Made by a program: the position numbers and the translations under genes
Part shown: piece after piece, positions 1-43,290 of the stretch
Numbering within the stretch: the first letter of the stretch is position 1
Layout: every line of letters begins with the position of its first letter
Assembly (NCBI GenBank): GCA_030536755.1
Contig: JAUNPJ010000026.1
Coordinates: 1 to 43,290 of the forward strand
Length of the DNA: 43,290 nucleotides
Origin: Eubacteriales bacterium
Lineage (GTDB): Bacteria > Bacillota > Clostridia > Lachnospirales > Lachnospiraceae
Direction of reading: 5' to 3'
Notes under the pieces: generated by a model
Database searches by the model: none
The model's input: only the letters and a program-made list of their open reading frames with translations
Told to the model about the DNA's origin: nothing

Positions 1-561
1 ACCGTATTGATCGGGAATACCGGATGTACCTCTTTTTCCAGAGAGATGCTGGAGGCGTTTTTTGAAGGAGAAGGAGACAAACTGTACCTTGCCAGCAGTT
101 CTTCTCAGGATGAAGAGTTTCGCATTTATCTTGATATGGTTCGGGGAAAAACAGAGTTTCCCGAAGGTGCCGTGTTAATTTCCCGTGAAGAAGGGGCATA
201 TATCGAAGAGTTCTGTTTTTGGTATCACGGCAGAGAAAAACAGGTCTATCTGGTTGCAAAAGGACTCCCTGTAAATTTTTATCGCAGAGATGTCATCAGC
301 CTTACGAACAGTATGATTGATCTGATTTTTGCACAAATGCTGTCGATTGGTATGGAATTGTGCCTTCGCAGCGATGTACAAAAGAGACTTTATCTGTATG
401 GTGAAGATACAGAATGGATGCAGTCTTTTTCGGAGGAGGAACTGTTAAGATTATGGTTTTCCGAATATGGTTATGCGGAAGAAATAGATATGCAGGCATT
501 GATGGACGAACATCCGGAGACAAAGCTGCTTCGTCGTATGATGAGAGAGAATATTAAGTAG
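1..561 (+). CDS. Uncharacterised protein, 5' end outside the window
   Basis: The reading frame is open from the first base, so the start is probably upstream; the first usable start inside is TTG at 7 (184 residues). I do not recognise the family. The product looks soluble, is rich in acidic and aromatic residues, and has a Leu/Met-rich stretch near residues 100-120 that could be a helix. No membrane segment or catalytic motif is evident. It ends 13 bases before the MATE-ATPase gene and lies in the same direction as the SpoIIE/RsbW-like module, so it is probably the first visible member of that operon. A regulatory or sensor role would be a guess. Confidence 0.7.
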   Translation, partial: TVLIGNTGCTSFSREMLEAFFEGEGDKLYLASSSSQDEEFRIYLDMVRGKTEFPEGAVLISREEGAYIEEFCFWYHGREKQVYLVAKGLPVNFYRRDVISLTNSMIDLIFAQMLSIGMELCLRSDVQKRLYLYGEDTEWMQSFSEEELLRLWFSEYGYAEEIDMQALMDEHPETKLLRRMMRENIK

Positions 562-574
562 TGGAGAGAAGGAT

Positions 575-2356
575 ATGGAGCAGAAAATTGTAAGAAATAC
601 ATTTTTAAAATTTTTTCTTCCTACAGTAGCCGGTTCTGTTATGTTATCGGTCATATCAATGACGGATCTTATCATTGCAGGGCATTTTGTGGGTGAGATT
701 GCACTGACTGCTATCAGTCTGGCATTGCCGGTGATTATTTTTGTGCAGATTATTTCGGCACTTTTTGGAATGGGTGGGGCAATCACCCTGTCCATCCGTA
801 TGGGAGAGGGAAATCTTGAGGAATGCAGCAGGATTTTTACACTTTCTTTGATTTCTTCCTTTGTGATTTCAATGGCTGCATTGATTTTGGGTCTGACTTT
901 TCTGGAGCCTTTGATCCTTCTACTGGGTGGAAGCTATGGAATGATCATGGAACAGGCAAAACAATACATAGGGATGTTATTCTGGGGCATGCCTTTTCTG
1001 GTGTTGTCGCCGATTATGATTACTTATCTGAGAAATGATAACGAGCAAGGATATGCCATGGTGTGCGTGGTGACGGCAGGCCTTGGAAATATTGCCCTTT
1101 CTGTTTTCTTTGTAACTGTTTTGAACTGGGGAATCGTTGGAATTGCTGCGGGTACGGTGGCTGCTGAGTTTTTGAGCTGTTTACTGGCAGGACTTCGGCT
1201 TTTTCATAAAAAACGTATGTTTCATCTTGTCAGAACAAAGGCAGATTTGCAGACGTATGTTTCTATTTTGAAACCGGGACTTGCGCTTGCGGTGATTTTT
1301 CTGTCTCAGATTCTGCTTACGATCGTGATCAATCATATCCTTTGTGCATACGGAGGAAGTGAAGGTGTAGCGGTGTACGCTGTCATGAAATATCTGATTA
1401 ATTTTATGTTTGCGTTGTTTGATGGAGTGACAGGTGCGATTCAGCCGATGCTTGGCATTTATTACGGTGAAAAAGAGGAAAAGAATATCCGTTATACGGT
1501 GCGTGATTCTTTTGCTGTCATGTTCATGATTGCAGTTGTCATGTTTGCTGCTATGGAAGGGTTTGGAAAACAGCTTTGTGTGCTGTTCCATGTGGAGAGT
1601 GAAGGGCTTACCTCTATGACTGTTTCTGCAATGCATATCCTTGGATTTTATTGTCTGGCAGCCGCCGTGATGACATTTATGAATGCTTTTTACAGATGTA
1701 CAGGAAAAGAGACGGTATCTTTTCGTTTCAGCATTCTGGATAATCTTGTATTTCCGATCTCTTTTGTAGTGCTGTTTGCCAAAGTATTTGGTATGGGTGC
1801 AGAAGGTGTCTGGATCGGTCTTCTGACAGCCGGATTATCAACGATGGTTGTGTGGTTTTTTTACTGCATCTGGAGAAAACAGGGATTTCTGCTTCTTGAC
1901 AGAGCTGCTTTTCAAAGGCCGCAGGAGGAATTCCATGTCATTTATCCGGCACAGCTGGAGAATATCCCGAAATTGTTATCGGATGTGGAAAGGTATTGTG
2001 AAGCTGGAGAAATTGGTGTGAAGTTGGAGTATTATATCAATCTTGCCATAGAAGAACTCGTTGTGAATGTCGTTTCTATGGCCCAGGAGCGTATGAAATC
2101 TTCTTATTATGTGGATGTCCGTATCACACCTATGGAGGACGGAAGTACGCAGCTTCGTATCAGGGACAATCTGATTCAGTTCAATCCCGCTGATGTAGGA
2201 GACAGCGATGCTTTGGGAAGGACAGAAGATCTGAATAGAAAAGCGGTTGGAAGTGGCGGGATTAATGAACTGGGAATCAGTATTGTAAAAAAAATAGCAA
2301 AAGAATACAGTTACCGAAGAACGATTGGATATAACAATTTTTTAGTAACGATTTAG
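575..2356 (+). CDS. MATE-family transporter fused to an RsbW-like HATPase domain
   Basis: The 593-residue product has two parts. Residues 1 to about 450 form a multi-helix MATE efflux transporter, with features such as GHFVGEIALTAISLALP near the start and repeated hydrophobic helices. Residues 455-593 are soluble and resemble the GHKL ATPase fold of anti-sigma kinases: an N-box-like stretch NLAIEELVVNVV and a C-terminal GSGGINELGISIVKK segment like the ATP lid. MATE proteins are usually 440-460 residues, so about 140 residues are added. It is followed after 13 bases by the SpoIIE phosphatase gene, which points to a membrane-tethered role in partner switching. Whether the transporter part moves substrate or only senses is unknown. 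The SD GGAGAAGGA precedes the ATG. Confidence 0.85.
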   Translation: MEQKIVRNTFLKFFLPTVAGSVMLSVISMTDLIIAGHFVGEIALTAISLALPVIIFVQIISALFGMGGAITLSIRMGEGNLEECSRIFTLSLISSFVISMAALILGLTFLEPLILLLGGSYGMIMEQAKQYIGMLFWGMPFLVLSPIMITYLRNDNEQGYAMVCVVTAGLGNIALSVFFVTVLNWGIVGIAAGTVAAEFLSCLLAGLRLFHKKRMFHLVRTKADLQTYVSILKPGLALAVIFLSQILLTIVINHILCAYGGSEGVAVYAVMKYLINFMFALFDGVTGAIQPMLGIYYGEKEEKNIRYTVRDSFAVMFMIAVVMFAAMEGFGKQLCVLFHVESEGLTSMTVSAMHILGFYCLAAAVMTFMNAFYRCTGKETVSFRFSILDNLVFPISFVVLFAKVFGMGAEGVWIGLLTAGLSTMVVWFFYCIWRKQGFLLLDRAAFQRPQEEFHVIYPAQLENIPKLLSDVERYCEAGEIGVKLEYYINLAIEELVVNVVSMAQERMKSSYYVDVRITPMEDGSTQLRIRDNLIQFNPADVGDSDALGRTEDLNRKAVGSGGINELGISIVKKIAKEYSYRRTIGYNNFLVTI

Positions 2357-2369
2357 AAGGAAAAAGTTC

Positions 2370-4403
2370 ATGAAAGATATTTTTAGTGTTTTTAAAGAGA
2401 AAAGATGGATCGCCAGGATGGTAATAGCCGGCGTACTGTTTTTGGCCTGTGCAGCGCCTTTTCGTATGATGCTGTCTCTTGTACCGGGAATGACAGAGGT
2501 ACGTCCTGCAAACATGATTCCGGTCGTGTTTGGTATTTTATGGGGACCGGCTGCTGCATGGGGAATTTCCATTGCCAATGCGATTTCAGATATTCTGGTT
2601 TCTCATTCGCCTGTTCAGGTATGGCTTCCGGGGTTTCTTATTAATTTTTTCTATGCGTATCTTCCGTACAAGATGTGGTACAGCATAGATTATAAAGGAA
2701 ACGGTATTGTAAAACCGAGACTTGGAAAAGTTTATGATATTTTAAAATTTATCTGGATCTGCTTTGTAGATTCTCTGGTAACGACTGTATTGCTCGCATT
2801 GCTTTTTGAGTATCTGGGATTTCAATCTTACAGTTCTTCCGCAGTCCTGTTATTTTTTAATAATTTTGATTTTGCAGTTGTGCTGGGCATTCCTGTTATT
2901 TTAGTTTTTACGAGCCGAAGAGAGGCAAAGTTCTGGATCCCGCCTATGCGAGTCATGGAAGAACAGGACGAAAAAGCGGCATCGAACTATAAGTTGTTTA
3001 CACTCTTTGATTTACTGCTGCTTCTGGTTGCTGCTTCTGGAGTTATTTATTATCTTTATTCAAAAACAACAGGATTTGTGATCGAAAAAAATGCAGAACT
3101 GGTGATACTGGTCGCATTTCTTTTTGTAGAAATTCTCTACATTCGAAGACCTTTCGGTATATACAGAAAGACACGTTTTCGAGTAAATATCCGTGAGATG
3201 TCAATTCGGGCAAAGGTAGTGCTTGGTTTTCTGATGGTATCGGTAGTATGCGTTCTTCTGATTGGCTGTAATTCTTATTTTACGCTTCGGCCGCATTTTG
3301 AATCACAAAAACAATTATGGGAATATATTTATATTGTAGTTGGTTTCTCTTTAAATGTACTGTTTGTCGTATCGATTCTCTTTTTACGATATGTAGAGCG
3401 GAAAATCACAAATCCGCTGGAACTTCTGGCGGAACAGGTAAAAGATTTTGCAAAGAGAGACCATCAGAAAGATGGCATCGAAGAAAGAAATGATTTACAG
3501 GAAAATCTCAAGGGAATTAAAACAGGTGATGAGATTGAAGGATTGTCCGATTCTTTCTGTCAGATGATGGATGATATTACTTCCTATGTAACGAATCTGG
3601 CACGGGTGACCGCCGAGAAGGAACGCATTGGAGCGGAGCTGAATGTGGCAACACAGATACAGGCGGATATGCTGCCAAGCATCTTTCCTGCTTTTCCGGA
3701 ACGGGAGGAGATTGACATTTATGCGACAATGACACCTGCCAAGGAGGTCGGCGGTGATTTCTATGACTTCTTTATGGTGGATGACAGACATCTGGCTATG
3801 GTCATGGCGGATGTATCCGGAAAGGGAGTTCCTGCGGCTTTGTTTATGGTGATTGGAAAGACATTGATTAAGGATCATACAAAGCCGGGAATGTCTCTTG
3901 GAGAGGTGTTTACGGAGGTCAACAACCTGCTTTGTGAGTCAAATAAAGAGGGATTATTCATCACCGCTTTTGAGGCAGTACTTGATTTGGTGACAGGTGA
4001 ACTTGTATTTGTGAACGCAGGACATGAGCTTCCGTTTATCCAGAAGAAAGACGGACAGTATGAGACGTATAAAACGAGAGCCGGGTTTGTACTCGCCGGC
4101 ATGGAGGGGATTCGGTATCGACAGGGTTCCCTTCAGATGGAGCCGGGAGATAAGTTATTCCTGTACACGGACGGAGTTCCTGAGGCAACGGATGCGAATG
4201 AACAACTGTATGGTATGGAACGTCTGGAGAAGATTCTCAACGAGAACAGAGAAAAACTGCCGGAAGAACTGCTTCCTGCAATTAAGGAAGATATTGACGA
4301 GTTTGTGGGAGAGGCTCCACAGTTTGATGATATTACCATGCTTTGTATGGAATATCGATGCGCAATGACAGAGCAGTCGTCGGAAGAAGAGGCGGACAAG
4401 TAA
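2370..4403 (+). CDS. Membrane SpoIIE-type PP2C protein phosphatase
   Basis: The 677-residue protein starts with hydrophobic helices (about residues 12-190) containing FGILWGPAAAWGISIANAISDIL, which resembles the small integral-membrane S-component/MASE class of sensor. A second membrane block lies at about 210-350, followed by a HAMP-like linker at about 350-415 and a SpoIIE/PP2C phosphatase domain to the end. Metal-ligand motifs are visible: EVGGDFYDF, ADVSGKGVPA and FDDITML. Such enzymes dephosphorylate a STAS-domain anti-anti-sigma factor, allowing it to capture the anti-sigma kinase. The likely kinase is the next gene, 16 bases downstream; the likely STAS partner is at 15343-15645. The signal sensed by the membrane part is unknown. 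Confidence 0.9.
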   Translation: MKDIFSVFKEKRWIARMVIAGVLFLACAAPFRMMLSLVPGMTEVRPANMIPVVFGILWGPAAAWGISIANAISDILVSHSPVQVWLPGFLINFFYAYLPYKMWYSIDYKGNGIVKPRLGKVYDILKFIWICFVDSLVTTVLLALLFEYLGFQSYSSSAVLLFFNNFDFAVVLGIPVILVFTSRREAKFWIPPMRVMEEQDEKAASNYKLFTLFDLLLLLVAASGVIYYLYSKTTGFVIEKNAELVILVAFLFVEILYIRRPFGIYRKTRFRVNIREMSIRAKVVLGFLMVSVVCVLLIGCNSYFTLRPHFESQKQLWEYIYIVVGFSLNVLFVVSILFLRYVERKITNPLELLAEQVKDFAKRDHQKDGIEERNDLQENLKGIKTGDEIEGLSDSFCQMMDDITSYVTNLARVTAEKERIGAELNVATQIQADMLPSIFPAFPEREEIDIYATMTPAKEVGGDFYDFFMVDDRHLAMVMADVSGKGVPAALFMVIGKTLIKDHTKPGMSLGEVFTEVNNLLCESNKEGLFITAFEAVLDLVTGELVFVNAGHELPFIQKKDGQYETYKTRAGFVLAGMEGIRYRQGSLQMEPGDKLFLYTDGVPEATDANEQLYGMERLEKILNENREKLPEELLPAIKEDIDEFVGEAPQFDDITMLCMEYRCAMTEQSSEEEADK

Positions 4404-4419
4404 GAACGGGGGGAATAAA

Positions 4420-4827
4420 ATGGCAGAGTTAACCTTACAGGCAAGTTTGGAAAAGCTGGATGAAGTCCTGGCTTTTGTGGAAGAAAACCTGGAAAAAAAT
4501 GACTGTCCTATGAAGGTGCTGATGCAGGTGCAGATTGCAGTGGAAGAAATTTTTGTAAACATTGCCCATTATGCATATGATTCTGAGCAGGGAACGGTAA
4601 CGATCCGTGTAGAAGTGGGAAAAGATCCTCTTCAGGCAATCATTACGTTTATTGACCAGGGAGTGCCGTATGATCCTCTGCAAAAAGAAGATCCGGATAT
4701 TTCTTTATCTGCAGAGGAAAGACAAATCGGTGGATTGGGGATTTTTATGGTTAAGAAAAGTATGGATGATGTAAAGTATGAATATAAGGATGGAAAAAAT
4801 ATTTTGACCATCAGTAAGAAAATCTGA
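4420..4827 (+). CDS. RsbW-like anti-sigma factor / serine kinase (HATPase_c)
   Basis: This 135-residue stand-alone GHKL ATPase has an N-box QIAVEEIFVNIAHYAY, a G1-type motif FIDQGVPYDP and a lid segment IGGLGIFMVKKSMD. The size and motifs match the RsbW/SpoIIAB-like family, which binds a sigma factor or phosphorylates a STAS partner. The start ATG at 4420 follows GGGGGG AATAAA. It is the last gene of the MATE-ATPase, SpoIIE, RsbW-like run. The sigma gene nearest to it is an ECF type, which is not the usual target of RsbW proteins, so the direct target remains open. Confidence 0.9.
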   Translation: MAELTLQASLEKLDEVLAFVEENLEKNDCPMKVLMQVQIAVEEIFVNIAHYAYDSEQGTVTIRVEVGKDPLQAIITFIDQGVPYDPLQKEDPDISLSAEERQIGGLGIFMVKKSMDDVKYEYKDGKNILTISKKI

Positions 4828-4842
4828 TTTTGAGGATAGAGA

Positions 4843-4887
4843 AGGGACGGTTCTTTGTCCGGAATTTCCGGACAAAGAACCGTCCCT
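4843..4887. repeat. Perfect 45-bp palindrome (REP-like)
   Basis: The 22-base arms at 4843-4864 and 4866-4887 are exact reverse complements around one central base. The arms carry GGGACGGTTCTTTGTCC. The element lies between the convergent ends of the RsbW-like gene and the leftward peptide gene. Neither side has a clear T tract, so it is less like an intrinsic terminator than a REP-type dispersed palindrome, though it could still end transcripts. Related but shorter sequences follow the stop codons at 15645 and 41060. Confidence 0.85.
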
Positions 4888-4897
4888 GTCAAAAAAA

Positions 4898-5134
4898 TTA
4901 TTCCTTTGAAGGGTTGAAAGGTTTGACACCTCCAGCCGCAAAGGAAAGTTCGTCGTCCTCTAAGAGGTCATCACAAGAATCGTTTAATAGTTCTAAAAAT
5001 TCATTAGAACAGCCAGAAATTTCATCCATAGCAGCACAGATAGAAAATAACTGTGGAATACAGTCAGTTGTTTCTAAATTGGTATCAGAATTACAACCTG
5101 GATATTTTGGAAATTTTAAATTAAATAATCTCAT
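4898..5134 (-). CDS. Putative double-glycine secreted peptide precursor (78 aa)
   Basis: The leftward ATG at 5134 is preceded by AAGGTGG at 6-nt spacing, which favours this start over the longer frame opening at 5164. The product is acidic, has five Cys (14, 25, 33, 42, 54), and ends with DELSFAAGG followed by VKPFNPSKE. The ELxxxAGG pattern matches double-glycine leader ends cut by C39 peptidase-ABC exporters, one of which lies at 7632-9812. Cleavage after Gly69 would release a nine-residue peptide. An ECF-type promoter identical in layout to those of the Nif11 precursor and the radical SAM gene lies just upstream. No family is recognised. It could be a pheromone, a second RiPP substrate, or a product whose leader is the functional part. 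Confidence 0.65.
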   Translation of the reverse strand: MRLFNLKFPKYPGCNSDTNLETTDCIPQLFSICAAMDEISGCSNEFLELLNDSCDDLLEDDELSFAAGGVKPFNPSKE

Positions 5135-5176
5135 ACAAACCACCTTAATGAAAGCGTACCACAAAGTTTATATATG

Positions 5177-5203
5177 TATACACAGAAAACGGGAAAGTGT
5201 TAC
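5177..5203 (-). promoter_or_regulatory. ECF-type promoter of the 78-aa peptide gene
   Basis: On the minus strand GTAAC (5203-5199) and GTGTATA (5183-5177) are separated by exactly 15 bases. The same two elements with the same 15-base spacing occur upstream of the Nif11 precursor and the radical SAM gene. The peptide start codon lies 43 bases beyond the -10-like element. The -35-like part lies only 17 bases before the start of the divergent sigma factor gene. Confidence 0.7.
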
Positions 5204-5220
5204 AAAAAAGGGGAATCATT

Positions 5221-5724
5221 ATGAAGCAAAATGAATTCGAAAAAATTTACAACCTTTATTATAGCAGAATTTATAGTTATATCAAGAAAAGAATTTCCAA
5301 CCATCAGGAATGTGAAGATCTGACAAATGATGTGTTTATCAATTTTTATAAAAAAATGGAGAAGTTTGATGAAGAAAGATGCAGTGTCAGTACATGGCTT
5401 TATGTGATTGCTTCTAATCGTCTGAAAAATTACTACAGAGATATGAAAGAAGAGCTGCTTTTGGAAAATATGGAGGTTTATATCGGGACTGATGAGGAAA
5501 CGCCTGAGAGAATTTTAGAATTAGAAGAGATGCGTCACGAACTTTTGGAAGCATTGAAAATGCTTTCCGTAAAGGAACGAAGTATTTTAATACAGAAATT
5601 TTATATGGGAAAAAGTTCAGTAGAAATTGCTGAGAATATGGAATTGACTGCGGGCAATGTACGGATTATTCAGAAACGTTCGTTGGAAAAATTAAAAAAA
5701 ATAATGGAGGAAAGAGGGAGGTAA
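5221..5724 (+). CDS. ECF-family RNA polymerase sigma factor
   Basis: The 167-residue protein has a sigma region 2 (about residues 5-70, with YYSRIYSYIKKRI and ECEDLTNDVFINFYKKM) and a region 4 helix-turn-helix (about 115-165, LSVKERSILIQKFYMG and SSVEIAENMELTAGNVR). The intervening linker is short, and no region 3 or extra domain is present, as expected for ECF factors. ATG 5221 is preceded by AAGGGG at good spacing; the frame is open further upstream but without better support. The stop is 2 bases from the membrane fusion protein gene, so it heads the export operon. It probably drives the GTAAC-N15-GTGTATA promoters in this locus. No classical membrane anti-sigma factor lies beside it. Confidence 0.92.
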   Translation: MKQNEFEKIYNLYYSRIYSYIKKRISNHQECEDLTNDVFINFYKKMEKFDEERCSVSTWLYVIASNRLKNYYRDMKEELLLENMEVYIGTDEETPERILELEEMRHELLEALKMLSVKERSILIQKFYMGKSSVEIAENMELTAGNVRIIQKRSLEKLKKIMEERGR

Positions 5725-5726
5725 TT

Positions 5727-7631
5727 ATGGCAGAACTGTTTAGAAAAACATCGTTGGAGAAATTATCTTCTCCAGAACAATTAGACAGAGCAATTGTGAT
5801 TACACCGCCATCTTTTTGGATTGCCCTGGCGGGTGGCTTTGTAATTGTAGTGGGAGTTTTGATTTGGGCTGTTTTTGGGAAAATTCCAGTCAATGTAGAC
5901 ACACAGGGAATTTATCTGAGCGGTGATGGCACCCGTAGTGTTTATGGAGAAGTCAATGGCATTGTTACAGAAATACAGGTAAAACAGGGGGAGCAGATCA
6001 AAGAAGGCGATGTGGTGGCTGTCGTAGGAGGCGGAGAAATTTCAAATCAGATTGAAAATCTGGGAAAGAAAATGGAGGATGTGCAGCGAGTAACGCTGAA
6101 CAGTACCTCGGATATCGTTACTGCCGATAATAAAAGCCTTCTGGATATCAAAGCTGAGAGAACGGGATTACTGGATTCCTACAACCAGACCAAAGACACT
6201 CTGAACAAGAAAAAACAAGAATTGGTTAGTGAAAAGAAAAAAGCAGAGGATTTAAAACAACAGTTGGATCATTCAAAAGACATGTATTATAATGCTTTGA
6301 ATAATACGGGAAACAGTGGTGTCGAGATTGCATACAGCGATGCTCAAAGCGAATTGTCAATCTGTCAGTCTTCCTACAGTGCAGCAGAGCAGATGGCTGA
6401 GCAGGCACTTTCTGCTGTGGAACAGGTGCAGGCAGAGTATCATGCTGTACTTACTACTTGTAATTCATTGGAGTCATCTGTGCAGTCTGCAAAGAATGCA
6501 TATGACAGTACAAAGGAAAATTATGAGAATCAGAAATCAGAAATACAGGAACTTGTGGAAAGTGGTGCTTCTCAGGAAAGTATTGACTCTGCTCAGTCGA
6601 TTCTGCAATCTCTGGAAGAACAAAAAAATCAGGCGTATGCTCTCTATTCGCAGGAAGAGGAGAAGCTTTCTTCCGCGCGTCAGAGTCTGGATGCACTTGG
6701 TGAACAGCTTTCTAATGCTGTGAATGCGAAAAATCGTGCAGACGAGGAACTTTCCGCAGCACAGATGAATTTAAATGCAGCAAAAAACAATTATCAGATT
6801 GCCAGCAATAACTATTCTGCTGAGATGAATAGCCGATCTGCGAATTCCGCTCAGCAAAGTATTACAGGTAATGAGTATACGCAGATTGCTTCTGATTATG
6901 CTGTTCAGAAAAATAAAGTAGAATCTCTGGAACAGACCATAGAATCTCTGGAACAGCAAGCATTCTCCGAAAAGGATGCTGTGGAGGCTCAGATACAGAA
7001 GATTCGTTCTTCCTTTGAAAGTACAAAAGCATCTATACTCAGTGAACTTCAGACGCAGATGGATCAGTATACAGAGAATTTGAAAAAATATGAAATCGTT
7101 TCTACGCAGGAAGGTGTTGTGCAGGAGGTAGTCGCTGTAACTGGTTCCATGGTAGGTGCCGGGTCTGAAATTATAAAAGTGAAACAGGGAAGTGAGAATC
7201 AGAAAGAAGCTCTTTGCTATATGGCTATTGGAAATGGAAAGAAAGTGGTTCCAGGTATGGAAGTGATGATTTATCCAACAACGGTAAATAAGCAGGAGTA
7301 TGGTCATATGACCGGGATTGTGGAATCTGTGGCAAGTTATGTAACTTCACAGGAAGAAATGAAGAAAAGACTTGGCGATGATACTTTGGTACAATCTTTC
7401 TTATCTCAGGGACCGGTAGTAGAAGTAACGTGCTCACTTGTAGAAGACAGCGATACGGTCAGTGGTTATGCATGGTCCAGCAAGAAAGGAAAAGATGTGT
7501 ATCTGGCGGATGGAACCATGTTGGAAGCAAGTATCATTACGGAAAGAAAAGCGCCGATTACCATGGTGATTCCTCTGTTAAAAGAACTGTTTACGGAGTC
7601 TGTATCATCGAGAGCAGAGGAGGCGCAGTAG
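5727..7631 (+). CDS. NHLM bacteriocin system secretion protein (HlyD-type membrane fusion protein)
   Basis: The 634-residue protein has one N-terminal membrane helix (about residues 30-52), a barrel-sandwich/lipoyl-like half motif (GEVNGIVTEIQVKQGEQIKEGDVVAVV, split across about 73-98), a very long Gln/Ser/Ala-rich coiled coil (about 140-430), and a second half motif beginning STQEGVVQEVVAVTGSMV. This order is that of HlyD/MFP adaptors that couple an ABC exporter to the cell surface. It precedes two ABC transporters in the arrangement known for NHLM (nitrile-hydratase-like/Nif11 leader) peptide export. The ATG follows GGGAGGT. The coiled coil is longer than in typical Gram-negative HlyD. Confidence 0.92.
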   Translation: MAELFRKTSLEKLSSPEQLDRAIVITPPSFWIALAGGFVIVVGVLIWAVFGKIPVNVDTQGIYLSGDGTRSVYGEVNGIVTEIQVKQGEQIKEGDVVAVVGGGEISNQIENLGKKMEDVQRVTLNSTSDIVTADNKSLLDIKAERTGLLDSYNQTKDTLNKKKQELVSEKKKAEDLKQQLDHSKDMYYNALNNTGNSGVEIAYSDAQSELSICQSSYSAAEQMAEQALSAVEQVQAEYHAVLTTCNSLESSVQSAKNAYDSTKENYENQKSEIQELVESGASQESIDSAQSILQSLEEQKNQAYALYSQEEEKLSSARQSLDALGEQLSNAVNAKNRADEELSAAQMNLNAAKNNYQIASNNYSAEMNSRSANSAQQSITGNEYTQIASDYAVQKNKVESLEQTIESLEQQAFSEKDAVEAQIQKIRSSFESTKASILSELQTQMDQYTENLKKYEIVSTQEGVVQEVVAVTGSMVGAGSEIIKVKQGSENQKEALCYMAIGNGKKVVPGMEVMIYPTTVNKQEYGHMTGIVESVASYVTSQEEMKKRLGDDTLVQSFLSQGPVVEVTCSLVEDSDTVSGYAWSSKKGKDVYLADGTMLEASIITERKAPITMVIPLLKELFTESVSSRAEEAQ

Positions 7632-9812
7632 ATGGGAATAAACATAGGGGATAATAAGGAAAGAAAATCAAAAAAATATGCCAAGACTCCTACCATTTAT
7701 CAGATGGAAGCTACGGAGTGTGGTGCTGCATCGTTGTCCATGATTATGGGGTTTTATGGAAGACATGTTCCTCTGGAGAAAATGAGAATTGAGACGGGGG
7801 TATCCCGAGATGGATGTAATGCTAAGAATATTTTAAGGGCAGCCAGAAAATATGGATTTGAAGCAAAAGGTTATCGCAAATCGATGAATTCTCTGATGGA
7901 GGTTACTCCTCCCTGCATTATTCATTGGAATTTTAATCACTTTGTTGTCTATGAGGGACGAAAGGGAAATTATTTTTATATCAACGACCCTGCTATGGGA
8001 CGACGGAAGCTTACCTATGAAGATTTAAATGATGCTTTTACCGGTATTGTTCTGACTTTTCAGAAAACCAGTGAATTTAAGAAGGAAAAAAGGCAGCGGA
8101 CATTGCTTGGATTCATCCAAAATCGCCTGAAGGGACAATTCAGTGCAATCATGGCAATGATAGCAATTGGATTTTTGCTTGTATTCCCGGGACTGATTAT
8201 CCCGGTATTTTCACAGGTATTTATTGATGATATTTTAATTGGAGGCAATACTGGATGGATGGGTATCTTTCTGGTAATCATGGTCTGTACGATGCTGTTC
8301 CAGGCGGCTTTTACATATTACAGGGGAATTTTGCTGCAGAAATTACAGAACAAGCTTTCTATGGTGTCTGCACATAGTTTTCTGTCTCATCTTTTCCGTC
8401 TGCCGATGGGATTTTTTGACCAGAGATATGCGGGAGATTTGGCAGAGCGTGTAAAGAACAACAATAATGTAAATAACTTTCTGGCAGGAGATTTGGCAGA
8501 AACGGTGTTAAATATTCTTGTGGCGGCATTTTATCTGGTCTTGCTGCTTTTGTACAGTCCTTTATTGACGTTGATTGGAATTGCCGGAATTGTCATTAAT
8601 ATGCTTTTGGTACAGCTTACTTCTGGAATCATTGAGAGTTCCACTATGAAGATGCAGCAGGATTCTGGAAAGTTGATCGGAGCAGTGTTTGCAGGACTGA
8701 ATATTACCAGTACATTGAAGGCTTCCGGTGCGGAAAGTGAATACACCAGCAGAATTCTGGGATATTATGCAAAAACGATTCGTATGGAGCAAAAACTGGG
8801 AAAAATGCAGCAGATCATCAATGCGATTCCAAATGTGTTTAACGAGATTTCTAACGTATTGGTCATTTTATTTGGCGGTATTTTAGTCATTCGTGGAGAA
8901 ATGACAGCAGGTATGCTGGTGGCATTTACCAGCCTTTTGGATGCCTTTATAGATCCGGTAAATAAACTGGTGGGATTTATTCAGAAAATTCAGACTCTGA
9001 AGGCGGATATGAGCCGTGTGGAAGATATCATGCGTTACGACCAGGATGAAAAATTTACGCCATCTCAAAATCAGGTGGCTATGACATCGAAACTTAGCGG
9101 TGACGTGGAGCTTCGTGATATTTCTTTTGGATACAGTATTCTGGAAAAACCTCTGGTGGAGAATTTTTCTTTTCATTTGGAATGTGGACGCTCCATCGCC
9201 TTTGTTGGGGCTTCCGGTTGTGGGAAGTCTACCGTATCGAAAATTGTAAGTGGACTGTATCTGCCCTGGTCTGGAGAAATTCTTATGGATGGCGTACCGG
9301 TGCGGGATATTCCAAAGGAAATCATAAGTTCCAGTGTTTCTACTGTAAGTCAGAAAATCACGTTGTTTTCTGGCAGTATTCGAGATAATCTTACGATGTG
9401 GAACAGCAGCATTCTGGAGGAGGATATGATCCGTGCCGCTAAGGATGCCTGCATTCATGACGTAATCACGAAAAAACCTGGTGCCTATGAATTTCATCTG
9501 GATGAGGGAGGAGCAAACCTTTCCGGAGGTCAGAAGCAGAGATTGGAAATTGCCTGTGCTCTGGCGACAAACCCTACCATTTTGATTATGGATGAGGCAA
9601 CCAGTGCATTGGATCCGATGGTAGAAAAACAGATCGTGGATAATATTAAGCGAAGAGGATGTACCTGTATCATTGTAGCACACCGTTTGTCTGCTATCCG
9701 TGACTGCGATGAGATTATTGTCATGGAGAGAGGCAAGATCGTACAGAGAGGTACGCATGAGAGCCTGATGGAACAGGAAGGTCACTATCAGCGACTGATT
9801 CAGAATATATAG
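7632..9812 (+). CDS. NHLM system peptidase/ABC exporter (C39 PCAT)
   Basis: This 726-residue fused exporter has an N-terminal C39 cysteine peptidase domain (about 20-145) with Cys30 in MEATECGAAS, His103 in NHFVVYEG and Asp119 in INDP as the catalytic triad. A six-helix ABC membrane domain (about 165-460) and a nucleotide-binding domain follow, with Walker A GASGCGKST, signature LSGGQKQR and Walker B ILIMDEATSALD. Such enzymes cut after a Gly-Gly leader end and export the core peptide. Its likely substrates are the Nif11-type precursor at 12514 and perhaps the 78-aa peptide at 4898-5134. It starts directly after the stop of the fusion protein gene, so the two are probably translationally coupled. 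Confidence 0.95.
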   Translation: MGINIGDNKERKSKKYAKTPTIYQMEATECGAASLSMIMGFYGRHVPLEKMRIETGVSRDGCNAKNILRAARKYGFEAKGYRKSMNSLMEVTPPCIIHWNFNHFVVYEGRKGNYFYINDPAMGRRKLTYEDLNDAFTGIVLTFQKTSEFKKEKRQRTLLGFIQNRLKGQFSAIMAMIAIGFLLVFPGLIIPVFSQVFIDDILIGGNTGWMGIFLVIMVCTMLFQAAFTYYRGILLQKLQNKLSMVSAHSFLSHLFRLPMGFFDQRYAGDLAERVKNNNNVNNFLAGDLAETVLNILVAAFYLVLLLLYSPLLTLIGIAGIVINMLLVQLTSGIIESSTMKMQQDSGKLIGAVFAGLNITSTLKASGAESEYTSRILGYYAKTIRMEQKLGKMQQIINAIPNVFNEISNVLVILFGGILVIRGEMTAGMLVAFTSLLDAFIDPVNKLVGFIQKIQTLKADMSRVEDIMRYDQDEKFTPSQNQVAMTSKLSGDVELRDISFGYSILEKPLVENFSFHLECGRSIAFVGASGCGKSTVSKIVSGLYLPWSGEILMDGVPVRDIPKEIISSSVSTVSQKITLFSGSIRDNLTMWNSSILEEDMIRAAKDACIHDVITKKPGAYEFHLDEGGANLSGGQKQRLEIACALATNPTILIMDEATSALDPMVEKQIVDNIKRRGCTCIIVAHRLSAIRDCDEIIVMERGKIVQRGTHESLMEQEGHYQRLIQNI

Positions 9813-9826
9813 GGGAGGGAAAGACA

Positions 9827-12373
9827 ATGATGGTTAATTTGAAAGGTGGTATGACGCATCTTACGGATCAGACAGATTCTGCCTATCGGGTGAAATCTGG
9901 AAATGTGTTGGTTTATATCCTTCCTTATGAGGAGAAAAAGACGGGAAGACGTTATCTTCTTTATGAGGCTCAGAAAAATGATTGCATTCCTTCACTTTGC
10001 TGGGAGAATGAAAAGCTGGGAACATGGAGATTCTGTCTTGTGGCTTTGGAGACTGCACAGCTGGAGCAATATGTGCCGGAGGATATGGACGCAGTGAAAA
10101 TGGAATTTGCTGCCTGTATGGACGTAAAACTGTTCTCGCCGGAGGAATTTGAAGAACAAATGGTGGAACAATTTAACATCAACATGATTAAGGAAGAAAG
10201 TGGGATTTATGCCACAGCTCTGGAACAGGAAAGAAGTTATGAGCAGAGTCTTCAGATTGTTTATGATATGTTCCAAAAAAAGACCAGAGTGACAAAAACA
10301 GAGCCAAGTGGAAATAAAACTTATGATGCAGTTGCGAAAATCTGTGATTATATGGGAATTAAAATGATGCCTTTTGAACTGGTGAGGGAAAGCTGCAGAA
10401 GAAAGATCACATTATACGATATTGCCCGCTTGTCTCATTTTACCACCAGGCAGATTATTTTGGAGGAAAACTGGTATAAGAAGGATTCCGGTGCAATATT
10501 GGCTTACAAAAGAAAGGGAAGGACTCCGATTGCCTGCATTCCCAAAGGTCCGTCAAAATATATTGCCTATGATGTATCGGACAATAGTGAACAAACGATT
10601 GATGAAGATTATGCCCAAACTTTGGAAGTTCAGGCAGATATGTTATATCGTCCATTTCCGATGGAGAAAATCAATTTGAAAAAGCTGCTGCAGTTTGGAT
10701 TGAGAGGCGTTTATAAACGCGAAATCGTGAATCTTTTGTTTCTGTCACTTTTGGGGACTTTGGTAGGACTGTTGATTCCTGTGATCAATCAACAACTTTA
10801 TGACAAATATATTCCTATGGCCGATCAAAACGGACTGGTGCAGATGTGTATGGTAGTGCTGGCCTGCACATTGGGAAACCTGGGATTTACAGTAGTGAAA
10901 AATCTTGCGACGTTTCGCAGCATGAACAGTATGGAATATGCGGTACAAAGTGCCACTTATGATCGTCTGTTCAGTCTTCCGGAGAGCTTTTTCAGAGAGT
11001 ATGAGTCAGCGGACCTGGCGCAGAGAGTTATGGGCGTTACCTCTATTTTTCAGGTCATGGCAGATGTCATGCTCCAGACACTTTTAAATGTAGTCTTTTC
11101 TGTACTCTATTTGGTAAGAATGTTTCAGTACAGCGGAAAATTGTCAGGAATTGCTTTTTTTATGGTATTGGTGATTATGTTGATTACCGGATTTGTAGGA
11201 TATCGGCAGTTAAAATATGAAGGCGAGTTAATGGAATTGGAGGGCAGAATTTCCTCTATACTATACCAATTTTTGGTAGGAATTTCGAAGATTCGTATTG
11301 CGGGAATTGAAAATCGTGCACTCCTGGAATATTTAAAACCGTACGCCAGGGCAAGAAAGCTGACAATGAACAAAGAGCGCATGAGTGTGTTGGTGGATAC
11401 CATCATAGGTGCTTCTGGTGTGCTGTTTTCCATTGTACTGTATTTCGTTATGGTAAAACAGAGTGTCTCATTGAGTATGGGTGCTTTTATGGGCTTTATG
11501 ACCGCTTTTGGATCTTTTTCGGGTGCTATGATGGGAATGGTTTCGTCCTTTATGGATGTCAACAATGTCATTCCTGCTTATAAACGCTGCAGACCGGTAT
11601 TAGATACCTTGCCTGAATTTGAAGAAGATACCCTGCTTCCTGGAACTTTGACAGGGGATATTGAGGTGTCAAATGTGGATTTTGCATACAATCAGGAAAG
11701 CGGGTTGGTTTTGAATGAATTGTCTTTCCATGTAAAAGCCGGGGAATATATCGGTATTGTAGGATCTTCAGGGTGTGGAAAGTCGACACTGATGAAATTG
11801 CTGTTGGGATTTGAAAAACCGCAGAAGGGTAAGATTTTTTACGATGGGAAAGATATTGACAGCATGGATAAACGAGAGCTTCGTAAGAAATTTGGTGTGG
11901 TGCTCCAGGACGGTGATTTGATTTCGGGAAGCATTTATGACAACATCATCATTACTGCTCCGAATACGACAATGAAGCGTGTGGAACAGGTAGTGGAAGA
12001 AGTTGGACTAAAGCAGGATATTGAACAGATGCCTATGGGGCTGCATACCATTCTGTCTGAGGACAGCGGAACCATATCAGGTGGACAGAAGCAGAGAATT
12101 CTTATCGCAAGAGCCATTGTGGGAAAACCAAAGATTCTTTATTTTGATGAAGCAACCAGTGCGTTGGATAACGTGACACAGTCTATGGTATGCCAGAGCT
12201 TGGAAAAATTGAATGCCACCAGAATTGTCATTGCTCATCGGCTCAGTACGGTTATGAACTGTGATCGGATTTTTGTTATGGATCAGGGAAAAATTGTAGA
12301 AGAAGGAAATTACCAGCAGCTCATGGAGAAGCGTGGATTGTTTTATCAGCTTGCCAGCCGACAGATGGCGTAA
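9827..12373 (+). CDS. NHLM system ABC transporter, second ATP-binding subunit
   Basis: The 848-residue protein has an N-terminal region of about 290 residues without peptidase residues, as in the second ABC protein of NHLM systems. An ABC membrane domain (about 300-580) and an ATPase domain follow, with Walker A GSSGCGKST, signature ISGGQKQR and Walker B ILYFDEATSALD. It lacks the Cys/His pair of C39 domains, so processing must fall to the preceding gene product. The ATG is preceded by GGGGAGGGA. It is 14 bases downstream of the PCAT gene and completes the export operon; the precursor gene follows after a 140-base gap holding its own promoter. Confidence 0.93.
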   Translation: MMVNLKGGMTHLTDQTDSAYRVKSGNVLVYILPYEEKKTGRRYLLYEAQKNDCIPSLCWENEKLGTWRFCLVALETAQLEQYVPEDMDAVKMEFAACMDVKLFSPEEFEEQMVEQFNINMIKEESGIYATALEQERSYEQSLQIVYDMFQKKTRVTKTEPSGNKTYDAVAKICDYMGIKMMPFELVRESCRRKITLYDIARLSHFTTRQIILEENWYKKDSGAILAYKRKGRTPIACIPKGPSKYIAYDVSDNSEQTIDEDYAQTLEVQADMLYRPFPMEKINLKKLLQFGLRGVYKREIVNLLFLSLLGTLVGLLIPVINQQLYDKYIPMADQNGLVQMCMVVLACTLGNLGFTVVKNLATFRSMNSMEYAVQSATYDRLFSLPESFFREYESADLAQRVMGVTSIFQVMADVMLQTLLNVVFSVLYLVRMFQYSGKLSGIAFFMVLVIMLITGFVGYRQLKYEGELMELEGRISSILYQFLVGISKIRIAGIENRALLEYLKPYARARKLTMNKERMSVLVDTIIGASGVLFSIVLYFVMVKQSVSLSMGAFMGFMTAFGSFSGAMMGMVSSFMDVNNVIPAYKRCRPVLDTLPEFEEDTLLPGTLTGDIEVSNVDFAYNQESGLVLNELSFHVKAGEYIGIVGSSGCGKSTLMKLLLGFEKPQKGKIFYDGKDIDSMDKRELRKKFGVVLQDGDLISGSIYDNIIITAPNTTMKRVEQVVEEVGLKQDIEQMPMGLHTILSEDSGTISGGQKQRILIARAIVGKPKILYFDEATSALDNVTQSMVCQSLEKLNATRIVIAHRLSTVMNCDRIFVMDQGKIVEEGNYQQLMEKRGLFYQLASRQMA

Positions 12374-12410
12374 TGCGTTAAAAAAAATATAGGAAGATAT
12401 TTTATTTTTT

Positions 12411-12437
12411 GTAACGTTTTTTAAAATCTGGTGTATA
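12411..12437 (+). promoter_or_regulatory. ECF-type promoter of the Nif11 precursor
   Basis: GTAAC (12411-12415) and GTGTATA (12431-12437) are separated by 15 bases, as in the other two copies. A run of T precedes the -35-like element. Start of transcription would fall near 12444, leaving a leader of about 70 bases before the AGGAGG site of the precursor. The 12374-12513 gap otherwise holds no gene. Confidence 0.7.
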
Positions 12438-12513
12438 TAAGGGTGTAAGAAACATGAGGGACAGCATCCCGGTTGAACATAATTTATTATTTTTATATAA
12501 GGAGGATTTTAGT

Positions 12514-12819
12514 ATGGCAACAATCAAAGAAGTATTAGCGAACGAAGAAGTAGCAAAGGAGTTTTTCAGCAAAGAGTCACCAGAAGAGGCACAGGCATTT
12601 TTAAAAGAAAAAGGTGTTGAGGTTAGCCTGGACGAAATGAAAGAGCTTGGCGCTGCTCTTGAAAAAGCACAGGATGGGGAGTTAGGCGATGAGGATCTTG
12701 AAAATGTAGCAGGCGGCGGAGTCATTAAAGAGGGTTTTGATGATATCGTAAAAATTGCCGATTTACTGGTACAGCGTGAAACATGGGATAGGGTAGGACG
12801 TTGGTTTAAAAGATGGTAA
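12514..12819 (+). CDS. Nif11-like leader RiPP/bacteriocin precursor
   Basis: The 101-residue peptide starts at ATG 12514 after AAGGAGGATTTTAGT; the in-frame ATG at 12454 lacks such a site. Residues 1-68 form an acidic helical leader of Nif11 type, ending GDEDLENVAGG, a double-glycine cleavage site. The predicted core (69-101) begins GVIKEGFDD and ends VGRWFKRW. It has no Cys, four Arg (88, 93, 96, 100) and three Trp (91, 97, 101), all in its last 14 residues. Lack of Cys excludes lanthipeptide and sactipeptide thioethers. The adjacent arginase-like and radical SAM genes point to Arg-to-ornithine conversion plus a radical modification, perhaps at Trp. A terminator follows, so it can be made in excess. 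Confidence 0.92.
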   Translation: MATIKEVLANEEVAKEFFSKESPEEAQAFLKEKGVEVSLDEMKELGAALEKAQDGELGDEDLENVAGGGVIKEGFDDIVKIADLLVQRETWDRVGRWFKRW

Positions 12820-12855
12820 TTTGACCGTACCAGCAGTATGAAATCATGCATCAGC

Positions 12856-12894
12856 AAAAGGAGATTATTCCTGAAAAGGGGATAGTCTCCTTTT
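12856..12894 (+). terminator. Intrinsic terminator after the precursor gene
   Basis: AAAAGGAGA (12856-12864) pairs with TCTCCTTTT (12886-12894), with further partial pairing inside. The hairpin ends in a T-rich tract. It separates precursor transcription from the modification genes, which have their own promoter 16 bases further on. Confidence 0.75.
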
Positions 12895-12909
12895 CTTCGT
12901 AAAAAAAGT

Positions 12910-12936
12910 GTAACAATTGAGAGAAACATGTGTATA
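12910..12936 (+). promoter_or_regulatory. ECF-type promoter of the radical SAM/arginase operon
   Basis: GTAAC (12910-12914) and GTGTATA (12930-12936) again stand 15 bases apart. The GTG start of the radical SAM gene is 45 bases downstream. This is the third copy of the element in the locus. Confidence 0.7.
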
Positions 12937-12980
12937 AAATAAGAGAATGACGAGTGTATTTGACTGGAGGGATGCTTTCG

Positions 12981-14405
12981 GTGAAGGAATATTTCGAATA
13001 TTTGGATAGAAAAAATTATGGAGAGCGGTTGTCCTGGAGAAAAGAATGGAAAAAGCTGCAGGATCAAGAGGGGATATGGAATCTTGTAAGATTTTCGGGA
13101 CGGAAATGCGATAAAAAACTTTGTCAGAATCGATTGTCTGTATGGGGAACGTTTCAGGAAGGACGATTTTTTCCGAAAAGATGTCATACAAAAGACTGGA
13201 TTGCAATTTTGCAGATCTTAAAAGAAGAACAGGCGCTCAAAGAAGAAGAGTGGGAGGCACTCAAAGACTGGATCTGCCGTTATCCTTCTCACCATCCATA
13301 CATAGAAAATGCAATGGAATGGCTGTCTTTTTATGAGGAAGATCCTGAACATAGTTCCATAGAAGTGGCTCTTTCCATGAGAAAAGAAAAACGAAGAGAA
13401 TTCCCGGCGTATGACACACCAATGCTGATGAATCTGGAGTTGACTACCCGATGCCCTCTGCGATGTCCACAGTGCTATTGCAGTCTGGAAGGCGGACGGG
13501 ATTTATCCATAGAACAGGCAAAATACTGGGTAGAACAGGCTGCTCTGAATGGCGTGCAGCAAATCAATCTGAGTGGCGGAGAGACGATGTGTTATCCAGA
13601 TCTGTTTTTGTTGATGGCTTATATTCGGGAAATGGGAATGAAATCGAATGTAGCTTTGTCTGGATATAACTTCGACAAAGAGGTCTTAGAAAAAATGTGC
13701 CAAAATGGTGTGAATGACATCTGTATTTCTCTGAATGGTCCCACAGAGGAAATCAACAGATGGAGCCGCGATGGATTTTCATTGGCGATGAGTGCGCTGG
13801 AGATTTTAAAAGATTTTCAATTTCCAAGAACGACTATTAATTGGGTGATGCATCGAAACAATGCAGATTCCCTGCCTCAAATGACAGAACTTGCAGAAAA
13901 ATATGATGTGAGGGAACTGGTCGTTATGGTATTTAAGCCGGATTCCCAAAATCAGAGAAAAAGCGTTCCTACGAAAGAACAGCTTTTAAAAACAGCCAGA
14001 TTTATGAAAGATTATCGAGGACCGGTAGAACTTGTGGCGGAGGACTGCTTTTCCCAGATGCGAACGCTTCTTGGCAGAAGCTTTATTGGAAATAGAAATC
14101 GAGGTCTGGGAAGAGGATGCGGGGCAGGAAGAGATGGAGTTTCTGTAACGGTAGACGGAAAGCTGACGCCCTGCCGTCACTTAGAAGTTCCTGAGGACTT
14201 TTCTTCTTTAAAAGAATACTGGGCGAACTCTCTTTTTCTGAAGGAGATCCGCAAAGTGGAAGATCAGAAGCAGGAACCCTGCAAAAATTGTCAATATGAA
14301 AGATATTGTCTTCCCTGTCTTGCAGTCAACTGGAAACAAAAGGGAAAATTATTCATAGGGGAAGAAACCTGTAAATTACATGAAAGAGAGGAAAGAAAAG
14401 AATGA
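12981..14405 (+). CDS. Radical SAM/SPASM peptide maturase
   Basis: I take GTG 12981 as the start (474 residues) because GGAGGG lies about 9 bases upstream; upstream in-frame starts at 12954 and 12972 are less well placed. An N-terminal region of about 145 residues of unknown fold precedes a radical SAM core with CPLRCPQC (Cys158, 162, 165, CX3CX2C) and an SGGE motif. The C-terminus has a SPASM pattern: CX12GX4C, then CX2CX5CX2C and a last Cys, giving two auxiliary iron-sulfur clusters. SPASM enzymes install C-C, C-S or C-O bonds or epimerise residues in peptides. The core lacks Cys, so a carbon-based crosslink or epimerisation is more likely. The stop overlaps the next start (ATGA). Confidence 0.92.
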   Translation: MKEYFEYLDRKNYGERLSWRKEWKKLQDQEGIWNLVRFSGRKCDKKLCQNRLSVWGTFQEGRFFPKRCHTKDWIAILQILKEEQALKEEEWEALKDWICRYPSHHPYIENAMEWLSFYEEDPEHSSIEVALSMRKEKRREFPAYDTPMLMNLELTTRCPLRCPQCYCSLEGGRDLSIEQAKYWVEQAALNGVQQINLSGGETMCYPDLFLLMAYIREMGMKSNVALSGYNFDKEVLEKMCQNGVNDICISLNGPTEEINRWSRDGFSLAMSALEILKDFQFPRTTINWVMHRNNADSLPQMTELAEKYDVRELVVMVFKPDSQNQRKSVPTKEQLLKTARFMKDYRGPVELVAEDCFSQMRTLLGRSFIGNRNRGLGRGCGAGRDGVSVTVDGKLTPCRHLEVPEDFSSLKEYWANSLFLKEIRKVEDQKQEPCKNCQYERYCLPCLAVNWKQKGKLFIGEETCKLHEREERKE

Positions 14406-15274
14406 CAATACCTGTTTGCTTGATCGAAGAACATCATGAAGCATATTACTGCTGGCATTACTTTAAAGAGCAGGGATGGATTGAAAAGGAAAATAATTAT
14501 CTTTTGCATATTGATCATCATGATGACCTTGCATCACCAGCTTATCTGTGGGATTTTTCAAAAATGCCTCAAAACTACGAAGAAGCAAGAGAATTTGTTT
14601 ATCAGGCTTTGGGAATAGGCGATTTTATTTTTCCGGCAGTTTATGAAAAGCTTTTTTCGGTTGTACATTTGATGCTGAAAGTAACTCCGGAGGAGTATGA
14701 GAATATTGAACGTGTGATAAAAGCAAAAGGTACAGAATTGCTTGTAAAAAAATACATTCCGTTTATTCATGAAAAGTATAGAAAGGATCCAAAGAGTCCG
14801 TATGCGTTTTTTACGATGCGTTCGGGGGGATTAAATCCGATTAAAATTGAGCAGCCTTTGGTGTTGGATGTAGATCTGGATTATTTCTGCTGGGACGATT
14901 CCTGTGCTACAGGGACGAAAAGCACAATAGAAATCACAAAAGAAGCCTACGAAGATTTTCAGACAAATCGTTATCATCCTTTTCGGTTAATGGCAAAGAG
15001 AATCATGCAGGCGGAAATTCGTGATGGAAAATATTATCTTAATTGTGTATCGGGAAAAGAAAGGGATATCATTCCAGACAAAGAAAAGATGATAGGACGG
15101 ATAGAACGTGTGATAAACTGGCTTTCTGAAAACCAGATATGTCCGGCTGCGATTGATATATGTCGTTCTGCACATTCCGGGTATTTGCCATCTGAAGAGG
15201 CAAAATTTGTAGAAGAGGAATTTTTGCATCGTCTGGGAAAACTTTATGACTTAAAATTTTATAATTTATTGTAG
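14402..15274 (+). CDS. UPF0489-family protein, probable peptide arginase
   Basis: The 290-residue protein matches the UPF0489 family, which includes OspR of the landornamide pathway, an enzyme that turns peptide Arg into ornithine. Arginase-type manganese ligands are visible: HIDHHDD (Asp38, His40, Asp42 in DxHxD) and LDVDLD (Asp156, Asp158, Asp160). An early EEHHEAYYCWHY segment is also typical of the family. Its start overlaps the stop of the radical SAM gene by four bases, so the two are translated together. The precursor core carries four Arg, a plausible substrate set. Family identity rests on motif recall and was not searched. Confidence 0.85.
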   Translation: MTIPVCLIEEHHEAYYCWHYFKEQGWIEKENNYLLHIDHHDDLASPAYLWDFSKMPQNYEEAREFVYQALGIGDFIFPAVYEKLFSVVHLMLKVTPEEYENIERVIKAKGTELLVKKYIPFIHEKYRKDPKSPYAFFTMRSGGLNPIKIEQPLVLDVDLDYFCWDDSCATGTKSTIEITKEAYEDFQTNRYHPFRLMAKRIMQAEIRDGKYYLNCVSGKERDIIPDKEKMIGRIERVINWLSENQICPAAIDICRSAHSGYLPSEEAKFVEEEFLHRLGKLYDLKFYNLL

Positions 15275-15342
15275 AAAATATATACAGTGAACTGCTGGTA
15301 TGATAGGATATACTTGATTGAAAAAAGTAGAAAGGAAAGAAT

Positions 15343-15645
15343 ATGATGCAGATTACATTAGAACAGACAGATGATGAACTGGTTGTACTTCCAAAAGGAA
15401 GAATTGATACTTCTACAGCGGATGAATTTGGAGAAAAATTAATGGCTGCGATTGAAGAGGCAGACTGTGTCAGAATTGATTTTGAAGAGGTGGCTTACAT
15501 ATCCAGTGCTGGTCTTAGAGTTTTGTTAAACGCGCAAAAAACAGTGAATCGCAACGGCAAGGAACTGATTTGCTGCAATATCAATGAAATTGTAGAGTCG
15601 GTACTTGTTTCTACAGGCTTTACCAATATACTGACGATTGAGTAG
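15343..15645 (+). CDS. STAS-domain anti-anti-sigma factor
   Basis: The 100-residue protein is a single STAS domain with GRIDTSTADEF near residues 19-29 and the phosphorylation loop YISSAGLRVLL, where the second Ser is the usual target of RsbW-type kinases. It resembles SpoIIAA/RsbV. It is placed inside the RiPP locus, 68 bases after the arginase-like gene, while the matching kinase and phosphatase genes lie 10 kb upstream. Together they form a complete partner-switching set. ATG 15343 or 15346 may be used; AGAAAGGAAAG precedes both. Confidence 0.92.
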   Translation: MMQITLEQTDDELVVLPKGRIDTSTADEFGEKLMAAIEEADCVRIDFEEVAYISSAGLRVLLNAQKTVNRNGKELICCNINEIVESVLVSTGFTNILTIE

Positions 15646-15683
15646 ACCATCCCCTGTCCCTGTAAAAATGAGGAGGAACGAAA

Positions 15684-16526
15684 ATGAAATTATCACCGAT
15701 AGAAGCTATGATTTATCGTTATCCGCAGCTTACGTTACTGCCCGGTGAGGGGATGTCTCAGGATGAAGCGTATATTCGTATTGCGCGGCGTGGCAAGTTT
15801 CCGCAGAAACTTTCCAATCCTTACCATTCTTCTCCAAAAGATTTTTTCCGTATAGAAAAGACAATTGCGGGAAATATTGAATGGTTGTATTTGGATAACA
15901 GAGAGGATTTTGAGCGATTTGTTCAGGTATTGGCTTATCGATGTGAGAATCGTGTTGTTCCTGCCTCTATGGGAGCGGTGACAATCACAAATCTGAACAA
16001 TTGGAGAAAAATAGAAGCACACAAAAAATCGTATCTGTTATCGGGAGGAACAGACTGGAAGGGAGAATTTCAAAGATTTACCAGCATTCCGGAGAACTAT
16101 AAAGATACGCTTGTCATTGTCGGAAGTGGCGGCTATAGTGGGATTTCTGCTCAGAGTGCGGGATTTGAGGATGAGGAATGGCTGCAATTATCTATGACAA
16201 TTCGCCTCTATCATGAGATGGCTCACGTGGTTTTCAAAAGAATGTGCAAGAAGGAAAGAGATCCGCTTATAGAAGAAGTGGTAGCAGACGCTGCGGGAAT
16301 CTATAAAGCGTTTGGAACTTACCTTCCAGCATTAGCGAAGAAATTTCTTGGAATCGAAGAGAAAGAATATCGACAGGGAGGGAGACTTGAAAACTATCTG
16401 AAAGATAATCAGACTGTCGATCAGGTAAGACCAGAGATTGAACAGAAAATCGAGCAAATTGATGAATATTTAAAAAGTTTTCCTGAGAATGATAGAGATA
16501 TATTCGAGATTTTGTTGGATATGTAG
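15684..16526 (+). CDS. HExxH putative zinc metallopeptidase
   Basis: The 280-residue protein contains HEMAH (His177, Glu178, His181) and, 16-17 residues later, EEVVADAAG, where Glu198 would be the third zinc ligand in a gluzincin arrangement. The N-terminal 150 residues resemble nothing I can name. There is no signal peptide or membrane helix, so it acts in the cytoplasm. It has an AGGAGG site and follows the STAS gene by 38 bases, so it is probably the last gene of the RiPP operon. It could trim or degrade the leader or precursor, or serve immunity; the sequence does not decide. Confidence 0.75.
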   Translation: MKLSPIEAMIYRYPQLTLLPGEGMSQDEAYIRIARRGKFPQKLSNPYHSSPKDFFRIEKTIAGNIEWLYLDNREDFERFVQVLAYRCENRVVPASMGAVTITNLNNWRKIEAHKKSYLLSGGTDWKGEFQRFTSIPENYKDTLVIVGSGGYSGISAQSAGFEDEEWLQLSMTIRLYHEMAHVVFKRMCKKERDPLIEEVVADAAGIYKAFGTYLPALAKKFLGIEEKEYRQGGRLENYLKDNQTVDQVRPEIEQKIEQIDEYLKSFPENDRDIFEILLDM

Positions 16527-16630
16527 TGCAGGGGCTTCAAGATTTCAAGAGGCGAACAATTGTCAATTTCTATGATTGTATTGTTAAATATTTTCTAATG
16601 TTTGGTTAGTTTTCGTTTTCGGTAATTCAA

Positions 16631-16655
16631 GGAGGGATGTGAATCACATCCCTCC
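16631..16655 (-). terminator. Hairpin between convergent genes
   Basis: Arms of 12 bases (16631-16642 and 16644-16655, GGAGGGATGTGA and its complement) form a perfect hairpin just past the stop of the leftward LacI gene. It may serve both the LacI gene and the RiPP operon ending at 16526. The flanks hold only short T runs. The 16527-16630 stretch shows nothing else. Confidence 0.6.
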
Positions 16656-16659
16656 CTTC

Positions 16660-17706
16660 TTATCCAAACGAAAGGGAACCCTCGGTTGTTTCACGGCGCA
16701 GCAGGATTGGAGTAATAATCTTGTGAATTGGCTGATCCGGGATATTTGGTCTGCGTTTTTTTCTCTCATTCATTTGCTCGACAAGAAGACTGACAGCCTC
16801 ATAGGCAATGGTATCAATCTGTTGACCAATGGTACTGATTGGAATAATTGCTTCCCGGGAAATAGGAGAATTATCAAAACCGATAATCAGATAATCATCG
16901 GGGAATTTTCCGTACTTGCGAATCAGGATATTCAACAGGAGATTGGCGTGCGTATCGTTGGAAATAAAAATGCCTTTCTTCATGCCGTGAAAGTTTTTCT
17001 CCATTTCTTCCACAAGCGGAAGTATAACTTTATAGGTGCTTTCGTAGGTATGTCCCATTTCACGAATAAAAATCTGATGTTTTAATTGTTTTTCTTTACA
17101 TAAATCCTGAAAGCCCTGAATACGTCCGTAAGAAGGCACATGTTTATCCGTTGGTGAGTTGATGTGGATGAGAATATCGCATTTATGGCGTGCGAGCAGA
17201 TTCGTAGCCTGATAGCCTCCCATATAGTTATCGGTATTTACACTGGAAATATACTGATCTTCTCGCTCAATGGCAACGACAGGAAGTTGAAGTTCAGAGA
17301 GTTCTTTGGAGGAAATGGTGTGGCTCATAACAATCAGTCCTTCGATTTTGTATGCCATTAATTCCCGAATATAGCGTCGTTCCGTTTCATCATGTTCATT
17401 GCCGATAAATACCAGAAATTTGTAACCGAATTTTTCATAAGTGGACAGAATTTGATTCAACATCTCTGAGTAGTAATGGTGGTACAGATCAGGAACAATG
17501 ACACCGATAAATTCCGTTTTGCCGTTTGCCAGAATCCGGGCAACTTTATTTTCTTTATAATTCAATTTTACCAGTGCATCGGAAATAATTTGCTGATTTT
17601 CCAGAGTAAGCGAATCCGGATTGTTAAAATAACGCGAAATCGTGGTTTTAGAAAAGTGAGTATATTCTGCTATATCACTAAATGTTACATTTTTCTTTTT
17701 CCCCAT
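16660..17706 (-). CDS. LacI-family regulator of the first fructan/sugar ABC operon
   Basis: This 348-residue regulator has an N-terminal helix-turn-helix (VTFSDIAEYTHFSKTTISRYF), a hinge helix NKVARILANGKT and a periplasmic-binding-protein-like effector domain. It is divergent from the solute-binding protein gene at 17983. AACCGGTT operators lie in the shared gap. The hinge keeps the Leu that in PurR/LacI wedges into a central CpG, in line with the CpG centre of the operator. It is about 60% similar by eye to the regulator at 21612-22637, indicating duplication. It is likely a repressor relieved by an imported fructan-type sugar. Confidence 0.93.
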   Translation of the reverse strand: MGKKKNVTFSDIAEYTHFSKTTISRYFNNPDSLTLENQQIISDALVKLNYKENKVARILANGKTEFIGVIVPDLYHHYYSEMLNQILSTYEKFGYKFLVFIGNEHDETERRYIRELMAYKIEGLIVMSHTISSKELSELQLPVVAIEREDQYISSVNTDNYMGGYQATNLLARHKCDILIHINSPTDKHVPSYGRIQGFQDLCKEKQLKHQIFIREMGHTYESTYKVILPLVEEMEKNFHGMKKGIFISNDTHANLLLNILIRKYGKFPDDYLIIGFDNSPISREAIIPISTIGQQIDTIAYEAVSLLVEQMNERKKRRPNIPDQPIHKIITPILLRRETTEGSLSFG

Positions 17707-17809
17707 AAGCAGTCTCCTTTAAAGTAAGTAATAGTTCGCGAAAGTACTGAACAGATACAAGTAAATTGATAACTTCAGTATAACAGAAATACCTGGCAGA
17801 AACAATAAT

Positions 17810-17829
17810 AATCGGTTAAGTAACCGGTT
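17810..17829. promoter_or_regulatory. Upstream LacI-type operator (tandem AACCGGTT)
   Basis: AATCGGTT (17810-17817), AAGT and AACCGGTT (17822-17829) form two octamers on a 12-bp period. The site lies next to the leftward LacI promoter, which on the minus strand reads TTGTTT-17-TATACT, so it may give autoregulation or looping with the site at 17934. Confidence 0.75.
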
Positions 17830-17893
17830 TTGTACAAGGTGAACAAATTGAAAAAAGAAAATAAAGCGGTATCTACAAAGTTTGAAAAACGGG

Positions 17894-17955
17894 TTGACGA
17901 GAACGTGTTTTCATGCTAATATCATCTTAAAGTAACCGGTTACTTAACCGGTTAC
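17894..17955 (+). promoter_or_regulatory. SigA promoter and double operator of the first ABC operon
   Basis: TTGACG (17894-17899) and TAATAT (17917-17922) are 17 bases apart. Immediately downstream are GTAACCGGTTAC (17932-17943) and TTAACCGGTTAC (17944-17955), two octamers with the same 12-bp period as the upstream site. Repressor bound there would block the start region. Confidence 0.85.
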
Positions 17956-17982
17956 AAAAATATAAAACAGGAGGCGAGAACT

Positions 17983-19359
17983 ATGAAAAGGAAAGTAGTG
18001 GCAAGAGTGATTGCATCAGCTCTTTCGGCTGTGCTGATGACAACAATGCTCACAGGATGTACATTCGGATTTGCCAGTGATCCGGATGATCCGAATGAAG
18101 AAGTAAAGGAAGTGCCGATTGACACTTCTGTGGATACTTTTTCTTATGATTCATCTTTGGATGGAACGAGTATCACACTTTTGAATTCCAAAGCAGAGAT
18201 TCAGGTGGCGCTTGAGAAAATGGGAGATGCATATGAGGAAAAGTCCGGTGTTCATGTAGAAGTTATGCCGGTAACGGACGGAGATTCCCCATATACGAAA
18301 GTAGTAAGTCTTTACAATTCAGGAAATCCGCCAACATTATCGATTCTGGACACGACGGACGTGATTGCGCTGGCAGAGGAGAAGGCGGCAGATCTGACAA
18401 ATGAACCATGGACTGCGGAGGCGGAGGAATACCTGACAAAAGTAAATGGAAAGGTTTACAGTTTTCCGCTTTGTATTGAAGGGCGTGGAATGATCTACAA
18501 CAAGAAGGTCATCGAGGATGCACTGGGAGAGGCATTTGATCCGGATTCCATCAAAACTTTAAGCCAGTTCAAAGATCTGCTGGATCGTTTGGTGGATGCC
18601 GGAATTGAGAAACCAGTATCTCTTGCAAAGGAAGACTGGTCTTTGGGCGCACATCATTTGCAGTATGTCTATGAAGTTTACGATGGTACCTCCGAAGGTG
18701 CAGGGGAAGTAATCGAAAAATTAAAAAATGGAGAAATGAAGCTGGAATCTTACGAACGTATGAATGATTTTCTGGATATGTTTGATGTCCTGAAAGAGTA
18801 CAACGTGGCAAAAGGTGATCCGCTGGGCGCTGACTATGATGAAATGGCAATCGACCTGGCAGATGGAAAAACTGCTTTCTGGTTCAATGGAAACTGGGCA
18901 TGGCCGAATCTTTCTGAGGCCGGTGCTGAAAACGAGGATGAGTACGGTTTCCTTCCGTATTTTATGAATGATGATCCGAATGACTTTGTAAATCAGCAGA
19001 TTCAGGCTTCTCCTTCCAAGCAGGTGATGATGGATGGACAGGTTGCATCAGAAAAGGAGCAGGCCGCAGCGAAGGAATTTCTGAACTGGATTGTTTACAG
19101 CGAAATCGGCCAGCAGATGCTCGTAAAGACCTGTAATGTGATTCCACCATTTATCAACAATCCTTATGAACCGGCAGATCCTCTCAGCCGTGACATCTAT
19201 GAAAAGGTGCAGAATGGAAAGGCATTTAATGCAGCAGCAATCGTGCCGAATGATCACTGGTCAATTCTCGGAGCGGCTATGCAGAAATATCTTGCAGGAA
19301 GAAGTGACAGAGAAGAATTGATTGAAACAGCTCAGAAATACTGGGATGATCAGGAATAA
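17983..19359 (+). CDS. Sugar ABC transporter solute-binding lipoprotein
   Basis: The 458-residue protein has a signal peptide with lipobox LTGC (Cys26) and a type 1 extracellular binding-protein fold, with the usual KMGDAYEEKSGVHVEV and LYNSGNPPTLSILD features of oligosaccharide binders. It would sit on the outer face of the membrane and feed the two permeases that follow. The ATG follows AGGAGGCGAG. It is the first gene of an operon controlled by AACCGGTT operators. Because the island encodes GH32 and GH91 enzymes, its substrate is probably a fructo-oligosaccharide, sucrose or difructose anhydride, but the ligand cannot be read from sequence. Confidence 0.93.
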   Translation: MKRKVVARVIASALSAVLMTTMLTGCTFGFASDPDDPNEEVKEVPIDTSVDTFSYDSSLDGTSITLLNSKAEIQVALEKMGDAYEEKSGVHVEVMPVTDGDSPYTKVVSLYNSGNPPTLSILDTTDVIALAEEKAADLTNEPWTAEAEEYLTKVNGKVYSFPLCIEGRGMIYNKKVIEDALGEAFDPDSIKTLSQFKDLLDRLVDAGIEKPVSLAKEDWSLGAHHLQYVYEVYDGTSEGAGEVIEKLKNGEMKLESYERMNDFLDMFDVLKEYNVAKGDPLGADYDEMAIDLADGKTAFWFNGNWAWPNLSEAGAENEDEYGFLPYFMNDDPNDFVNQQIQASPSKQVMMDGQVASEKEQAAAKEFLNWIVYSEIGQQMLVKTCNVIPPFINNPYEPADPLSRDIYEKVQNGKAFNAAAIVPNDHWSILGAAMQKYLAGRSDREELIETAQKYWDDQE

Positions 19360-19374
19360 GAAAGGAGAAAGACT

Positions 19375-20247
19375 ATGAGATCAAAAGAGAACAAAAAGGA
19401 TTTCTGCATGTTTGCATTTCCGGGGTTGTTTTGCTTCCTTGCAGTTGTCATTCTTCCATTTATCTATGGTATATATCTTACTCTGACAGACTGGAATGGC
19501 GTCGCTAAAGTAAAGAATTTTGTGGGACTGAAGAACTTTGCAGGTGTTATGAAAGATGCACAGTTCTGGACATCTCTGCTTCTTACTTTTAAGTATGTAA
19601 TCGTTGTAGTAGTTCTGGTAAATGTCCTGGCATTTGCAATTGCGTATCTTCTGACAAGAGGAATCAAAGGACAGAACTTTTTCCGTGCAGGTTTCTTCAC
19701 ACCAAACCTGATTGGTGGAATTGTACTGGGATATATCTGGCAGTTTGTATTTTCCAGAGTATTTGTAAGCGTTGGAGAAGCTACCGGATGGAAATTGTTT
19801 GAGGTATCCTGGCTGTCTGACCCAAATAAAGCATTTGCGGCACTGGTATTGGTGTCTGTGTGGCAGCTTTCCGGATATATGATTCTGATTTACGTGGCTG
19901 GATTTATGGGTCTGAGCGAGGATGTCATGGAGGCAGCAGAGATTGATGGAGCTTCCGGATTTGTAAAATTGAAAAATATTATCATGCCACTTATGATGTC
20001 ATCCGTGACGATCTGTTTATTCCTGACACTTTCCCGTGCATTCATGGTGTATGATGTGAACCTGTCATTGACCGCAGGCGCACCTTATGGAACTACGGAA
20101 ATGGCTGCGATGCATGTGTATGAGAAGGCATTTACGTCAAGACAGTTTGGCGTGGGACAGGCAGAGGCATTTATTCTGTTTGTGATTGTGGCATGTATCA
20201 GTGGACTTCAGGTATACCTGACAAAGAAACAGGAGGTGGAAGCATAA
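19375..20247 (+). CDS. Sugar ABC transporter permease (MalF/UgpA type)
   Basis: This 290-residue membrane protein has about six helices and the EAA loop EAAEIDGASGFVKLKNIIMPL that docks the ATPase. The stop overlaps the next permease start (TAATG). No ATPase gene is present in the operon, which is common in Firmicutes CUT1 importers that share a MsmK-like ATPase encoded elsewhere. Confidence 0.94.
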   Translation: MRSKENKKDFCMFAFPGLFCFLAVVILPFIYGIYLTLTDWNGVAKVKNFVGLKNFAGVMKDAQFWTSLLLTFKYVIVVVVLVNVLAFAIAYLLTRGIKGQNFFRAGFFTPNLIGGIVLGYIWQFVFSRVFVSVGEATGWKLFEVSWLSDPNKAFAALVLVSVWQLSGYMILIYVAGFMGLSEDVMEAAEIDGASGFVKLKNIIMPLMMSSVTICLFLTLSRAFMVYDVNLSLTAGAPYGTTEMAAMHVYEKAFTSRQFGVGQAEAFILFVIVACISGLQVYLTKKQEVEA

Positions 20248-21107
20248 TGAAACAGACAACAATTGGAGGAAATAAAAGAAAAGCTGCAAATATGCTGGCA
20301 ATGCTGGGATTGATTCTTATTTTTGCTGCATATATGTTTCCGTTTTTGATGGTTGTGATCAATTCTCTGAAGCAGAAAAGAGATATCATCAAGAGTCCGT
20401 TTTCATGGCTCTATACGATCAAAGGATTATCGTTTGATAATTTTGTAAAAGCATTTACGCAGATGGATTTTTTGAATGCATTTAAAAACTCTTTGATCAT
20501 AACAGTATCCTCAACCATACTGGTTACACTGTTTGCGGCAATGCTGGCTTATTATATCGTAAGACACAACAATATGATTTCAAAAATCACATTTGCTCTG
20601 ATGGTAGCATCTATGATTATTCCGTTCCAGGCAATCATGATTCCTTTGGTAAGTATTTATGGAGGAACATTAAATATTCTGAATCACAGACTGACACTTA
20701 TTTTTATGCACACTGGATTTTCGATGGCGATGTCTGTATTCATGTTCCATGGATTTATCAAGGGAAATGTACCGATTGCATTGGAAGAGGCAGCGTACAT
20801 AGATGGATGCACCCATTCCCAAACATTTTTTAAAATTGTGTTACCGCTGTTGAAACCGATTATTTCTACAATGGTAATACTGAATTCCATGGCATTTTGG
20901 AACGACTTTTTGTTACCTTCACTCGTTCTGACGGATAAGAAGCTTCTGACGCTGCCTCTTTCTACTTACAGTTTCTATGGAACTTATTCGGCTGACTATG
21001 GTACAATTATGGCAGGACTGCTGCTCTGTGTCATCCCGATTTTAATTCTGTATATCGTACTTCAGAAGCAGATTATCGGCGGCGTAGTAGCAGGAGCTGT
21101 AAAATAA
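20247..21107 (+). CDS. Sugar ABC transporter permease (MalG/UgpE type)
   Basis: The start ATG at 20247 overlaps the previous stop and is preceded by AGGAGGTGG, so I prefer it to the longer open frame from 20193. The 286-residue product has six predicted helices, the EAA loop EEAAYIDGCTHSQTFFKIVLPLL and a C-terminus GGVVAGAVK typical of this subunit. It pairs with the permease encoded just upstream. Confidence 0.94.
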   Translation: MKQTTIGGNKRKAANMLAMLGLILIFAAYMFPFLMVVINSLKQKRDIIKSPFSWLYTIKGLSFDNFVKAFTQMDFLNAFKNSLIITVSSTILVTLFAAMLAYYIVRHNNMISKITFALMVASMIIPFQAIMIPLVSIYGGTLNILNHRLTLIFMHTGFSMAMSVFMFHGFIKGNVPIALEEAAYIDGCTHSQTFFKIVLPLLKPIISTMVILNSMAFWNDFLLPSLVLTDKKLLTLPLSTYSFYGTYSADYGTIMAGLLLCVIPILILYIVLQKQIIGGVVAGAVK

Positions 21108-21230
21108 TAAGATTACCGGAAAAGGCTGATCGGGATGGCTATTGTATTAGGATGGAGCTTGAAGAACAATGAAACCTGTAAAGTGCTGTCTATCGGGAGA
21201 GAGACGGCACACTGGAAAGGGATGATTTTT

Positions 21231-21458
21231 ATGCAGAAAATGTATATTAAATTTAATGATGCAGAGCAGGTAAGGAATTTTATAAATATGATAGACAGGC
21301 TGGAAGGAAAATTTGAACTTGGCTCAGGTGAAAGAATTGTAAATCCGAAATCAATTATAGGCATTTTAACGCTTGATTTGGCACAGCCCCAGGAATTAAG
21401 ATGCTATTCCGATAATTTGAAATTAATGGATGTAATCAGACCTTTTTGTATAGTATGA
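21231..21458 (+). CDS. HPr-like protein lacking the active-site histidine
   Basis: The 75-residue product from ATG 21231 (GGAAAGGG upstream) has an HPr-like layout. NPKSIIGILTLDLAQP matches the segment around regulatory Ser46 of HPr, but the usual N-terminal phospho-His motif is absent. It therefore could not pass phosphate in a PTS chain. It may act as a Crh-like partner of a catabolite regulator. It lies 123 bases after the permease gene and probably on the same transcript. The frame is open further upstream, but those starts lack a ribosome site. Confidence 0.7.
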   Translation: MQKMYIKFNDAEQVRNFINMIDRLEGKFELGSGERIVNPKSIIGILTLDLAQPQELRCYSDNLKLMDVIRPFCIV

Positions 21459-21516
21459 AAACGTGATGAGACTGAATATTGAAAAGGAATTGTCAGGAAA
21501 TAGATAGGTCTAAACG

Positions 21517-21552
21517 GGGGAGGTCGCGACTCATGCAAGTCACAGCCTCCCC
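21517..21552. terminator. Bidirectional terminator hairpin
   Basis: GGGGAGG (21517-21523) pairs with CCTCCCC (21546-21552), with added pairing of GCGACT and AGTCAC inside. A T-rich stretch follows on the plus strand. It lies between the HPr-like gene and the leftward LacI gene. Confidence 0.65.
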
Positions 21553-21611
21553 TTGATTTTCTAAAAGGATTGAAAATAGTCATTAACCGATAATCTCTGA
21601 TTTCTGTTGCG

Positions 21612-22637
21612 TCAGGTGGTAGTGCCACGTCGAATTAAAATTGGTGTGACTACTTTATGGATGGGAGAATCAAGAGGCTTAGGTTTGCGTTTCTTGCGCT
21701 CTTTCATCTGGGTAACAAGGATTTTCATAGCCTGATAAGCAAGTTTGTCAACTTGTTGACCGACTGTGCTGATAGGAATGATTGCCTCGTCGGAAATGGG
21801 AGAACCATCAAAACCTATCAGTCGGTAATCGTCCGGAAATTTACCATATTTTTTAAGGAGAAGATTCAAAAATACATTGGCCAGAGTATCGTTGGAGAGA
21901 AAAACTCCTTTTCGTTTTTGGGGATAGGTTTTTTCAAGATAATCTATAACAGGCTGAAGGCGGAGTGAGATTTCGTGATAAGTGGTTCCCCAGTCATCCA
22001 GCATCAGCTCATATTCCAGATGATGTTCCTGGCAGATATCGCAAAAACCCCGAATACGATTATAGGCCGGTACATGTGAATCTATATCTACATTCATGTG
22101 AATGAGAACGTCACAGCCATTTTTGTACAGAAGGTTGGTAGCCTGTATGGCCCCCATATAATTGTCTGAGTTGACACTGCAGGTATAGAGATCCTCACGT
22201 TCTATCGTAACAATGGGAATGTTATAGGAGGCCAGTTCTTTAGATGAAATTGTGTGGCTGAGCACAATCAGACCTTCAATTTTATAAGCCAGAAGTTCCT
22301 GTAAATATTTACGTTCTATTTCGTCATTGTCGTTACCGGCGAACACCAGAAATTTGTAACCGAAGGTTTCGTAGGTGGAAAGTAATTCATTTAAAATCTG
22401 TGCATAATAATGCATATGAAGATTTGGGACAATGATTCCTATAAATTCAGTTTTTCCATTGGCAAAGGTGCGTGCTAATTTATTTTCTTTATAATCAAGA
22501 GCAACCAGGGCATCGGAAATAATCTTCTGATTTTCCAGAGTAAGAGAGTCAGGATTGCTGAAATATCTGGAAATCGTTGTTTTTGAGAAGTTTGTGTATT
22601 TGGCAATATCTGCGAATGTTACGTTTTTTTTGGCCAT
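21612..22637 (-). CDS. LacI-family regulator, paralogue of the 16660-17706 gene
   Basis: The start is ATG 22637, preceded on the minus strand by GGAGGAAGC; this gives 341 residues rather than the longer open frame from 22802. The helix-turn-helix region FSKTTISRYF is identical to that of the first regulator, but the hinge reads NKLARTFANGKT. Phe replaces the Leu that contacts the centre of LacI-type operators. The operators here, AACTAGTT, have TpA in place of CpG at the centre. It is divergent from the GH32 gene and presumably represses it. Confidence 0.93.
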   Translation of the reverse strand: MAKKNVTFADIAKYTNFSKTTISRYFSNPDSLTLENQKIISDALVALDYKENKLARTFANGKTEFIGIIVPNLHMHYYAQILNELLSTYETFGYKFLVFAGNDNDEIERKYLQELLAYKIEGLIVLSHTISSKELASYNIPIVTIEREDLYTCSVNSDNYMGAIQATNLLYKNGCDVLIHMNVDIDSHVPAYNRIRGFCDICQEHHLEYELMLDDWGTTYHEISLRLQPVIDYLEKTYPQKRKGVFLSNDTLANVFLNLLLKKYGKFPDDYRLIGFDGSPISDEAIIPISTVGQQVDKLAYQAMKILVTQMKERKKRKPKPLDSPIHKVVTPILIRRGTTT

Positions 22638-22738
22638 GCTTCCTCCAGTAATGATATGGTTATCGGTTATTTCAGAATTAAGAACAGATTCTGATATCCC
22701 CATTAGTATAGCAAAAATAGTAATTGCCTGCAATTCAT

Positions 22739-22758
22739 AATTGGTTAAGTAACTAGTT
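22739..22758. promoter_or_regulatory. Upstream LacI-type operator (AACTAGTT class)
   Basis: AATTGGTT (22739-22746), AAGT and AACTAGTT (22751-22758) have the same layout as the upstream operator of the first operon, with C/G changes at the octamer centres. Confidence 0.7.
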
Positions 22759-22822
22759 ATGTGAAAAGTAAACAAATAAAAAAGGATAAAATTGAACAAC
22801 ATGATGATTCATAGAAAAAAGG

Positions 22823-22886
22823 TTGACGAACGAAGATTGCAATGGTATTGTATAAACATAAAGTAACTAGTTACTTAACTGGTAAT
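22823..22886 (+). promoter_or_regulatory. Promoter and operator upstream of GH32
   Basis: TTGACG (22823-22828) and TATTGT (22846-22851) are 17 bases apart. GTAACTAGTTAC (22863-22874) and a weaker TTAACTGGTAAT (22875-22886) follow at the same distances as in the first operon. The two regulatory regions are clearly copies of one ancestor. The 22638-23025 gap holds this, the upstream operator and a transporter gene remnant. Confidence 0.8.
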
Positions 22887-22920
22887 TTGGAAAGCGGGAA
22901 AATCAGAGAAGGAGGTAAGC

Positions 22921-22965
22921 ATGAAAAAAAAGTTGCAGGAGCAGTTATCAAGAATACAGAAGTAA
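22921..22965 (+). pseudogene. Possible remnant start of a solute-binding protein gene
   Basis: A strong GAAGGAGGTAAGC site precedes ATG 22921 and a 14-codon frame. One extra A in the run of A after the start would give MKKKVAGAVI, like the signal peptide starts of the two binding-protein genes in this island (MKRKVVARVI and MKKKVISALM). The position, straight after the promoter and operator, is where a binding-protein gene stands in the paralogous operon. A short leader peptide is the alternative. Confidence 0.4.
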
Positions 22966-23025
22966 TGGGAAATGAGAATAACCTGTATTTTATTATAGCA
23001 TAAATAAAGAATAATGAGGTGGATT

Positions 23026-24333
23026 ATGAAACAGAATATACATGTAAAAGCACCGGGAAACTGGGTGAATGATCCGAATGGATTTATCTATTATAAAGGA
23101 ATGTATCATTTATTCTATCAGCATTTCCCCTATGCGCCGAGATGGGGAACGATGCACTGGGGACATGCAGTGAGCAAAGATCTGGTGCACTGGGAGCACA
23201 AGGGTCTTGCGCTGATTCCGACAAAGAGGGAAGACCAGAACGGATGTTTTTCCGGAAGTGCTGTGGAATGCGATGGGAAAATGCAGATATTTTATACCGG
23301 GGTGCGCTATGAGACTCCGGATCCGGAGAATATTCATTTGTGTCTGAATGACCAGCTTGTATCTTCGCAGTTAAGAATCGAATCGGAAGATGGTTTTCAT
23401 TTTGACAATTTCCATGACAAACAGGTTATCATTCCCGAAATGACAGATCCTGCAATCGGTGACAGGACGCATACACGAGACCCGAAGGTATGGAGAGGGC
23501 AGGATGCGTGGTATCTGGTACTCGGAAGTACGGACCGAAGAATGAGCGGAAAGCTGCTGTTTTATAAAAGTGAGGATCTGCATGAATGGAAGTATGTCAA
23601 TCAGGCGACGACAGATGAGAAAATTGGCTGGATGTGGGAATGTCCGGATTATTTTGAGACAGACGGTGCGCAGGTGCTGATCTTCTCTCCGATGGGTATT
23701 ACGGAGGATGGAAAAAAGTATAAAGACCAGGCTGTCTGTACTTGTGTGAAATTTGAGGAAAAGACTTGCAGTATGGAGATTCCGGATTCATTCCAGTTCC
23801 TGGATTACGGACTGGATTTATATGCGCCGCAGAGCACACTGGATGAAGAAGGGCGCAGAATGATGATTGCGTGGCTTCGTATGCCGGAACTGGAAGAAGA
23901 CACGTGGAATGGAATGTTCTGTATGCCAAGAGTGGTGGAAGTAAAGAATGGGCATATCTATTTTCGACTTCATCCGTATTTGAAAAAAGCATTTTCCAGA
24001 AAAATTGAAACAGTGAAACAGGCAGCTTCGGAAGGGTATTGTATCAGCATGGAACTGCCGGAGGAAGGAAAAATTTCAGTCGGAGGTTATCAGATTCAGA
24101 GAAAAAATGGAAGAATTGTGACTGACCGTTCGAAGGTTTTTCCGGAACTGAAAGAGTATCGGATGCAATTTGAATCACCGGAAGTACGAGATGGATTCCA
24201 TCTTGATATTTATGTAGACAAGAATATGATTGAAATCTATATAAATGACGGTGAGTATGTCATCAGTAATGCAGTCTATGGACTGAGTGAGGACATTGAG
24301 ACAAAGGAAACATATACATTGTTTACTGTGTAA
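23026..24333 (+). CDS. GH32 fructosidase (sucrose/fructan hydrolase)
   Basis: The 435-residue enzyme shows the three GH32 signatures: NDPNG with nucleophile Asp16, RDP with Asp152 (transition-state stabiliser) and WECPDYF with acid/base Glu205. A beta-sandwich C-terminal domain follows (about 320-435). No signal peptide is present, so it works on imported sugars. It would release fructose from sucrose, inulobiose or short fructo-oligosaccharides. ATG 23026 follows GAGGTGGATT; ATG 23014 in frame overlaps that site and is less likely. It is under the AACTAGTT operator region. Confidence 0.93.
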   Translation: MKQNIHVKAPGNWVNDPNGFIYYKGMYHLFYQHFPYAPRWGTMHWGHAVSKDLVHWEHKGLALIPTKREDQNGCFSGSAVECDGKMQIFYTGVRYETPDPENIHLCLNDQLVSSQLRIESEDGFHFDNFHDKQVIIPEMTDPAIGDRTHTRDPKVWRGQDAWYLVLGSTDRRMSGKLLFYKSEDLHEWKYVNQATTDEKIGWMWECPDYFETDGAQVLIFSPMGITEDGKKYKDQAVCTCVKFEEKTCSMEIPDSFQFLDYGLDLYAPQSTLDEEGRRMMIAWLRMPELEEDTWNGMFCMPRVVEVKNGHIYFRLHPYLKKAFSRKIETVKQAASEGYCISMELPEEGKISVGGYQIQRKNGRIVTDRSKVFPELKEYRMQFESPEVRDGFHLDIYVDKNMIEIYINDGEYVISNAVYGLSEDIETKETYTLFTV

Positions 24334-24375
24334 ACAATACAGAAGAGATATTGAGTATACAATCACAACAAAGTA

Positions 24376-24413
24376 AAACGGCTGTTTATCAATTTACAGA
24401 TAAACAGCCGTTT
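24376..24413. terminator. Bidirectional terminator
   Basis: Perfect 15-base arms (24376-24390 and 24399-24413) around an 8-base loop start with AAACGGCTGTTTATC. A and T runs flank both sides. It separates the convergent GH32 and DtxR-type genes. Confidence 0.85.
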
Positions 24414-24415
24414 GT

Positions 24416-24784
24416 CTATTCATGTTTATGTACATAACTTTTGATCGCCTCAAAGCTGTCGCTGCTGATGACGTGTTCAATCTTGCATGCATCGGCAGCA
24501 GCAGTTTCTTTGTCAACTCCAAGCTGTGTCAGCCATTGCGTGAGGAACAGATGACGTTCATAAATCATATCGGCAATGGCCTTGCCGGAATCAGTCAGAT
24601 AGATAAATCCTGCGTCGGTAACGGTGATATGTTTTTTTTCACGAAGGTTCTTCATGGCAACGCTGACACTTGATTTTTTGAATCCAAGTTCGTTGGCGAT
24701 ATCCACGGAACGGACAACAGGAAGTGTTTTGCTCAATATTAAAATGGTTTCCAGATAATTTTCTGCGGATTCGTTATTACCCAT
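24416..24784 (-). CDS. DtxR/MntR-type metal-dependent regulator (short form)
   Basis: ATG 24784, after GAGGTGAG on the minus strand, gives a 122-residue protein; the frame opens further upstream without support. The N-terminal winged helix (AENYLETILILSK, RSVDIANELGFKKSSVSVAMKNL) is followed by the metal-binding dimerisation region with HLFLTQWLTQLGV and CKIEHVIS. No C-terminal FeoA/SH3 domain is present, as in MntR. Its place between two fructan enzymes is odd; no metal transporter is nearby, so its targets are probably elsewhere. Confidence 0.88.
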   Translation of the reverse strand: MGNNESAENYLETILILSKTLPVVRSVDIANELGFKKSSVSVAMKNLREKKHITVTDAGFIYLTDSGKAIADMIYERHLFLTQWLTQLGVDKETAAADACKIEHVISSDSFEAIKSYVHKHE

Positions 24785-24881
24785 AATATACTCACCTCTA
24801 CTCAATAAATTGTATTTGCTCAAAGAAATACGGAATGTTTGTATCTGTGGGGGACGGATACGAATTATTAACCAGTATAAC

Positions 24882-24977
24882 ATGATTTTGGCAAGTTTTC
24901 AAATCATTATGGTGATTTCACTTGCTGCACAAAGATATATTGTTCAGGGAATGACTGCCGGAGCGGTCAAAGGTTAA
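24882..24977 (+). pseudogene. C-terminal remnant of a sugar ABC permease
   Basis: The frame from 24882 ends VISLAAQRYIVQGMTAGAVKG and a stop, a close match to the C-terminus of MalG-type sugar permeases (compare GGVVAGAVK at 21107). No ribosome site or upstream permease sequence remains; the DtxR-type gene and its promoter occupy that place. It lies 64 bases before the GH91 gene, which suggests that GH91 once followed a full ABC operon. Confidence 0.7.
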
Positions 24978-25041
24978 ATATTATGCCTGGGATTGGAAAT
25001 GACCTGCTGATTTTTGGTGGACTTTAGAGGAGGACTTATTA

Positions 25042-26403
25042 ATGACAAATAAAAATTATTATGACGTAACAGAATGGAATGTTGGAAATCCTTATGAAGA
25101 TATAGGAGAGGTTATCAACAGCATTCTTGCTGATATTAAAAAAAGACAAGTGGATTCCGATTTGGAGGAAGGCGGAAAACCGGGCGCAGTCATTTATATT
25201 CCGTCAGGGGATTACCATCTTCGGACTCAGGTAGTAATCGATATAAGCTATTTGAAAATCATGGGCTCCGGGCATGGATTTGTATCTTCCAGCATCCGTT
25301 ACAATCTTCCGGAGAAGGAATGGGCGGATCTGCATGAAGTGTGGCCCGGAGGAAGCCGTATTCTTGTAGACCTGACACCGGATCCTGAAAAAGAATCAGC
25401 AGGAGCAGCATTTTATGTTGAGCGAAGCGGAAATCCAAGAATCAGTTCTGTGGAATTTGAAAATTTCTGCATCGACGGGCTGCATTTTGTGGATGATGGT
25501 TCTGGTATTGAAAATGTGGAAAATACATATACAAACGGGAAGACAGGTATTTACATTGCCAGTGCCCAGGATTCATTCCGGATTAACGGTATGGGATTCG
25601 TGTATTTAGAGCATGGAATCACGATTTATCATGCAGATGCACTGTCAATTCATGATAATTTCATAGCAGAATGCGGTAACTGTATCGAATTGCGGGGATG
25701 GGGACAGGCATCAAAAATAACGGATAATCTGATGGGAGCCGGTTATAAGGGATACTCCATTTTTGCACAGAATTTTGGAGGACTTTTGATCAATGCAAAC
25801 AACATTTTTCCGCGTGGCACAAGCAGTGTTCATTTTGATACTGTGGCACGGTCTGTGATAACGGGCAACCGATTTCATTCATTCTATCCGGGAATGCTTG
25901 TGTTTGAAGGGAACTGCTCAGAAAATATGGTTTCTTCGAATCATTTTTTACGTGACAATGAGCCGTGGGCACCTTTGCTTGGATTTGATAATGGCTTAGA
26001 TGATTTGTATGGACTTTTGCATATAAATGGTAATTATAATTCTGTCATTGCCAATCATATTTCAGAAAGCATATCGATGGAATCAATCAAGCCATCCGGT
26101 GCGAAGCCTGTAATCATACGTGTTGTTTCCGGTAAGGAAAATTATATTTCAAATAATCATATTGTTGCCACGACTGAGGCGGCAGATATGCATACAGAAG
26201 CATCGGATTCCTGTTTCTCAGCACAGGTGAATGCCTTGACCAGCACAGACAAACGGGTTGCATTTGATGTAACAGCAGTGCTGGTAGAAAAAGAATCGGT
26301 TCAAAATACAATTCTTGATTCCGGAAGCGATAAGCAGGTTATTCTGGACAGGCAGGTAAATGCGTTTAGAGCCACACCGATGCCGGGAGAGAACAACAAA
26401 TAA
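25042..26403 (+). CDS. GH91 inulin fructotransferase / difructose anhydride III hydrolase-like enzyme
   Basis: The 453-residue right-handed beta-helix protein matches GH91 throughout: SGHGF near 76, NGKTGI near 165, GMGFVYLEHGI near 183 and GNCIEL near 212. The catalytic pair known in the family (Asp and Glu 11 residues apart) is present as Asp205 and Glu216. Family members either convert inulin to difructose anhydride III or I, or hydrolyse DFA III to inulobiose. This one has no signal peptide, unlike secreted inulin fructotransferases, so the hydrolase role on imported DFA III fits better. GH32 nearby could then split inulobiose. The ATG follows AGAGGAGGACTT. Confidence 0.9.
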   Translation: MTNKNYYDVTEWNVGNPYEDIGEVINSILADIKKRQVDSDLEEGGKPGAVIYIPSGDYHLRTQVVIDISYLKIMGSGHGFVSSSIRYNLPEKEWADLHEVWPGGSRILVDLTPDPEKESAGAAFYVERSGNPRISSVEFENFCIDGLHFVDDGSGIENVENTYTNGKTGIYIASAQDSFRINGMGFVYLEHGITIYHADALSIHDNFIAECGNCIELRGWGQASKITDNLMGAGYKGYSIFAQNFGGLLINANNIFPRGTSSVHFDTVARSVITGNRFHSFYPGMLVFEGNCSENMVSSNHFLRDNEPWAPLLGFDNGLDDLYGLLHINGNYNSVIANHISESISMESIKPSGAKPVIIRVVSGKENYISNNHIVATTEAADMHTEASDSCFSAQVNALTSTDKRVAFDVTAVLVEKESVQNTILDSGSDKQVILDRQVNAFRATPMPGENNK

Positions 26404-26441
26404 TTGCAGGTATTGATAAATATTTGATTGACAGTAAGATT

Positions 26442-26490
26442 AAAACCGTAGTTTCCAATTATATTCATTTGAATTGGAGGCTGCGGTTTT
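26442..26490 (+). terminator. Intrinsic terminator after GH91
   Basis: AAAACCG (26442-26448) pairs with CGGTTTT (26484-26490), and TCCAATT with AATTGGA inside, followed by T-rich sequence. The rest of 26404-26701 shows no gene. Confidence 0.75.
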
Positions 26491-26701
26491 ATTTATGCCA
26501 AAGAAAAAATGAGGGTTGGAAAAATTGGAAAATTATATTAAAATGAAATTGGCAGAACGAAAATAATGTTGAAAAAGTAATAGAGTTGCTTATAAAATTG
26601 GCATATCGTAAGATTCAGACGTCACAGAGGAACAAATCAGTAAATCTAATGTGCAGCTGTAGAGGAATGCCGATAGCATTCTTAAAATAGGTGGTATATT
26701 T

Positions 26702-27697
26702 ATGACAACAATAAAAGATGTAGCGTTGGATGCAAATGTTGCTGTAGGAACTGTTTCTAAGGTAATTAATGGTCAGCATGTGAGTGAAAAGAATAAAAAG
26801 AAAGTAGAAGCTTCCATAAAAAAGCTGGGCTATCAGATAAATTATTATGCAAGAGGACTTAAGACACAGCAAACATATACGATAGCTGCGATAGTTCCGG
26901 AAATATTAAATCCTTTCTTCGCATCCTGGGTGTATTATATTGAACAGGCACTTTATAGTAAGGGATATAAAATGGTTTTGTGTAATACACAGGGAAATAG
27001 CGAAAAAGAAGATTATTATTTTAAAATAGCTTCGCAAAACAAAGTGGATGGAATCATATGTGTATCTTATCGAGATACAGAGTCTTATATATCCGAGGAC
27101 ATTCCTATTATTTCATTAGATCGCCATTTTGAGAAAAAGATAAGCTGCATATGTTCTGATAATTATCATGGAGGAGAAATTGCGGCACAGAAAATGATTT
27201 CTACAGGGAGCCGTCATCTGATTTACATTCGCAGTGGTTCACCTATTACGGGAGAGACTATGAATCGTGGACTTGGGTTTCGTGATTACTGCAAGTCGAA
27301 AGGTGTAAGCTGTGAGACTTTGGATCTGGGGGACGAATATGAGGTTAGTGAAGATTCAAAATTGAAACATGAAATATATGATTTTTTTGTTGCCAACACA
27401 AAAAAAGGAAAATTTCAGTATGATGGAATCTATACAAGTACGGATTGGTTAGGGCTGCTTGTACTGGATCAAATGAAAAAACTAGAAATTAAAGTGCCTG
27501 AAGAAACGCAGCTTATAGGCCATGATGGTTTGCGTCTATTGAATCAGGAAGGTTATATGTTATCTACAATTGTACAACCTGTAAAAGAAATGGCTGAAAA
27601 AAGTGTGGAGTTAATTTTAAAAAAAATACAGGGAGAGGAAGTTGACATCCTTACGGTACTGCCGGTTGAATTTGCAGACGGAGGTACGACACGTTAG
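26702..27697 (+). CDS. LacI-family regulator of the third ABC operon
   Basis: The 331-residue protein has the classical helix-turn-helix TIKDVALDANVAVGTVSKVING, hinge YYARGLKTQQ and effector domain. It is more distant from the other two LacI proteins than they are from each other. It precedes the binding-protein gene in the same direction. Palindromic TGAAACGTTTCA sites with a CpG centre flank that gene's promoter, as expected for a Leu-type hinge. GGTGGT precedes the ATG. Confidence 0.93.
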   Translation: MTTIKDVALDANVAVGTVSKVINGQHVSEKNKKKVEASIKKLGYQINYYARGLKTQQTYTIAAIVPEILNPFFASWVYYIEQALYSKGYKMVLCNTQGNSEKEDYYFKIASQNKVDGIICVSYRDTESYISEDIPIISLDRHFEKKISCICSDNYHGGEIAAQKMISTGSRHLIYIRSGSPITGETMNRGLGFRDYCKSKGVSCETLDLGDEYEVSEDSKLKHEIYDFFVANTKKGKFQYDGIYTSTDWLGLLVLDQMKKLEIKVPEETQLIGHDGLRLLNQEGYMLSTIVQPVKEMAEKSVELILKKIQGEEVDILTVLPVEFADGGTTR

Positions 27698-27709
27698 AAG
27701 AATAAGGGA

Positions 27710-27750
27710 GCCAGAGAGTTTTCAAATACGAAGATTCTCTGGCATTTTTT
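27710..27750 (+). terminator. Intrinsic terminator after the third LacI gene
   Basis: GCCAGAGA (27710-27717) pairs with TCTCTGGC (27736-27743), followed by ATTTTTT. Confidence 0.85.
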
Positions 27751-27792
27751 AACAAAAATACTAAATGATTTTCTGCTTTTTGCACAAAAAAA

Positions 27793-27866
27793 TGAAACGT
27801 TTCAATAATTGCTTGACTATTATAGATAGAGTGATATAATAAAAACACAAAAAATGAAACGTTTCA
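27793..27866 (+). promoter_or_regulatory. Promoter bracketed by two TGAAACGTTTCA operators
   Basis: Identical 12-bp palindromes lie at 27793-27804 and 27855-27866, 62 bp apart. Between them are TTGACT (27813-27818) and TATAAT (27835-27840) with a 16-base spacer. One operator lies just upstream of the -35 and one just past the start point, fitting repression with possible looping. Confidence 0.9.
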
Positions 27867-27902
27867 ATTTTAAAAAAACTAAGTTAAACAGGAGGAAAGT
27901 GC

Positions 27903-29207
27903 ATGAAAAAGAAAGTAATCAGTGCGCTTATGGCAACCGTGATGGCAGCTGGTCTGTTAGTTGGATGTGGAGGAAAAGACAGCAATGATGCTTCATCAGA
28001 AACAGCAAAGAATGCAGATGGTTCTACAGAACTTTCAATCTGGGTTCATGAGACGGATAGTCCAGAGGGACAGTTGTACAAAAAGTTGATAGATGATTTT
28101 AACAAAGAAAATGAAGGAAAGTATCATGCAACACTGACTCAGATCGCACGAAGCGGTGATGCAGGTGGATATGATGACAAAATTAATGCAGCAATCAGCA
28201 ATGGAGGACTGCCGGATGTATTTACCATTGATGGTGTAAGAGTCGGTGAGTTTGCAGATGCCGGAGCGATTGTTCCGCTTGGGGAGTATTATACAGAAGA
28301 TGACCTGGCGGATTTCAACCCTTCTATTATCCAGCAAGGTACATACAAAGATGAACTTTATACAGTAGGATGCTTTGATTCTTCTGTAGGTATTTTCTAC
28401 AATAAGGACATGTTTGAGAAAGCTGGTATTACACCGGCTACGAAGGAAGATCCCTGGACACTCGAAGAACTTACGGATGCAGCTAAGAAGCTGACAACAG
28501 ATGACTGCTATGGCATTACGATGTCTTTAGATGCAACAGATGAGACTGTCATTTACTTCTTCCTTCCATTAATTCAGTCTCAGGGCAGTAATGTAATTGC
28601 TGACGATGGTGTGACTGCAAAGGGATATTTGAATGGTGACGCTGCACTGAACACTGTTTCCTGGATTAAGGATATGGTTGATAATGGTTATGCCAGTGCA
28701 ACACCTGAAGAAAATAGTTTTGAATTAGGAAAGGCTGCTATGGCTATTAATGGTTCCTGGGCTCCGGCTGGGCTGGCTGATTATGATATCAACTGGGGAC
28801 TGATGCCAATGGCAAAATATGATGAGGAGGCTGAAGCTGCATCTGCCTGCGGTTCCTGGACATTTGGTATGTCTAAGGATTGCCCGGATGAAAAGAAAGA
28901 GGCAGCAGCAGAATTAATCAAATTCATGACAAGCACAGATGCAGATGCACAAATGTATGGAGCAAACTCAATGCCGCCTGCAAGACAGTCTGCATTTGAT
29001 CAGATTGATGCTTTCAAAGAAGCTCCTCTTGATGTATTCCAGTATCAGCTTGCAAATACAGCACAGGCAAGACCAGTATCTGTAAATTACGCAGTATTGA
29101 GTAACCAGTTTGCTACTGCAGTACAGAATGTTCTCACAGGAATGGATCCTAAGGAAGCACTGGACGAAGCTGTAACGCAGTATAATTTCCAGACAGATAC
29201 TGAATAA
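27903..29207 (+). CDS. Sugar ABC transporter solute-binding lipoprotein
   Basis: The 434-residue protein has a signal peptide with lipobox LVGC (Cys22) and a type 1 sugar-binding fold (LYKKLIDDFNKENEGKYHATL, SNGGLPDVFTIDG). It is followed by two permease genes after a hairpin. No hydrolase or ATPase gene belongs to the operon. Because it follows GH91 and its own LacI regulator, it may supply difructose anhydride or fructo-oligosaccharide, but the ligand is inferred from location only. Confidence 0.93.
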   Translation: MKKKVISALMATVMAAGLLVGCGGKDSNDASSETAKNADGSTELSIWVHETDSPEGQLYKKLIDDFNKENEGKYHATLTQIARSGDAGGYDDKINAAISNGGLPDVFTIDGVRVGEFADAGAIVPLGEYYTEDDLADFNPSIIQQGTYKDELYTVGCFDSSVGIFYNKDMFEKAGITPATKEDPWTLEELTDAAKKLTTDDCYGITMSLDATDETVIYFFLPLIQSQGSNVIADDGVTAKGYLNGDAALNTVSWIKDMVDNGYASATPEENSFELGKAAMAINGSWAPAGLADYDINWGLMPMAKYDEEAEAASACGSWTFGMSKDCPDEKKEAAAELIKFMTSTDADAQMYGANSMPPARQSAFDQIDAFKEAPLDVFQYQLANTAQARPVSVNYAVLSNQFATAVQNVLTGMDPKEALDEAVTQYNFQTDTE

Positions 29208-29247
29208 GGAAAAAGATCCTGCTGCACATGTCTGGAAAGCCGAAATG

Positions 29248-29281
29248 AAAAGGGTCGACATCATGGATGCGACCCTTTTTT
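29248..29281 (+). terminator. Intercistronic terminator/attenuator
   Basis: AAAAGGGTCG (29248-29257) pairs with CGACCCTTTT, ending in a run of T to 29281. It sits between the binding-protein and permease genes, so partial termination would give more binding protein than permease. Confidence 0.8.
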
Positions 29282-29310
29282 AGTAAGGAAAATGAAAGGA
29301 GAGAGAATTT

Positions 29311-30213
29311 ATGAGAGCAGCGAGTAAACAGAAAAAACATAAGCTGACGAAAGAAAACTGGACAGGATTAGCATTTATTGCTCCTGCAGTCATTCTTTTA
29401 TTTGTTTTCTTATTTGTTCCGTTTGTTATGACTCTTGGTTACAGCTTTACGAATTATAATATCTTGAAACCGGACGCTATGAAATTTGTAGGTTTGAAAA
29501 ATTTTATTAAGCTGGCTCAAGATACGGTATTCAGAAAGAGTATTATTAATACATTTGTGTTTGTAATTTTGGTTGTGCCGCTTCAGGTAGGGCTCGGACT
29601 TGGGCTGGCACTTCTGATCAATAAGAAGTTGAAAGGAATATCCATTTTCCGCATGGCCTTTTTTGCCCCTACTGTTTTATCATTGGTAGTTGTATCTATT
29701 CTCTGGAGTTACATTTATAATCCTAATAATGGACTCTTAAATTCACTGCTTGGCAGCGTGGGAATCGGACCATTTAAGTTTTTGAATGATCCGGGCACGG
29801 CTATGCTTTGTATCGTTATACTTTCTGCATGGCAGGGATGTGGATTCCAGATGATGATTTTCCTGTCTGGCCTGCAGGATATCCCGGCATATCTCTATGA
29901 AGCTGCGGCTGTGGATGGAGCAACTCCATTCCAGCAATTCCTGAATATTACTTTGCCTGGGTTAAAGAACATAACAACGTTTATCAGCCTTTCCATTGTG
30001 GTCAGTGCCTTCCAGCTTATTGTTCAGCCAATGATGATGACCGGAGGAGGACCTCAGAATTCTACGATGACCATTGTATATGAGATTTACCAGACTGGTT
30101 TTAAGTATAATCAGATGGGATATGGTTCAGCGATGGCTCTTGTATTTACTATTATGGTTTTGATTATTACGTTAATCCAGAATAAAATCACATCAAAGAG
30201 TAATGAAGAGTAG
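29311..30213 (+). CDS. Sugar ABC transporter permease (MalF type)
   Basis: The 300-residue protein has six predicted helices and the EAA loop EAAAVDGATPFQQFLNITLPGL. A basic cytoplasmic N-terminus (about 25 residues) precedes the first helix. It is preceded by AAGGAGAGAG and followed after 17 bases by its partner permease. Confidence 0.95.
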   Translation: MRAASKQKKHKLTKENWTGLAFIAPAVILLFVFLFVPFVMTLGYSFTNYNILKPDAMKFVGLKNFIKLAQDTVFRKSIINTFVFVILVVPLQVGLGLGLALLINKKLKGISIFRMAFFAPTVLSLVVVSILWSYIYNPNNGLLNSLLGSVGIGPFKFLNDPGTAMLCIVILSAWQGCGFQMMIFLSGLQDIPAYLYEAAAVDGATPFQQFLNITLPGLKNITTFISLSIVVSAFQLIVQPMMMTGGGPQNSTMTIVYEIYQTGFKYNQMGYGSAMALVFTIMVLIITLIQNKITSKSNEE

Positions 30214-30230
30214 GAAAGGAGAAGATACAT

Positions 30231-31076
30231 ATGCAGAAGAAAATGTCAGTATCGAAAAAAATAATTAATTACATCGTGCTTATTATCGTTGCACTTGTTT
30301 TTATGTTTCCTCTCATCTGGATGGTAGTAAGTTCGTTTAAAAATGATGTGCAGATTTTTACGGATATCAGCAGCATGAAAGCGTTTGTCCCTACTTTCAT
30401 GGACGATGTCTTTATTAACTATAAACAGGTTGTACAGAAGCTGCCTTTGCTGCAGGCAATGCTTCATTCTTTTGGATACATTAGTGTCATTATTTTAATC
30501 AGTCTGATTGTAAATTCTATGGCAGGATATGCGTTTGCGAGATTAAAATTCCCGAAGAAAAATTTGATTTTTGCAATCATTCTTGCAGTTATGATTATTC
30601 CTGCTCAGACAGTTATGCTGCCTCAGTTTTCCATTATATATAAAATGGGATTTACAAACTCGTATATGGGTCTGATTCTGCCGGCAATCGCCAGTCCTAT
30701 GTACATATTTTTGTTCCGGCAGCAGTTTTTGGGAATACCGGAAAGTATTGAAGAAGCGGCTAAGCTGGATGGGGCAAGCCAGGTAAGAATTTTCTTTCAG
30801 CTGATCGTGCCATTGGCAAAACCTATTTATGCTACCGTAATCATCTTGCAGTTCATTGCATTGTGGAATGATTTCGTATGGCCGGTTATGGTAATCTCAG
30901 ATACATCGAAACAGACGGTTCAGATGGCTCTGAGTAGCTTATTCAACATTAAACCTGTTAATTATGGAAATGTTATGGCAGGATTGACAATTGTAACTAT
31001 TCCGGTTCTGATTCTCTTCCTTGCGCTGCAGAAGTACTATGTAGCCGGAGTTGCATCGACAGGTGCTAAAAACTAA
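30231..31076 (+). CDS. Sugar ABC transporter permease (MalG type)
   Basis: The 281-residue protein has six predicted helices and the EAA loop EEAAKLDGASQVRIFFQLIVPLA. It ends the third sugar operon. The ATPase must come from elsewhere in the genome. Confidence 0.95.
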   Translation: MQKKMSVSKKIINYIVLIIVALVFMFPLIWMVVSSFKNDVQIFTDISSMKAFVPTFMDDVFINYKQVVQKLPLLQAMLHSFGYISVIILISLIVNSMAGYAFARLKFPKKNLIFAIILAVMIIPAQTVMLPQFSIIYKMGFTNSYMGLILPAIASPMYIFLFRQQFLGIPESIEEAAKLDGASQVRIFFQLIVPLAKPIYATVIILQFIALWNDFVWPVMVISDTSKQTVQMALSSLFNIKPVNYGNVMAGLTIVTIPVLILFLALQKYYVAGVASTGAKN

Positions 31077-31097
31077 GGAAGAGCGCAGCCGGCAAAA

Positions 31098-32231
31098 TCA
31101 GAGCATAAAAAAATTATCACCAAGCAGCAGCCAGTTGGCTCGCCACCAGCGCATAATCTGCCAGTAGCCGGCTCCGCGCAGCTGATATTCTTTGATCAGA
31201 TTGAATTTTGCCTGGATGCTTCGTACGTCTTCAAACCATACTTCATGGAGAATGTCATCTTGCATATAGCGGAAAAAAGGAGACTGCGCAGTTTCATCAA
31301 ATTGTATGACAGCATCGTTTTGAATCGCAATCTGTATGGCTTCCACGTTGCCGATGGTGACAGCGACAGTGACGTTTTGCATAAAAGGCAGCGGCCAGTC
31401 GTATCCATAATTGGGAATGCCAAGCATAATCTTTTCCGGTGAGATTTCTGTGATGGCATAGTCCACCACGCGCCGTACCATATTCAGGGGAGCTACCGCC
31501 ATATTTGGTCCGTATTTGTATCCCCACTCGTAAGTCATAAGAAGTACATAGTCGGCGATTGCGCCCAGTGCGGCGTAATCTTTGCCCTCATAGAGAAGCC
31601 CTGCCTGGTCGGCGGAGGTTTTGGGGGCAAGTGCCACGGAAACCGTATAGCCCAGGGGTTGGAGTGCATCTGCCAGTTGTGCAACAAAGGCAGTAAATGC
31701 ATTGCGGTCCTGGGCTTTGATATATTCAAAATCCACATCGACACCTTGATATCCCACGTCCTGAAGAACAAAAATCAACTGCCGGATCAGATTTTCAATG
31801 GCGGTGGGATTATAAACCAGTGCAGAAATCAATGCATTGTTGAATTGCCCCTGTTCGTTGAGTGGAGTCAATGTTAGGATGGGGCGCGTGCGATATAACA
31901 GAGCTTTTTCCACCATCCAGCGGTCATCTACCGGAGGGAAGATAAGCATGCCGTCAGGTGTAAAGCCATAGGAAAAGACAGAAAGCTCACTGAGCCAGGG
32001 AAGTGTTTGCTCCAGAACCCAGTTGCTGATATAAGGATAGGCGTAGCCGTTTGAGATAATCGGTGTTTTTGTGCCCTCACAAGTACCATCAGAAATCAAC
32101 AAAGCCTGACCGATTGCAAGCGCATACGGCGGAATCATCTGGTTGTCAAAAATAATGGTATAAGGAGAAATTCCATACATGGCAGCGATGGAATCCACGC
32201 TGTCACCGGGCTGAACGATATAAATATCCAT
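31098..32231 (-). CDS. LysM-GH18 peptidoglycan hydrolase, YaaH/SleL-like
   Basis: The 377-residue protein starts with a LysM repeat (residues 1-47, YIVQPGDSVDSIAAMYGI) and continues as a GH18 barrel with the catalytic GVDVDFEYI segment (DxxDxDxE type). No signal peptide is present. This layout is that of spore-associated cortex-fragment-lytic N-acetylglucosaminidases such as SleL/YaaH, which bind cortex via LysM. It implies that the organism is a spore former or keeps spore genes. It usually has two LysM repeats; here only one is clear. It is convergent with the sugar operon. Confidence 0.9.
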   Translation of the reverse strand: MDIYIVQPGDSVDSIAAMYGISPYTIIFDNQMIPPYALAIGQALLISDGTCEGTKTPIISNGYAYPYISNWVLEQTLPWLSELSVFSYGFTPDGMLIFPPVDDRWMVEKALLYRTRPILTLTPLNEQGQFNNALISALVYNPTAIENLIRQLIFVLQDVGYQGVDVDFEYIKAQDRNAFTAFVAQLADALQPLGYTVSVALAPKTSADQAGLLYEGKDYAALGAIADYVLLMTYEWGYKYGPNMAVAPLNMVRRVVDYAITEISPEKIMLGIPNYGYDWPLPFMQNVTVAVTIGNVEAIQIAIQNDAVIQFDETAQSPFFRYMQDDILHEVWFEDVRSIQAKFNLIKEYQLRGAGYWQIMRWWRANWLLLGDNFFML

Positions 32232-32280
32232 AGAAGATCCTTGAAGGTGTTCTTATTATCATATGTTTGAAAATATGGAG

Positions 32281-32328
32281 GCAGAACTGTCGGCGGTTGA
32301 GGTTTTGTCTTTTTTTGCGTATAATAAA
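32281..32328 (+). promoter_or_regulatory. SigA promoter in a duplicated 48-bp unit (copy A)
   Basis: TTGAGG (32297-32302) and TATAAT (32320-32325) are 17 bases apart. The 48-bp block from GCAGAACTGT onward matches copy B at 34508-34555 at 43-44 positions. It drives the DUF3786 gene. Confidence 0.8.
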
Positions 32329-32366
32329 GGTATGATACTTGGAGGAATAGTAACGGTGAGGGAAAA

Positions 32367-32987
32367 ATGATGGCAGAAAAGAAAATATCAAATTATGAAA
32401 AAATGAAAAATGACATGGCGGATGTGTTTTTAAAGTATGATCAGGAAGAAATGATTCGAAAATTTTCATTGGAATCTAATCAGAAATATTTATTTATCCA
32501 TTTTGCAGGAAAAAAATATCGCATTCATCGATCTACAGGAGCAGTAAGCTGGTCAAAAGATTCTTTTCAAACAGAAGAAAAAGCAGGCTATAATGAAGTC
32601 ATGACAATATATGATGTGCTTTGTTATTCTGAAAAGAATTGTTGTCTTGCAAATGAATGGGTAAACGTAGGCAGTCTTTCGGCTGTTCAAGGCGGTACTT
32701 TGGCAAAAGGAAGTAATTTTTTTCAAAATGCCGGAGAATATTTTGATGGAAAAACAGAGGCGTTGGCTCGTGCATGTGAGGCTCTTCAGGGAAGAAAATT
32801 GAACAAGGGAGATGTTGCGTATGAACTTGATTTGTTTCCATTTCTTCCACTGATTTTGCGGTTTTGGGAATCCGATGAGGATTTTCCGGCAAGTCTGCAA
32901 ATTTTGGTGGATAAAAATATTCTTGATTATATGCATTATGAAACTTTGATGTTTGCGATTACACATATGCTGAATTGTTTGAAATAG
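32367..32987 (+). CDS. DUF3786 domain protein
   Basis: The 206-residue soluble protein resembles the DUF3786 family (FIHFAGKKYRIHRSTGAV near residue 44, ELDLFPFLPLILRFWESDEDFP near 152). The function of the family is not established; members are often linked with anaerobic metal or corrinoid proteins. Two ATG codons in a row are possible starts after GAGGG. It has its own promoter and stands alone between a leftward hydrolase and the MerR operon. Confidence 0.8.
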   Translation: MMAEKKISNYEKMKNDMADVFLKYDQEEMIRKFSLESNQKYLFIHFAGKKYRIHRSTGAVSWSKDSFQTEEKAGYNEVMTIYDVLCYSEKNCCLANEWVNVGSLSAVQGGTLAKGSNFFQNAGEYFDGKTEALARACEALQGRKLNKGDVAYELDLFPFLPLILRFWESDEDFPASLQILVDKNILDYMHYETLMFAITHMLNCLK

Positions 32988-33059
32988 CGGAGAATTATCC
33001 ACACTCTTTGCTATAGTAGGTTTAGATTTGCGACAACTAAAATTTTTATAAAAAATATA

Positions 33060-33090
33060 TTGACTCTGCACTTGGTGCAAGGTGTATAAA
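33060..33090 (+). promoter_or_regulatory. MerR-type promoter with 19-bp spacer
   Basis: TTGACT (33060-33065) and TATAAA (33085-33090) are separated by 19 bases, the overlong spacer typical of MerR-activated promoters. The dyad TGCAC-TTG-GTGCA (33067-33079) lies within the spacer. The MerR gene 37 bases downstream is therefore likely autoregulated. Confidence 0.85.
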
Positions 33091-33126
33091 TCTCTATATA
33101 CAACCACGTGAGAGGAGAGGCAATGA

Positions 33127-33840
33127 ATGAGAATTGGAGAAATAGCAAAGCTAACAGGATTGAATATAAGCAATATACGATTTTATGAAAGAAAAGGATT
33201 GTTGTGTCCTAATCGGGAAGATGATAGTAAATATCGTGACTATACGGAAGAGGATGTACTGCGGGTAAAAGAGATTCTGCTCTATCGCAAAATGGGAATT
33301 TCGATAGAAACAATATATTTACTAATAAGTGGACAGGCAAATCAGAAGGATGTTTTATTAAGGCAGCAAAACATACTTCAGGATGAAATAAGGAATCTGA
33401 AAGGTGCCGCTGAATTATGTCAAATGCTTCTTCGTGATGGGGGTATGGAAGTAACCGGAGATCAGATTGATCAATATCTGGATTATGTATATCAGGAAGA
33501 AGAAAAAGGCGGAAGGTTTGCAGAAGTGGAGGAACTCCTGGCTGATATTACAGAGTATACAAGAGAGGAAGTATTCTACTGGAGCCCTATTCGTGTATGG
33601 CTATATAAACGATCCTGGACATCCGTTGTTTTTCCGTTATTCTTCTGGGGATTAATCATTATGGTACCGATTAGTCATCTGATCGATGTTTTTCTGAAAC
33701 GAACATCATTAAGTATTCCGTTGTTGTGTATGTATGGAAGTATTTTAGTGATGTATTACTTAGGATTTAGAAAGTTCCGAAAATCTAAAAGAAGATATTT
33801 TCATCGTTCTTTTGTTGAAAAGGACGGTGAAGAAGAATGA
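33127..33840 (+). CDS. MerR-family regulator with C-terminal membrane segments
   Basis: The 237-residue protein has a MerR winged helix (MRIGEIAKLTGLNISNIRFYERKGLL), a coiled coil (about 75-110) and, unusually, two hydrophobic helices near residues 160-180 and 190-208 with a basic tail KFRKSKRRYF. MerR proteins normally lack membrane segments, so this one may sense the membrane directly. The stop overlaps the start of the YidC paralogue (ATGA), so they form one unit. Confidence 0.9.
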   Translation: MRIGEIAKLTGLNISNIRFYERKGLLCPNREDDSKYRDYTEEDVLRVKEILLYRKMGISIETIYLLISGQANQKDVLLRQQNILQDEIRNLKGAAELCQMLLRDGGMEVTGDQIDQYLDYVYQEEEKGGRFAEVEELLADITEYTREEVFYWSPIRVWLYKRSWTSVVFPLFFWGLIIMVPISHLIDVFLKRTSLSIPLLCMYGSILVMYYLGFRKFRKSKRRYFHRSFVEKDGEEE

Positions 33841-34490
33841 GTTTTATGATTCAATTCTTTGAACAGCTTATTGAGTGGAACTATTTTTTCTCACATGATT
33901 ATGGAATTGCAATTGCGATGATAACATTGGAAGTGCGGCTATTATTACTTCCGTTAAATATCAGGCAAAGAAAACAGATAAGCAGGCAGCAGGAGATTTC
34001 CAAAAAAGTAGAATCTATCAGAATGCAGTATAAGAATAATAAAGAAAAACAGGAGAAGGAGCTTGCAAAATTTTATCAGGAAAATGGAATGGGAATCAGT
34101 GGATGCATAACATCATTGATTCAGATTCCAATTATGATATGTCTATATAACTCAATTCGTCATATAACTGCCATAGAATGTGGAACTATAGTATTGCCGT
34201 GGGTTTCATCACTGTTAGTCAGGGATCAAACATTTATTTTGCCGATGGCCACGTTAGGTGTTCAGATGTTACAATACTTATATCCGCGTTTACATATGTT
34301 TTCATCTCTTAAGCATCCGAAGCAATCAGGAAGTACCATGGTTAGCCTTCTGATTGCTAACAGTTTTTTTGTTTTTATGATACCTGCGGGGATTGGATTG
34401 TACTATTTTGTTTCTGGATTGTTCTTGTTTCTGGAACAGTTTTTGTATGATTGGTTGTGTGTACGTAAACTGAAATCGTCCAAAGATTGA
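33837..34490 (+). CDS. Short YidC/Oxa1-family membrane insertase paralogue
   Basis: The 217-residue protein has the YidC core: a first helix with the groove arginine (ITLEVRLLLLPLNIRQ), the cytoplasmic helical hairpin (about 48-85, highly charged), and further helices after GISGCITSLIQIPIMICLY. It lacks the signal peptide and lipid-modified Cys seen in housekeeping SpoIIIJ/YqjG, and is shorter than they are. Being translated with a membrane MerR suggests a stress-induced back-up insertase or a dedicated client. Confidence 0.88.
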   Translation: MSFMIQFFEQLIEWNYFFSHDYGIAIAMITLEVRLLLLPLNIRQRKQISRQQEISKKVESIRMQYKNNKEKQEKELAKFYQENGMGISGCITSLIQIPIMICLYNSIRHITAIECGTIVLPWVSSLLVRDQTFILPMATLGVQMLQYLYPRLHMFSSLKHPKQSGSTMVSLLIANSFFVFMIPAGIGLYYFVSGLFLFLEQFLYDWLCVRKLKSSKD

Positions 34491-34507
34491 AAACTGTGGG
34501 GATGGCG

Positions 34508-34555
34508 GCAGAACTGTCCACGGTTGAAGTTTTGTCTTTTCTTGCGTATAATAAA
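34508..34555 (+). promoter_or_regulatory. SigA promoter in a duplicated 48-bp unit (copy B)
   Basis: TTGAAG (34524-34529) and TATAAT (34547-34552) are 17 bases apart, within a near copy of 32281-32328. It precedes the AAA-ATPase gene. Confidence 0.8.
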
Positions 34556-34588
34556 TGTAGTTGAAAAAATGCGGAAGGGAGTGGTTTC

Positions 34589-36166
34589 ATGGGAGTCTAT
34601 CTGAATCCTGGAAATGCGGCATTTCAGAAGGCAGTTCGTTCAAAAATCTATGTAGATAAAACCATGTTGCTTGATTATACAAATGAGATACTGGGAACAA
34701 AACAGGGGAATATTTGTGTGAGTCGTCCAAGGCGTTTTGGAAAATCAATGGCAGTTGATATGTTAACTGCTTATTATAGTATTGGATGTGATTCAGAGGA
34801 ATTGTTCTCTTCATTAAAAATTGCAAAAACAGATTTTTACAGAGAAAATATGAATCAACATCAAGTTATATTTTTGAATATGCAGCGATTTTTGAGCCGT
34901 GCAGGAAAAGCAGAAAATCTGGTTCCATATTTGGAAGAAACGGTGTTGAAGGAACTGAGACAAGTATATCCGCATGAAATTGAAAAAGAAGAAAATCTTC
35001 CGGCTGCGTTGGAACAAATTTATAGTTGTCATGGAACAGGATTTGTGATTTTAATCGATGAATGGGATTGCATATTCAGAGAGAAAAGATATGATGTGCA
35101 GGCACAGACAAAGTATCTTGATTTTTTACGTGATTTACTTAAAGACCAGCCTTATGTGGATTTGGCATATATGACAGGGATTCTCCCTATTAAAAAATAC
35201 GGAACGCATTCCGCACTGAATATGTTTGAGGAATATACTATGACAGATCCCGGAGTATTGGCAGAATTTATTGGTTTTACTGAAGATGAAGTAAAAGAAC
35301 TCTGCGATAGCCATCAGATTGATTTTGTGGAGATGAAGCGATGGTATGATGGATATTCCTTTGAAAATAATTTGCATATATATAGTCCCAAATCTGTGAT
35401 TGATGCACTTTTGCGTGGCAGATTCAGCAATTATTGGGTCGGAACGGAGACATATGAAGCATTGAAAATCTATATGGATATGAATTTTGATGGCCTTCGA
35501 ACTGCTGTGGTTACAATGCTTGGAAGTGGGAGGTACAAGATTAATCCACGAACCTTCCAAAATGATATGACTTCTTTTAAAAGTAAAGATGATGTGTTAA
35601 CTTTGTTGGTACACTTGGGCTATTTGGCATACGATGCAGACACGCAGGAAGTGCGTATTCCTAATCAGGAAGTTGCAGATGAATTTAAGAATGCGATTGA
35701 AAGTGGTGGATGGGAAGAGATTGCCAGGGCATTGCAGTCTTCTGATGATTTGCTGAAGGCAACATGGGAAGAAAACGAACCGTTTGTATCTGAAGCGATT
35801 GACCAGGTGCATATGGATTCGGTATCCATATTGGCATATAATAATGAAAATTCTCTGAGTTGTGTCATTTCGTTGGCTTATTATAGTGCAAAGCAATATT
35901 ATTCAGCTATTCGTGAATTACCAACTGGAAAAGGATTTGCAGATATTGTTTTTCTGCCAAGAAAGAAATATGCAGACAAGCCTGCTCTACTTGTGGAACT
36001 GAAATGGGATAAGTCCGCATCCGGAGCAATTTCTCAGATAAAAAATAATCAATATATGAATGCTCTTCAGGACTATCAGGGAAACCTGCTTTTGGTGGGT
36101 ATTAATTATGATAAAAATAGTAAAAAGCATGAATGTAAAATAGAAAAAATATTGTATCGGAGTTGA
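34589..36166 (+). CDS. AAA-ATPase-like / PD-(D/E)XK nuclease-like protein
   Basis: The 525-residue protein has the N-terminal AAA-ATPase-like domain (PF09820 type) with YVDKTMLLDY, the Walker-A-like SRPRRFGKSM and Walker B LIDEWD. Its C-terminus is a DUF1703-type PD-(D/E)XK fold (GKGFADIVFLPRK, ALLVELKW). This is a large, repeated family in Bacteroides and Lachnospiraceae whose role is unknown. It ends 1 base before the response regulator start, so it is coupled to the two-component operon. GGAAGGGAG precedes the ATG. Confidence 0.9.
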   Translation: MGVYLNPGNAAFQKAVRSKIYVDKTMLLDYTNEILGTKQGNICVSRPRRFGKSMAVDMLTAYYSIGCDSEELFSSLKIAKTDFYRENMNQHQVIFLNMQRFLSRAGKAENLVPYLEETVLKELRQVYPHEIEKEENLPAALEQIYSCHGTGFVILIDEWDCIFREKRYDVQAQTKYLDFLRDLLKDQPYVDLAYMTGILPIKKYGTHSALNMFEEYTMTDPGVLAEFIGFTEDEVKELCDSHQIDFVEMKRWYDGYSFENNLHIYSPKSVIDALLRGRFSNYWVGTETYEALKIYMDMNFDGLRTAVVTMLGSGRYKINPRTFQNDMTSFKSKDDVLTLLVHLGYLAYDADTQEVRIPNQEVADEFKNAIESGGWEEIARALQSSDDLLKATWEENEPFVSEAIDQVHMDSVSILAYNNENSLSCVISLAYYSAKQYYSAIRELPTGKGFADIVFLPRKKYADKPALLVELKWDKSASGAISQIKNNQYMNALQDYQGNLLLVGINYDKNSKKHECKIEKILYRS

Positions 36167-36167
36167 T

Positions 36168-36839
36168 ATGACAGAAATATTGATTGTGGAAGATGATAAA
36201 ACGTTAAATGATGGAATCCGACTGGCACTGAAACAGGGGGAATTCTCTTTTGATCAGGTCTTTACATGTGCCGAGGCATACGTAAAGCTGAAAGAAAAGA
36301 TGTATGATATGATTTTGCTGGATATCAATCTTCCGGACGGAAATGGTTATGATCTTCTCAGGGATATCAGAAGGCGCAGTCAGGTGCCGGTTCTGATGCT
36401 GACGGCGAATGATCTGGAGATGGACGAGGTGATGGGACTGGAACTGGGAGCTGATGACTATGTGACAAAACCATTTTCATTAGCGGTGCTGCGGGCACGC
36501 ATGCGCAATCTGCTTCGGCGAAAGCAACAGGTTACAGGAGACTATGAGACAGAGGAATTTTCTTTTCGATTTGATGAGATGGAATTTTATAAAAATGGGC
36601 AGGAAATTTATCTCAGCAAGACAGAGCAGAAACTTTTGAAACTGCTGGTAAAAAACGCAAATCAGACCTTGGCGAGGGAAATTCTGGTGGATCGGTTGTG
36701 GACCGACGGGGCAGAGTATGTGGATGAAAATGCACTGTCTGTGACGATACGGAGGCTTCGGGAGAAAATGGAAGACCATCCTTCAAAGCCGGTACATATT
36801 CAGACGGTGTATGGTGTGGGATATGTCTGGAGGGAGTGA
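36168..36839 (+). CDS. OmpR/PhoB-family response regulator
   Basis: The 223-residue protein has a receiver domain with acidic pocket EDD (8-10), phospho-acceptor Asp52 (LLDINLPDGNG), LMLTAND and DDYVTKPF, then a winged helix (about 128-223, RLREKMEDHPSKPVHIQTVYGVGY). It pairs with the histidine kinase directly downstream. A PhoB-like 7-4-7 direct repeat at 37750-37767, before the transporter genes, is a likely target. Confidence 0.95.
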   Translation: MTEILIVEDDKTLNDGIRLALKQGEFSFDQVFTCAEAYVKLKEKMYDMILLDINLPDGNGYDLLRDIRRRSQVPVLMLTANDLEMDEVMGLELGADDYVTKPFSLAVLRARMRNLLRRKQQVTGDYETEEFSFRFDEMEFYKNGQEIYLSKTEQKLLKLLVKNANQTLAREILVDRLWTDGAEYVDENALSVTIRRLREKMEDHPSKPVHIQTVYGVGYVWRE

Positions 36840-36842
36840 TTG

Positions 36843-37691
36843 ATGAAGTTAATCAGGAAAAACACGTATGACCGGCTCAATGAGATGGTGGACAGAGCCA
36901 TTGACGGCACTTATCAGGAAAATGATTACGATGAATCGGAACTGTCCAGACTCGAAGTAAAATGGATGCGCTATCTCAATTCAGCGGCGTTGAGTCACAG
37001 GAAAATGGAGGAAGAACGAAGTACCTTAAAAGGACTGATCGCCGATATCTCTCACCAGACGAGGACACCGCTTGCAAATATGAAACTGTATTCGGAACTT
37101 TTGCAGGAGCAAAAACTGGATGAGACGAGCCGCAATCTGGCAGAAAAAATTTGCGAGCAGTCTCAACGTCTGGAGTTTTTGATTGAGGCATTGGTGAAGA
37201 TGTCGCGTCTGGAGATGGAAACCGTTCAGGTAAATCCAGTCAGGCATCGGATGAGCGAACTGATGGAATGTGCGACAGAGCTGGCAGAAGGAAAAGCATT
37301 TCAGAAAAGAATCTGTATTGAGCGAGAGCCGTTTGCGGATGGCATCGTTTATTATGATGAAAAATGGACGGCAGAGGCAGTAGGCAATCTTCTGGATAAT
37401 GCCATCAAATATTCGCCGGAAAACGCAAAGATTATTTTGAGGGCACAGCCGCTGGAGACGTTTTTCTGTTTTTCTGTGACAGACTTTGGAATCGGGATTG
37501 ATGAGAAAGAGCAGGCACAGATTTTCCATCGTTTTTATCGAAGTCCTCGTGTGCAGCAGAAGGATGGCATCGGGCTTGGGCTGTATCTGGCGAGAAAAAT
37601 AATCACTCTGGAAGGTGGATTTATCAAAGTCAGTTCCAGGAAAGAGAAGGGAAGTACATTTTGTGTGTATCTTCCGAGAGAAAAAAGATAA
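36843..37691 (+). CDS. Sensor histidine kinase without membrane segments
   Basis: I prefer ATG 36843 (282 residues) over TTG 36840. The protein has a dimerisation H-box with His71 (ISHQTRTPLANM) and an ATPase domain (N-box NLLDNAIKYS, DFGIGI, GIGLGLYLA). No membrane helix exists in the N-terminal 60 residues, so it is cytoplasmic and may read the state of the FtsX-type permease encoded downstream, as proposed for flux-sensing systems. Confidence 0.93.
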   Translation: MKLIRKNTYDRLNEMVDRAIDGTYQENDYDESELSRLEVKWMRYLNSAALSHRKMEEERSTLKGLIADISHQTRTPLANMKLYSELLQEQKLDETSRNLAEKICEQSQRLEFLIEALVKMSRLEMETVQVNPVRHRMSELMECATELAEGKAFQKRICIEREPFADGIVYYDEKWTAEAVGNLLDNAIKYSPENAKIILRAQPLETFFCFSVTDFGIGIDEKEQAQIFHRFYRSPRVQQKDGIGLGLYLARKIITLEGGFIKVSSRKEKGSTFCVYLPREKR

Positions 37692-37724
37692 AATCATATC
37701 TGAGAAGAGGATGAACAGATACAC

Positions 37725-37750
37725 AGAATCTTTCAAAAGTGAAAGATTCT
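37725..37750. other. Perfect hairpin between kinase and ABC genes
   Basis: AGAATCTTTCA (37725-37735) and its complement (37740-37750) surround AAAG. No T tract follows, so it could be an operator, an mRNA processing site or a weak terminator. Confidence 0.6.
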
Positions 37751-37783
37751 GGAAAGTACCTGGAAAGAATGGTGTGCTATAGT
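37750..37783 (+). promoter_or_regulatory. Probable response-regulator box and extended -10 promoter
   Basis: TGGAAAG occurs at 37750-37756 and 37761-37767, an 11-bp repeat period as in PhoB/OmpR-family sites. Ten bases later is TGC-TATAGT (extended -10 at 37778-37783), with no good -35. This is the layout of an activator-dependent promoter for the ABC transporter genes. Confidence 0.65.
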
Positions 37784-37834
37784 CTATTTGTAGAGATACA
37801 GATAGACTTTTTTCGTATAAAAGGAGAAGAATGT

Positions 37835-38515
37835 ATGGATGTTTTGGTGACGGAAAATCTCAAAAAATATTACGGGCAGGGGGACAATCAGGTACGTGCG
37901 CTGGACGGTGTCAGCCTGCGGGTGGCGCAGGGAGAATTTGTGGCGATCGTGGGATCCAGCGGCTCAGGAAAATCGACATTGCTGCATATGCTGGGCGGTC
38001 TTGACCGCCCGACATCCGGAAGAGTTCTGGTGGACGATAAGGATATTTTTCAGCTGAAAGATGATGCGCTTTGTATTTTCCGGAGAAGAAAAATCGGTTT
38101 TGTCTTTCAAAGCTACAATCTGGTGCCGGTGCTGAATGTGTATGAGAACATTGTGCTTCCCATTGAATTGGACGGAAATACCGTGGACAAAGAATATGTC
38201 AGCAGGATTGTAAAAATCCTGGGTCTGGAGAGTAAGCTGAAAAGTCTTCCCAATCAATTATCCGGCGGACAGCAGCAGCGCGTGGCAATCGCCCGTGCGC
38301 TGGCAACAAAGCCATCCATTGTGCTGGCGGATGAGCCGACCGGAAATCTCGACTCAAGGACAAGTCAGGATGTACTTGGACTTTTGAAGGTGACGGGAGA
38401 ACAGTTCGGGCAGACAATTGTGATGATTACGCACAATGAGGAACTTGCCCAGATGGCGGATCGCATTGTGCGCATTGAGGATGGGCAGATCAAAGGCGGT
38501 GAGCAGTATGCGTAA
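37835..38515 (+). CDS. ABC transporter ATPase (MacB/LolD/BceA type)
   Basis: ATG 37835 follows AAGGAGAAG, giving 226 residues; the frame opens further upstream without support. Walker [10 protein letters not shown], signature LSGGQQQR and Walker [12 protein letters not shown] are present. The family drives FtsX-type permeases in lipoprotein release or peptide antibiotic removal. The stop overlaps the permease start by 8 bases. Confidence 0.95.
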
Positions 38516-41060
38516 AGTAAAAAACAGAAAAATCATTGCGCTTCTGGCGGACAGAATTCTAAAAGCAAAGAAAAGAAAAAACAGCATCGCCGTCTGTGCA
38601 ATCGTTCTGACAACCGTGTTATTTACGAGTGTCTTTACCATTGGGGGAAATATGCTTCGTACGACTACGGAGAATTCTCTGATTCAGGTGGGAACCAGAA
38701 ATCACGCAGGATATAAGAATTTCACAATGGAAGAATATGAAATTCTTGCAAAAGATAAGAAAATTAAAAATCTGTCCTATAATATACTGGTTGGATTTAC
38801 GACAAACCAGACCTTAAATAAGCTGCAGTGTGAGGTGCGTTATTTTGAGAATCAAAACGCGAAAAACTGTTTTGCATGGCCGACGACGGGAAAGTTACCG
38901 CAAAAAGAAGACGAGGCAGCTGTCAGTACAATCGTGTTGGATGCACTTGGAATTCCGCAGGAACTGGGGCAGAAAATAACACTTGAGATGCAGGTACATA
39001 ACCGGCCTGTGACAAAAACGTTTACGCTGTGCGGTTTCTGGGAAGGAAAGGAAACTGCGGCAGCGCAGGAGATTGCTGTATCCAGGAAATGGGCGGATGA
39101 GATAGCACCCGTAGAAACAATCCCTTTTTATGAAACGGATGGAAAAGATTATAGTGGTTATCTGAATCCGGGATTTGATTTTTCCAACAGCTGGAATATC
39201 GAAAAAAAGGTGGAGAAGCTGACAGAGCGCTGTGGCTTTGATCCGGCGAAAGTAAACGATGGAGTTAACTGGGCGTATGGTTTTGCATCGGTCGATGCCG
39301 GTACGGCTCTTTTGATTGCAGCAGTGCTGCTGCTGATTCTTGTATCCGGGTATTTGATTATTTACAACATATTTTATCTGAATGTATTTGGAGATATCCG
39401 CTTTTATGGATTGTTAAAGACAATCGGCACAACAGGAAAGCAGTTGAAGAACATTGTGTACCGCCAGGCATGGACTCTGTGTGTTGTTGGAATTCCCATC
39501 GGACTTCTGGCAGGCTGGCTGATCGGCAGAGTGCTGACTCCGGTGATTATGAGTATGCTGACAGTGGGAGAGACCTATTATTCTGCAAATCCCCTGATCT
39601 TTATCGGTTCAGCAATCTTTGCCTGGTTTACCGTATGGCTCAGCTGCAGAAAACCCTGTCGGATGGCTGCAAAAGTCTCTCCTGTGGAGGCCGTAAAATA
39701 TACGGAAAGTGGAAGAGGAATCCGCAAAAAAAAGAAAAAGACGAAACGCAATTCTCTGTTTGCGATGGCGTCTGCCAATCTTTCCCGAAATCCGAAGAAG
39801 ACCATTCTTGTCATCTGTTCCTGTGCACTTAGTATGATCTTGCTCAACAGTGTCTATACCATTGTGACGGGATTCGATATGGATCAATACATAAGCAACT
39901 ATATGATGACAGATTTTTCTGTGACAGATGCTACGATTGGTGCTTATACAGGGCGTGCATCGGTGTACGATGGAGTCACGGAGGAATTTGAGCGGGAATT
40001 GTTGGCACAAAAGGGAATTACGGATACAGGAAAAATTTATCTCCTTCCCGAAAAACATCAGACTTCGGAGAAAGAGTGGGCGACCATCGAGGAAATTATG
40101 GAAAATACAGAGTACAGAGAATACTTTGAGCGCTCCACGCTGCAGGACGCATTTTCGCAGATACGAAAAGACAGAATATTGGATGTGAACCTGTATGGTG
40201 TCAATGAATTTGTGTTTGAGAAACTGCATGTGCAGTCCGGAAATCTGGACTGGAAAGCATTTGAGACAGGCGAGTATATTCTTGTCAATGCATTTGGAGA
40301 TATGGTGGATGAAGGCGTAAAAAGTACGCCATTTGCGCAGGTGAATGATCAGGTGACACTGGAGCTTCCTGATGGCAGAAGCAAAGAGTATACCGTACTG
40401 GCGGTGGCAGAACTTCCGTATGCATTGGGAGCAAGAATGAGCTGTCTGATGGGAATGGAATATATTTTGCCGGAGACAGAAATACAGAGGATTACGGGAG
40501 GACAGAGACCTCTTCGCATGGTATGCAATACAGAAAAAAGCAGTCAGAAGGCTGTGGAGCAATGGCTTGAGGACTATACGCAAACCGTAAATCCGGATAT
40601 AACATTTGAATCGAAGGAAACCTACGTGAAAGAATTTCAGAATCTTCAGCGTGTATATCTGATTACAGGCGGATTTTTAAGTGGGATTCTGGCTTTGATT
40701 GGAATTTTGAATTTTGTCAATGTGATGGTGACTTCCATACTCAGTCGGCGCCAGGAACTGGCAATGATGGAGTCCATCGGCATGACAGGAAAACAGCAAA
40801 AGCGCATGCTTCAGTATGAAGGACTTGCATATGCCTTGTGGACGGCAGTCATCAGCTGTACGATTGGCATTGCCGTGGGATATGTGATCGTGCAGCTTGT
40901 GGCAGGTCAGTCGTGGATATTTACGTGGCATTTTACGATGGCTCCTGTTTTGGTATGTTTCCCTTTCCTGTTTTTGCTTGCACTTGTCATCCCCGTGGTT
41001 TGCTATCGAAAAATCTGTGGAAAGCAAAGCATTGTGGAACAACTGAGAGTAGTGGAATAG
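38508..41060 (+). CDS. FtsX-type ABC permease, two-domain
   Basis: ATG 38508 overlaps the ATPase stop and has GGCGGTGAG upstream, giving 850 residues. It has an N-terminal helix (about 25-45), a large extracellular region, a first FtsX block (about 265-390), a second helix and extracellular region, and a second FtsX block near the C-terminus with LSRRQELAMMESIGMTGKQ. With the ATPase and two-component genes it forms a likely cell-envelope or antimicrobial-peptide defence unit of Bce/Mac type, but the domain order differs from BceB, which has a single large loop. Confidence 0.93.
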   Translation: MRKVKNRKIIALLADRILKAKKRKNSIAVCAIVLTTVLFTSVFTIGGNMLRTTTENSLIQVGTRNHAGYKNFTMEEYEILAKDKKIKNLSYNILVGFTTNQTLNKLQCEVRYFENQNAKNCFAWPTTGKLPQKEDEAAVSTIVLDALGIPQELGQKITLEMQVHNRPVTKTFTLCGFWEGKETAAAQEIAVSRKWADEIAPVETIPFYETDGKDYSGYLNPGFDFSNSWNIEKKVEKLTERCGFDPAKVNDGVNWAYGFASVDAGTALLIAAVLLLILVSGYLIIYNIFYLNVFGDIRFYGLLKTIGTTGKQLKNIVYRQAWTLCVVGIPIGLLAGWLIGRVLTPVIMSMLTVGETYYSANPLIFIGSAIFAWFTVWLSCRKPCRMAAKVSPVEAVKYTESGRGIRKKKKKTKRNSLFAMASANLSRNPKKTILVICSCALSMILLNSVYTIVTGFDMDQYISNYMMTDFSVTDATIGAYTGRASVYDGVTEEFERELLAQKGITDTGKIYLLPEKHQTSEKEWATIEEIMENTEYREYFERSTLQDAFSQIRKDRILDVNLYGVNEFVFEKLHVQSGNLDWKAFETGEYILVNAFGDMVDEGVKSTPFAQVNDQVTLELPDGRSKEYTVLAVAELPYALGARMSCLMGMEYILPETEIQRITGGQRPLRMVCNTEKSSQKAVEQWLEDYTQTVNPDITFESKETYVKEFQNLQRVYLITGGFLSGILALIGILNFVNVMVTSILSRRQELAMMESIGMTGKQQKRMLQYEGLAYALWTAVISCTIGIAVGYVIVQLVAGQSWIFTWHFTMAPVLVCFPFLFLLALVIPVVCYRKICGKQSIVEQLRVVE

Positions 41061-41084
41061 GACACAAACCTGTCCCCTGTCCTG

Positions 41085-41124
41085 AAAAAACAGCATTGGC
41101 TGATAAAAATCAGTCAATGCTGTT
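41085..41124 (-). terminator. Terminator of the RelQ-like gene
   Basis: AACAGCATTG (41089-41098) pairs with CAATGCTGTT (41115-41124), and CTGA with TCAG inside. On the minus strand a run of six T follows. The stem overlaps the last codons of the gene. Confidence 0.8.
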
Positions 41125-41835
41125 GAATTTTCCAATCATATTTTTGATTGATTGCATATGTTCATCCAGTTCGGTGATGTTTTGCGCGGCTTTCTGAAGT
41201 TCCTGCTCAATCAGGTTGAGATCAAGTCCCACCGTGTTTTCCAGATTTTTCTTGTAACGAATCTGATGTTCCAGGCTTGCCCAGAAGTTCATGGCGATGG
41301 TACGGATCTGTACTTCGACTCGCATCGGTGTCTTGCCTTTGGAGAAGAAGACCGGAATCTGAACGATCATATGGTAGCTTCGATAACCGTTTGGCTTTGG
41401 ATTTTTGATGTAATCCTTTACCTGAAGCACTTCAATATCATCCTGCTGTGCCAGCAGATTGGCGACGGTATAAATGTCATCGATGAACGGGCAGATGACG
41501 CGGATTCCAGATACGTCATTTAAATACTGTTCAATATTTCCTGCCGTAAATTCGTGCCCCATTTTTTGAAGCTTGCGGTAAATACTCTCGGGTGATTTGA
41601 TTCTTGTATGAATGGAATCAATCGGGTTGCGGTTGTATGCCATGGAAAACTCGTCGCTTAATACTTCCAGCTTCGTTTTTACTTCTCGGATGGCACACCG
41701 GTATTTCATCATCAATCGTGAATAATTCGCATCGTTTTTGATGAATTTTTCGGGATTGAGTGTACTCCAGTCAGAAAAATCCTGTTCTACAAGACCGCTG
41801 TTTTGTGTGGTATTTTCCTGTTCTTTTGTCTGCAA
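41110..41835 (-). CDS. GTP pyrophosphokinase, RelQ-like small alarmone synthetase
   Basis: The 241-residue protein has the RelA/SpoT synthetase core only: IHTRIKSPESIYRKL, DVSGIRVICPFIDDIY, YRSYHMIVQIPV and VEVQIRTIAMNFWASLEHQ. No hydrolase or regulatory domain is present, as in RelQ/YjbM. The start is TTG 41835 with AAGGGGGC upstream. It would make (p)ppGpp. It lies 12 bases after cysK in the same direction and is about 30 residues longer at the N-terminus than Bacillus RelQ. Confidence 0.92.
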   Translation of the reverse strand: MQTKEQENTTQNSGLVEQDFSDWSTLNPEKFIKNDANYSRLMMKYRCAIREVKTKLEVLSDEFSMAYNRNPIDSIHTRIKSPESIYRKLQKMGHEFTAGNIEQYLNDVSGIRVICPFIDDIYTVANLLAQQDDIEVLQVKDYIKNPKPNGYRSYHMIVQIPVFFSKGKTPMRVEVQIRTIAMNFWASLEHQIRYKKNLENTVGLDLNLIEQELQKAAQNITELDEHMQSIKNMIGKFNSID

Positions 41836-41847
41836 TAAAATGCCCCC

Positions 41848-42777
41848 TTAGTCAAATAGTGGAGTAGAGAAATAGCGCTCTGCAGTGTCCGGTAAAATGG
41901 TTACGACCGTTTTTCCCTTTCCGAGCAGTTTCGCCATTCGCAGAGCGGCAGCAACATTGGTACCGCTGGAGATTCCGCACATCAGTCCTTCCAGTCTTGC
42001 CAGGTCTTTGGAAGTCTGCAATGCCTCTTCGTCGGTAATGATGGCGATATCTTCATAAATCTGCTGATTTAATACACTGGGAACAACGCCGTCGCCAATT
42101 CCCATCTGAATATGAGTGCCTACCGTGCCGCCGGCAAGAATCGCTGCGTTTTCTGGTTCGACTGCCCAGATTTTGATATCCGGATTCACTGCTTTGAGTG
42201 TTTCACCGATGCCTGTGATCGTGCCTCCAGTTCCGATTCCGGAACAAAAGCCGTGAATGGGACCTGCCACCTGCTCCAGAATCTCCAGTCCGGTATGATG
42301 GCGGTGCACCATAGGGTTAGCTGGATTGTCAAACTGCTGCGGAACAAATACACGTGGGTTCTCGGCTGCCATGCGGTTAGCGGTGTCCACACATTCCTGA
42401 ATACAGTCGCCGATATTTCCGGCATCGTGCACCAGAATCACTTTTGCTCCGTAGTGCTCGACGAGAAGACGACGCTCCTGGCTGACGGAATCCGGCATAA
42501 TGATAATGGTTTCGTAGCCTTTTACGGTACCGACCAGTGCAAGACCGATTCCCTGGTTTCCGCTGGTGGGTTCCACGATAATGGAATCTTTTGTCAAAAG
42601 TCCCTGTTCTTCCGCCTGACAGATCATATTGTAGGCAGTACGGGTTTTGATGGAACCTCCTACATTCAGTCCTTCAAATTTGACAAGAACACGGGCAGAG
42701 TCCTCGTCAACCATGCGGGAGCTGAGCTGGATAATAGGTGTGTGACCGATTGCTTCTAAAACGTTTGAATAAATCAT
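41848..42777 (-). CDS. cysK: Cysteine synthase A (O-acetylserine sulfhydrylase)
   Basis: The 309-residue PLP enzyme shows the Lys motif GGSIKTRTA (usual form GGSVKDRIA), the substrate loop TSGNQGIGLA, the phosphate-binding GTGGTITG and the C-terminal SGISSGTNVAAA. It makes cysteine from O-acetylserine and sulfide. Thr in place of Asp after the PLP Lys is a small departure from the CysK consensus. An upstream hairpin (about 42805-42825) could control it; no known riboswitch was recognised. It is followed by the alarmone synthetase gene. Confidence 0.93.
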   Translation of the reverse strand: MIYSNVLEAIGHTPIIQLSSRMVDEDSARVLVKFEGLNVGGSIKTRTAYNMICQAEEQGLLTKDSIIVEPTSGNQGIGLALVGTVKGYETIIIMPDSVSQERRLLVEHYGAKVILVHDAGNIGDCIQECVDTANRMAAENPRVFVPQQFDNPANPMVHRHHTGLEILEQVAGPIHGFCSGIGTGGTITGIGETLKAVNPDIKIWAVEPENAAILAGGTVGTHIQMGIGDGVVPSVLNQQIYEDIAIITDEEALQTSKDLARLEGLMCGISSGTNVAAALRMAKLLGKGKTVVTILPDTAERYFSTPLFD

Positions 42778-42997
42778 AATAAATGTTCCTTCCTGCTTTT
42801 GAAAAGTACGCCTTAAAGGACGTATGATTACTATCTATTTTACTACAAAATCAGATAAAATGCTATTACATTATGTGAGGACAGACGGCTCTCTGTTGAT
42901 AGAGCTTTATCAATTCCTGTTTGTAGGGTCGTATGTGCACCGCTTTTCCCGTCACCGGAACAGACCACCAACGGCAAGGTTGGGCTTGAGGATTTCC

Positions 42998-43260
42998 GAA
43001 CAGCCATTTGCACAGGGGAGGTTTTCCGTATCAAGTGCAGGTTTGTCCGCTTGTTCCGTCAACCTGTTGATTTTCTTGTTTGGCTGCGCCGCCTATAGAT
43101 TGCTTTTCAAACAAACTCGCGCCCTGCGCTCAAACAGTGTTTTCAAAGCAATCGCTCTGCTCGCCAAGCCTGCGAAAATCTGCCAAAGGTCTGCCGGAAC
43201 AAGCGGACAAACCTGCACTTTGATTTCGGAAGGTTATCAATCTGTGCAAATTGGCTGTTC
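42998..43260. repeat. Quasi-palindrome of about 263 bp in a gene-free window end
   Basis: The 513 bases from 42778 hold no convincing gene. They contain nested inverted repeats sharing one centre near 43126: 42998-43015 with 43243-43260 (one extra base), perfect 26-base arms 43033-43058 and 43195-43220, and GATTGCTTT (43098-43106) with its complement at 43145-43153. The GC content is higher than that of the flanks. It could be a miniature inverted-repeat element, a transfer or replication origin, or a structured RNA. Confidence 0.75.
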
Positions 43261-43290
43261 TACTTTGTTGGCAATGTCTTTTGTTGAAAA

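What the first reader, a model, noticed from the sequence alone, without database searches (positions are those of the whole stretch)
12514..15274. Candidate ornithine-containing RiPP pathway: Nif11 precursor, SPASM radical SAM enzyme and arginase-like UPF0489 protein
The sequence shows a Nif11-type precursor with a Gly-Gly site, a radical SAM/SPASM enzyme and, overlapping it by four bases, a protein with DxHxD and DVDLD metal motifs of UPF0489. From established knowledge, OspR of this family converts Arg to ornithine in the landornamide proteusin pathway. A Firmicutes combination with a Cys-free core and a SPASM enzyme may be a different product class.
Basis: partly seen in the sequence, partly recalled or inferred. 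Interest (0 to 1): 0.88.

Follow-up and report, generated by a model that had tools for sequence, protein, structure and literature searches.

The report
Ornithine peptide pathway, C-terminal Arg-Trp
This bacterium carries a small gene cluster that very probably makes a secreted peptide in which arginines near a conserved final tryptophan are turned into ornithine; in many relatives the same enzymes are joined to what may be a lipid-attaching (prenyl-transfer) enzyme that this bacterium has lost.

Summary
A Nif11-like precursor (12514-12819), a radical SAM/SPASM enzyme and, overlapping it by 4 bp, a UPF0489 protein follow the NHLM export genes. The UPF0489 protein is a peptide-arginase homologue (OspR, PDB 8BRP, E 7e-45; metal motifs kept in 20 of 20 covered rows). 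Peptide arginases on Nif11 precursors are already in print, so 'ornithine RiPP' alone is a new member of a known kind. Relatives add more. In 14 arginase loci/genomes that also have an unassigned ~300-residue domain, 38 of 43 precursors end in Trp and 34 in Arg-Trp. Four loci with the domain but no arginase found keep Trp (10 of 12) and lack Arg-Trp (0 of 12). The domain is usually fused to the radical SAM enzyme, and 8 of 14 such arginase-bearing genomes have an IPP isomerase, three as triple fusions. I infer that the domain prenylates the terminal Trp, as MppC does on a Trp of a Nif11-leader precursor. In the window and its nearest relative (L004) the domain is internally deleted, and neither genome gave an isomerase over cut-off. 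The radical SAM chemistry is unknown.

The parts
5197..5724 (+). ECF sigma factor gene at the head of the run that leads into the cluster
   Evidence: Sigma70_r2 56.7 bits and TIGR02937 108.8 bits, above cut-offs; homologue in L004
5727..7631 (+). NHLM/NHLP HlyD-type secretion protein
   Evidence: TIGR03794 244.5 bits, cut-off 156.2
7632..9812 (+). NHLM exporter with C39 peptidase; expected to cut after the Gly-Gly of the leader
   Evidence: TIGR03796 1043 bits, cut-off 853.3; Peptidase_C39 127.5 bits
9827..12373 (+). NHLM exporter, second permease/ATPase
   Evidence: TIGR03797 894 bits, cut-off 709.4
12514..12819 (+). Nif11-like precursor peptide, 101 aa; core ends in RWFKRW
   Evidence: TIGR03798 E 2e-6, below cut-off; aligned with 26 relatives, M1, L57, L62 and G68 invariant; 69% identical to the L004 precursor
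12853..12896 (+). strong hairpin between precursor and maturase genes, perhaps a partial terminator or RNA stabiliser (role inferred)
   Evidence: -23.6 kcal/mol, z -5.8, 0 of 200 shuffles as stable
12981..14405 (+). radical SAM/SPASM maturase, 474 aa from GTG 12981 (longest ORF from 12954)
   Evidence: PF04055 and SPASM above cut-off; CPLRCPQC; pN far below pS against L004
12981..13400 (+). N-terminal part of the maturase: internally deleted remnant of the ~300-aa domain that is whole in relatives; end approximate
   Evidence: start and end align with the domain (YPSHHPYIEN against YPSHTPYIQN of L014), AKAYL replaced by VALSM; profiles A2/A4 give no hit in G000
14402..15274 (+). peptide arginase (UPF0489/PF12640), 290 aa
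   Evidence: OspR 8BRP E 7.1e-45; PF12640 above cut-off; EEH, DHHDD, DVDLD conserved
15343..15645 (+). STAS anti-sigma factor antagonist
   Evidence: PF01740 64.5 bits, TIGR00377 76.5 bits, above cut-offs; also in L006 and L014
15684..16526 (+). DUF7005 protein with HExxH (LYHEMAHVV, seen by eye): possible metallopeptidase for final trimming (inferred)
   Evidence: PF22541 197 bits, cut-off 27; phmmer homologues, some weak, at arginase loci L005, L006, L008, L009, L012, L014, L017, L023 and L039

Best explanation
It is a RiPP pathway. The Nif11-like leader brings the precursor to its maturases. The UPF0489 protein hydrolyses core arginines, chiefly those just before the terminal Trp (RWFKRW), to ornithine and urea (inferred from OspR homology and from Arg-Trp going with the arginase; chemistry not shown). 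The radical SAM/SPASM enzyme then makes a carbon-centred radical on the same C-terminal aromatic/basic segment, most likely giving a crosslink or an oxidised Trp (a guess, about 0.4). The C39 exporter cuts after Gly-Gly and secretes the peptide, with DUF7005 possibly trimming it. In most relatives that have the radical SAM protein it carries an N-terminal domain that I infer to be a peptide prenyltransferase (about 0.7) acting on the conserved C-terminal Trp, with an IPP isomerase in many genomes to supply donor. The window and L004 appear to have lost that step: the domain is internally deleted and no isomerase over cut-off was found.
For: Arginase: 8BRP E 7e-45, metal motifs in 20 of 20 covered rows. 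C-terminal motif: arginase plus domain, 38 of 43 precursors end in W, 34 in RW; domain without arginase, 10 of 12 in W, 0 in RW; Fisher P 1.5e-7 on W-ended ones, sequences not independent. By locus: an RW precursor in 13 of 14 arginase+domain loci, in L008 and in both vestigial ones (window, L004); 0 of 4 without arginase; 0 of 2 with arginase but no domain (L017, L018). No PF12640 match in the whole genomes G542 and G656 nor in the plasmids of L044 and L046. IPP isomerase over the curated cut-off in L003 and L014 and G798, by phmmer in others; triple fusions L006, L011, L088. A prediction held: L019 has an isomerase but no fused domain, and its genome has a stand-alone copy. Precedent: MppC, an ABBA prenyltransferase acting on a Trp of a Nif11-leader precursor. 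Loss: no domain in the window and L004 genomes, no isomerase in G000 and none over cut-off in the L004 genome.
Against: Prenyltransferase identity is unproven: no believable Pfam, NCBIfam or PDB-sequence hit; profile-profile comparison with cyanobactin enzymes and NphB is not significant, though NphB against PagF, my positive control, fails too. Six of 14 domain-bearing genomes have no isomerase over cut-off. The domain is also fused to a 2OG oxygenase in Pseudanabaena, which would suit a leader-binding module. Diverged copies in L036, L037 and L043: 0 of 10 precursors end in W. Five of 43 precursors at arginase+domain loci lack the terminal W. L039 has arginase and domain, but its only precursor-like ORF (7608-7922) ends in LPRGC. 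The precursor falls below the Nif11 cut-offs. L008 keeps W/RW although no domain was found in its partial (1.5 Mb) genome.
Confidence: 0.6

Rival explanations
1. The N-terminal domain of the relatives is a Nif11-leader recognition module, not a prenyltransferase. The window keeps its ends because these bind the leader, and the isomerase is there by chance or for something else.
For: The domain is fused to different tailoring enzymes (radical SAM; 2OG-Fe(II) oxygenase in L046), with leader-type precursors near it in the loci read; no prenyltransferase profile hits it; the window retains its two ends under some constraint (pN 0.307, pS 0.844).
Against: Isomerase in 8 of 14 genomes with the domain and 1 of 7 without, that one on a broken contig; invariant or near-invariant Lys/Arg/Tyr pattern; no other prenyltransferase candidate in the isomerase-bearing loci: neighbouring ORFs listed, ten of them, including all four with a DDxxD motif, scanned with Pfam without a prenyltransferase match, two of the ten without any informative match or none; terminal Trp kept across Firmicutes, Azospirillum and Pseudanabaena where leaders differ.
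Confidence: 0.25
2. Only the arginase matters for the C-terminus. Arg/Lys/Trp-rich cationic tails are kept because the secreted peptide is membrane-active, and the radical SAM enzyme acts elsewhere in the core.
For: Many cores are hydrophobic or amphipathic with a cationic RW tail, as in Arg/Trp-rich antimicrobial peptides (recalled); L022 keeps RW precursors in its genome although its radical SAM lacks CxxxCxxC.
Against: Trp is exactly terminal in 38 of 43 and 10 of 12, a positional limit that composition alone does not give; in the alignment of 27 precursors no core column upstream of the terminal W is invariant or nearly so.
Confidence: 0.2
3. The UPF0489 protein is not an arginase here but has another ureohydrolase-like or structural role.
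For: Score against the FlmR/OhkR arginase model is 204, far under its cut-off of 350.
Against: Near full-length match to OspR, all metal-motif positions kept, Arg-Trp seen only where the arginase is present.
Confidence: 0.07

Closest known systems
OspR and the peptide arginases of PF12640 (landornamide; FlmR, OhkR; BipC/PbsE)
   Same: Homology to OspR over residues 3-284, same three metal motifs, beside a RiPP precursor
   Different: Own subfamily (204 of 350 bits for the FlmR/OhkR model); goes with a C-terminal Arg-Trp motif and a radical SAM/SPASM enzyme
MppC/MppE (Moorena mpp cluster; PMC12715784, parts 1-2 of 3 read)
   Same: Nif11-leader precursor with L(X)4L; leader-dependent prenylation of one Trp (Trp82) of a heptapeptide core
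   Different: Lanthipeptide; no arginase or radical SAM fusion in the text read; I did not see whether Trp82 is the last residue; homology of MppC to the domain here could not be tested
PalQ (C-terminal Trp prenyltransferase; search listing of PMC10853753, passages of review PMC13290415)
   Same: Acts on a C-terminal Trp, extension abolishes activity
   Different: Trans-IDS-like enzyme, not this domain; different cluster
PqqE and MftC radical SAM/SPASM enzymes
   Same: Among the best NCBIfam matches of the window enzyme (116 and 85 bits); MftA also ends in a conserved aromatic residue (recalled)
   Different: Far below their cut-offs (381 and 265); different leaders and clusters
Enteropeptin pathway (KgrD; described in PMC12703449)
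   Same: An Arg-to-Orn enzyme on a peptide in Firmicutes; a radical SAM step before it (recalled)
   Different: KgrD is PF00491 and needs a Cys-derived thiomorpholine; the window core has no Cys

Membership tests
Peptide arginase (PF12640, OspR-type) | Pfam score over gathering cut-off | tested here: met
   46.4 bits, cut-off 27
Peptide arginase (PF12640, OspR-type) | EEH, DxHxD and DxDLD metal motifs | tested here: met
   present in the window; EEH and DxHxD in 20 of 20 covered rows, DxDLD in 22 of 22
Peptide arginase (PF12640, OspR-type) | Arg to Orn on the neighbouring precursor | not testable with these tools
   needs coexpression and mass spectrometry
FlmR/OhkR arginases (NF052474) | curated cut-off 350 bits | tested here: not met
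   204.1 bits; L006 199.6, L014 189.4, L017 194
Nif11-leader precursors (TIGR03798 / PF07862) | curated cut-off | tested here: not met
   27.9 of 32.3 and 13.6 of 23.8 bits; called Nif11-like here
Nif11-leader precursors (TIGR03798 / PF07862) | Gly-Gly site with L(X)4L before it and NHLM C39 exporter | tested here: met
Radical SAM/SPASM peptide maturases | CxxxCxxC and SPASM domain | tested here: met
Named SPASM maturase equivalogs (PqqE, MftC, WgkB, nif11 class 3, PapB) | curated cut-offs | tested here: not met
   116 of 381, 85 of 265, 58 of 650, 47 of 725, 38 of 340 bits; best 25 of 49 matches seen
ABBA prenyltransferase (N-terminal domain of relatives) | profile similarity to known ABBA enzymes | tested here: inconclusive
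   no hit; hhalign not significant, positive control also fails
ABBA prenyltransferase (N-terminal domain of relatives) | alpha-beta-beta-alpha barrel fold | not testable with these tools
   Structure prediction not available
ABBA prenyltransferase (window protein) | complete domain with the Lys/Tyr motifs of the relatives | tested here: not met
   internal deletion, AKAYL to VALSM; A2/A4 give no hit in G000
IPP isomerase in relatives | NF002995 over cut-off 127 | tested here: met
   L003 160.5, L014 136.2, G798 153.7; the fused copies were seen by phmmer only; window genome none

The most novel reading that the evidence does not exclude
These loci define a new RiPP class marked by a C-terminal (Thr-Arg-x-)Arg-Trp. 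One polypeptide in some members joins a peptide prenyltransferase, a radical SAM/SPASM enzyme and an IPP isomerase, and with a peptide arginase it makes peptides that end in ornithine next to a prenylated, radical-modified Trp. The window holds a lineage that dropped the prenyl step and runs on arginase plus radical SAM alone.
Probability: 0.45. Interest if true: 0.86.

Novelty: new variant of a known kind. Interest (0 to 1): 0.7.

Why it matters
Few known ribosomal pathways give ornithine or a prenylated Trp at a peptide's C-terminal end (recalled). A family whose genomes gain and lose single steps (arginase, radical SAM cysteines, prenyl-type domain, isomerase) suggests which enzyme reads which residue before any chemistry is done, and offers small two- to four-gene sets for test. 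A maturase with a radical SAM enzyme, a probable prenyltransferase and its own donor-making isomerase in one chain would be a new enzyme layout as far as my searches show, and the unassigned domain also lies in cyanobacterial and Azospirillum clusters.

Tried and rejected
Profile-profile tests of the N-terminal domain against PagF/PirF/LimF (Prob 0.2) and NphB relatives (4 of 40 column shuffles scored as high) gave nothing significant; NphB against PagF also failed, so the test has no power and was set aside rather than counted either way. PDB sequence searches with A2 and A4 gave only chance hits. A search of 381 class genomes with A4 found nothing; the sample had no genome known to match. 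The G734 and G774 matches look by eye like sigma-54 activators; they and their stretches L041 and L042 were left out of all counts. Enteropeptin-type chemistry rejected: no Cys in the window core. TIGR04103 (nif11 maturase 3) rejected on score. Phage records gave no match to the Pseudanabaena copy of the domain and plasmid records none to the arginase. First count wrongly put L008 among loci with the domain; one search had found none in its genome. The recount sets it apart, and all numbers here are. Rows dropped: four without a Gly-Gly-type site (two from L023, one of them a decayed fragment ending in SRW; one each from L047 and L084) and one cut by a locus end (L044). L015 was left out as the same contig as L003. 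Of genome G798's 55 matches only the six rows of contig C184 were counted; other G798 precursors seen include tails with and without W.
Full report
What is there. The window (a whole contig, G000:C96) holds an operon-like run on the + strand: ECF sigma factor, NHLM secretion protein, two NHLM exporters (the first with a C39 peptidase), the precursor, the radical SAM/SPASM enzyme, the UPF0489 protein, a STAS protein and a DUF7005 protein. The UPF0489 ATG overlaps the radical SAM stop by four bases. The radical SAM start is better placed at GTG 12981. The precursor is the only match to profile A3 (built from these precursors) in its genome. A strong hairpin separates precursor and maturase genes.

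The arginase. phmmer finds one solved relative, OspR, PDB 8BRP, over residues 3-284 with E 7e-45 (a second listed chain, E 0.71, is chance). Pfam PF12640 is above its cut-off. The NCBIfam FlmR/OhkR model matches nearly full-length but below its strict cut-off. Metal-motif positions E10, H11, D38, H40, D42 are identical in 20 of 20 rows that cover them (2 more rows are truncated there) and D156, D158, D160 in 22 of 22. From the papers: PF12640 enzymes turn peptide Arg into Orn and have been described with NHLP, N11P, SCIFF and other precursors (PMC12703449, parts 1-2 of 5 read); OspR needs divalent metal, probably manganese, and a DxHxD triple mutant was depleted of manganese (PMC10028609, passages). 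[quoted passage not shown] The original survey (Mordhorst 2020) is not held, so I cannot say which of these act on Nif11 precursors.

Relatives. An arginase profile found 21 loci. The gene is rare: 2 of 397 genomes in the window's family, the window's own included. Counting the locus or, where the contig was broken, the same genome: 18 of 21 have Nif11-like precursors; L016 and L020 gave no match and L024 only a weak one (E 7e-4). 16 of 21 have the same radical SAM protein, of which 14 show CxxxCxxC in one frame; L014 is split over two frames and L022 lacks the motif.

The C-terminal motif (first count corrected). Arginase plus N-terminal domain, 14 loci or genomes: 43 precursors, 38 end in W, 34 in RW; T-R-x-R-W is a frequent tail. 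L008 (arginase and isomerase, no domain found in a 1.5 Mb genome): 2 of 2 in W, 1 in RW. Window and L004: 2 of 2 in RW (RWFKRW, RWFRRW). Arginase without the domain (L017, L018): 3 of 5 in W, 0 in RW. Domain without arginase (L038, L040, L044, L046): 10 of 12 in W, 0 in RW. Diverged domain without arginase (L036, L037, L043): 0 of 10 in W. L039 has both enzymes; no precursor matched the profile, and a precursor-like ORF there ends in LPRGC, which does not fit. PF12640 finds no arginase in the whole genomes behind L036, L037, L038 and L040, nor in the plasmid records of L043, L044 and L046, whose chromosomes were not searched. So Trp goes with the domain and the Arg before it with the arginase. 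The Fisher value of 1.5e-7 treats related sequences as independent and should be read loosely; by locus it is 13 of 14 against 0 of 4.

The unassigned domain. In 12 of the 16 arginase-bearing genomes with the radical SAM protein (13 with the split L014) that protein has about 300 extra N-terminal residues. The domain also stands alone (L039, L040, L090; Azospirillum L044; Nostoc L043) and is fused to a 2OG-Fe(II) oxygenase in Pseudanabaena L046. Among the invariant positions of 15 copies are E49, D60, W76, E78, D80, G148, M150, R153, R160, D208 and K249, with K217, K275, K287 and Y289 nearly so. No library names it. An IPP isomerase is found in 8 of the 14 loci whose genomes have the domain (L006, L011, L014, L015, L019, L021, L022, L023; in L006, L011 and L021's genome all three parts are one chain) and in 1 of the 7 without (L008, a broken contig). 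Curated cut-offs were passed where tested, for L003 (same contig as L015), L014 and L022's genome; the other copies rest on phmmer. Where L019 had an isomerase but no fused domain, the genome had a stand-alone copy. Ten neighbouring ORFs of isomerase-bearing loci gave no prenyltransferase match in Pfam. MppC, an ABBA prenyltransferase that needs a Nif11 leader and acts on Trp82 of a heptapeptide core (PMC12715784, parts 1-2), is the precedent. I therefore infer a peptide prenyltransferase, at about 0.7. Profile-profile tests could not support this, and they also failed on a pair known to share the fold, NphB and PagF.

The window's version. The maturase begins and ends its N-terminal part like the domain, but about 150 residues in the middle are missing and AKAYL has become VALSM. 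L004 shares this. Neither genome has another copy; G000 has no isomerase match and the L004 genome only one far below cut-off (37 of 127 bits). The remnant is less constrained than the radical SAM part (pN/pS 0.307/0.844 against 0.148/0.777), yet still constrained, so it may serve to hold the leader. L022 is the mirror image: domain whole, radical SAM cysteines gone.

Mechanism. Shown: gene content, motifs, conservation, association. Inferred from homology: Arg to Orn, C39 cleavage after GG, export. Inferred from association: Arg sites next to the terminal Trp; prenylation of that Trp in relatives. Guess: the radical SAM enzyme alters the same segment. Its best NCBIfam score is to PqqE, with MftC third by E-value, but it passes none of the cut-offs listed.

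Known or new. An ornithine RiPP from a Nif11 precursor is a known kind. The combination with a radical SAM/SPASM enzyme and the Arg-Trp motif, and above all the domain-radical SAM-isomerase fusions, I did not find in print; the searches were made, in an open-licence library only and seen mostly as listings, so subscription papers (for example Hubrich 2024 on ribosomal peptides with polycyclic isoprenoids, not held) may hold parts of it.

Noticed in passing
window 575-5234 and 15343-15645: A MATE transporter fused to a HATPase domain, a SpoIIE phosphatase, an RsbW-like HATPase, an ECF sigma factor and a STAS protein flank the cluster: a likely partner-switching control module. SpoIIE homologues lie at L005, L006, L007, L009, L012, L016, L017.
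   Followed up: partly
window 15684-16526: DUF7005 protein with an HExxH motif (by eye) recurs at these loci; possible RiPP peptidase.
   Followed up: partly
L044 (Azospirillum sp. B510 plasmid pAB510a) 2600-9100: Stand-alone domain beside precursors with an NHLP-like leader (by eye), two of which end in PRKW and KKPW; neighbouring ORFs look by eye like TfuA and YcaO, and a 597-aa protein without Pfam match resembles one in Pseudanabaena L046.
   Followed up: partly
L046 (Pseudanabaena galeata plasmid pPg_03) 5512-7305: Domain fused to a 2OG-Fe(II) oxygenase beside a LanM and a Nif11 precursor ending in IKW.
   Followed up: partly
genome G798 (locus L022), many contigs: 55 matches to the Nif11-like precursor profile in one Oscillospiraceae genome.
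   Followed up: no
L003 16377-17120: IPP isomerase fused to a LuxR-type DNA-binding domain next to the arginase.
   Followed up: no
L036 9632-11542, L037 9097-10818, L022 1063-2775: Fusions whose radical SAM part has lost CxxxCxxC; in L022 the SPASM part still passes its cut-off.
   Followed up: partly
L006 5255-6172: A phosphatidylglycerol lysyltransferase-type protein (PF09924, 117.8 bits) right behind the cluster; possible self-protection or tailoring.
   Followed up: no
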